A stretch of DNA of 38,030 nucleotides, taken from NCBI GenBank assembly GCA_002726085.1, contig PBRZ01000026.1:1-38030 (forward strand), given 5' to 3'. The DNA comes from Acidobacteriota bacterium. Lineage in GTDB: Bacteria; Acidobacteriota; Vicinamibacteria; Vicinamibacterales; UBA8438. Position numbers and translations under genes: made by a program. Positions 1 to 38,030 of the stretch are shown here, one piece after another (the stretch's first letter is position 1; each line of letters starts with the position of its first letter). A model generated the notes under the pieces. It worked only from the letters and a program-made list of their open reading frames with translations. It searched no databases and was not told where the DNA came from.

Positions 1-15
1 TACCGACGCGCTTGC

Positions 16-1014
16 GTGGCATCCTACCTCCTGGTCGTGACACCCGAATTCTACCGCTCGGGCTGGAACGATTTCAGGGGGGCAGGTCACCTGTATGCGG
101 CGCGTCACATCCCGCAGCTAAAGGGCCACGCGACCGCCACGAGTCAGCTCAAGATTCTGCGTGAGCATCTGGGCGACCTGCCGCTGGCGGCACTTGAGCG
201 GCCAGCACCGATTGAAGATTTCCGACGGGCCTTCAGCCATCGGAAACCGGCGACGGTGAATCGGTATCTGGCGCGCCTCCGGCACATGCTTGGGTGGGCG
301 CAGGCTCGTGGCCTCGTCACGCGGACCCCGTTCAGCCGGTACCTCCTCACCATCAGCACGAAACGAGAGACGCGCCGAAGTCGGCGGGTGCATCCGGCCG
401 AAGAGCAGGCCCTTCTTGCCGCGTGCGACCTGATTGACGACGCGAGGCATTGGTATGCGGGACGGGAGCTGAAGCCGAGGATCGAGGCGGCTCTGGACCT
501 GAGGCTGCGCCGAGGTGAGATGTTGGCGCTCCGCAATCGGGATGTCGACTGGCACAAGCATCGCGTCGTGCTGCGCGGGGCGACGACCAAGAGTGCGATT
601 CTGCGGGCGGTACCGTTCGACCCACAAGGGCGTGTGGCGGCGTATCTTGAGACTCGCCGCTTTCTGAAGCCGGACGGGTATGTGTTCGGATCGGCGTCGG
701 GCGATCATGTCGGATCGTTTCGGACTGCGTGGGAGACGTTGGTCCTTTTGGCGCACGGGGAGGTGGCCGATCGGGACAAGCGCCGGGGACGGGTGAACAC
801 AGAGGGGCTGAAGCAGATCGATCTGCACTGGCACGACATGAGACGCGAGGCAGCCTGCCGCTGGCGCGAGAAGGGGTTGGATCTCCGCGAGATTCAAATT
901 CTGCTGGGCCACTCTTCATTGCTGGTGACGGAGCGGTACTTGAATATCTCGAACGACGAACTGGCGGACGCAATGGCCAAGAAGTTGTGGGGCGGGAAGG
1001 AGGGGAAACGATGA
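16..1014 (+). CDS. Tyrosine recombinase / phage-type integrase, possibly 5'-truncated by the window edge
   Basis: Site-specific recombinase that would cut and rejoin DNA through a phosphotyrosine intermediate. The SAM-like core-binding domain covers about residues 30-110 and the catalytic domain about 125-315. The catalytic set is visible: Arg165 in LRRGE, Lys192 in TTKS, HDMR (His273, Arg276), LGH (His299) and the nucleophile Tyr308 in TERYLN. The usual TG before the first Arg box is replaced by LDLR, which is slightly odd. A GTG gives 332 residues, but the frame stays open to base 1, so an N-terminal arm-binding part may lie outside the window. The gene points at the 3' end of a tRNA-Phe only about 130 bp away, the normal position for the integrase of a tRNA-targeting island. 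The family is certain; the start and the element are inferred. Confidence 0.9.
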   Translation: MASYLLVVTPEFYRSGWNDFRGAGHLYAARHIPQLKGHATATSQLKILREHLGDLPLAALERPAPIEDFRRAFSHRKPATVNRYLARLRHMLGWAQARGLVTRTPFSRYLLTISTKRETRRSRRVHPAEEQALLAACDLIDDARHWYAGRELKPRIEAALDLRLRRGEMLALRNRDVDWHKHRVVLRGATTKSAILRAVPFDPQGRVAAYLETRRFLKPDGYVFGSASGDHVGSFRTAWETLVLLAHGEVADRDKRRGRVNTEGLKQIDLHWHDMRREAACRWREKGLDLREIQILLGHSSLLVTERYLNISNDELADAMAKKLWGGKEGKR

Positions 1015-1145
1015 CGCCGGATGGGGTTGTCTACCGGATCACCGCCGCGCGATTGTCTGCCATTTGTCTATCTACGGGTTTTGAGGGCGAAAAAGGAACT
1101 TCTCAGAAGTGGCAGAAGAGTCCCGGTTTTATTGGGAAGAAAGAA

Positions 1146-1221
1146 TGGTGCCGAGGGGCAGAATTGAACTGCCGACACCACGATTTTCAGTCGTGTGCTC
1201 TACCAACTGAGCTACCTCGGC
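1146..1221 (-). tRNA. tRNA-Phe (anticodon GAA), CCA encoded
   Basis: A 76-nt cloverleaf read on the minus strand. The 7-bp acceptor stem pairs GCCGAGG with CCTCGGC, the D-arm carries AGCTCAGTTGGTAGAGC, and the T-arm carries the GTTCAATTC-type loop. The anticodon loop CTGAAAA places GAA at plus-strand 1186-1188. The 3' CCA is encoded at 1146-1148. The 3' end faces the integrase gene, so the 3' half of this tRNA is the likely attachment-site core. Confidence 0.97.
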
Positions 1222-1334
1222 ACGCCGGGAACTGAGGGCGGGGCCGTCATCGCGTGACAGCACTCGTCACGATATCCCAGGCTGCGGGGAGCACGCAACC
1301 AGGGCGGGTAGTCGCCCAAGGTTGTCTGGCACTG

Positions 1335-2084
1335 TCACCGTGGCGTCGGCCGCCGTCCCCGAAACCGCATCAGAACACGCCATGGGACGACCAGCGATTC
1401 CCTGAACACCCTTCCGGTCAGCTTTGAGGCGCCGTGCTTCCGGCCGACAAAAATCACGGGCACCTCGCCGATGGTGCAGCCCAGATGCGCCGCTTCGCAC
1501 AGCGTCTCGACAAGGAACGCGAAGCCCTCGGCGCCAATCAGATCCCAGCGGATTCGCCGCACCGCCGACCGTCGCCAGCAGCGATAACCGCTCGTGCAGT
1601 CGCGCGCGCCGAGTCCGGTGACGGCGCGCACGTAGGCGTTGGCGCCTCGGCTCAACGCCGCGCGGTAACCCGGAAAATCGACGAGCCCAGCGCCGTCGGC
1701 GTAGCGCGAGCCGATCACCACGTCGTGCTGCTCGGTAGCGGCGATCATGGCAGGGAGGTGACTGGGGTCGTGGGAGAGGTCTGCGTCCATCTGACAGATG
1801 ACGTCGACCTCGCTCGCGGCCGCTCGCGGAAAGGCTTCTGCGTAGGCCAGCCCGAGCCCGCGTGCGCCAACGCGGTGCACGACCTCGACTCGGCCCGGAA
1901 ACTGGCGCGCGAGACCGTCGGCGACATCGCCCGTGCCGTCGGGCGAGCGGTCGTCGACGATCATCAGACGCAGCCCGTCGTGCTCGAGGATCCGCGGGAC
2001 GAGCAGCGGCAGGTTCGTCGCCTCGTTTAGCGTGGGAAGAATGACGAGCGCCCGCTTCGAGACTGGGGCGTTGGTGTGGGTCAC
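1335..2084 (-). CDS. GT2 glycosyltransferase, polyprenol-phosphate mannose synthase (DPM1-like)
   Basis: Likely transfers mannose, or a related hexose, from a nucleotide sugar to a polyprenyl phosphate at the cytoplasmic membrane face. At 249 residues it is a single GT-A domain without C-terminal membrane helices, as in soluble DPM1-type synthases. Visible motifs are ILPTLNE (15-21), VDDRSPDGT (43-51), the metal-binding MDADLSHDP (99-107) and IGSRYADG. The GTG start is chosen because it overlaps the TGA of the upstream membrane glycosyltransferase in a GTGA, which implies translational coupling. The open frame continues upstream only as antisense-like sequence inside that gene. The pairing suggests a donor-lipid enzyme next to its user. 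Sugar specificity cannot be read from sequence. Confidence 0.88.
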   Translation of the reverse strand: MTHTNAPVSKRALVILPTLNEATNLPLLVPRILEHDGLRLMIVDDRSPDGTGDVADGLARQFPGRVEVVHRVGARGLGLAYAEAFPRAAASEVDVICQMDADLSHDPSHLPAMIAATEQHDVVIGSRYADGAGLVDFPGYRAALSRGANAYVRAVTGLGARDCTSGYRCWRRSAVRRIRWDLIGAEGFAFLVETLCEAAHLGCTIGEVPVIFVGRKHGASKLTGRVFRESLVVPWRVLMRFRGRRPTPR

Positions 2085-3550
2085 AAGAAGCGATGCCAGG
2101 TGAAAAACAGGACTGCGGCCAGTCCCTGCACGCAGGCGAACCCGCACACAAGCGTCTGACGCTGCCGGTCGGCGAGCACCAGCGCCAGATACATGAACAT
2201 TGGAAAGAGCAGGCTCGTCACACGCCCCATCGACAGGAATCCGCCAAAAAACAGCGGTGGCCCCACGTTCAAGATCATGAACAGGCCATACTCCGGACCC
2301 AGCCGGCGCGTGATCGGCCAGATCAACGCGCACGCCAGGATAGCCCCCACAGCATTGAGGGCGTCGATCGGCTGAGCAGACGTGTATTCAACGATCCCGC
2401 GCTCGGTAATCGCTTCGAGCGGAGTGATCAGAGTCGGGAACCCGGTGTAGCTGCGGCCCCAGGCCGTGTGAGCTTCTCGCCAGGTGAACGGGTCGCCGGT
2501 CAGCGAGTAGATGTATCCCGAATAGATCAGCACGCCGACCAGTGGCATTGCGGCGACCATTCCGGCGACCACGGCGTGTCGAACGAGCTCGTCGCGCGTC
2601 CTGGCAGCGGTCCGTCGCGCCAGCAATTGCTGCAGCCCAATGACGCCAAGCGGTCCGGCGAGCAGGAACCCGTTCGCGCGGGTCACCCCAGCCAGCAGGC
2701 CCCAGCCAGCCGCCGCGATCCATTTTTCGTGTCTGAAGTGGTAGAAGGCAGCCACCACCGCGAGCAGCATCAGCGATTCCGAGTAGGCGGCGCTGAAGAA
2801 GACCGCGAAGGGATAGGCGGCGAGCAGAAGAAGTGCGGCGCGTGTCGCCTGTTCGTCAAGATGCTCCCGGGCCAGCCGGTAGAGCCAGACCATGCCCCAG
2901 GCGAAGGCCAGGAGCGAGACCAGTAGCGCCGCACCGAGAAACCGCTGTTGGAGCCGGAGCATTGCCAAGCGAGGCGGCCGGTCGAGTGGCTGACGAAAGA
3001 TCGACTGGGCGCCTAACAACGTCGCCACGCCTTCGGTCACCAGCGGATAGGCGGGAAAGAAGGCGACATTCTGCTGTCCTTCGTCCTCGGCCGACCACCG
3101 ATAGCCCTCCATCGCGATATTGAGATACCACCCCGTGTCCCAGCGCAGTGCCAGGTTCACCGCCTCGTTGTCCGACACTCGGATCGGCGGCGCCCCTTCG
3201 GGGAACCCAATCGAGACGACGGCGAGGTAGCCGACCAGCAGCACTGCCAACCGCGTGACGACCACGATGGGCCAGACCGTCTGACACGCCTCGGTGCGCC
3301 ATCCGGTTCGCAACCCGTTCCAGACCCGCTGATACACGGGCGGTGACGTGGCCACGTAGTGCCGCAGACCGGTGATGGCGGCCAGCAGCATCAGGGCGCG
3401 CCACGGTTCTCCAATCGACAGCACACTGCCCAGACGCAGCGGACCGAAGATGACGACATGCACGACCAGCACGCTCAGGACGAGGGTGATGAGGTCGGTA
3501 GCTCGTACCCAGACTGGGAGAGAGGGCTCAGGCGCGTCGGCGGTGTTCAC
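2081..3550 (-). CDS. PIG-V-like integral membrane mannosyltransferase
   Basis: A polytopic membrane protein of about 489 residues with many hydrophobic helices. It has a PIG-V-type signature: RWDTGWY at about 136-142 and NVAFFPAYPL at about 161-170. These correspond to the HWDxxxF and FAFFPLYP segments of eukaryotic GPI mannosyltransferase 2 and its bacterial relatives (GT-C fold, using polyprenyl-phosphate-linked sugars). The next gene in the operon is a DPM1-like synthase, which fits a lipid-linked mannose donor. The acceptor is unknown. The start is uncertain: no clear Shine-Dalgarno precedes the chosen GTG, a TTG lies 27 bases upstream, and the frame stays open further, so the N-terminus could be about 9-54 residues longer. 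Confidence 0.8.
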   Translation of the reverse strand: MNTADAPEPSLPVWVRATDLITLVLSVLVVHVVIFGPLRLGSVLSIGEPWRALMLLAAITGLRHYVATSPPVYQRVWNGLRTGWRTEACQTVWPIVVVTRLAVLLVGYLAVVSIGFPEGAPPIRVSDNEAVNLALRWDTGWYLNIAMEGYRWSAEDEGQQNVAFFPAYPLVTEGVATLLGAQSIFRQPLDRPPRLAMLRLQQRFLGAALLVSLLAFAWGMVWLYRLAREHLDEQATRAALLLLAAYPFAVFFSAAYSESLMLLAVVAAFYHFRHEKWIAAAGWGLLAGVTRANGFLLAGPLGVIGLQQLLARRTAARTRDELVRHAVVAGMVAAMPLVGVLIYSGYIYSLTGDPFTWREAHTAWGRSYTGFPTLITPLEAITERGIVEYTSAQPIDALNAVGAILACALIWPITRRLGPEYGLFMILNVGPPLFFGGFLSMGRVTSLLFPMFMYLALVLADRQRQTLVCGFACVQGLAAVLFFTWHRFL

Positions 3551-3620
3551 GAAGGTGTCGCGCGAGTTGATGGTCAACGAACTGGTGACGGGACAACAGG
3601 CGTACCGGGCCGGACAGGTT

Positions 3621-3656
3621 GGTCCATATTGTAGCCTGTCACCCGGAGACTGACAC
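3621..3656 (-). promoter_or_regulatory. Possible sigma70 promoter for the mannosyltransferase operon
   Basis: On the minus strand GTGTCA (3651-3656) is separated by 17 bp from TACAAT (3628-3633), about 70 bp upstream of the chosen GTG. The -10 is good and the -35 matches four of six consensus bases. It lies in the divergent gap with the M16 operon; no comparably clear promoter was seen for the plus strand there. Confidence 0.35.
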
Positions 3657-3774
3657 GTGGGCGTGCGTCGGCCTTGGCTCGGGCGGCGGACTGTGCCAGA
3701 CTGCTGAGACACATGCTGCGAATCGGTCTGAGTGTGGCCACCGGAGATAGTGGTCCCGACAGCAGAACGAAGAC

Positions 3775-5508
3775 ATGATGAGACGGATCGGCACGCTGGC
3801 GCTGGCGCTCGCGCTCTGTGGAACGAGCTCGGCGGCGCAGGAAGTCCCGGTCGAGGAAGTGGTGCTCGACAACGGTATGACGATTCTGTTGCTGCCGCGA
3901 CCCGGTGACCCGAACGTGGCCGTCGGGTGGGTGGCCAAGGTAGGGTCGGTCTATGAGCGGCCGGGCATCACCGGGGTGGCCCATCTGTTCGAACACATGA
4001 TGTTCAAAGGGACCGCCACCATCGGCACTCGGAACATCGAGCAGGACCTCCAGCTCATCGCCCAGCTTGACGAGGTGAAGGCGGACATCCGTGTCGAAGA
4101 AGCGGCGCTGCTCGAGGCGCACCGGCTCGGGCAAATCGAGGACCCGGACGATCCAGCCCTGCGGACCGACCGGCATCAGGAGCTGATCGGGCGATTCGAC
4201 GCGCTACTCGAGGAACAAGGCGAGTTGATCATCAAGGAGGACTTTAGCCGGACCTACTCCGGCCAGGGCGCGTCGGGCATGAACGCCGGGACCAGCTACG
4301 ACTACACCATCTATTTCGTCAACGTGCCGGCCAACAAGCTCGAGCTCTGGTTTTGGATGGAGTCGGATCGATTGCTGAACCCGGTCTTCCGTGAGTTCTA
4401 CTCCGAACGCGAGGTCGTGCACGAGGAGCGCCGTTTGCGCACCGACAGTACGCCGACCGGCAAGTTCCAGGAACAGTTCGATGCGCTGTTCTGGCAGTCG
4501 TCGCCCTATAGCTGGCCGATCGTCGGCTGGCCGAGCGATCTCGAGGGGATTACCCGCGAGGAGGCGCTGGCCTTCTTCGGCACCTACTACGCGCCCAACA
4601 ATCTGACCGCAGCGCTGGTAGGCGATTTCGATCCGGCCGAAGCGAAGGCGCTTGCCGAGCGGTATTTCGGACGGCTCCGGCGCAGCGATCGGTCCGCCCC
4701 GCAGCCGCGGACGCGCGAGATGCCGCAGCTCGGCGAAAAGCGGATGACCGCCTACGCCGAGACGAATCCACAAGTCAACATCCGGTATCACTCGGTTCCG
4801 GATGGGCATGTCGATGAGCCGCCGCTCTTCGTGTTGGGGCAGCTGCTCAACGGGCGGACCGGTCGGCTCTACCAGGCCCTGGTCGAGGATCAGCAGGTGG
4901 CTACCAACGCATCGGGTGGCCAGACCGGCCACAAGTTCGAAGGGATGTTCTCGTTGGGTGGCACGGCAAAGGAGGGGCGCACGCCGGAGGAAGTCGAGCA
5001 GGCTCTCTACGCGGAGATCGAGCGGCTGAAGACCGAACCCGTGGCGGAGCGCGAGCTGCAGAAGGTCAAGAACCAGAACGCCGCGTCGAACTTTCGAGGG
5101 TTGCGGTCCAACTTCGGGTTGATGAACCAGCTGCTGGTGCGCGAGGCTTGGCGCGGCTGGGACACGATTAACACCGACCCGGCGCTCTACGAGGCGGTGA
5201 CCGCCAATGACATCATGCGGGTGGCCAACACCTATTTCGAACCTGAGAACCGGGCCGTGGCCATTTACTACCGGAAGGAGTCGGACGAGGCGCCCGACCC
5301 GCGTCTAGCCGGGCTCGACGAGCAGGAGCGGCAACAGGTCAGTCAGATGATGACGATGATCGGGCAGATGAACGCCGAACAGCTCGGGCAGGTCATGGTC
5401 CAGCTCGAGCAGATGGCCGCTCAGGCGCCGCCCGAGAACCAGGACATGGTCGCGGTGCTGCTCGAGATCGCGCGTGAGCGGCAGGCTGGTGCCGGGGGGG
5501 GAAGATGA
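3775..5508 (+). CDS. M16 family zinc metallopeptidase, catalytically competent subunit
   Basis: An exported zinc protease of 577 residues. A signal peptide covers about 1-21, with cleavage after SSAAQ. The M16 motif HLFEH (70-74: His70, Glu73, His74) is intact, and the third ligand region EREVVHEERR lies at 211-220. Between them is an acidic, helix-forming insert of about 60 residues (95-155), followed by FSRTYSGQGASGMNAGTSYDYT, typical of this subfamily. The C-terminal inactive M16 domain covers about 230-480, and a Gln/Met-rich tail follows (about 510-577). The next gene overlaps its stop by 4 bp (ATGA) and encodes a degenerate M16 partner. Active and inactive M16 proteins often work as a heterodimer on small peptides in the periplasm; substrate unknown. 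Confidence 0.92.
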   Translation: MMRRIGTLALALALCGTSSAAQEVPVEEVVLDNGMTILLLPRPGDPNVAVGWVAKVGSVYERPGITGVAHLFEHMMFKGTATIGTRNIEQDLQLIAQLDEVKADIRVEEAALLEAHRLGQIEDPDDPALRTDRHQELIGRFDALLEEQGELIIKEDFSRTYSGQGASGMNAGTSYDYTIYFVNVPANKLELWFWMESDRLLNPVFREFYSEREVVHEERRLRTDSTPTGKFQEQFDALFWQSSPYSWPIVGWPSDLEGITREEALAFFGTYYAPNNLTAALVGDFDPAEAKALAERYFGRLRRSDRSAPQPRTREMPQLGEKRMTAYAETNPQVNIRYHSVPDGHVDEPPLFVLGQLLNGRTGRLYQALVEDQQVATNASGGQTGHKFEGMFSLGGTAKEGRTPEEVEQALYAEIERLKTEPVAERELQKVKNQNAASNFRGLRSNFGLMNQLLVREAWRGWDTINTDPALYEAVTANDIMRVANTYFEPENRAVAIYYRKESDEAPDPRLAGLDEQERQQVSQMMTMIGQMNAEQLGQVMVQLEQMAAQAPPENQDMVAVLLEIARERQAGAGGGR

Positions 5509-7004
5509 GACGGCATACAGTACCTGTCGTCGCGGTGCTCACGCTAGGTCTGTCCTTTGTGGCGGCCGGCGCCGTTTCCGCGCAATCGATACCTGCGCAT
5601 CCGAACGACCTGACCTACGAGCTGCTCGATTTTACGCCGCCGGAGGCCGCCGACCATCGACACGTATTGCCGAACGGCGTCGTGACGTTCGTCGTCGAGG
5701 ATCACGAGCTCCCCCTGGTCTCGATTTCGCTGCTGATTCGCACTGGCGCCTATCTCGACCCACCAGACAAGATCGGACTGGCGAGTCTGACGGGCAGCCA
5801 GTTGCGCGCCGGGGGCACCACGACGATGAGCGCGACCGATTTTGACGAAGAGGCGGCGTTTCTCGCCGCCAGCATAGGGAGCAACATTGGGGCGACCAGT
5901 GGTGGGGCGAGCCTCAACTGCCTGACCAAGGATCTGGACACGTGTCTGGATCTCTTTTTCGACATGTTGCGGAACCCTGGGTTCGACGAAGGTCGCCTGG
6001 CGCTGGCCACGAGCCGATCGGTCCAGCAGATGGAGCGTCGCAACGACTCCACCGGGAGCATCGAGGGGCGCGAGTGGGGGCGGCTGATGCGGGGGGACGA
6101 GCACTTCTCGACTCGTCCTCGCACGCGGGCCACGGTCGAAGCCATCACGCGTGACGATCTGGTGGCGTTTCACCGTCGTTACTATCATCCGGGCAACTTC
6201 ATCTTTTCTGCGTCGGGCGACCTGGAGACGTCCGCGATTCTCGCCGAGCTCGAGCGACGCATGGCCGGGTGGACCGTTGGCACCGAGTCGGTCCCGCCGG
6301 TGCCTGCTCAGGACGTGACGCCGGAACCAGGTCTGTATCTGGTCGACAAGCCGGACGTGAACCAGGGGCGAGTCGCGATTGGCCACCTGGGCACGACACG
6401 AGACGACCCCGATCGTTACAAGCTGCTGGTGATGAACGACATCCTTGGGGGAGGCGGTTTCAGTGCGCGGCTGTTGACCCGGATCCGTTCCGATGAGGGG
6501 CTGGCTTACAGCGCGAGCTCGAACTTCGGCGTCGGGGTCTACTACAAAGGGGTGTTCCAGGCCGGCTTCCAGTCGCGTAGCGAGACAGTCGCGCGGGCGA
6601 CCGCAATCGTGCTCGAGGAAATTGAGCGAATCCGCACCGAGCCGGTCGGGGAGGAAGAGCTCCGGAATTCGATTGCCTACTTTGTCGAAACCTTCTCTCG
6701 CAATTTCTCGAGCGCCGCATCGACGGCCGGGCTGTTCGCCAGTGACGAGTACACGGGTCGCGACCCAGCCTACCTGGCCGTGTATCGCGACAATATCGCA
6801 GCGGTGACGGCGGAACACGTGCTCGACGTCGCGCAGCGCTATCTCGACCCCGACGAATTGGCCATCCTCGTCGTGGGTAATCTCGAGGCGATTCTGGCCG
6901 GCGACCCGGAGCGGCCGGAGTACATGCTCGAAGACATGAGCCGGGGCGAGGTGGTGCGGATTCCACTGCCCGATCCGTTCACGATGGAATACCCAGACCG
7001 ATAG
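5505..7004 (+). CDS. M16 family peptidase-like protein, non-catalytic partner
   Basis: 499 residues with a signal peptide (about 1-27, ending AVSAQ). It has the M16 fold landmarks LPNGVVTFVVEDHELPLVSISLLIRTG (54-81) and the second-domain RIRSDEGLAYSASSNFG region. Where an active enzyme has HxxEH, this protein has GLASLTGSQL (91-100), so the zinc site is absent. This is the usual state of the non-catalytic subunit of two-protein M16 enzymes, and the 4-bp overlap with the active gene supports a joint complex. It probably provides half of the closed peptide chamber. Family assignment is firm; the partnership is inferred from gene order. Confidence 0.9.
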   Translation: MRRHTVPVVAVLTLGLSFVAAGAVSAQSIPAHPNDLTYELLDFTPPEAADHRHVLPNGVVTFVVEDHELPLVSISLLIRTGAYLDPPDKIGLASLTGSQLRAGGTTTMSATDFDEEAAFLAASIGSNIGATSGGASLNCLTKDLDTCLDLFFDMLRNPGFDEGRLALATSRSVQQMERRNDSTGSIEGREWGRLMRGDEHFSTRPRTRATVEAITRDDLVAFHRRYYHPGNFIFSASGDLETSAILAELERRMAGWTVGTESVPPVPAQDVTPEPGLYLVDKPDVNQGRVAIGHLGTTRDDPDRYKLLVMNDILGGGGFSARLLTRIRSDEGLAYSASSNFGVGVYYKGVFQAGFQSRSETVARATAIVLEEIERIRTEPVGEEELRNSIAYFVETFSRNFSSAASTAGLFASDEYTGRDPAYLAVYRDNIAAVTAEHVLDVAQRYLDPDELAILVVGNLEAILAGDPERPEYMLEDMSRGEVVRIPLPDPFTMEYPDR

Positions 7005-7005
7005 C

Positions 7006-8553
7006 GTGTCAGGTCAGCGCGTATCGGTCCGTGTCTGGGCCGACGAGGGCCCGGGGCGTGCGCCCGAACAACGGGACGGAGTGCTGAGCGAGCCGCTCCC
7101 GCAGACTGCGGTGTGCATCTCCGGTGGCGGCACCCGGTCGATGGCGGCTACGGTCGGACAGCTGCGTGGCCTGGTCGAGCTCGGTCTGCTGGATCGCATC
7201 GGCTACCTCTCCTGCGTATCGGGTAGCGCCTGGGCCGCCGTGCCGTATCTCTACGCGGCCGATGGCGCGGTCGAGCTCGGTGTTGTGACCCGCCCGGACC
7301 AGCTGACTCGTGAAGGTCTCGACCGACTCGAACCCCGCTCGCTGCTGCTATCGGCGACCAGTCATTTCCGTGACTCCTTCGTTGCGTTGGACGCCGACGG
7401 CTCGGTCCGTCCCGACCAAGTGTGGAGTCGCGCGGTCGGAGAGACCTTTCTGGCTCCTGTCGGGCTCTACGACCCAACGGAGCCGACCGGGTTCGGCCCC
7501 GCGGCCGGTTCGGCGTTTGCGGCCGCCGGGGAACGAGTGTTGCCGGTGCGCCGGTGTCATCGGCCGCGCGTGACGCGACCGTTTCCGGTGGTGCACGCTA
7601 CCTTGAACTGGCCGGAGTCGCGGTCAGCCTCCCAGCAGCGGTTACCTTTCGAGTACACCCCGCTCTATGTCGGCTCGCCACAACGGCGGGTGCTCAGGGA
7701 CGCCGAGGCTGGCCCGCGCACGGTGGGAGGCACGTTCGTGGAACCGCTCGGCTTTGGCTCGGCGGGGCCCCCAGCTGTGGGCGCCACCGACGGACGTGTG
7801 GCGGTCCGGCCACCGCTTCGACCGTTCACACTGGGCGACATGATCGGCGCGAGCAGCGCGTTCAACACGCCGGACCGGGATGTGCGCGCCTATCCCCACG
7901 CGTGCTACTGGACGCTCCCCGCCGCCAACAGCGGTCCTTGCGTGGTCAACGACCTGTTCACCGACGGCGGCGATGTCGACAACCTGGCGCTGCTCGGGAT
8001 GCTGCGTCGGCGGATCCCGACGGTGGTCGTGTTCCTCAACTCCGTCTGGCCGCTCGACATTGATCATGACGCGCGCCACTGGCCCGACAACGGTCAGATC
8101 GATCCGGCGGTGCCACCCCTGTTTGGTCAGCCCAGCCAGCGATGGCCACACAATCAGGTCTTCCTGCCGGCGGCGTATCGAGAGGTGGTGTCGGCCTGGC
8201 GGGCGGCCAAGCGTGCAGGCCACCCCATGGTGGCCTCTTCTCGTTTGACGGTGCAGCCGAACGACTGGTGGGGTATCGAGGGTGGTTGGGACGTGTCAGT
8301 GTGCTGGGTCTACAACGGCCGTGTTCCGGCCTGGGAGGCGGGGCTCCCCGATGAGATTCGCCGCATACTGCCCTCCGGCGCCAGTGACGCTCCGGATGCT
8401 CCGCTGGCCCGGTTTCCCCATTACCGCACGATCGGCCAAAACGCTCAGGCCTTGACGCGCCTTACGCCACTACAAGCCAACCTGCTGGCGGAGCTCGCCG
8501 GGTGGAGCGTGATTGAATCGGGCGACAAGCTACGGGCCGTGCTCGCCGGCTGA
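7006..8553 (+). CDS. cPLA2/patatin-like acyl hydrolase (PLA2 catalytic-domain type)
   Basis: 515 residues without an obvious signal peptide. Three motifs fit a Ser-Asp dyad lipase of the cytosolic phospholipase A2 group. These are an oxyanion-hole glycine run ISGGGTRS (38-45), a nucleophile elbow CVSGSAW with Ser72 as likely nucleophile (compare GLSGS in cPLA2), and FTDGGDVDNLALL with Asp320 as second catalytic residue. The central region (about 150-290) is divergent and may shape the substrate site. It starts two bases after the stop of the M16 partner, so the three genes probably form one transcription unit. A role in membrane-lipid or lysophospholipid turnover is likely but untested. Bacterial members of this group are mostly uncharacterised. 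Confidence 0.8.
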   Translation: MSGQRVSVRVWADEGPGRAPEQRDGVLSEPLPQTAVCISGGGTRSMAATVGQLRGLVELGLLDRIGYLSCVSGSAWAAVPYLYAADGAVELGVVTRPDQLTREGLDRLEPRSLLLSATSHFRDSFVALDADGSVRPDQVWSRAVGETFLAPVGLYDPTEPTGFGPAAGSAFAAAGERVLPVRRCHRPRVTRPFPVVHATLNWPESRSASQQRLPFEYTPLYVGSPQRRVLRDAEAGPRTVGGTFVEPLGFGSAGPPAVGATDGRVAVRPPLRPFTLGDMIGASSAFNTPDRDVRAYPHACYWTLPAANSGPCVVNDLFTDGGDVDNLALLGMLRRRIPTVVVFLNSVWPLDIDHDARHWPDNGQIDPAVPPLFGQPSQRWPHNQVFLPAAYREVVSAWRAAKRAGHPMVASSRLTVQPNDWWGIEGGWDVSVCWVYNGRVPAWEAGLPDEIRRILPSGASDAPDAPLARFPHYRTIGQNAQALTRLTPLQANLLAELAGWSVIESGDKLRAVLAG

Positions 8554-8637
8554 TGAACAACGACAGCCTGCGGGCTATGGGCACTCGCTGACGCACGAAA
8601 AAGGTGATCGCGCATCGTAGACGGAAGCCGGGCCATG

Positions 8638-9057
8638 CTACCGAACGCCGTCGGTGGGGTCGGCGTTCGGGGGAATCGGCGCTGTTTCAGCGGAGAGTGC
8701 CGTCGTCGTTCTGACGATGAAAAGCTGCTCTCCTGGTCTGATCATGTCGAGCTCGCCACGCGCCACGGCCTCGATCAGACGTGGATCCTCCGTCAGGGCT
8801 TCGACGTAACGATGTAGCTGCCCGTTCTCGGCATGCAGGGCGTCGATGACTTGCTGCAGCTGAGCGTGCTCCCGGTTGGCCCGAAACAGCGCGACGAGCC
8901 CACGCTCGCCCACGAACGCGTTGGCAATCAACAGAATGGTGACAAGCAGCAGCACGTACCGTCCAGTGCGGCGCGGCGTCGGTGTGCGTCGCGGCAGTGG
9001 CGGCAACTCGTTGAGCCGATCGATCGGGGAGCTCTTCGTCACAGTGTCCCGTGCCAT
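8638..9057 (-). CDS. ftsB: FtsB/DivIC-type septum formation initiator
   Basis: A small bitopic membrane protein of 139 residues. A basic, proline-rich cytoplasmic tail (1-31) precedes one membrane helix (about 34-50). A coiled coil follows (about 56-90, with ALFRANREHAQLQQVIDALHAE-type heptads) and then the family's DPRLIEAVARGELDMIRPGEQLFIV segment (91-115). FtsB-type proteins bind FtsL and FtsQ in the divisome. The ATG was chosen because the family is about 100-130 residues and GGGAG lies 11-12 bases upstream; the frame is open further upstream but reads through a promoter. The short acidic tail after 118 is unusual but not unique. It could equally be named DivIC. Confidence 0.85.
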   Translation of the reverse strand: MARDTVTKSSPIDRLNELPPLPRRTPTPRRTGRYVLLLVTILLIANAFVGERGLVALFRANREHAQLQQVIDALHAENGQLHRYVEALTEDPRLIEAVARGELDMIRPGEQLFIVRTTTALSAETAPIPPNADPTDGVR

Positions 9058-9134
9058 GAGGTCGTCACACTCCCAGACCACGCCGGCGCGTCTGCTCGTC
9101 CTCTCCGATCGGAGGGGCACCCATTCATCATCGA

Positions 9135-9170
9135 GGCGCAAGTTATAGTGCATTATGTTGTTGATGTCAA
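9135..9170 (-). promoter_or_regulatory. Sigma70-type promoter of ftsB
   Basis: On the minus strand TTGACA (9165-9170), a 17-bp spacer and TATAAC (9142-9147) give a near-consensus promoter. It would start transcription near 9135, about 78 bp before the ftsB ATG. The -35 box lies inside the palindrome listed next, so a repressor bound there could occlude this promoter. Confidence 0.7.
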
Positions 9171-9186
9171 CAAAAGTATATACTTT
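9158..9186. promoter_or_regulatory. Two adjacent perfect palindromes, candidate operator
   Basis: TTGTTGATGTCAACAA (9158-9173; 7-bp arms, 2-bp centre) is followed with one shared base by the 14-bp palindrome AAAGTATATACTTT (9173-9186). The tract is AT-rich in a GC-rich region. It sits between the divergent ftsB and ribbon-helix-helix genes and overlaps the ftsB -35. It also contains TATACT (9179-9184), a possible plus-strand -10. It looks like an operator for the neighbouring DNA-binding protein; that link is inferred. Confidence 0.55.
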
Positions 9187-9221
9187 GCGACCAGCACGCG
9201 GCATGGTATCGTTCCGCGCCC

Positions 9222-9473
9222 ATGGCCAAGTCCTCGACAAAGCGCCCTCCGGGCCGTCCGCCGGCCGGCAGAGGCGGTCTGGCCGTCACCACGACATACG
9301 TGCAGACCACCCTCCGGCTCGAACCCGAGACGAAGGAGCTGCTGGACGCCCTGACCCGGCTCCTCGGCAGGCCACAGCGCCAGGTGACGGGCGAAGCTCT
9401 CGCGCTCTACGCCCGGCGCCTCAAAGGGTCAGACCGAGAGCTGCTGCGCGGACTGCTCAGGCGGAAGGATTGA
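9222..9473 (+). CDS. Small ribbon-helix-helix-like DNA-binding protein
   Basis: An 83-residue basic protein. An AT-hook-like tail (KRPPGRPPAGRGG, 8-20) precedes a segment resembling a ribbon-helix-helix fold. That segment has a strand TYVQTTLRLEPE (25-36), a helix TKELLDALTRLLG (37-49) and a second helix around QVTGEALALYARRL (54-67), followed by a short charged tail. Such proteins act as dimeric repressors or antitoxins. No toxin-sized gene follows; the next gene, 66 bp on, is a DNA methyltransferase, so it may instead control that gene and itself through the palindromes about 36-64 bp upstream. No Shine-Dalgarno is evident. The fold is assigned by pattern only. Confidence 0.6.
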   Translation: MAKSSTKRPPGRPPAGRGGLAVTTTYVQTTLRLEPETKELLDALTRLLGRPQRQVTGEALALYARRLKGSDRELLRGLLRRKD

Positions 9474-9539
9474 CCGGTCACGAGCTTTCTCCTACCATCC
9501 CGTCCCAGTGCACAGGGTTTTGGCCTGTGTCCCCTCGAC

Positions 9540-10823
9540 ATGAAGCAGCTCCCACTCTCGCGGTCCGAGGGCCCCGCCGTCGGGAGGCTATCTGGAGTCG
9601 ACGCGTTTGAGGACAATCTGCGGCGGTTTGCCTGGGAGGGGAGGCCGACGCGCGTCAAGATGACCGAGACCGATTGCGACGGTCACAGTGTCAGTCTTGA
9701 AACCTACACAAACGAGTTCTGGACCAGTAAGCAGCGGGCCGGAAACAGCCTGCACGAGATCTCCTACCGCGCCTGCTTCAAGCCGCAGCTAGTCGATTTC
9801 TTCGTGCAAAGGCTCACAGAGCCTGGTGAGGTCGTATACGACCCTTTCATGGGTCGCGGAACGACACTCGTCGAGGCCGCCCTACGGGACCGAACCGTTG
9901 CCGGTTGCGACGTGAATCCGCTGAGCCGTGTGCTCACCAAGCCCCGTCTTGCGCCGCCCACGCTAGAACAAGTGTCGGATCGCTTGCACGCCATCGATCT
10001 GACCGACGGCGTCTGCGATCGAGAGGGTTTGGACGTCTTCTTCCACTCCGACACGCTGAAGACAATCTGCGCCCTACGTTCGTATCTGCGGAAGCGTCAG
10101 ATTTCGGGGAAAATGGACACGGTCGACGAGTGGATCGAGATGGTCGCCGTGAATCGGCTCACGGGACACTCGCGCGGGTTCTTTTCGGTCTACACGCTGC
10201 CGCCGAATCAGGCGGTGTCAATCGCCTCGCAGCGGAAGATCAATGCTCGGCGCGGGCAGACGCCGCCCGCCCGCGATGTCGTCCAACTCATTCTCAAGAA
10301 GAGCAAATCACTGCTGCGGGACTGCGACCACGCCACGAGACGACGGCTGGCGGGGCACGCTGGCGGGGCGCAGCTCCTGGTGCGGGCGTCCAGCAGAACT
10401 CCCGAGCTGCAATCTTCTTCGGTCCATCTCGTCGTGACGTCGCCTCCCTTCCTCGACGTTGTCGACTACGCGACGGATAACTGGTTGCGCTGCTGGTTCT
10501 GCGGCATCGAGGCAGACACGGTGCCGATCACGATCGCTCGAAAGCTCGACACGTGGCGCGCGGCGATGACCGACGTGTTCGCCGAACTTCGACGTGTGCT
10601 GGTGCCAGGTGGGCATGTTGCATTCGAAGTGGGTGAAGTGAGGGGCGGTGCGATCAAGCTCGAAGAAACGGCCATCCCTTGTGGGGAGTCGGTGGGGCTC
10701 GAGCCCCTGGCGGTCGTCATCAACTCTCAAACGTTCACCAAGACCGCGAATTGTTGGGGTGTCTCCAACAACCGGAAGGGCACCAACACCAACCGGATCG
10801 TGCTCTTCCGCAAATCCAACTAG
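9540..10823 (+). CDS. Orphan DNA methyltransferase (N4-cytosine or N6-adenine), permuted motif order
   Basis: 427 residues. The AdoMet-binding motif VVYDPFMGRGTTLVEA is at about 98-113 and the catalytic TSPPF is at 300-304. In ordinary beta-class N4/N6 enzymes the order is reversed. The flanks match the beta class (a CFKPQLVDFFV helix before motif I; WRAAMTDVFAELRRVLVPGGHVAFEVG after TSPPF), so it reads as a circularly permuted beta-type enzyme. SPP followed by an aromatic residue is commoner in N4-cytosine enzymes. The central insert (about 140-290) probably holds the target-recognition region. No restriction endonuclease gene is beside it. The start is uncertain: no Shine-Dalgarno is seen, and Met41 is an alternative. 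Together with the regulator upstream it forms an insertion-like module between ftsB and recA. Confidence 0.85.
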   Translation: MKQLPLSRSEGPAVGRLSGVDAFEDNLRRFAWEGRPTRVKMTETDCDGHSVSLETYTNEFWTSKQRAGNSLHEISYRACFKPQLVDFFVQRLTEPGEVVYDPFMGRGTTLVEAALRDRTVAGCDVNPLSRVLTKPRLAPPTLEQVSDRLHAIDLTDGVCDREGLDVFFHSDTLKTICALRSYLRKRQISGKMDTVDEWIEMVAVNRLTGHSRGFFSVYTLPPNQAVSIASQRKINARRGQTPPARDVVQLILKKSKSLLRDCDHATRRRLAGHAGGAQLLVRASSRTPELQSSSVHLVVTSPPFLDVVDYATDNWLRCWFCGIEADTVPITIARKLDTWRAAMTDVFAELRRVLVPGGHVAFEVGEVRGGAIKLEETAIPCGESVGLEPLAVVINSQTFTKTANCWGVSNNRKGTNTNRIVLFRKSN

Positions 10824-10824
10824 T

Positions 10825-10892
10825 GTCCCGAATCAGAAGTCCGTTGCACATGCCCCGCCCGGGAAACAGATGACGGATTTCTGATTCGGGAC
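10825..10892. repeat. 20-bp imperfect inverted repeat between convergent methyltransferase and recA
   Basis: The arms GTCCCGAATCAGAAGTCCGT (10825-10844) and its inverted copy (10873-10892) match at 19 of 20 positions and enclose a 28-base loop. The left arm begins one base after the methyltransferase stop codon, and recA ends 30 bases beyond the right arm. It could be a bidirectional terminator, although no T-run follows, or a small mobile palindrome. Each arm contains one GANTC site. Confidence 0.75.
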
Positions 10893-10922
10893 CCTCGCAA
10901 CGCGGGGTTCCGCCACGGGCTG

Positions 10923-11963
10923 CTAGACGGAGACCGATTCGGTCTCGGGCTCCGCGTCGGTCGTGAGCCCTAGTTCCTTGCGGACTCGCGCGTCGATGGT
11001 GTCGAAGATCTCGGGGTTCTGCTTCAAGAACAGCTTGACCTTTTCGCGACCCTGCCCCAGGCGCTCGCCGCTGTAGGAGAACCAGGTGCCGCTCTTTTCG
11101 ACGATTCGTCGGTCCACGGCCAGATCCAGCAGGTCGCCCTGGCGGGAGACCCCTTCGCCATACATCAGATCGAATTCAGCCATCCGGAACGGTGGGGCCA
11201 CCTTGTTCTTGACCACCTTGACCCGGGTGCGGTTGCCGACCACCTGGTCGCCGTCCTTGATGGCGCCGATGCGGCGGATATCGATTCGGACCGACGAGTA
11301 GAACTTCAATGCGCGGCCGCCGGTGGTGGTCTCCGGACTGCCGAACATGACACCGATCTTTTCGCGTAGCTGATTGATGAAGATGAGACAGGTGCGGGAC
11401 TTCGAGACCACCGCCGTGAGCTTGCGGAGCGCCTGCGACATCAGTCGCGCTTGTAGCCCGACCTGTGCGTCCCCCATTTCGCCGTCGATTTCGGCGCGTG
11501 GCACGAGTGCCGCGACCGAGTCGACAACCACCACGTCGGCGCCGCCCGAGCGAACAAGCACCTCTACGATCTCGAGCGCCTGTTCTCCATTGTCCGGCTG
11601 TGAGACCAGGAGGTTGTCGAGATCGACCCCGAGCTTGTTTGCATAGGTCGGGTCGAGCGCATGCTCGGCGTCCACGAAGGCGGCGGTGCCGCCGCTCGCT
11701 TGTGCCTGGGCGATGATCTGGAGGGTGAGCGTGGTCTTGCCCGATGCCTCGGGACCAAAGATCTCGACGACGCGTCCCCGTGGAACACCGCCGATGCCGA
11801 GCGCGTGGTCGATGCTGATCGAGCCGGTCGAGATGTTTGGAATGGCGGCAACGGCGTCTTGGCCGAGACGCATGATGGCGCCCTTGCCGAACTGCTTTTC
11901 GATCTGCCCGACCGCTATCTCAATGGCTTTCTCACGCTCGCGCGGGCGGTGGTCTTCTTTCAT
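10923..11963 (-). CDS. recA: RecA recombinase
   Basis: Strand-exchange ATPase of homologous recombination and DNA-damage signalling. 346 residues, the usual length. Walker [10 protein letters not shown] is at 70-78, Walker [13 protein letters not shown] at about 143-154, followed by loop L1 EIDGEMGD and the L2-region stretch [22 protein letters not shown]. The C-terminus is acidic, as normal. GAGAGGAAG six bases before the ATG is a strong ribosome site, and a near-consensus promoter lies upstream. No recX or lexA gene is adjacent, because the downstream side is occupied by the convergent methyltransferase module. Confidence 0.99.
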
Positions 11964-12025
11964 CGTTGACTTCCTCTCGACCTGTTGATCTGTTTCCAGG
12001 TGGACGGCATTTCAGGTTGGCAGCT

Positions 12026-12061
12026 AAACGGTATTCTAGGAACGTGCCAGGCGAATGTCAA
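12026..12061 (-). promoter_or_regulatory. Sigma70-type promoter of recA
   Basis: On the minus strand TTGACA (12056-12061) and TAGAAT (12033-12038) are separated by exactly 17 bp, giving a start near 12026, about 63 bases before the recA ATG. No convincing LexA operator of the Escherichia, Bacillus or alphaproteobacterial type was found across it, so regulation is not evident. Confidence 0.75.
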
Positions 12062-12414
12062 GCGAAAATAGATTGATCCAAACTGACCATCTCTTTTAAA
12101 GACAATGTGTTATGAAGATTGTGACTTTCGCCTGTCGAACTGGGTGTTTACAGTTTTGCACGATGACGAGTCCCGACAGTGTGCAGCATGTGAAACAGGT
12201 GTGTCGAGGCGCCCCCGCCATCTGGCATCACCGCGAACTGCTCGGAGCAGTGTCACATCGACACCTCGGAAGCACGCATGACCGGCCGGCCTTGAAAACC
12301 GGCTTGCGGTTGAGTGCCAGCGTTACAATGATGCGGTTCGCGTGTACAGGACAGCTATGCGGTGGTTCTCGAACAGCCCGTTCGGGTGCGCCTTCGACGG
12401 TGCAGGGAGGGCTC
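12062..12414. other. Non-coding gap upstream of the LVIVD propeller gene
   Basis: About 350 bases without a convincing gene. An open frame runs through it into the next gene, but the predicted residues look non-coding (Cys- and His-rich, no signal peptide). It holds a 15-bp palindrome ACTGCTCGGAGCAGT (12237-12251), a short hairpin GCCGG/CCGGC (12285-12303) and a TACAAT box at 12324-12329 without a well-spaced -35. The AT-rich left end carries the recA promoter. Confidence 0.5.
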
Positions 12415-14478
12415 GTGACTAGTTTTCGAGGTGCGCTCGTGTGGGTCGTTGGCGGTGCGGTGTCGCTCTGTGTGGCTCAGGTCGCGGCCGAGACGCAGCA
12501 GCCGGTGGACCAGGCCCAGCAGTTGACCGTTGAGGTGAGCCCGCGCCGACTGACCCTCGGGGTGGGCGAGAAGCTGACCTTGGCCGCCACCGTGCGGGAC
12601 GCCGATGGCGCAGTCGTCGACGACGCGACGGTGGTGTTCTTCTCTCGCGCGAGGCGCAGTGTCGGCGTGACCCGCCAGGGCGAGGTCGAGGCGTATCGGT
12701 CCGGAGATTTCACGCTAATTGCGCTCGTGCCGAAGGACCCCGACGATGAGGGCCGTCGTCCCGATGCGCGGGTTCAGGTCGAGGTGCCGGTCACGGTGCC
12801 GAAGCCCGCGGTCGATCGGGTGACGTTTACCCGGCTCCCGCCGAAGTTCTATGCCGGCACGCGGCCGCAGCTCGCGGTCGAAGTGGTCGACACGCTCGGC
12901 GACACTCGGACGGATGTCGCGGTGACCTTCTCGACGAGTGCGGCGCGTGTGGCCGACGTGGACCGTTTTGGCTTCCTCACGCTGCTCGAGCCGGGCACGG
13001 TCGAGATTGTAGCGAGCGCAGAAGATGCCAGAGACACCGTGTCGGTCGAGGTCGAGTCGAATCCCGTGACGTCGCTCGAGCTGCAGGCGAGCGTCGCGAC
13101 GGCCAGGACCGGGGAAGTCGTCCGGTTCACCGCGAATGCCAAGGATGCGCGCGGGCTGGCGGTGCGCGGCGTGCCGGTGCAGTTTGCAGTGGGTGGGCAG
13201 ACCTCACCGGAGATTATCGCGGCGGGTGCCGCGGCGCAGATTGCCGCCGACGGCCGGTTCGTCGCCGAGCGTTCCGGCACCTACACGGTCGTCGCCAGTT
13301 CCGGCAGCCATTCGGCGGCGCGAACCGTGTCGATCGAGCGGCGGGACGTACGTCGCGAGGTCGAGGTAGTCGGCCGCGGCAAGGTGCTCGACCGTCATAC
13401 CTCGGATCTCTGGATCTGGGAGGGGACCGATGGTCGCGACTATGCCATCACCGGCACCTGGGGCGCCGATGGCCATTCCTATATCTGGGACGTGACGGAC
13501 CCCGCCAACATCGAGAAGCTGCAAGAGGTGAAGGTCGATGCGCGGACCGTGAACGACGTGAAGGTGTCTGAAGACGGTGACATCGCGGTCATCAGCCGGG
13601 AGGGTGCCTCAGACCGCAAGAATGGCATCGTCGTGCTCGGCGTCGGCAATCCGCGGGAAGGGGTGCCGGTGCTGTCCGAGTTCACCGACCAGCTGACAGG
13701 GGGTGTGCACAATGTGTTTATTTCTGAAGATCACGTGTTCGCGTTGAGCGCCGGTCGGCGCTACGACGTCATCAGCATCGAGGACCCGCGCAACCCGCAG
13801 CGTGTCGGGCGATTCGAGCTCGATACGCCGGCTCATAGCGTTCACGACGTGTGGATCAGCGATGGGGTGGCGTTCTCGTCGAACTGGACTGACGGAGTAG
13901 TCGCAACAGATGTCGGTGGGGGCGGTCGAGGTGGCACACCGGAACAGCCGGTGGAGTTGGGCCGCTACGCGTATCCGAACGGCTGGAACCACGCGGCGTT
14001 TCCCTACAGGAGCCAGTCGACAGGCAAGTTTTATCTGTTCGCCGGCGACGAGTCGTTCCCTTATGGCGGCTACGACCCAAAGGCCGGAGGCGCCCCGTCG
14101 AGGGCGGCCGGCTGGATCCATGTCATCGATTGGAGCGACTGGGACAGCCCAGCCGAGGTGGCGCGGTTCCAGGTTCCCGAAGCGGGCTCGCACAACCTGT
14201 GGGTCGAAGACGACGTGTTATATGTCGCCTTCTATAACGGTGGGCTCCGGGTGGTGGACATCTCCGGCGAGCTGATGGGCGACCTCTACAAGCAGGGACG
14301 CGAGATCGCGATGTTCGTGCCAGCCGATCCCGAGGGGTTCATCGCCAATGCGCCGTTCGTTTGGGGGCCGCAGCCTTTCAAGGGACACATTTTCTTCTCC
14401 GACTGGAACACCGGTCTGTGGGCGGTCAAGCTGAAGGAGCGGACCGGTCCCGGGCGGATTATCGGGGAGCCGCAATAG
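12415..14478 (+). CDS. Exported protein with Ig-like domains and LVIVD-type beta-propeller
   Basis: 687 residues. The GTG start is chosen because GGGAGG precedes it by a few bases and a clean signal peptide follows (about 1-25, LCVAQVAAE). Roughly three bacterial Ig-like modules cover about 35-310 (repeated LTLGVGEKLTL, FYAGTRPQLAVEV and ARTGEVVRFTANA openings). A propeller follows (about 320-687) with LVIVD-type blades such as YDVISIEDPRNPQRVG and GGLRVVDISGEL. The protein is probably periplasmic, surface-bound or secreted, and its function is unknown. It lies 15 bp before another propeller protein, so the two are probably cotranscribed. Confidence 0.8.
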   Translation: MTSFRGALVWVVGGAVSLCVAQVAAETQQPVDQAQQLTVEVSPRRLTLGVGEKLTLAATVRDADGAVVDDATVVFFSRARRSVGVTRQGEVEAYRSGDFTLIALVPKDPDDEGRRPDARVQVEVPVTVPKPAVDRVTFTRLPPKFYAGTRPQLAVEVVDTLGDTRTDVAVTFSTSAARVADVDRFGFLTLLEPGTVEIVASAEDARDTVSVEVESNPVTSLELQASVATARTGEVVRFTANAKDARGLAVRGVPVQFAVGGQTSPEIIAAGAAAQIAADGRFVAERSGTYTVVASSGSHSAARTVSIERRDVRREVEVVGRGKVLDRHTSDLWIWEGTDGRDYAITGTWGADGHSYIWDVTDPANIEKLQEVKVDARTVNDVKVSEDGDIAVISREGASDRKNGIVVLGVGNPREGVPVLSEFTDQLTGGVHNVFISEDHVFALSAGRRYDVISIEDPRNPQRVGRFELDTPAHSVHDVWISDGVAFSSNWTDGVVATDVGGGGRGGTPEQPVELGRYAYPNGWNHAAFPYRSQSTGKFYLFAGDESFPYGGYDPKAGGAPSRAAGWIHVIDWSDWDSPAEVARFQVPEAGSHNLWVEDDVLYVAFYNGGLRVVDISGELMGDLYKQGREIAMFVPADPEGFIANAPFVWGPQPFKGHIFFSDWNTGLWAVKLKERTGPGRIIGEPQ

Positions 14479-14493
14479 GGAAGGCGAAGTTCC

Positions 14494-15633
14494 GTGGTCC
14501 TACAGAAGTCAGAAGTCAGGAGACAGGAGGCAGGAGAGGCCGGAGGGCTCCGCCGTTTTTCTGTCGCTGCATTCGATCCTGAGCAGGCGCGCGGACTCTT
14601 CCTCACGGCGCTGACGATCGTGTGCGCCACGGCTGCAACCGCCGCCGAGGCGCCGGACCCGCCTGTGCGGAGCTACTACGTCTACGTGGCGGCCGAGTCG
14701 GACGATGAGGTGTCGCTTGTCCGGTACGGCAGGGATGGCGCCGAGGTGCTCAAGACGATTTCCGTGGGGAGTTTCCCGGCGGAGGTCGAGGGACCGCACG
14801 GACTCGCGGTTGGCCCGGACGGCGGCTACTGGTATGTCTCGATAGCGCACGGCTTCCCGAATGGCAGCGTGCACAAGTACGAGACAGAGACCGACGAGTG
14901 GGTCGGCGATGTGACGCTCGGTCTCTTTCCGGCGACGCTCGATGTGGCACCGAGCACCGGGTTGCTCTACGCCGTGAACTTCAATCTGCATGGGCCGCTC
15001 GAGCCCAGTAGCATCTCGGTGGTCGAGGTCGAGACCATGACCGAGGTGGCACGGGTCGACAGCGGAATCCGCCCGCACGGGGGACGTCTCAGCTCGGACG
15101 GGTCATCGTTCTACTCGGTCAACATGATGGACTTCGAGCTGGTGGAGCTCGACGCCCTTGGCTTCGAGGTGCGGCGACGCCTGTCGTTCGGCGACGGCGT
15201 CACGCCGACCTGGGTCACAGCGCCGACACGAACCGGCAAGGTCTATGTGACCGGAAACAACGTGGCAAGGATTTTCGAGGTCGATCTCGACTCCTGGCAA
15301 GTGGAGCGCACGTTCGACACAGGACCCGGACCCTACAACCTCGATCTGACGTCCGACGGATCAACGCTGGTGGCGACCTACAAGGGGGGCGATGCGGTCG
15401 GCTTTTGGGACCTGGAGAGCGGCCGAGAGACAGCGCGCACCGACACCAGCCGCACGATTCCGCACGGCGTCGTCGTGACCCCAGACGGCGAGTACGCGTT
15501 TGTCACCCTGGAAGGCGTGGGCGCAGAACCTGGTACCGTCGAGGTGTATCACGTGGCTACCGGTGAGCGCGTCGGGGCCGTCGACATCGGCAAGCAGGCC
15601 GGTGGTATCGCTTTCTGGAAGATGGAAGACTGA
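14494..15633 (+). CDS. YncE/YVTN-type beta-propeller protein, exported, repeat-derived N-terminus
   Basis: 379 residues from a GTG. The body (about 60-379) is a seven-blade-like propeller with repeated GPHGLAVGPDGGYWYVS, IRPHGGRLSSDG, GPYNLDLTSDGSTLVATY and IPHGVVVTPDGEYAFVT segments, typical of YncE/cytochrome-D1-like proteins that are often periplasmic. A signal-peptide core (about 34-51) ends ATAATAAEA. The first 22 codons read through a copy of the intergenic heptad repeat, making a long, unusual N-region. The true start may therefore be different, or the repeat may have supplied it. Role unknown. Confidence 0.78.
   Translation: MVLQKSEVRRQEAGEAGGLRRFSVAAFDPEQARGLFLTALTIVCATAATAAEAPDPPVRSYYVYVAAESDDEVSLVRYGRDGAEVLKTISVGSFPAEVEGPHGLAVGPDGGYWYVSIAHGFPNGSVHKYETETDEWVGDVTLGLFPATLDVAPSTGLLYAVNFNLHGPLEPSSISVVEVETMTEVARVDSGIRPHGGRLSSDGSSFYSVNMMDFELVELDALGFEVRRRLSFGDGVTPTWVTAPTRTGKVYVTGNNVARIFEVDLDSWQVERTFDTGPGPYNLDLTSDGSTLVATYKGGDAVGFWDLESGRETARTDTSRTIPHGVVVTPDGEYAFVTLEGVGAEPGTVEVYHVATGERVGAVDIGKQAGGIAFWKMED
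14503..14560 (+). repeat. Dispersed heptad repeat, copy A (inside a coding start)
   Basis: Period-7 units CAGAAGT/CAGAAGT/CAGGAGA/CAGGAGG/CAGGAG are followed by GGCCGGAGGGCTCCGCC and a run of five T. It has the same layout as copies B, C, E and F elsewhere in this window. It is read in frame near the start of the propeller gene. Confidence 0.8.
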
Positions 15634-15637
15634 CGAC

Positions 15638-15670
15638 GAAGAAGTCAGGAAAAGGCAGGATGGCTGCGCC
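15638..15670 (+). repeat. Dispersed heptad repeat, copy B
   Basis: GAAGAAGTCAGG, AAAAGGCAGGA and then TGGCTGCGCC, a degenerate copy five bases after the propeller stop codon. It forms an inverted pair with copy C about 45 bp on, in the gap between convergent genes. Confidence 0.65.
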
Positions 15671-15713
15671 GTATGGAGAAATGTGCGCTGGCTGCTTCGT
15701 CTAGTTCGGTCGA

Positions 15714-15775
15714 ATAGTGGTTGAAGATGGCGAAGCCCTCCGGTGATCTTCTGACTCCTGACTTCTGCCTCCTCG
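15714..15775 (-). repeat. Dispersed heptad repeat, copy C
   Basis: On the minus strand it reads GAGGCAGAAGTCAGGAGTCA, then GAAGATCACCGGAGGGCTTC, GCCATCTTCAACC and ACTAT. It aligns with copy E over about 50 bp, including the part after the heptads. It lies just beyond the thiolase stop codon. Confidence 0.8.
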
Positions 15776-15792
15776 AGGGCGAGCGTATTGCG

Positions 15793-16980
15793 CTATCCGA
15801 CGCGCTCCACGGCAAGCGCCACGCCGTTGCCGCCGCCCAGGCACAGCGTCGCGATGCCGCGCGTGGCGTTTCGTCGCTGCATCGCATAGAGCAACGTCGT
15901 CAGGACTCGCGCGCCGCTGGCTCCGATCGGGTGTCCGAGGGCGACCGCGCCGCCGTGCACGTTGACCCGCTCCGGGTCGACGCCCAGCTCCCGGATGACG
16001 GCGAGCGCCTGCGCCGAGAATGCTTCGTTCAACTCGAACAGGTCGACGTCGTCGAGGGACCAGCCGACCTTGGTGAGCAACTTCTGAACCGCCTGAACTG
16101 GGGTCATGAGGATCCACTTCGGTGAGAGACCGCTGACCGCCTGACCGACGATACGGGCCATCGGGGTGACGCCCAACTCCTGCGCCTTCTCGGTCGCCAT
16201 CACCACCACGGCTGCCGCGCCGTCGTTCACCCCCGGTGCGTTGCCCGCTGTGACGGTGCCACCTTCCTTCTTGAAGGCGGGGCGAAGCTTGCCGAGCGCT
16301 TCGGCGCTCGTGTCGGGCCGTACTGACTCGTCGTACTCCAGCCGGATCGGGTCTCCCTTGCGCTGCGGAATCTCGACCGGCAGAATCTCGTCCGTGAACC
16401 AGCACTCCCGGATGGCCCGGGCCGCCTTGTGATGACTCGCCGCGGCGAACGCGTCCTGGTCTTCGCGGGACACCGCGTAACGGTCGGCGACCGCCTCGCA
16501 CGCCAAACCCATGTGCCAGTTCTCTAGCGAGCACCAGAGTCCGTCGTGGACCATCGAGTCGAGGACCTCGGCGTGCCCCATCCGAAACCCCTCGCGCGCC
16601 CGGGTCAGCATGTAGGGACAGTTGCTCATCGATTCCATGCCGCCGGCAACGGCGATGTCGATGTCTCCGGTCGCGATGCCCTGCGCGGCCAGCATGACCG
16701 CCTTGAGCCCGGACCCACAGACCTTGTTGATGGTCAGGGCGGCGACATGGTCGCCCAATCCTCCCTTGAGCGCCGCCTGGCGGGCCGGTGCCTGTCCGGT
16801 GCCGGCCGTCACGACGTTGCCCAGGATGCATTCATCGACCAGTCCCGGCTCGATGCCCGATCGGGCGACCGCCTCACGCACCACAAGCGCACCCAGCTCG
16901 GGGGCGGGCAGGCTCTTGAGCGAGCCGAGGAACTTGCCGGTCGGAAGACGCACGGCACTCACGATGACCGATTCTCGCAT
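15793..16980 (-). CDS. Acetyl-CoA C-acetyltransferase (thiolase)
   Basis: Condenses two acetyl-CoA or cleaves 3-ketoacyl-CoA in the cytoplasm. 395 residues, the usual length. The acyl-carrying Cys88 sits in [11 protein letters not shown], the catalytic His350 in [14 protein letters not shown] and the second Cys380 in [19 protein letters not shown] and [16 protein letters not shown] are also typical. It follows a DciA-like gene on the same strand with 28 bp between them, probably one unit despite unrelated functions. Biosynthetic (PhaA/AtoB-like) and degradative roles cannot be separated by sequence alone. Confidence 0.93.
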
Positions 16981-17008
16981 GACGTATCTCCGGTGGGCGG
17001 CGTAGCGG

Positions 17009-17299
17009 CTAGCGAGGCGGGCCGGTCGTGACCTCGACCTGCTTGACGACGTCGTCGCCTAGTAGCTGGTTGACCCGGGACCTGATCAGGGGAGTTGATC
17101 TACCGACCTCACGGGCCCAGTGTCGGTTATCTGCCCGCACCCTCAGCGTGCCGTCCGGGCCGAGCGAGACGCTCGTGACCCGGTCGATGGTCCGTCCCAC
17201 GGCCGCGCTCCAGGCCAGCGAGACCTTGCCGTTCGAGAGCGGCTGGTTCTGCAGCAACGCCTGCAGCGCCGAGGTCATACAGTGTTGTGCCGCAATCAT
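17009..17299 (-). CDS. DUF721/DciA-like protein
   Basis: 96 residues matching the DUF721 pattern: [21 protein letters not shown] (27-47), [16 protein letters not shown] (50-65) and a final helix [11 protein letters not shown] (71-81). Characterised relatives (DciA) help load the replicative helicase in bacteria lacking DnaC/DnaI. The ATG gives a normal-sized domain; the frame is open far upstream but there it is antisense to maf. A Met eight codons in is an alternative start. Its 5' leader contains heptad-repeat copy D, and no clear Shine-Dalgarno is seen. Confidence 0.8.
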
Positions 17300-17305
17300 C
17301 GACCG

Positions 17306-17338
17306 CTGCTTCTGTCTTCTGACTTCTCCGTACTTCCC
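17306..17338 (-). repeat. Dispersed heptad repeat, copy D
   Basis: On the minus strand: GGGAAGTACGGAGAAGTCA, then GAAGACAGAAGCAGC. The heptads are present but the GGCTTCGCC part is missing. It lies just upstream of the DciA-like ATG, in the gap divergent from maf. Confidence 0.65.
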
Positions 17339-17356
17339 TAATGTATCATCCGGCGC

Positions 17357-17911
17357 GTGCGTCTCGTGTTGGCCTCCAGATCTCCGCGGCGTGCCGGTCT
17401 GCTGACCCGGGCCGGCTACACGTTCGAGGTCGCGCCGGCGGATATCGACGAGCGGGTGCGAGACGGTGAGTCGCCTCCGGATCACGTCCGCCGGCTTGCA
17501 CGGGAGAAGGCAGCCCTCGTGGCGCGGGACCACCCTGGGGCGATCGTACTGGGCGCCGATACGGTGGTGGTGGTCGATCACGACATCCTCGGGAAACCGG
17601 TCGACGATTCAGATGCCACCAGGATGCTCCGCCGCCTGTCTGGTCGCACCCACGTGGTGCTGACCGGTGTTGCGCTCCATGCACCGAACCATCAGTGGTG
17701 CGATGTCGATTCGACGCGGGTCACGTTCCGCGAGCTGACTGCCGAGGATGTCTCCTGGTACGTGGGCAGCGGTGAGCCTGGGGGGAAGGCCGGCGCCTAC
17801 GCGATCCAGGGGCTGGCCTCCCGGTTCGTGACCCGTATCGAGGGTTCGTACGCCAATGTCGTCGGGCTGCCGGTGGCCCTGGTCGATCGCCCGTTGCGGG
17901 AGGTAGAGTAG
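17357..17911 (+). CDS. maf: Maf-like nucleoside triphosphate pyrophosphatase
   Basis: Hydrolyses non-canonical or modified nucleoside triphosphates to monophosphates (house-cleaning; dTTP/UTP/pseudo-UTP-type activity in relatives). 184 residues, normal length. The hallmark SRSPRR is at 7-12, ADTVV with Asp68 at 67-71, KPVD at about 80-83, and [15 protein letters not shown] with [10 protein letters not shown] in the C-terminal part. GTG start directly at the motif. Transcribed divergently from the DciA-like gene. Confidence 0.95.
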
Positions 17912-17948
17912 GTTTGTTGCCGGTCGCCGTGGAGACGGTCTACCAGGA

Positions 17949-17984
17949 TTGACCGGCAGGCCACACCACGGTATCCTTGAACTG
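17949..17984 (+). promoter_or_regulatory. Sigma70-type promoter of the cytochrome c maturation operon
   Basis: TTGACC (17949-17954), a 17-bp spacer and TATCCT (17972-17977) predict a start near 17984, about 43 bases before the ccmE ATG. It is the only well-spaced pair in the gap after maf. Confidence 0.6.
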
Positions 17985-18026
17985 TTCGAGATTGGGCGGA
18001 GTCAAATTCAAAGGATTCAGGTCCTT

Positions 18027-18449
18027 ATGCCAGCCAAGACCGTGAAAACGATCATCACGACCCTGGTGCTGACCACGGCGTTCGCTGGTCTGCTGTGGGG
18101 GACGCTCGCCGAGGGTACCGAGTACTACATGCACGTCGATGAGGTGATGGCCGAGCCGGAGGCGTGGTATGGCAAGAACCTCCAGGTCCATGGATACGTG
18201 GTCGACGGGTCCCGGCTGCGCAAGCCGGACACGCTCGACTACCGATTCCAAGTCGAGAGCAACGGTCAGGTGATCGACGCCGAGTACACCGGCATCGTTC
18301 CCGACACCTTTCAGGACGGCTCGGAGGTGGTTATCTCGGGTCAGCTTGGTCCCCATGGCTTCACGGTGGCGCCTAATGGCGTGATGGCGAAGTGTCCGTC
18401 GAAATACGAGCCGAAACCCACCCTCGGCTCGTCGGCGTCCAGCAAATAG
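18027..18449 (+). CDS. ccmE: Cytochrome c maturation protein CcmE, CxxxY variant
   Basis: Periplasmic haem chaperone that takes haem from CcmC and passes it to CcmF. 140 residues: a membrane anchor (about 7-25) and an OB-fold domain (about 32-127: YYMHVDEVMAEPEAWYGKNLQVHGYV, DAEYTGIVPDTFQDGSEVVISGQL). In classical CcmE the haem-binding residue is the His of HxxxY; here the motif is C123-P-S-K-Y127. CxxxY CcmE is known from archaea and some bacteria such as Desulfovibrio. The start is the ATG that gives a normal anchor; AAGGA lies about 12 bases upstream. First gene of the operon. Confidence 0.92.
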   Translation: MPAKTVKTIITTLVLTTAFAGLLWGTLAEGTEYYMHVDEVMAEPEAWYGKNLQVHGYVVDGSRLRKPDTLDYRFQVESNGQVIDAEYTGIVPDTFQDGSEVVISGQLGPHGFTVAPNGVMAKCPSKYEPKPTLGSSASSK

Positions 18450-18536
18450 GCGAGCACGCGGTTCAGCCCTTCGTGACGGGCGTCGGCGGGCGTGGTGCGC
18501 CGGGAGGCCCAGTCATCATGGTCGAGGACGCACACG

Positions 18537-21032
18537 ATGGCAGACCTGGGTTACTTCACACTTCTGGCGGCGTTCGTCGCCTGCAGCTACGCAGCCGCCG
18601 TTTCGGTCGCCGGCGCGCGGCGGCGCTCCCCCCGGCTGCTTGAGAGCGGCCTCGGCGCCTTCTACCTCGTCACGGCGCTCATGCTGCTGGCGTCGGCAGT
18701 CATCGTGCACGCCTTCGTGACCGAAGACTATTCCATCCGCTACGTCGACAACTACTCGGACTCCGCGCAGCCGCTCTTCTATAAGCTGACCTCCTATTGG
18801 GGCGGGCTCGACGGCTCGATCATGTTCTGGGTGACGCTGCTGGCGGTCTTTGGGGCCTCGGCGGTCTACGCGAACCGGGAGCGTCAGCGCGAGCTGATTC
18901 CCTATGTCGTGGCGGTCATTGCCGTCGTGCAGATGTTCTTTCTGTTCGTGATGATCGTGCACAAGAATCCGTTCGCCACCTATTTGACCCAGTCGCCGGT
19001 CGACGGGCGCGGGCTGAACCCGTTGCTGCAGAACCCGTATATGGCGATTCATCCCCCGTCCCTCTATACCGGGTTCGTGGGGATGACGATCCCGTTCGCC
19101 TTCGCGCTCGCGGCCTTGATTACCGGACACCTGGACGACTCCTGGCTGCGGGCCGTGCGCCGCTGGACGATGATGTCCTGGTTGTTCCTGTCGCTCGGAC
19201 TGACGCTCGGCATGATCTGGGCCTACGAGGAGCTGGGGTGGGGCGGCTACTGGGGCTGGGACCCGGTGGAGAACGCCGGGCTGCTGCCCTGGTTCACGGC
19301 GACCGCCTTCTTGCACTCGGTCATGGTGCAGGAACGACGCAGCATGCTCCGCGTCTGGAACATGACACTCGTGATCCTGACGTTCTTCCTGACGATCTTC
19401 GGGACGTTCATGACCCGCTCGGGTGTGGTCCAGTCGGTGCATTCCTTCGGCCAGGATGCGACGCTGGCCTGGATGTTCACGATCTTCATGGTGGCGCTGC
19501 TTGCGATCAGCTTCGGGCTGGTCATCTACCGGTTGCCGCTGCTGCGTGCGCGCAACGAGCTGGAGTCGTGGGTGTCGCGCGAGGCGGCGTTCCTGGTCAA
19601 CAACTGGATTCTGCTGTTCTCGGCGGTGTTCGTGCTGTTTGCCACGATGTTTCCCACACTCAGCGAGGCGGTGACCGGCGCGCGGCTGACGGTCGGGCCG
19701 CCGTTCTTCACCAAATGGATGCTGCCCATCGGGCTCATCCTGCTGACCCTGACCGGGATCGGCCCCTTGCTGGCGTGGCGCCGCTCGACGCCCTCGAACC
19801 TGCGCTATCAGTTCACCTGGCCGGTGGCGTTGGCGCTGGCGACGGCGGCCGGGCTCTGGGCGGTCGGGTTCCGGGTGTGGGTGTCGGGACTCTGCTTTGC
19901 GCTGTGTGCGTTTGTGGGCGGCACGATCGGGCAGGAATTCATTCGGGGCGCCTTCGTGCGCCGGGAGGCGACGGGCACGGATCTCGTCACGGCGCTCATC
20001 GGGCTGGTGACGCGGTCGCGTCGCCGGTATGGCGGCTACGTCGTCCACGTCGGCATCGTGCTGATGTTTCTCGGCTTTGCCGGGTCGGGCTACACGCTCG
20101 ACTCGCAGGTGCTCCTGCGCCCCGGGGAGACCCACGCGATCGGGCACTACACGGTGCGCTACGAGCGGCTGAGCGAGAACACGGATGCGCAGAAGCAGAT
20201 GATCACGGCGCACATGACCGTGCTGAAGAACGGCGAGACGGTCGGAAGGCTGTACCCCGCGCGGTGGTTCTACTTCAAGCACGAGACGGAGCCGACGACC
20301 GAGGTCGCGATGCGGCGGACCGTCGCCGAAGATCTCTACGTCGTGCTCGCCGGCTACGAGCTCGACGATCAGGCCGCCAGCTTCCAGATCACGGTGACCC
20401 CGCTCATCAACTGGATCTGGTTCGGCTTCACGGTGCTGGCGCTGGGCACCGGGCTTGCCCTGTTACCAGAGAGCGCGTTCGCCTATGCCGGCGCAACGGT
20501 CCCACGCGGGGCGGCCACCGCATCCATGTTGCTGCTGGCCGCGGCGCTGACCTTCCTGGGGCCGGTGACAGCCAGCGCCCAGCCGCTCGAGGGCGCCAGA
20601 CAGGAAGCCAGTGTGCCGACGAGCGCGCTCGAGCTCGACCTGCGCCGGTCGCTTGTCTGCATGTGCGGCAGCCAGGGCTGCGGGAAGAAGATTCTGGCGG
20701 AGTGCACGTGCGCGACCGCTGCGGCAACCCGTGAAGAAGTCAAGAATCTGGTCGCCGACGGGATGACCCGCGACGAGGTCTTGCGGTTCTACGTCGAAAA
20801 GCACGGCAGCCAGGAACCGCTAGCGGCGCCGCTCGACGAGGGGTTCAACCGGCTCGCCTGGCTCTTCCCGTATCTACTGGCCGCCGCTGGCGCCGTGGCG
20901 CTCGGCGGTGCGCTCGTCCGCTGGACTCATCTCGGTCCTGAAGCGCTGACTGCAGCCGGATCGGCGGACTCCGGCACAGACGCCGCGCGGCTCGAGGCCC
21001 GGTTGGATGATGAGCTCCGGAACCTCGACTAG
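18537..21032 (+). CDS. ccmF: CcmF haem lyase fused to a CcmH-like cysteine domain
   Basis: 831 residues. Residues 1 to about 650 are CcmF, a polytopic protein carrying AIHPPSLYTGF and the WWD signature WGGYWGWDPVENAGLLPW (235-252). A second membrane helix pair follows, and then from about 700 a periplasmic CcmH-like domain with LVCMCG, GCGKK and AECTC (Cys708, 710, 715, 723, 725). REEVKNLVADGMTRDEVLRFYVEKHG, GFNRLAWLFPY and a last membrane helix complete it. CcmF attaches haem to apocytochrome; CcmH presents reduced apocytochrome thiols. The normal CcmH CxxC is replaced by CxC-x4-C-x7-CxC. The ATG is preceded by GAGGAC. Usually these are separate genes. Confidence 0.9.
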   Translation: MADLGYFTLLAAFVACSYAAAVSVAGARRRSPRLLESGLGAFYLVTALMLLASAVIVHAFVTEDYSIRYVDNYSDSAQPLFYKLTSYWGGLDGSIMFWVTLLAVFGASAVYANRERQRELIPYVVAVIAVVQMFFLFVMIVHKNPFATYLTQSPVDGRGLNPLLQNPYMAIHPPSLYTGFVGMTIPFAFALAALITGHLDDSWLRAVRRWTMMSWLFLSLGLTLGMIWAYEELGWGGYWGWDPVENAGLLPWFTATAFLHSVMVQERRSMLRVWNMTLVILTFFLTIFGTFMTRSGVVQSVHSFGQDATLAWMFTIFMVALLAISFGLVIYRLPLLRARNELESWVSREAAFLVNNWILLFSAVFVLFATMFPTLSEAVTGARLTVGPPFFTKWMLPIGLILLTLTGIGPLLAWRRSTPSNLRYQFTWPVALALATAAGLWAVGFRVWVSGLCFALCAFVGGTIGQEFIRGAFVRREATGTDLVTALIGLVTRSRRRYGGYVVHVGIVLMFLGFAGSGYTLDSQVLLRPGETHAIGHYTVRYERLSENTDAQKQMITAHMTVLKNGETVGRLYPARWFYFKHETEPTTEVAMRRTVAEDLYVVLAGYELDDQAASFQITVTPLINWIWFGFTVLALGTGLALLPESAFAYAGATVPRGAATASMLLLAAALTFLGPVTASAQPLEGARQEASVPTSALELDLRRSLVCMCGSQGCGKKILAECTCATAAATREEVKNLVADGMTRDEVLRFYVEKHGSQEPLAAPLDEGFNRLAWLFPYLLAAAGAVALGGALVRWTHLGPEALTAAGSADSGTDAARLEARLDDELRNLD

Positions 21033-21149
21033 CAGACCTTGGCGAAAGTCCCGCGTCGCACCGAGACCCTGGTGTGACACTGACGCGTCTGGCTCGGACA
21101 AGGCACGACGAGGGAGAATACCGGCAGAATTCGACCGAGAAGTAACAAT

Positions 21150-21725
21150 GTGGCCGCATTCATGACACCGGCCACCGATGTTTCCTCGTTCCGTCCCTGG
21201 CACCTGTTCGTCCTGGTCGCGCTCGTCGCGGCGACGATTTCCATCCTGGTGGCCAGACCCTCCGATGCGGTTGGCGCACTTCTACTGACCCTGGCAATCG
21301 GCGCAGCCGGGTTCGTCGGCTTGATGTCCTATCGCGCGATCAAACCGCTGACGCAGAAGGAGTTCCGGGAGACCACCGTCATGGCCGGTTCGCGCAGCCG
21401 CGCGGCAGTGGTGCGGGAGAAGACGCTGGTGATGCGGTCCATCAAGGAGCTTGAGTTCGACCGTGCGATGGGGAAGGTGTCGGACACCGACTTCGAGGAG
21501 ATGGGGCGTCGGCTGCGCGCGCGCGCGATCCGGCTGATGAAACAGCTGGATGTGGAGGCGGTCGACTACCTGGCGCTCATCGAGCGCGAGTTGCAGGGGC
21601 GACTGGGCGCGTCGGCCGACATGCCAGCGGCATCGGCGACCGCTGACGGGAACGTGTGTGGTACCTGTCAGACAATGAACGACGCCGACGCCCGCTTCTG
21701 CAAGGGATGCGGGAGGGCGCTTTGA
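21150..21725 (+). CDS. CcmI-like membrane protein with C-terminal zinc ribbon
   Basis: 191 residues: two membrane helices (about 17-35 and 43-60), then a charged helical segment (88-133; KELEFDRAMGKVSDTDFEEM) that resembles the start of the CcmI cytoplasmic region. It ends in a zinc ribbon CGTC-x10-CKGC (Cys170, 173, 184, 187). The GTG start has GAGAAG seven bases upstream; an ATG four codons in is possible. It lies between ccmF-H and the next ccm genes. I infer an assembly or scaffolding role, perhaps replacing CcmI. Not a family with an assigned function that I recognise. Confidence 0.7.
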   Translation: MAAFMTPATDVSSFRPWHLFVLVALVAATISILVARPSDAVGALLLTLAIGAAGFVGLMSYRAIKPLTQKEFRETTVMAGSRSRAAVVREKTLVMRSIKELEFDRAMGKVSDTDFEEMGRRLRARAIRLMKQLDVEAVDYLALIERELQGRLGASADMPAASATADGNVCGTCQTMNDADARFCKGCGRAL

Positions 21726-21733
21726 GAGTGCTC

Positions 21734-21780
21734 GAGAAGACAGGAGACAGGAGGGGTCGGGGGGCTTCGCCATCTTCAGG
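21734..21780 (+). repeat. Dispersed heptad repeat, copy F
   Basis: GAGAAGACAGGAGACAGGAG, then GGGTCGGGGGGCTTCGCCAT and CTTCAGG. Heptads plus the conserved GGCTTCGCC block, starting eight bases after the zinc-ribbon gene's stop codon. Confidence 0.7.
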
Positions 21781-21790
21781 TTCAGTGGGT

Positions 21791-21818
21791 GCCCGAAGCC
21801 TGTAGCCTGAAGCCAGAG
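21791..21818. repeat. Period-7 tract, unit GCCTGWA
   Basis: GCCCGAA/GCCTGTA/GCCTGAA/GCCAGAG, four degenerate heptads with a unit different from the GAAGTCA family, 11 bases beyond copy F and upstream of the next ORF. Confidence 0.6.
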
Positions 21819-21836
21819 CACGACGAGCAGCGAGTA

Positions 21837-23087
21837 ATGAGATTGATCGGGCGTCGCGGAGTGATCGTGCGAGTGACGGTGAGCGTCGCACTGGTGTGTC
21901 TGCTCGTTGCCGGCGCGTCGGCCCAGCCGGACCCCAGCCAGATGTCCGGGATTCCCCGGCCCGACCCCAATCTGCCGGACGGGGTGATCACGGTGCGCGT
22001 GCTGCGGGGCAGTTTCGCCAACAACGTCGTCGAGCACTCGGTCGAGCTGCGTGCCGGCGACACGGTGTCGACGGTGGATACCGACGCCGCCGGCCGGGCC
22101 ACATTCAGCAGTCCGCCTGCCGGTTCGCAGGTGCAGGTCGCGACGACCCTGGACGGCGAGCGTCTCGAGTCAGATCTGTTTCAGGCACCAGGTCGTGGCG
22201 GCGTCGCAGTGATGCTGGTGGGCGTCGAACCCGGTGGCGACCCGGCGGCGGCTCCGGTTGCCAGACCCGGACGCGTGACCTTCGGTCAGGATTCGCGGAT
22301 TCTCATTGAGCTGGGCGAAGAGAATATCGAAGTGTACTACCTCCTGGATGTGCTCAATGTGGCCGACGTGCCGGTCGAGCCGGAGACGCCGTTCGAGTTC
22401 AGGTTGCCGTCGGGGGCGCAGGCCGGGACCATTCTCCAGGGGTCGACTCCACGGACCATCGTCGACGGGCCAGAGGTGTCGGTTTCGGGTGCATTCGCGC
22501 CGGGGCTGACACCGGTTCGCGTTGCCTACATCCTGCCGTATTCGAGCGGCAGTCTTGTCCTGTCGCAGACCTTTACGGCCGACTTCGACCAGCTGCTCGT
22601 GTTTATCGAGAAGTGGGGTGCGATGGACGTGGCGTCTCGGTTGATTGCTCGGCGCGGAGAAATGCCGGCGGACGCGAGCGGCGGGTCGCCGTTGCTCTGG
22701 GCGGAGGGTGCGCGGGTGGCGGCCGGGCTGCCGGTCGAACTCGAGCTCAGTGGATTGCCACATCATAGCGGCTGGCCTCGGATCATCGCCTTGTCGCTGT
22801 CCGGTCTCATCGTCGCTTTCAGCGTCTGGGGGGCGAGCGGAACCGGTGGCAGCGACACAGAGACGCAGCGGTGCGAGGTGCTGCGGGCACGGCGCGAAAA
22901 GCTGTTTGCCGATCTGGTGAAGACCGAACGGCAGCATCGTCAGGGCAAAATCGGGGCGACACGTTACGGTACCCGACGTGCCGAGTTGTTTGGTCGGCTG
23001 GAGCGCGTGCTCCGCGATCTGGACGAAGGGTTGGCGCCGGAGACGACCGGCACAGGCGAGTCTGCTCCGCGCGTGTCCACAGCTTAG
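21837..23087 (+). CDS. Uncharacterised ccm-operon membrane protein with periplasmic domain and CcmI-like tail
   Basis: 416 residues. A signal peptide (about 1-30, ending AGASAQ) is followed by a large periplasmic part (about 31-310). This includes an Ig/carboxypeptidase-regulatory-like segment (GVITVRVLRGSFANNVVEHSV) and a second beta-rich part (ENIEVYYLLDVLNVADVPV). One membrane helix (about 314-334) and a cytoplasmic coiled tail (343-395; ERQHRQGKIGATRYGTRRAEL) end the protein. The tail aligns with the CcmI-like segment of the preceding gene (RxGK, then I or V, then xxxx and an aromatic residue). No function is known to me; its place between ccmF-H and ccmA suggests a structural role in the maturation machine. 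The ATG was chosen for the signal peptide. Confidence 0.7.
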   Translation: MRLIGRRGVIVRVTVSVALVCLLVAGASAQPDPSQMSGIPRPDPNLPDGVITVRVLRGSFANNVVEHSVELRAGDTVSTVDTDAAGRATFSSPPAGSQVQVATTLDGERLESDLFQAPGRGGVAVMLVGVEPGGDPAAAPVARPGRVTFGQDSRILIELGEENIEVYYLLDVLNVADVPVEPETPFEFRLPSGAQAGTILQGSTPRTIVDGPEVSVSGAFAPGLTPVRVAYILPYSSGSLVLSQTFTADFDQLLVFIEKWGAMDVASRLIARRGEMPADASGGSPLLWAEGARVAAGLPVELELSGLPHHSGWPRIIALSLSGLIVAFSVWGASGTGGSDTETQRCEVLRARREKLFADLVKTERQHRQGKIGATRYGTRRAELFGRLERVLRDLDEGLAPETTGTGESAPRVSTA

Positions 23088-23155
23088 TTGACATTGGCCT
23101 TGGACGTCCGCACAGGCGAGGGCCTCGAGGCCTGTCGAGCGACACCAGAAACCAC

Positions 23156-23953
23156 GTGGCAGCATCCGAAACATCCGATTTCGAGCAGGTGACCGTCTCC
23201 GATGTCTCCCGTTCCTACGGGCGGCGCCGGGCGCTGACGCATGTCTCGCTGACCTGTTCGGCGGGTCAGATCATCGGGCTCCTTGGCCCCAACGGCGCCG
23301 GCAAGTCCACGCTACTTGGGCTGCTCGCGACGCTGACGGAGCCGTCTGGCGGTGAAGTGCGGTTCGGAGACCGGACGGCCCGCCAGGCCGGCGCCGCACT
23401 TCGGGCACAGGTCGGTTTTCTCTCCCACGAGCTTCAGCTCTATCCGGAGCTGTCGGCTCGCGAGAACCTGGAGTTCTTTGCCGGGCTATACGGGCTGGAC
23501 AACCCGGCGGATCGGGTCGTAGAGGCGTTGACCAGCGCCGGGCTGAGCGACCGGGCGGATGACGTCGTGGAGGGTTTCTCGCGTGGAATGCGTCAACGCC
23601 TCGCGTTGGAGCGCACCCTGCTGCACTCGCCGCGTCTCGTGTTGTTCGACGAGCCGTTCACCGGGCTCGATGAGGCGTCGTCTGACGCCCTGGTCGGCCG
23701 CTTGCGGGATCTGCGCGCCGCGCGACGGATTATCGTGCTTGCGACACACGATCTGGACGTTGTGGACGGACTGCTCGATCGGGCCGTCCTCCTGCGCCGG
23801 GGGAGATTGCGCGAGCTGGGTTCAGAGGGCTCGTTGCGCGAGCGCTATCGCGCGACTCTCGCCGAAGGTGGGGACGCTGGCCGGGCCGTGCGCCTCGAGG
23901 CCTCTGTCGCAGGCGCCTCCAGGCCATCCAGGTCCAAGGAGCCACAGCCATGA
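23156..23953 (+). CDS. ccmA: CcmA, ABC transporter ATP-binding protein
   Basis: Cytoplasmic ATPase of the CcmABCD complex that releases holo-CcmE from CcmC. 265 residues: Walker A GPNGAGKST (44-52), signature FSRGMRQRL (141-149), Walker B LVLFDEP (161-167) and H-loop ATHD (His198). A GTG start gives the normal N-terminus; the frame is open far upstream but overlaps the preceding gene. Its stop overlaps the ccmB start (ATGA). The identity rests on position beside ccmB and ccmC more than on sequence alone. Confidence 0.93.
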   Translation: MAASETSDFEQVTVSDVSRSYGRRRALTHVSLTCSAGQIIGLLGPNGAGKSTLLGLLATLTEPSGGEVRFGDRTARQAGAALRAQVGFLSHELQLYPELSARENLEFFAGLYGLDNPADRVVEALTSAGLSDRADDVVEGFSRGMRQRLALERTLLHSPRLVLFDEPFTGLDEASSDALVGRLRDLRAARRIIVLATHDLDVVDGLLDRAVLLRRGRLRELGSEGSLRERYRATLAEGGDAGRAVRLEASVAGASRPSRSKEPQP

Positions 23954-24633
23954 GCGAGTTTTTTCGGGTCGCCTGGCTGGTGATGCGCAAGGACCTTCGC
24001 GTCGAATCGCGGAGCCGCGAGATGCTCTTCACGACCTTGTTCTTTGCTGTGTCGTGTGTACTGGTCTTCTCGTTCAGCTTCGTGCGCGGGGGGCAGGCGG
24101 TCGAAGGGGCGGCGCCCGGTATCCTGTGGATCGCGATCGCCTTTGCGGGCACGCTGGCGCTTGGGCGTGCGTTCGAGCGGGAGCGACAGCACGATGCCCT
24201 GCGGGGGCTGATGCTGGCCCCGGTCGATCGCCCGGCGATCTATCTCGGTAAGCTGATCGGGTTGCTGCTGTTGCTGGCGGCGGTTGAGGCCGTGGTCGTG
24301 GTGATGGTGGCGTTTCTGTTCCAGGCTCCATTGTTCCGGCACGCCTGGTTGCTGCTGGCGCTGCTGGTGCTCGGGACCATCGGGTTCGCCAGCGTCGGCA
24401 CCTTGTTCTCGGCGATGCTCGTCCGGACCACGAGTCGGGCGGTACTGTTGCCGATCTTGCTGTATCCAGTGACGATCCCGGTTCTCATTATGGGGGTCAG
24501 TGGTACTGCTGCACTCGTGCAGCCAGAGCCTGATCTGGCAATGGCCCGGCTCTGGATCACCTTACTGATATTTTTTGACGCGGTCTTCCTTGTTCTGGCG
24601 TTATGGACATTCGAGCCCGTCATGACAGAATGA
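23950..24633 (+). CDS. ccmB: CcmB, membrane component of the haem-handling ABC complex
   Basis: 227 residues with about six membrane helices. CcmB features include the N-terminal RKDLRVESRSREML segment (14-27), RAFERERQHDALRGLMLAPVDR (about 73-94) and a C-terminal pair of helices. With CcmA it forms the ABC unit that drives release of haem-loaded CcmE. Translationally coupled to ccmA by a 4-bp overlap. Confidence 0.93.
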   Translation: MSEFFRVAWLVMRKDLRVESRSREMLFTTLFFAVSCVLVFSFSFVRGGQAVEGAAPGILWIAIAFAGTLALGRAFERERQHDALRGLMLAPVDRPAIYLGKLIGLLLLLAAVEAVVVVMVAFLFQAPLFRHAWLLLALLVLGTIGFASVGTLFSAMLVRTTSRAVLLPILLYPVTIPVLIMGVSGTAALVQPEPDLAMARLWITLLIFFDAVFLVLALWTFEPVMTE

Positions 24634-24652
24634 GGGCGGTTGCGGTTCCGGC

Positions 24653-24680
24653 GATGCCCGATCCCCGATCCCAGATGAGA
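24653..24680. repeat. Period-7 tract, unit GATCCCC, upstream of ccmC
   Basis: GATGCCC/GATCCCC/GATCCCA/GATGAGA, four degenerate heptads filling most of the ccmB-ccmC gap and ending two bases before the ccmC ATG. It therefore overlaps the ccmC ribosome-binding region. Confidence 0.65.
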
Positions 24681-24682
24681 TT

Positions 24683-25345
24683 ATGAATAAACGCCTGTTT
24701 CCGGTGCTGACCGCCGTGTCGCTCCTCGTGTTCGTGAGCGCGCCGATCATCATCGTGCGTGCGCCATACGAGTCGACTATGGGGCTCGTGCAGAAGATCT
24801 TCTATTTCCATTTCCCGTCCTGGATGGCGATGTTCCTGTCGATCTTCATCCTTGGCATTTCCAGCGTGTTCTACCTGTTCCGGCGTACGCCCGTGGCCGA
24901 CAGACTGGCAGTGTCGGCTGCCGAGCTGGCCGCGATCTTCGGGTTGATGGGGTTGATCACGGGTCCGCTCTGGGGCATCAAAGCCTGGGGCGTCTGGTGG
25001 CAATGGGACGCGCGATTGACGATGGCGGTGATCCTCGAGCTGATCCTCGCGGCCTATCTCCTTTTGCGTCAATATGGCGGCGCCGGCTCGGACCGTCTCG
25101 CGGCCGGTCTCGGCATTTTTGCCATGGCGAACGTGCCGTTTCTCTATGTGTCGACCGAGATCTGGCGGACCGTGCATCCACGGACATCGGTTGTCCCGAC
25201 ACTCCCGGTGGATTTCGGTATCCCGCTCTGGTGGTCGTTTGGCGGGTTCATCGTGCTGTGTTTGGCGCTGTTGTCGGCCCGGAGCCGCCTGGAAGAGCAG
25301 CGTGCGACGCTCGACCGGCTGTATCTCGCACTGGAGGAGGACTAG
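24683..25345 (+). CDS. ccmC: CcmC, haem transfer protein to CcmE
   Basis: 220 residues, six membrane helices. The WWD signature WGIKAWGVWWQWD (97-109) is flanked by the two expected haem-ligand histidines, His43 in YFHFPS and His165 in WRTVHP. Presents haem to CcmE at the periplasmic face. Normal length. The gap before it is occupied by a heptad tract. Confidence 0.96.
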   Translation: MNKRLFPVLTAVSLLVFVSAPIIIVRAPYESTMGLVQKIFYFHFPSWMAMFLSIFILGISSVFYLFRRTPVADRLAVSAAELAAIFGLMGLITGPLWGIKAWGVWWQWDARLTMAVILELILAAYLLLRQYGGAGSDRLAAGLGIFAMANVPFLYVSTEIWRTVHPRTSVVPTLPVDFGIPLWWSFGGFIVLCLALLSARSRLEEQRATLDRLYLALEED

Positions 25346-25348
25346 GTC

Positions 25349-25678
25349 GTGGCGCGACTGTGCGTGAGGGGAAGCGACCGTGGGACGACGGTCGCCACGC
25401 TTTCCGTGATACTGGTCGTACTTGGTGTGTCTCTGAGCCCGATCTGGACCACGACCGTCGCGGCCCAGCCTCCCGGGGCGGCCCAGGACGGTTTCGTGCC
25501 GATGGACGACATTCCGCTCGAAGATCAGCTCCCGGCGGCACCGCTCCTGATCGGCGCCTACGCCGCGGTCTGGGCGATTGCGATCGGCTACCTCTGGACC
25601 ATCTGGCGGAGACTCGGCACCGTGGAGCGAGAGCTCGCTGACGTCGCGCGGCGGGTGACGGAAAGGGAAAATCCCTGA
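25349..25678 (+). CDS. ccmD: CcmD-like small membrane protein, long N-terminus
   Basis: 109 residues. The C-terminal half is CcmD-like: DDIPLEDQLPAAPLLIGAYAAVWAIAIGYLWTIWRRLGTVERELADV, with a membrane helix at about 64-85 and a basic/coiled cytoplasmic end. The first 40 residues form a second hydrophobic segment ending VAAQ, probably a signal peptide, which short proteobacterial CcmD lacks. CcmD stabilises the CcmABC-CcmE complex. GTG start three bases after the ccmC stop. Confidence 0.75.
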   Translation: MARLCVRGSDRGTTVATLSVILVVLGVSLSPIWTTTVAAQPPGAAQDGFVPMDDIPLEDQLPAAPLLIGAYAAVWAIAIGYLWTIWRRLGTVERELADVARRVTERENP

Positions 25679-25683
25679 CGACT

Positions 25684-25742
25684 AGAAGTCAGAAGGCAGA
25701 AGTCAGAAGATCATCGGATGGCTTCGCCGACTTTCAACTATG
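25684..25742 (+). repeat. Dispersed heptad repeat, copy E
   Basis: GAAGTCA/GAAGGCA/GAAGTCA/GAAGATC followed by ATCGGATGGCTTCGCC and GACTTTCAACTAT. It is the best-preserved copy, aligning with C over about 50 bp, and begins six bases after the ccmD-like stop codon. Confidence 0.85.
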
Positions 25743-25802
25743 AAGCGATAGTCGGTTTTGAAGGGGCCGGTTCCCGAGTCACTCAGGCCAGTCCACGGTT
25801 CT

Positions 25803-25826
25803 TATTCTGCCTTCTGACTTCTTCGT
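25803..25826 (-). repeat. Dispersed heptad repeat, copy G
   Basis: On the minus strand: CGAAGAAGTCAGAAGGCAGA then ATAA. It shares the 18-bp AGAAGTCAGAAGGCAGAA with copy E in inverted orientation, about 100 bp apart, so E and G look like termini of one element. Confidence 0.75.
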
Positions 25827-25831
25827 AACCG

Positions 25832-25999
25832 ATGCCTGCCGGACACTACATCTACATCCCCGCGATCCTGCTGCTTGGCCTGGTCGTCGGCTGGATTCTC
25901 GGTTCGCGTGCCGCGGCCGACGCGTATGCGTCCGAGTTGCGCCGTCGGGAAGAACGGGCGGCCCGAAAGAAAGCTGAGAAGACAGCGGAGACGAGCTAA
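25832..25999 (+). CDS. 55-residue single-pass membrane protein at the end of the ccm operon
   Basis: A short ORF: MPAGHYIYIPAILLLGLVVG and WILGSR form one membrane helix (about 8-24), and a strongly charged helical tail rich in Arg, Glu, Lys and Ala follows (about 25-55). The composition is clearly protein-like and the topology would be N-out with a cytoplasmic tail. It lies after the ccmD-like gene beyond the E-G repeat pair and ends in a 4-bp tail-to-tail overlap with the metallophosphoesterase gene. No family recognised; it may be a further small subunit of the maturation complex or unrelated. Confidence 0.6.
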   Translation: MPAGHYIYIPAILLLGLVVGWILGSRAAADAYASELRRREERAARKKAEKTAETS

Positions 26000-26745
26000 C
26001 GGCCGAGTCCGAGGCGAAAGGCGAGACTCTCGGGCAGGCCTGCCTCGCTGATCCGCTGCTGCGCTAGATCGATTCGATAGGGGACCCGGCGAATCTCGAT
26101 GCGTTGCTTTCGAGAATCGTAGCTCGCATAGGAAGCGCGGGAATCGGTGTCACGCGGTTGTCCGACTGAGCCCGGGTTGACGAGATACCGGTTCTTCTTG
26201 AGGACGTTGACCACTGTCGCATCGGAGCCACCCGGCTGCGGGTGCACGACTGTCAGGTCTGAGCCCTGCCGGACATAGGCGACCGGCACGTGGGTGTGTC
26301 CGAAAAAACAGATCTTCCGATGAGCGGAATCGAGCGCGCGCACCGCGTCGTCTTCGTCGAAGACATAGGTGTCCTCGTCGAACGGTGTCCCGTGGCACAC
26401 TTCGACGTCCTTGTCCACGTTCACGGGACCGGCTGGCAGCGCGGCAACGCGCTCGCGGTTCTCCGGGGTGATCGCTTTCTGGGTCCATCGCGCAGCCTCG
26501 GCTGCAATCCGGTTGAAGCTGTCGGAGCTCTCCACCCCGGAGGCGACCTTGTCGTGGTTGCCTCGAATTATGACGTCCGGCTGCAGATCGAAAATCCGGT
26601 CAACGACCTCGTTGGGGTTGGCACCGTAGCCGAGCAGGTCGCCCAGCACCAGCAAACGGTCGTAGGAGTCCCGGGGCGCCCGAGCCATAACCGCATCGAG
26701 GGCGTCGATGTTGCCGTGAATGTCGCTGAGAATCAGAAAACGCAT
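25996..26745 (-). CDS. Calcineurin-like metallophosphoesterase (YfcE/MJ0936-type)
   Basis: 249 residues with all metal-binding motifs: SDIHGN (Asp8, His10), LGDLLGYG (Asp36), RGNHD (Asn63, His64), CHGTP (His118) and FFGHTHVP (His150, His152). Such proteins are cytoplasmic phosphodiesterases or phosphatases with Mn or Fe centres; the substrate is unknown. The ATG directly before RFLILSD is preferred over an upstream start. Third gene downstream of aroA and aroK on the same strand. Confidence 0.88.
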   Translation of the reverse strand: MRFLILSDIHGNIDALDAVMARAPRDSYDRLLVLGDLLGYGANPNEVVDRIFDLQPDVIIRGNHDKVASGVESSDSFNRIAAEAARWTQKAITPENRERVAALPAGPVNVDKDVEVCHGTPFDEDTYVFDEDDAVRALDSAHRKICFFGHTHVPVAYVRQGSDLTVVHPQPGGSDATVVNVLKKNRYLVNPGSVGQPRDTDSRASYASYDSRKQRIEIRRVPYRIDLAQQRISEAGLPESLAFRLGLGR

Positions 26746-26809
26746 AAGGGACAGGCCTCGTCGAGTTGCTAGCTGTGTTTGGTCGTTTGGTCGCGGTGAC
26801 ACCCTGCTG

Positions 26810-27310
26810 TTACGTCTCGAGCCAGTTCAGCACCCGCTCGACCAATTCGCCGGTCGACGTGTGCTCGGCGTCGAGACGCACGTGGGCGTTCCGGTAGGCG
26901 GACTGTCGCGCGTGGAACAGCCGCTCCATGTCGGAGCGGCTGGCCGCCAATGGCCGTCGTCCGTCTGGCGGCAGACGCTCGATGATTCGCTTCAAGGATA
27001 CATCAAGCCAGATTGAGACGCCGTCCCTATCGATCAGGCTACGGTTGTCGGGGGCGGCGTAGGTCCCGCCGCCGGTCGCGATCACCACGTGTCGAGTGGC
27101 GAGGAGATCGGTCAGGACCAACCGCTCGACGGCCCTGAAATGCGGCTCCCCGTGCCGCGCGAAGATGTCGGCCACCGCCAGATGCTCACGGCGTTCAATC
27201 AGTGTGTCGATGTCTTCTGCTCGCCAGTCCAGACTGGTGGCAAGGGCCTTGGCCAGCGTGCTCTTGCCCGCGCCCATGAACCCGACGAGGTAGATCTTGT
27301 CCTTTTTCAT
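26810..27310 (-). CDS. aroK: Shikimate kinase
   Basis: Phosphorylates shikimate in aromatic amino acid synthesis. 166 residues: P-loop GFMGAGKST (10-18), Asp33 and Asp35 in EDIDTLIE, Arg59 in FRAVE, the shikimate-binding ATGGGTY (78-84) and RRPL lid residues (118-121). The ATG lies at the edge of a hairpin-rich tandem repeat: GGGGCAGAGCCCC ends two bases before it, so no Shine-Dalgarno is present and the start would sit beside a stable hairpin. aroA lies upstream on the same strand. Confidence 0.96.
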   Translation of the reverse strand: MKKDKIYLVGFMGAGKSTLAKALATSLDWRAEDIDTLIERREHLAVADIFARHGEPHFRAVERLVLTDLLATRHVVIATGGGTYAAPDNRSLIDRDGVSIWLDVSLKRIIERLPPDGRRPLAASRSDMERLFHARQSAYRNAHVRLDAEHTSTGELVERVLNWLET

Positions 27311-27540
27311 ATGGGGCTCTGCCCCAAACCCCGCGCGGGCGCTGCGTGGGGGCCCAGAGCCCCACTTCGCGCCCGCGGGGCGCGCACTTGCGCGCCTTTG
27401 TCACTGTTCATATGGGGCTCTGCCCCAAACCCCGGCTCGTCGCTAGCGGGGACCCCTGCGCCCCGCGCCGCTCCTCGCGGGCGCGCTGTGCGCGCCGTTG
27501 TCACCGTTTGTTGGGGCTGCGCCCCTTACCCCCCGGCTCC
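27307..27540. repeat. Tandem repeat of about 100 bp (2.3 units), hairpin-rich, between aroA and aroK
   Basis: TTCATATGGGGCTCTGCCCC at 27307 recurs 101 bases on, and a third, diverged start (TTGGGGCTGCGCCCC) follows 99 bases later. Each unit opens with a GGGGC/GCCCC hairpin plus a nearby CCCC run. The first two units close with a GGCGCGC/GCGCGCC hairpin (27379-27396 and 27480-27496) and then TTTGTC or GTTGTC. The spacer sequences between these parts differ. No protein-like frame is present. It separates two genes of one pathway and abuts the aroK start codon. Confidence 0.85.
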
Positions 27541-27545
27541 GCCGT

Positions 27546-28853
27546 TCAGCGTTGGCTGATTGACTTCAGGACATCGAAGAATCCGGGGTACGACACGTCG
27601 ACGATCTCGGCATTGAGGATCTCGCTGGGTCGCGCCCCACCGAGCGCCGCGACGGCGAATGCCATGGCCAGCCGGTGGTCGCCCGCGGCATCGGCCGTTC
27701 CTCCCTGGAGCTGCCGATCGCCAATGACGTGAAATCCGTCTTCCAGTTCGTCGATTCGCGCTCCCAACAGACGGAGCCCCGTGGCGAGCGCCGTGATCCG
27801 GTCGCTCTCTTTGTGCCGAAGCTCGCTGGCGCCCGTGACATGCAATTCCCCCCCGTGTGTCGCCAGCGCCGCCAGCACGGGCAACTCGTCGATGACGCTC
27901 GGTACGTCGTCTGGGCCGAGCTCGAGCAGGGCGTTTCCACCATGGCGGACCCGGAGGGAACCGCGAGGCTCACCTCCCTCCTCGGTTGTGTCAATCCGCT
28001 CGACATGTGCGCCAACACGCTCGAGGAGCTTCAGGAACCCGGTGCGGGTGGGGTTGAGACCGACATCGTCGAGCGTGACGTCGGAGTGCGGCAACGCGGC
28101 GGCCGCAGCCGCCCAGAACGCTGCCGACGACGCGTCACCCGGGACCGTCACGTTGGTGCCGCGTAGGCGTTGCCCCCCACGCAGGGTAATTACCCCGTCG
28201 AGGTGGGTCAGCTTGGCGCCGAACACCGGAAACGCCCGCTCCGTGTGGTCACGCGTGGCCTGGCGTTCTCTGACCGTTGTCTCGCCCGTGGCGTGGAGCC
28301 CGGCCAGCAGTATCGCGGTCTTGACCTGAGCGCTCGCCACGGGGGGCGTGAAATCGATGCCCCGTAGCGACGCGCCCCGAATGGTGATTGGAGGGCGGTC
28401 GTCGGGTGCGCTCAACTGCGCGCCCATCCTGGACAACGGTTCGATGATTCGTCGCATGGGTCGCCGTCGCAGCGACCGGTCTCCGGTGATGATGCTGTCG
28501 AACGGGTGTCCGGCGAGCACACCGGACAAGAGGCGGAGCGTCGTGCCGGAGTTGCCGGCATCAAGTGGCAGGGACGGAGGAGCCAGACCGCCGATACCGC
28601 GCCCCTGGAGTGTGACGACACGTCGATCCGGTGCGCCATTGGGAGCATCATGGGGACCGTTGACCACCACCCCCAGCGCCGCGAGGCACGCCAGTGTCGC
28701 AGCGCAGTCGGCCCCCGGCGCATAGCGCGCAATTGTTGACGACCCGTCGGCCAGCGCCGCAAGGAGGGCGTACCGGTGGGAGATAGACTTGTCGCCGGGA
28801 ATCCTGAGCCGACCATGGACACGCGTGGCCGGGTGAACGATAACCGACGCCAT
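27546..28853 (-). CDS. aroA: 3-phosphoshikimate 1-carboxyvinyltransferase (EPSP synthase), class II signature
   Basis: Joins shikimate 3-phosphate and phosphoenolpyruvate. 435 residues, standard length. All four published class II EPSP synthase motifs are present: GDKS (20-23), SAQVK (174-178), RDHTE (201-205) and NPTR (267-270). AGNSGTTLRLL (99-109) and KESDRI are also seen. The residue matching Gly96 of E. coli AroA is Gly here, not the Ala of the CP4 enzyme. The ATG lacks a Shine-Dalgarno and lies six bases after a good -10 box, so the mRNA may be leaderless. First gene of an aroA-aroK-phosphoesterase string. Confidence 0.96.
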   Translation of the reverse strand: MASVIVHPATRVHGRLRIPGDKSISHRYALLAALADGSSTIARYAPGADCAATLACLAALGVVVNGPHDAPNGAPDRRVVTLQGRGIGGLAPPSLPLDAGNSGTTLRLLSGVLAGHPFDSIITGDRSLRRRPMRRIIEPLSRMGAQLSAPDDRPPITIRGASLRGIDFTPPVASAQVKTAILLAGLHATGETTVRERQATRDHTERAFPVFGAKLTHLDGVITLRGGQRLRGTNVTVPGDASSAAFWAAAAAALPHSDVTLDDVGLNPTRTGFLKLLERVGAHVERIDTTEEGGEPRGSLRVRHGGNALLELGPDDVPSVIDELPVLAALATHGGELHVTGASELRHKESDRITALATGLRLLGARIDELEDGFHVIGDRQLQGGTADAAGDHRLAMAFAVAALGGARPSEILNAEIVDVSYPGFFDVLKSISQR

Positions 28854-28886
28854 CGGAGCACTATAACAGCCCGTGCCGAGCGTCAA
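28853..28886 (-). promoter_or_regulatory. Promoter of aroA, probably leaderless
   Basis: On the minus strand TTGACG (28881-28886) and TATAGT (28860-28865) are separated by 15 bp. The hexamer ends six bases before the ATG, so the predicted start of transcription falls on or within a base or two of the A of ATG. The spacer is short, which lowers confidence. Confidence 0.45.
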
Positions 28887-28907
28887 CTGCGTTCGACGGG
28901 CGAGTGC

Positions 28908-28944
28908 TTGCACCAACCGGGGCCCGAGCGGTATGTTAAAAATG
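28908..28944 (+). promoter_or_regulatory. Possible promoter of the anti-sigma kinase gene
   Basis: TTGCAC (28908-28913), an 18-bp spacer and TATGTT (28932-28937) in the divergent gap with aroA, giving a leader of about 97 bases. A moderate match only. Confidence 0.3.
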
Positions 28945-29040
28945 GTGGCGCCGTGGATATCGAGCTGAAGCCACGAGCGGATCGATCTGGCGCCCACCGT
29001 GTCGGCGGTGGCGCGTGCAGACGTGTAGAATTCTAGCGGA

Positions 29041-29484
29041 ATGGTCACCGACAGCGTCATACGTCTCGAGTTTCGAAGCCACTTCGACATGCTGGATTTC
29101 GTCCAGGTTGTTAGTGACGAAATGGGACGAATGATAGAGTTCGACGACGATTCGACCCATTGGGTCAGCGTTGCGGTGCGCGAGTCGGTGATCAACGCCA
29201 TCAAGCACGGCAACCAGGAAGTCGAGGAGAAACGGGTCACGGTCGAGTTCACTGTGGCGCCGGCCGACGAGCCCACCCGATTGACGGTCCGTGTCGTCGA
29301 TCAGGGCGAGGGGTTCGACCCGGTCGAGGTAGCCGACCCGTTGGCTCCAGAGAACCTGCTGAAGTCGAGCGGTCGCGGCATCTTCTTCATGCGCAACTTC
29401 ATGGATGACCTACGCCTCCAGCGCGCGCCCGAAGGCGGCATGGAAGTGGTCATGGTCAAGTGTCTTGGCACCGCGAACTCCTAG
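29041..29484 (+). CDS. RsbW/SpoIIAB-type anti-sigma serine kinase (HATPase_c_2)
   Basis: 147 residues forming a single GHKL ATPase domain: N-box RESVINAIKHGN (47-58), G1 box DQGEGFD (87-93) and G2 box SSGRGIFFMRNFMDD (109-123). Such proteins bind a sigma factor or phosphorylate a STAS anti-anti-sigma protein. No sigma factor or STAS gene is nearby, so the partner is elsewhere, or it is a stand-alone regulator. It is followed after four bases by the phosphatase gene, suggesting cotranscription. Confidence 0.88.
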   Translation: MVTDSVIRLEFRSHFDMLDFVQVVSDEMGRMIEFDDDSTHWVSVAVRESVINAIKHGNQEVEEKRVTVEFTVAPADEPTRLTVRVVDQGEGFDPVEVADPLAPENLLKSSGRGIFFMRNFMDDLRLQRAPEGGMEVVMVKCLGTANS

Positions 29485-29488
29485 GGAG

Positions 29489-30436
29489 ATGCCCGAGGAG
29501 TCGGACGCCGGAAGTCAGAAATCAGAAACCGGCCTGAGGGCTTCACCGGGTTCGCCCACGGTCACACCAGGTTCCACATCAACCCCGACGCGTCATCCCG
29601 AGTCCACACCGGGATCCCCCCCCGGTTCCCATCCCCCAGCGTGGCAGGCCACGGCGATCGACATCGTCCTGCGTGCCGGCGAGATCCAGCTCCGGCACCT
29701 CGGCGGCGACCTGCAGATCGACATGAAGGGACCGATCGACCTCGTCACCAAGGTCGATCTCGAGGTGGAGCGGATGTGCCGCAACACGATCGCCGAACGG
29801 TTTCCCGGCCACGCGGTGCTGGCCGAAGAGTTCGCGAATGAGGCCGACGAAGCGACGGCGCGGCACCGCTGGGTGTTCGACCCGATCGACGGGACCGTCA
29901 ATTATGCGCACGGGCTGCCGTTGTTCTGCTCCTGCCTCGCACTGGAGGTGGATGGGCGCCCTGAAGTGGCAGCCGTGTTCGACCCGACTCGCCGCGAGCT
30001 GTTTACGGCCGAGCGGGGAGTCGGTGCGTGGCTGAATGGCGCGCCGATCCGTGTGTCGGGTGCCACGTCGCTGTTGAATGCCATGCTGTGCACCGGGTTT
30101 GCCTACGACGTTCACGAGACGGTGGACGACGTGGTGGGGTTGTTTGGCGCCTTCGTGGCACGGGCCCGCGCAGTGCGGCGCCTTGGCTCGGCGGCGCTCG
30201 ACTTGTGCTACGTGGCTGCCGGTCGGTTCGACGGCTTCTGGGAGCGAGGGCTCCAGCCGTGGGACGTGTCGGCCGCCACTCTCGTCATCGAGGAGGCGGG
30301 CGGGCGCGTGTCGAGGCTCGACGGGACCGCCTTCGATACACGTTGCGGAGAGATCGTGGCATCGAACGGACACCTGCAAGCCGAGATGATCGACGTGATC
30401 TCCTCACACGGCCGTGCTCCAAACCGGACGACCTGA
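29489..30436 (+). CDS. Inositol-monophosphatase family protein (SuhB-like) with repeat-derived N-terminus
   Basis: 315 residues. The phosphatase domain begins at about 52 and has AEEF (112-115), the metal-binding DPIDGTVNYAHGLP (131-144) and QPWDVSAATLVIEEAGG (Asp259). Such enzymes dephosphorylate inositol phosphate, histidinol phosphate, PAP or fructose-1,6-bisphosphate; the exact substrate is open. The first 51 residues are a Ser/Pro/Thr/Gly-rich extension, part of it encoded by heptad-repeat copy H. There is no later in-frame ATG or GTG before the domain, so the extension is probably translated. AGGGAG touches the ATG, closer than ideal. Confidence 0.85.
   Translation: MPEESDAGSQKSETGLRASPGSPTVTPGSTSTPTRHPESTPGSPPGSHPPAWQATAIDIVLRAGEIQLRHLGGDLQIDMKGPIDLVTKVDLEVERMCRNTIAERFPGHAVLAEEFANEADEATARHRWVFDPIDGTVNYAHGLPLFCSCLALEVDGRPEVAAVFDPTRRELFTAERGVGAWLNGAPIRVSGATSLLNAMLCTGFAYDVHETVDDVVGLFGAFVARARAVRRLGSAALDLCYVAAGRFDGFWERGLQPWDVSAATLVIEEAGGRVSRLDGTAFDTRCGEIVASNGHLQAEMIDVISSHGRAPNRTT
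29510..29550 (+). repeat. Dispersed heptad repeat, copy H (inside a coding start)
   Basis: GGAAGTCAGAAATCAGAAAC, then CGGCCTGAGGGCTTCACCGG. Two heptads and a GGGCTTCACC variant of the conserved block, read in frame as codons about 8-21 of the phosphatase gene. Confidence 0.65.
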
Positions 30437-30546
30437 GCTCCCACTGGGACACCCGGCTCGTTCACCGTCACGCGAACCCCTGGAATTAGAGGCGGTTATC
30501 CGTCTCGATCGGCTGGCATCATTCCTGCTCTCTACCAGGGTGCGTT

Positions 30547-30571
30547 GCCAGTGTCGCCAGGAGCGACTGGC
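30547..30571 (+). other. Bulged hairpin upstream of the beta-barrel gene
   Basis: GCCA(GT)GTCGC, loop CAGGA, then GCGACTGGC: nine base pairs with a 2-base bulge, ending 38 bases before the ATG. It could be a leader structure or the end of the phosphatase transcript; no T-run follows. Confidence 0.35.
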
Positions 30572-30609
30572 TGCCAGTGGCGGGGTGCCATCCCGCATGG
30601 AGAGGTGCG

Positions 30610-31314
30610 ATGTCGAGAAGCGTAATGCGCGCGGCTGTCATGGTGACCGGTTTGACTCTCGGGTTCGGAGCGCCGGCCTCGGCCCAAGAGAGCTCGTTGA
30701 GTCTGAACCTGGGCTATTTCGCTGTGCGAGGCGAGGCGACCCGGACTGCAGACGATGTGCTTGTCGAGAACCTCGGACTCTTCGCCTTCAATCTGGATCA
30801 ATTCAACAACGCCAGCGTTGGCGCCGAGTGGCTCGTCGGGTTCGCAGACTATCTCGAAGCTGGAGTCGGTGTCGGGTTCTACCAGCAAACCGTCTTGAGT
30901 GTGTACGACGATTTCATCGACTTCGATGGTACCGAGATCGAGCAGGACTTCAAGCTGCGCGTGACGCCGGTTACGGCGACCGCTCGTTTCTTTCCGTTCG
31001 GCATGCAAAACACGATTCAGCCCTACGCTGGCGTCGGCGTGGGGTTGTTCAACTGGCGCTACAGCGAGGTTGGGGAATTTGTCGACTTCGACACCTTTGA
31101 TGTCTTCCGCGACCGGTTCGTTGCAGATGGCAACGACGTCGGCGGGGTCTATCTGGGCGGCGTCCGCGTGCTGGCCGGATCCAGCTTCGCGGTTGGTGTC
31201 GAGGTCCGGTATCAGGATGTGCAGGGGGTCGTTGGTATCGACCAGGGGTTTCTCAACGAACGAATCGACCTGGGTGGACTGACGACCTCATTCACCTTCA
31301 ACGTGCGGTTTTGA
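30610..31314 (+). CDS. Outer-membrane beta-barrel protein
   Basis: 234 residues: a signal peptide (about 1-26, ending APASAQ), then alternating amphipathic strands such as LSLNLGYFAVRG, LEAGVGVGFYQQTVL, FKLRVTPVTATARFFPF and IQPYAGVGVGLFNW. A terminal strand TTSFTFNVRF ends in Phe, the BAM recognition signal. It fits the OmpW/OmpA-like eight-strand barrel size. GGAGAGG five bases before the ATG is a strong ribosome site. A stem-loop terminator follows. Function unknown. Confidence 0.85.
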   Translation: MSRSVMRAAVMVTGLTLGFGAPASAQESSLSLNLGYFAVRGEATRTADDVLVENLGLFAFNLDQFNNASVGAEWLVGFADYLEAGVGVGFYQQTVLSVYDDFIDFDGTEIEQDFKLRVTPVTATARFFPFGMQNTIQPYAGVGVGLFNWRYSEVGEFVDFDTFDVFRDRFVADGNDVGGVYLGGVRVLAGSSFAVGVEVRYQDVQGVVGIDQGFLNERIDLGGLTTSFTFNVRF

Positions 31315-31333
31315 GTCGTGTCATCGCAGCGGA

Positions 31334-31367
31334 CCGACGAGCCGGCGTTCTGCCGGCTCGTCGGTTT
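31334..31367 (+). terminator. Strong stem-loop terminator after the beta-barrel gene
   Basis: A perfect 13-bp stem CCGACGAGCCGGC/GCCGGCTCGTCGG (31334-31346 and 31352-31364) with a 5-base loop GTTCT and three T after the stem. It starts 20 bases after the stop codon. The T-run is short. Confidence 0.75.
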
Positions 31368-31446
31368 GGCGCATCAGCTATACTGATCGGACGAACCCTC
31401 GATCGCGCGTCCCGCTCACTACGCCCCGATTCATCACGGGTCTCTC

Positions 31447-32067
31447 ATGAGTCGCATCGTCAGCTGGCTGGAGGCGCTCACCTCCTCGCTCGGTGGACCC
31501 GGGTTGTTCGCAGTCGCGTTCCTCGACTCGTCGTTTCTCTCGCTGCCTGAAATAAACGATGTGCTCGTCGTCGTGATGGTCACCCGTGACGAGTCGCTGA
31601 TGCCGTATTACGCGGCCATGGCGACCTTGGGATCGACTTGTGGGTGTCTGGTGCTCTACGGGCTGGGGCGCAAGGGTGGCGAGGCGACTCTGCGGAAACG
31701 GTTCTCCGGCTCCCGGGTCGAGCGAGCACTGGCGTTGTTCCAGCGGTTCGGTGTGCTGGCAGTCATCGTGCCTGCGCTGATGCCGCCTCCTGCGCCGTTC
31801 AAGGTGTTCGTGCTGCTCTCCGGGGTTGCCAAGGTGCCGGCGCTGACCTTCAGCGGAGCGGTCGCCGTCGGACGTGGGATGCGTTACTTCGGCGAAGGCG
31901 CGCTGGCGGTCCGCTACGGAGACCAGGCGATAGAGCTGCTGCGCGAGAACGGGCCACTGATGTTTCTGGGAGTGGCGGTGCTGGCGCTGATTGGGTGCGG
32001 AGCCTATTGCCTCGCGCGCCAGCGCGGCCGCTCATCCTCGTCGTCTCGCCCGGCTTCCGGCGTGTAA
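31447..32067 (+). CDS. YqaA/DedA-family (VTT domain) membrane protein
   Basis: 206 residues with a VTT/SNARE-associated-type pattern: an N-terminal amphipathic start, then FAVAFLDSSFLSLPEINDVLVVVM (21-44), and a glycine-rich helix YGLGRKGGEATLRKRF (71-86). VLAVIVPALMPPPAPFKVFVLLSGV (103-127) matches the family's conserved PxP re-entrant segment, and a C-terminal helix precedes a Ser/Arg tail. Family members include lipid scramblases or undecaprenyl-phosphate transporters, so a role in lipid-carrier recycling is plausible but unproven. No clear Shine-Dalgarno. Confidence 0.8.
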   Translation: MSRIVSWLEALTSSLGGPGLFAVAFLDSSFLSLPEINDVLVVVMVTRDESLMPYYAAMATLGSTCGCLVLYGLGRKGGEATLRKRFSGSRVERALALFQRFGVLAVIVPALMPPPAPFKVFVLLSGVAKVPALTFSGAVAVGRGMRYFGEGALAVRYGDQAIELLRENGPLMFLGVAVLALIGCGAYCLARQRGRSSSSSRPASGV

Positions 32068-32091
32068 CCCACTTCAATACAATGAGTTGTG

Positions 32092-32128
32092 TTGACGATG
32101 GTGCTCAGTCGAACCTATACTTCTAGCA
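32092..32128 (+). promoter_or_regulatory. Sigma70-type promoter of the surface-glycan cluster
   Basis: TTGACG (32092-32097), an 18-bp spacer and TATACT (32116-32121) predict a start about seven bases before the glycosyltransferase ATG, so the leader would be very short and without a Shine-Dalgarno. Confidence 0.6.
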
Positions 32129-32134
32129 CTGTTC

Positions 32135-33121
32135 ATGGGTCCAGATCTCTCCGTAGTCATCCCCCTCCTGGACGAAGCCCCGAACGTCGAGGAGTTGTGT
32201 CGCGAGCTGGTCGAGACGCTCGACGCATGGGGTCGGACGTTCGAGGTGGTGCTGGTCGACGACGGCAGCACAGACGGCACGTTCGAGATGCTGTCCCGGT
32301 TGCACGCGGCGGATGCGCGACTCCGGGTAATCCGGTTGCGCCGCAACTTCGGCCAGACGGCGGCCTTCGCCGCCGGGTTTGCTCGTGCGCGTGGCCGGCT
32401 CATCGTGACCGCTGACGGCGATCTGCAAAACGACCTGCGGGACATTCCCAGCATGGTCGACAAGCTCGAAGAGGGAAATGACATCGTGTGCGGGTGGCGC
32501 AAGGCCCGCAAGGATCCCTGGCTGTCTCGCCGGTTGCCATCGGTCATCGCCAACGCGCTGATCTCGCGCGCTACCGGTGTGCGGCTGCACGACTACGGGT
32601 GTTCTCTGAAGATCTTTCGCGCCGAGGTCGTCAAGGCGATCCGGCTGTATGGCGAGATGCACCGGTTTATACCGGCGATCGCGAGTGAACAGGGAGTGCG
32701 CATCGCCGAGGTGGTCGTCAATCATCGGCCGCGTCGTCACGGACGGTCCAAGTACGGCATTTCTCGGACGGTACGCGTGGTCCTCGATCTTGCGACCGTG
32801 AAGTTCCTGCTGAGCTACTCGACGAGACCCTTGCAGATTTTTGGTTTGGTCGGTCTGCTGATGGGGACGGGCGGCGCTGCGATTACCAGCTATCTGGGCT
32901 ATATCCGGCTGTTTGGCGGGCAGGCGATCGGCGATCGGCCATTGCTGCTGTTTGGGATCCTATTGGTCTTTACCGGCCTGCAGTTGGTAACGCTCGGTCT
33001 ACTGGCTGAGATGCAGGCGCGGACCTACCACGAATCGCAAGGGAAGCCGACCTATTACATCCGGGAGCTGCTCGACTCTCCGGTGGACGAGCCGGCCGTG
33101 CTGCCAGGGATCCGACATTAG
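32135..33121 (+). CDS. ArnC/DPM-like GT2 glycosyltransferase with two membrane helices
   Basis: 328 residues. The GT-A domain has VVIPLLDEAPNVEEL (7-21), VDDGSTDGT (41-49) and TADGDLQND (92-100). RRHGRSKYGISRT, typical of the polyprenyl-phosphate GT2 group, follows, and then two C-terminal membrane helices (about 230-252 and 265-292). It likely moves a sugar from a nucleotide donor to undecaprenyl phosphate on the inner membrane face, supplying a lipid-linked sugar to periplasmic transferases. Sugar unknown. First gene after a good promoter and start of the right-hand glycan cluster. Confidence 0.9.
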   Translation: MGPDLSVVIPLLDEAPNVEELCRELVETLDAWGRTFEVVLVDDGSTDGTFEMLSRLHAADARLRVIRLRRNFGQTAAFAAGFARARGRLIVTADGDLQNDLRDIPSMVDKLEEGNDIVCGWRKARKDPWLSRRLPSVIANALISRATGVRLHDYGCSLKIFRAEVVKAIRLYGEMHRFIPAIASEQGVRIAEVVVNHRPRRHGRSKYGISRTVRVVLDLATVKFLLSYSTRPLQIFGLVGLLMGTGGAAITSYLGYIRLFGGQAIGDRPLLLFGILLVFTGLQLVTLGLLAEMQARTYHESQGKPTYYIRELLDSPVDEPAVLPGIRH

Positions 33122-33365
33122 GGGCCAAAACGGACGCGCGACGGGACACGACCAGGAGCCGGTAGCGCGTACGGATTGGCTCGAAGACAGGGGAGGCTTG
33201 GAGGGTGGAGGTGACTCCCTGAAGGAGATGCCAGATGGGCGGAGGACGAATGGTACGCCCAGCATGAGGCATTCGTGCACTGGCCGCAAAGTAGCTCGTG
33301 CACCCAGGTGCGGCGTGCCGAGATCAGGGCGGCGAGTCACTGACTGACGGAGGAGATGAGGTCCG

Positions 33366-34346
33366 GTGCACATCGCGTTTCTCGGCTGTGGTTTCATCGC
33401 CGGTGTGCACAGCCGGCACCTGAAGGCCCTGGGCGACGGTGTCGTTCGGAGTTACGCCAGTCGTGACGGTGCGAAGGCGGAAGCGTACCGCCGGAGTTAT
33501 CGCGGTGCCGGAAGTTACGAAGGCTACACGGCAGCCATCGCAGATCCGGCAGTGGATGCGGTGGTTATCGCCGTGCCGCCGCGATTTCATCTCGACCTCA
33601 CGTTACAGGCGCTGTCGGCCGGCAAGCACGTGCTGGTCGAGAAACCGGCCTACTTCAGGATGGAGGACTACCAGCGCGTGCAAGCCGCCCGGGATCGGGC
33701 TGGTCGCGTCGTGCTGGTTGGCGAGAATGATCACTACAAGCCACTGGCGGTCTGTCTGCGTCGGTTGCTGCGGGAGGGCGCGATAGGCGAGTTGGTGTTC
33801 GCGCACTTCACGACGCTCGTCAAACGGTTCAAGAGGGCCGATGACTGGCGGAACGACGAGACGATGGCCGGTGGGGACGCGTTCTTCGAAGAGGGAATTC
33901 ACTGGTTGCATCTTGCCAACAGCCTCGGTCCTGTGATGACCGAGGCGAGTGGGTTCCAACCCGGCGCTTCGAGTGACGGCCCAGACAGACGTGTCAAGAG
34001 CATGATGGTGGCCTTCCGGTATGACAACGACGCGGTGGGGGCGCTCTTCTATTCACGCGAGGTGCCCTCGCTGCTACGCGGGCTCCGAGTGTCGAAGTTG
34101 TTCGGACGCGCCGGTATTATCTCGTTCGAGTCCAACGGGGCCGTGGTCCTGGTGAGAGGATCTGGGATGCCGCGAGTGATCCTGCCGGGTTTCCGCGACA
34201 TGCGCGGCTACCAGGCGATGTATCGGGACTTCCTCGATGCGATCCACACGAATCGGGCGCCTCAGATGAGCCTCGAGACCGCCATAGTCGACCAGCGGCT
34301 CATGGACCAAATCTACGCCACCCCGGGCGCAGCCTCGTCTAGTTAA
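33366..34346 (+). CDS. Gfo/Idh/MocA-family sugar oxidoreductase
   Basis: 326 residues. The Rossmann domain has FLGCGFIAGVH (5-15) and the family EKP (92-94 in VLVEKPAYF). The C-terminal alpha/beta domain has DAFFEEGIHWLHLANSLG, whose His is near the usual catalytic position. These enzymes oxidise or epimerise nucleotide sugars or inositol with NAD(P). GTG start with GAGG upstream. The 244-bp gap before it shows no gene or clear structure. It ends one base before the next start codon, so it is cotranscribed with the GMC-type oxidoreductase. Confidence 0.88.
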   Translation: MHIAFLGCGFIAGVHSRHLKALGDGVVRSYASRDGAKAEAYRRSYRGAGSYEGYTAAIADPAVDAVVIAVPPRFHLDLTLQALSAGKHVLVEKPAYFRMEDYQRVQAARDRAGRVVLVGENDHYKPLAVCLRRLLREGAIGELVFAHFTTLVKRFKRADDWRNDETMAGGDAFFEEGIHWLHLANSLGPVMTEASGFQPGASSDGPDRRVKSMMVAFRYDNDAVGALFYSREVPSLLRGLRVSKLFGRAGIISFESNGAVVLVRGSGMPRVILPGFRDMRGYQAMYRDFLDAIHTNRAPQMSLETAIVDQRLMDQIYATPGAASSS

Positions 34347-34347
34347 G

Positions 34348-35883
34348 ATGCCGACCGGGCGTTACGACGTCATCATCATCGGTAGCGGCGCGGGTGGGGG
34401 GACGCTGGCTCATGCCCTCGCCGACACATCGGCAGAGATTCTCATACTCGAGCGCGGCGACTTCCTGCCCCAGGAGCCCGAGAACTGGGATCCGGAGGCG
34501 GTATGGAAGCATCTTCGCTACCGCACGACGGAAACCTGGACCAATGCTGATGGAACGGCGTTCCGGCCCTATACCCACTACTGCGTGGGTGGCAATACCA
34601 AATTCTGGGGCAGCGTGCTCTACCGGCTGCGACGCGAGGACTTTGGCGAACTCGAGCACGTCGACGGAGTGTCGCCCGCCTGGCCGATCGATTACGAAAC
34701 GCTGGAGCCCTACTACGAGCGTGCCGAGCGCCTGTATGCGGTGCACGGTGCGTCGGAAGACGACCCCACCGAGCCACCGAGAGGCCCATTTCCGCATCCG
34801 GCGGTGCCGCACGCTGACACCATCGCGCGCTATCTTGACCAGATCCGTGAGCAGGGGCTGCACCCGACGCCGCTGCCGCTGGGCCTACGTGGTGTCGGCG
34901 AGCTGAACGGATGCATCCTGTGTGACACTTGCAATTCCTTCCCCTGTCAGCGGCACGCGAAGAGTGATGCCGACGTCTGCTGTGTGCGGCCGCTCCAGCA
35001 GCGCCCGAACGTGACGTTGTGGACCAGGGCGCTGGCGCGTCGGTTACTGACCTCACCCTCAGGCGGCCGCGTGGAGGCAGTCGAGGTGGAGCACGATGGA
35101 GAGACGCGGCGCGTCGAGGCGCCACTCGTGGTGGTCTCCTGCGGAGCGGTGAACTCGGCGGCGTTGCTGTTGCGGTCGGCTACAGAACGACACCCAAACG
35201 GCCTGGCGAATTCGTCCGGGCTGGTTGGGAGGCGCTACATGGCACACCTGTCCACCATGATGGCCGGGCATCACCCGTTTCGGCGGAATCCCACGGTGTT
35301 TCAGAAGACCGTCGCCATCAACGACTTCTATCTGCGTGGTCCGGACGTCGGCTACCCACTCGGGCAGATTCAATCACAGGGTCGCACCCATGGGGTGATG
35401 GCCCAGACCGTCGTGCCGTGGGTGCCGTTGTGGTTCTTCAACTACTGGGTCGCCCGCGGGCTCGACTGGCTGGCTATGACCGAAGACCTGCCTCGGGCGG
35501 AGAACCGCGTGACAGTCGATGTGGATGGTCGCATTCAGCTTCACTATCAGCCGACCAATCGGATCGCCCACGACCGGCTGGTGCGAGAAGTCAAGCGGAT
35601 GTTACGTAGGCTGGGGCTTCGGTTCATGTACGTGCACTCGCACAACAGCGAGAACACCACGCATCAGTGTGGGACGCTGTGCTTCGGCACCGACGCTCGG
35701 GACTCGGTGCTCAACTCCTATTGCCGGTCCCACGACGTCGAGAACCTGTTCGTCGTCGACGCCTCGTTCTTCCCGGCGTCGGGCGCCGTCAACCCCGGGT
35801 TGACAATCGCCGCGCAGGCGCTGAGGGTCGCGGATCACATCAAGGAGACGGAGCTGGGCGTGCGCTCAGCAAAGATCCGGTAG
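34348..35883 (+). CDS. GMC-family FAD oxidoreductase with a ferredoxin-like cysteine cluster
   Basis: 511 residues. FAD-binding GSGAGGG is at about 12-18, with ILILERGDFLP behind it. The GMC middle region has THYCVGGNTKFWG (76-88), and the C-terminal motif VVDASFFPASGAVNPGLTIAAQALRVADHI ends the protein. A cluster C189-x2-C192-x2-C195-x4-C200 resembles an iron-sulphur or zinc site; the later HxCG (about 441) and HSHN are also notable. It probably oxidises an alcohol group of a sugar or lipid-linked intermediate. It follows a Gfo/Idh/MocA gene by one base and precedes a VOC gene, which suggests a joint modification step. Substrate unknown. Confidence 0.85.
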   Translation: MPTGRYDVIIIGSGAGGGTLAHALADTSAEILILERGDFLPQEPENWDPEAVWKHLRYRTTETWTNADGTAFRPYTHYCVGGNTKFWGSVLYRLRREDFGELEHVDGVSPAWPIDYETLEPYYERAERLYAVHGASEDDPTEPPRGPFPHPAVPHADTIARYLDQIREQGLHPTPLPLGLRGVGELNGCILCDTCNSFPCQRHAKSDADVCCVRPLQQRPNVTLWTRALARRLLTSPSGGRVEAVEVEHDGETRRVEAPLVVVSCGAVNSAALLLRSATERHPNGLANSSGLVGRRYMAHLSTMMAGHHPFRRNPTVFQKTVAINDFYLRGPDVGYPLGQIQSQGRTHGVMAQTVVPWVPLWFFNYWVARGLDWLAMTEDLPRAENRVTVDVDGRIQLHYQPTNRIAHDRLVREVKRMLRRLGLRFMYVHSHNSENTTHQCGTLCFGTDARDSVLNSYCRSHDVENLFVVDASFFPASGAVNPGLTIAAQALRVADHIKETELGVRSAKIR

Positions 35884-35927
35884 CCAGGGCCTTCAGGCGC
35901 CTCGAGTGCGGCCAAGGAGAACCTCTC

Positions 35928-36518
35928 GTGCGAGTGCGATCATTCAGCCATACCGGCATCACCGTGTCGGACTTCAACAAGGCGGTTCGGTTCTACTGGG
36001 ACGTCTTTGGTTGCCCACTAGTGGGGGTGTCCGACGCTCCCACCGAGCGCGTGCGGTCGTTCTTCGGTGTCGCCTCGGACCAGCCGACCTGCAAGATCGG
36101 CTGGATCCGTGTGCCCGGCGGCGCGGTCGTGGAGATCTTCGAGTTTCGCCCTGATCAGCCGCCCGCTGCGATCTCATGGAACCGTGTGGGACTGACGCAT
36201 CTATGTTTCAATGTTCGGAATACACAGAAGTGGCACGACTACCTGGTGAAGAAAGGCGTCGAGATCGTGAGCCCGGTGGAGCGGTCGCCCAACGGACACA
36301 CGCTCTTTTTCGCGAAGGATTTCGACGGCAACCTGATCGAGCTCACGGACCTGAGGCACATGCACTATGTGCTGGCTTGGTTCGGGCGGCTGGGTGGCTG
36401 GTTGGCTCGGCGGGGTCTCATCCGCGACTACCGGCGCTACTACGACAACGTGCACTCGGAGACTAGCGGTGTGAGCGAGGAGGGTACTCGCCATGCCGAT
36501 GACGCGCGCTCCCCATGA
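35928..36518 (+). CDS. VOC (glyoxalase/dioxygenase superfamily) protein
   Basis: 196 residues. Two beta-alpha-beta-beta-beta halves: SHTGITVSDFNKAVRFYWDVFGC (7-29) and LTHLCFNVRNTQKWHDYLVKKG (89-110). The four expected metal positions are His8, Glu69 (VVEIFEF), His91 and Glu138 (LIELTD), all present. A C-terminal tail after 145 is basic and aromatic. AGGAG eight bases before the GTG decides the start. Could be a lyase, epimerase or dioxygenase; the gene order suggests action on the same substrate as the preceding oxidoreductases. Confidence 0.85.
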   Translation: MRVRSFSHTGITVSDFNKAVRFYWDVFGCPLVGVSDAPTERVRSFFGVASDQPTCKIGWIRVPGGAVVEIFEFRPDQPPAAISWNRVGLTHLCFNVRNTQKWHDYLVKKGVEIVSPVERSPNGHTLFFAKDFDGNLIELTDLRHMHYVLAWFGRLGGWLARRGLIRDYRRYYDNVHSETSGVSEEGTRHADDARSP

Positions 36519-36578
36519 TGCACTTTCCTCGAGGCCGCTGAGCACGTCGCCGGGCGTGGCGCGATTCGTAGGCTGAAC

Positions 36579-36595
36579 AAGACTGGCACAGTCTT
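36579..36595. terminator. Small hairpin between convergent genes
   Basis: AAGACTG, loop GCA, CAGTCTT: a perfect 7-bp stem four bases beyond the deacetylase stop codon. On the minus strand TTGTT follows. A weak bidirectional terminator candidate. Confidence 0.4.
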
Positions 36596-36598
36596 CGG

Positions 36599-37738
36599 TT
36601 ATGGGCAGGTGTCGAACAAGGCGGTGAGAAGTTGATCGTAGGCACGCAGCATTCTCGTATTTCCGCTGAACTGCGGATCCGGGTGGGTATTGACGACGAT
36701 GTTGCCGCCACAGGCTCGCAACCAGGCGATCTTTGGCAACCAGAAGTCAACGAGCTGCTCTGCGGACCGGCCCCAGTAGAGCGGGTCCTCGAACGGGACA
36801 GTGGTCGGCACGTGGGTCAGACCATCCAATTTGAACCGTTTCGTCCACAGACAGCCGCCGACACCGCCTGGGCACGAGCGGTCGGTGTCGAGCCGGCTGT
36901 AGTCGACCATGCCGTAATCCCGCAGGACCCGGAATAGCGCGTCGCTCCTGAACCAGGACGGCGATCGAAAGCTGCGTGCGTCGTAGCGCTCGATGAGGCC
37001 ACGACAGGCGTCGAGCCGCCGGCGGATGCGGTCGGCCGGAAGGAAGGCCAGCCGATTATCGTGATTGTAGCCGTGGAGGCCAATCGTGCAGCCCCGCTCG
37101 ACCAGCCAATCGAGCACCGCATGGTCTGGCGGTTCGCCACGGCCAACCACATGCCAGAGCGAGCGGTACCCATGCGCGAGCTCCAGTTCGGCAGTCGGCT
37201 TGACCCACCGGTAGCCCGCTCCCGTGTCGATGTCGTGCGTCAGGATGATTTCACTGGAGGGGGGAGTGGCCTCGCGTCCGTCCCCGACCCGTGCCCAGAC
37301 TTCTGCGAGCAGCTCGAAGCCCTGTTCGATCGGGAATCCCGGAAAAGTCGTCTCGCCCTGTGTAGACGGTGACTGGCGCGCCAGGAGGGCCCTCGCCGCG
37401 ACGTGCCGGATGGCGCCGGGAACGCGGTGATAGTGAAACGGCAGGCGGGTGTAGAGCGGTCGCGTCTGCGTGCAGTAGTGCTCGCCGAGCACGAACCGTC
37501 GCCAGTCGGTCCAGTCGTACCGGATGTGGCCGCGTTCCGCCTCGACGCTGACAAGAGGAAGACGTCCATGCCGGGTGTCAGCCCAGACCGCGACGACGCC
37601 GGGTAGCTCGGCGGCCGGTGGAGTGAGGCTCCGCGGGGGGAGCGGCACATGCGCGCCGGCGTCCTCTTGGAACCAGGCGGGTCGATACTCCGGGTCGACG
37701 GTTATCCGGGCGATCTGAGCGGGCTCGGAGATGGGCAC
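36599..37738 (-). CDS. Polysaccharide-deacetylase-like (NodB-fold) protein
   Basis: 379 residues. The NodB-type region has LTHDIDTG (Asp169, Asp171), GLHGYNHDNRL (His222, His226), FRSPSW (257-262) and a late VNTHPDPQF. The N-terminal 160 residues are a separate alpha/beta region rich in aromatic residues (HIRYDWTDWRRFVLGEHYC). No signal peptide, so it probably acts in the cytoplasm or at the inner membrane face. The GTG start is four bases after the stop of the aminotransferase on the same strand, so the two are cotranscribed. Removal of an acetyl group from a glycan precursor is likely but unproven. Confidence 0.82.
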   Translation of the reverse strand: MPISEPAQIARITVDPEYRPAWFQEDAGAHVPLPPRSLTPPAAELPGVVAVWADTRHGRLPLVSVEAERGHIRYDWTDWRRFVLGEHYCTQTRPLYTRLPFHYHRVPGAIRHVAARALLARQSPSTQGETTFPGFPIEQGFELLAEVWARVGDGREATPPSSEIILTHDIDTGAGYRWVKPTAELELAHGYRSLWHVVGRGEPPDHAVLDWLVERGCTIGLHGYNHDNRLAFLPADRIRRRLDACRGLIERYDARSFRSPSWFRSDALFRVLRDYGMVDYSRLDTDRSCPGGVGGCLWTKRFKLDGLTHVPTTVPFEDPLYWGRSAEQLVDFWLPKIAWLRACGGNIVVNTHPDPQFSGNTRMLRAYDQLLTALFDTCP

Positions 37739-37742
37739 CGGA

Positions 37743-38030
37743 TCAGTTCGGTAGCGTCCGGCGAATGATCTCGGCCACGCGAGCCGGTACTTCCTCCGGG
37801 ATCTCCGGGTAAATCGGCAGGGTGAGCGTAGCGGTCGCCGCGGCCTCGGCGCACGGGTAGTCGCCCTCCTGTCCCCCTAGGTCGGCGTACGCCGGTTGTA
37901 GATGAACCGGCACCGGGTAGTGCAAGCCGGTCTGGATGCCTTCCGCGTCGAGCGCCTGGTGCAGGGCGTCCCGGTGCTCCGTCTGGACCGCGTAAAGATG
38001 AAAGACGTGATGAGCATAGGGCATGACCGC
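37743..38030 (-). CDS. DegT/DnrJ/EryC1/StrS aminotransferase, C-terminal part, cut by the window edge
   Basis: At least 95 residues of the C-terminal end; the frame is open to the right edge. HVFHLYAVQTEHRDALHQAL, GIQTGLHYPVPVHLQPAYADLG, PCAEAAATATLTLPIYPEI and VARVAEIIRRTL match the small domain of sugar aminotransferases of the StrS/ArnB/WecE group. These add an amino group to a keto-sugar nucleotide with PLP. The PLP lysine lies outside the window. Together with the deacetylase and the two oxidoreductases it supports an amino-sugar-containing surface glycan. Confidence 0.9.
   Translation of the reverse strand, partial: AVMPYAHHVFHLYAVQTEHRDALHQALDAEGIQTGLHYPVPVHLQPAYADLGGQEGDYPCAEAAATATLTLPIYPEIPEEVPARVAEIIRRTLPN

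Follow-up and report, generated by a model that had tools for sequence, protein, structure and literature searches.

Putative local control of a second, recA-linked ftsB/DivIC gene by a small RHH-like protein in an acidobacterium

Genes of the recA-linked division locus

Why do a small ribbon-helix-helix (RHH)-like gene and a solitary DNA methyltransferase gene lie between a division gene and recA, and do the two form a single unit? The window, i.e. the whole stretch of 38,030 nucleotides analysed here, is contig C26 of a Vicinamibacterales-like acidobacterial draft genome (G000; 4.64 Mb in 170 contigs, 88.65% complete). Its genes follow the order M16 peptidase pair, large ORF, DivIC-family gene (minus strand), RHH-like gene (plus), methyltransferase gene (plus) and recA (minus). 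The large ORF between the M16 peptidase pair and the DivIC gene belongs to no clear family. A sequence-only reading of this DNA had described a small RHH-like gene and an orphan methyltransferase inserted between two core genes, ftsB and recA. All four ORFs, DivIC-family, RHH-like, methyltransferase and recA, are borne out, but the genome has two DivIC-family genes, and the 'ftsB' of that reading is just one of them.

The DivIC gene (8638-9057, minus strand, 139 aa) matches Pfam PF04977 well above the cut-off, as canonical FtsB/DivIC proteins do (E=1.9e-17; 63.3 bits for a cut-off of 28.9). Because it scores below the FtsB equivalog cut-off (NCBIfam NF002058; 32 vs 101 bits), we filed it as FtsB-like, not as FtsB proper. 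The other copy is found beside cutA (G000 contig C80:64266), and the gene of the window is therefore a second FtsB-like gene, which has recA and the M16 peptidase pair as neighbours and not cutA, the neighbour of the canonical one. Across the order it is the cutA-linked copy that is widespread, and the recA/M16-linked copy is typical of the family to which the window belongs. Among the draft assemblies, G004, G006, G013, G019 and G024 show the recA-linked copy alone, in a different gene orientation, and others show the cutA-linked copy only. In G007, G014 and G020 there is no DivIC gene between recA and the M16 gene, and the two are direct neighbours. To our knowledge, little has been written on dedicated transcriptional control of ftsB or on duplicate ftsB genes, and a limited full-text search of the literature returned nothing on either in Acidobacteriota.

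The recA gene itself (10923-11963, minus strand; Pfam PF00154, E=2e-139) also adjoins DivIC in relatives. An apparent gap in recA of G005, considered as an intein, is a run of N. In the region upstream of recA (window 11964-12110), the sequence TTTCGCTTGACATTCGCC is conserved in eight genomes and is followed in most of them by a TAGAAT-like -10 hexamer; it is a candidate SOS box.

An operator-like repeat and the RHH-like gene

The RHH-like gene (9222-9473, plus strand) encodes an 83-aa protein with a basic GRPP N-terminus, a presumed autorepressor. Its match to Pfam RHH_1 is below the cut-off (E=0.032; 14.7 bits for a cut-off of 20.5), and since the RHH fold is deduced from this weak match together with the sequence pattern, the protein is called RHH-like only. 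Members of the RHH/CopG class are small strand-helix-helix proteins with a basic tail and a palindromic operator in their own upstream region. The 83-aa protein resembles the autorepressors of this class (CopG, Arc, MetJ and the ParD/RelB-type antitoxins) by its predicted strand-helix-helix core and basic tail, and by a conserved palindrome in its own upstream/promoter region. It differs from them in that it misses the Pfam and NCBIfam cut-offs, has no toxin partner and has as its presumed target the second ftsB/DivIC gene on the divergent side. A toxin-antitoxin function was discarded, with a RelB-type antitoxin model at 14 vs 50 bits and no toxin-like gene adjoining. PDB matches of the protein to armadillo repeats were judged to be compositional artefacts.

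The gap between the DivIC and RHH-like genes harbours the operator-like inverted repeat TTGTTGA-TG-TCAACAA (9158-9173), conserved with the RHH gene in four of four genomes (the window, G002, G005 and G012). Two perfect palindromes had been reported upstream of the regulator; this one has perfect 7-bp arms around an unpaired 2-bp centre and is thus not strictly perfect. The sequence TTGNTGATGTCAACAA is conserved in all four RHH genomes, where its exact form occurs once per genome and always at this locus, and it has no copy in four RHH-less relatives. A repeat with 7-bp arms is by itself only mildly unusual in this gap (53 of 2000 shuffles). All four orthologous gaps share a 12-bp core, TGATGTCAACAA, invariant at 12 of 12 positions, compared with at most 7 bp for the longest word common to any of 1000 shuffled gap sets; the four gaps have diverged almost completely outside the operator, and shared ancestry contributes to the conservation of the core.

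The repeat overlaps a predicted DivIC promoter, TTGACA-N17-TATAAC (9142-9170, minus strand), whose -35-like TTGACA (9165-9170) lies inside the operator, 17 bp from the TATAAC hexamer (9142-9147). The same spacing is found in G002, G005 and G012, and TTGACA-N17 overlaps the operator in all four RHH genomes. The -10-like hexamers are TATAAC in the window and G002, TACAAA in G005 and TATAAA in G012, all without the final T, and a strict promoter scan does not list the site. The proposal that a palindrome covers the -35 of the divergent division-gene promoter thus holds as far as a consensus match goes, and the operator-like palindrome is indeed kept along with the regulator in every carrier.

The second palindrome, AAGTATATACTT (9174-9185), is perfect as had been claimed and overlaps a possible -10 of the RHH-like gene (TATACT, 9179-9184). 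A third, CTCCGATCGGAG, lies at 9103-9114. Neither was found at any of the three orthologous loci (L053, L054 and L055), and AAGTATATACTT was ruled out as the operator on this ground; the expectation that the palindromes accompany the regulator in its orthologues is therefore borne out for 9158-9173 and not for AAGTATATACTT. In G002, an insertion of ~150 bp with the inverted ends CATGAATACGGCC ... GGCCGTATTCATG separates the operator from the RHH-like gene (L053:7839-8060) and is probably another MITE. Its presence makes it less certain that transcription of the RHH-like gene has to begin at the operator.

Close orthologues of the 83-aa protein are restricted to 4 of the 162 genomes of the order, those named above, and no further one was found in 396 genomes sampled from the phylum. 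A contig scan with the RHH alignment, from which near-identical genomes may be left out, gave no match either. In all four carriers the gene is divergent from the recA-linked DivIC gene, and in G005 and G012 the RHH-like gene and the operator are present at the locus and the methyltransferase is absent. The three genomes devoid of DivIC at the recA locus (G007, G014 and G020) are also devoid of the RHH orthologue. A tree of the concatenated neighbouring proteins rejects the carriers as one clade (p-AU 0.007), suggesting that the RHH gene is older and that some lineages have lost it. Judged by this distribution, the putative regulator belongs with the recA-linked DivIC gene and not with the methyltransferase.

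Two sister genera (G009 and G016; G010 and G022) have recA and DivIC side by side, with a gap of ~210 bp containing neither the RHH-like nor the methyltransferase gene. Comparison of the recA-ftsB spacing had been suggested for relatives lacking an inserted module; these four genomes do lack both genes, but G005 and G012 have one without the other. In the RHH-less sister genomes, a 27-bp unit, CTTGTACT-N-CGGTAC, occurs three times in tandem within the recA-DivIC gap, with a period of ~47-58 bp (L059:6964-7086, L057:6958-7091, L265:534-664 and equivalents in G010 and G016). Across the family, 14 of 18 matches to a relaxed form of the pattern fall in the recA-DivIC gaps of five genomes (G009, G016, G010, G022 and G156), the other four being single matches in other genomes. 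The array carriers are not rejected as one clade (p-AU 0.136), and no operator shared with this CTTGTAC array was found upstream of recA. The RHH gene plus operator and the array look mutually exclusive.

These sister genera bear on the possibility that the RHH-like and DivIC genes are unrelated neighbours and that the conserved block is either no more than the DivIC promoter or the site of another regulator, with or without a promoter: DivIC stays in place there with a different upstream array and no RHH gene. We regard this as improbable: the block is a palindrome found solely alongside the RHH gene, RHH-less relatives do not have it, and the RHH gene is itself missing where the recA-linked DivIC gene is missing.

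The explanation that we favour, and hold to be reasonably likely, is that a local RHH autorepressor controls the second ftsB/DivIC gene. The RHH-like protein would bind TTGTTGATGTCAACAA as a dimer or a pair of dimers and, once bound over the DivIC promoter, would block RNA polymerase at the -35 and repress its own start on the other side of the operator. The outcome would be feedback control of a supernumerary FtsB.

The solitary methyltransferase

The methyltransferase gene (9540-10823, plus strand) codes for an enzyme with the motifs FMGRGT ... TSPPF, which has the AdoMet and catalytic motifs of the Type II DNA methyltransferase family and matches PADLOC MTase_II PDLC03325 over nearly its full length (E=4e-165) and also the Pfam N6_N4_Mtase family (PF01555, E=5e-15). 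SPP-type motif IV suggests N4-cytosine methylation, and DNA cytosine-N4 methyltransferases are among the nearest solved structures; the enzyme is accordingly described as a predicted N4-cytosine methyltransferase. Its catalytic motifs are invariant in 11 relatives, with a single exception at one position of motif I; the patterns FxGxGT and TSPP hold throughout, and conservation extends over much of the chain. It is under purifying selection, as are the RHH-like and DivIC genes (dN/dS of about 0.17 for the methyltransferase and about 0.12 for the RHH-like gene). The sequence-only reading had named GANTC among the motifs to look for; a CcrM-like GANTC specificity is unlikely, given a motif IV typical of N4-cytosine enzymes and an operator free of GANTC.

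The window enzyme differs from the MTase_II family in having no REase gene. No cognate partner of a Type II restriction-modification system adjoins it and the locus has no room for one, and a search of G000 for the REase type of L205, run with no positive control, found none. REase-like genes adjoin a minority of its relatives, preceding the methyltransferase in about ten of 80 loci, and one of the two REase-like types matches PADLOC REase_II. The family is large, with members in 570 of 584 scanned stretches, mostly from Verrucomicrobiota and Acidobacteriota.

At the recA locus, the methyltransferase is found in the window and in G002 only (81% identity). A solitary enzyme of this large family probably entered the RHH-recA gap later, in the genus of the window. 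Located downstream of the RHH-like gene on the same strand, it would probably be co-expressed with it, yet it has a promoter-like site of its own, TTGACC-N17-TACCAT (9470-9498, plus strand). That site includes the palindrome TGACCGGTCA (9470-9481), shared with G002, a possible self-methylation or control site. We also considered palindromes preceding methyltransferase genes as hints to the target; TGACCGGTCA, common to the two congeners, was the only one found.

A small ORF family (GGFQ...YGQGGF/W) with no family match adjoins the methyltransferase in several loci (L053:5719-6024, L006:2745-3011, L010:1213-1476 and L191:5262-5513) and is absent from the window. In G002, the 500 bp that correspond to the MITE region of the window hold a 102-aa ORF akin to the small ORF of L145 (= L006), L010 and L191, from which it follows that the window may have lost this ORF.

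The sequence-only reading took the regulator and the methyltransferase for one inserted module, bounded on its right by an inverted repeat. The repeat (10822-10895) is real, with 23-nt arms at 91%, but it marks no boundary: it belongs to an internally deleted copy (10820-10893) of an unrelated MITE scattered over the genome. Allowing up to one mismatch, GTCCCGAATCAGAA has ten occurrences in this genome. Full copies are ~160 bp long with terminal inverted repeats framed by CTAG or TTAG-like ends (e.g. G000:C6:1058-1213 and C77:5397-5552, with others on C58, C85, C111 and C135), in keeping with the target-site duplication of a MITE; most of the middle is missing from the window copy, as is its right flank. 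A single mobile module was rejected because the RHH-like gene and operator occur without the methyltransferase in G005 and G012; conversely, the methyltransferase is found with DivIC and without an RHH gene in G032.

Methyltransferases and RHH-like genes at other DivIC loci

About 94 methyltransferase loci were searched with a DivIC profile. DivIC lies near the methyltransferase in the window, G002, L151 (= G032), L139, L154, L165 and L180, and this finding led us to drop the view that the enzyme plainly has nothing to do with DivIC. The arrangements vary: the methyltransferase is between cutA and an RHH-like-DivIC pair in L154 and L180, divergent from such a pair with cutA behind in L165 (whose Actinomycetota label may be a binning error), and separated from the pair by an REase-like remnant in L139. 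In L151, cutA lies between the methyltransferase and DivIC.

The RHH-like genes of L139, L154, L165, L180 and G038 (L227) belong to another family (VKTTVELPEELWRAAKIRAMDERSDLRSVLIEAL) with no credible Pfam match. They are on the same strand as DivIC and directly upstream of it (L139:1332-1511, L154:5365-5520, L165:1211-1387, L180:5369-5599 and L227:2613-2744), with GTATA-rich repeats in front of them, and in G038 the pair occurs with no methyltransferase. As a different RHH-like family thus precedes DivIC directly in five loci, RHH-type control of ftsB seems to recur.

In the enzyme tree, the DivIC-adjoining methyltransferases occupy four separate places within the acidobacterial clade, and an RHH-like gene, from one or the other of two different families, is present in three of them. 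DivIC is the most recurrent neighbour in that clade (7 of 24 loci), and four independent landings beside it would occur by chance with a probability of about 2e-7 under a crude uniform model over 22 rows; an old methyltransferase-DivIC linkage lost many times would be a rival to independent landings. Of the 7 DivIC loci with a methyltransferase, 6 have an RHH-like gene, compared with 3 of 42 lacking the methyltransferase (Fisher 4e-5, or 0.005 after collapsing near relatives). Both sets of counts were made after the pattern had been seen.

Two explanations of the methyltransferase have to be weighed against these figures. The enzyme may be a bystander, mobile or defence-derived, that settles in permissive places beside core genes, with the cutA-DivIC and recA-DivIC gaps as insertion hotspots. 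We give this a little under an even chance; it bears on the methyltransferase alone and does not conflict with an RHH autorepressor acting on DivIC. It fits the size of the family (at least 570 loci), its spread over many phyla, its plasmid-borne relatives, the REase-like genes next to some copies, the varied contexts and the nearby MITE, but a reason is needed for its repeated use of DivIC gaps and for the surplus of RHH genes at them, and the enzyme is under purifying selection.

Alternatively, the three genes could form a functional trio. Methylation by the enzyme, either within or close to the RHH/DivIC control region or at other sites in time with division, would then feed into ftsB expression. 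Such a trio would be consistent with the recurrence beside DivIC, which takes several orientations and involves two different DivIC loci, with its low probability by chance and with the RHH excess. Against it, 17 of the 24 loci of the acidobacterial clade are not near DivIC, the arrangement and the RHH family vary between cases, the linkage was noticed after the fact and errors in MAG binning are possible. We consider it unlikely, and methylation control of division is a possible function at most. Equally doubtful is a broader view, that ftsB-type genes of Acidobacteriota have repeatedly come under local RHH repressors and been coupled to a solitary N4-cytosine methyltransferase, in a recurrent DivIC-RHH-methyltransferase locus assembled several times from different RHH families.

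In Caulobacter, CcrM methylation controls ftsZ and mipZ (PMC3708114). The window resembles that system in combining a solitary methyltransferase with a division gene; CcrM, however, methylates adenine in GANTC, whereas the window enzyme is a predicted N4-cytosine enzyme that lies beside the DivIC gene. The trio would work like the control of ftsZ by CcrM, except that an RHH repressor would take part and the enzyme would be of the N4-cytosine type. Should the methyltransferase link prove true, DNA methylation would be tied to a division gene in a second, unrelated way, beyond the Alphaproteobacteria and through another modified base. Independently of that link, the unit as redrawn here, probably a locally autoregulated second ftsB, comes down to a short DNA site and an 83-aa protein and is directly testable.
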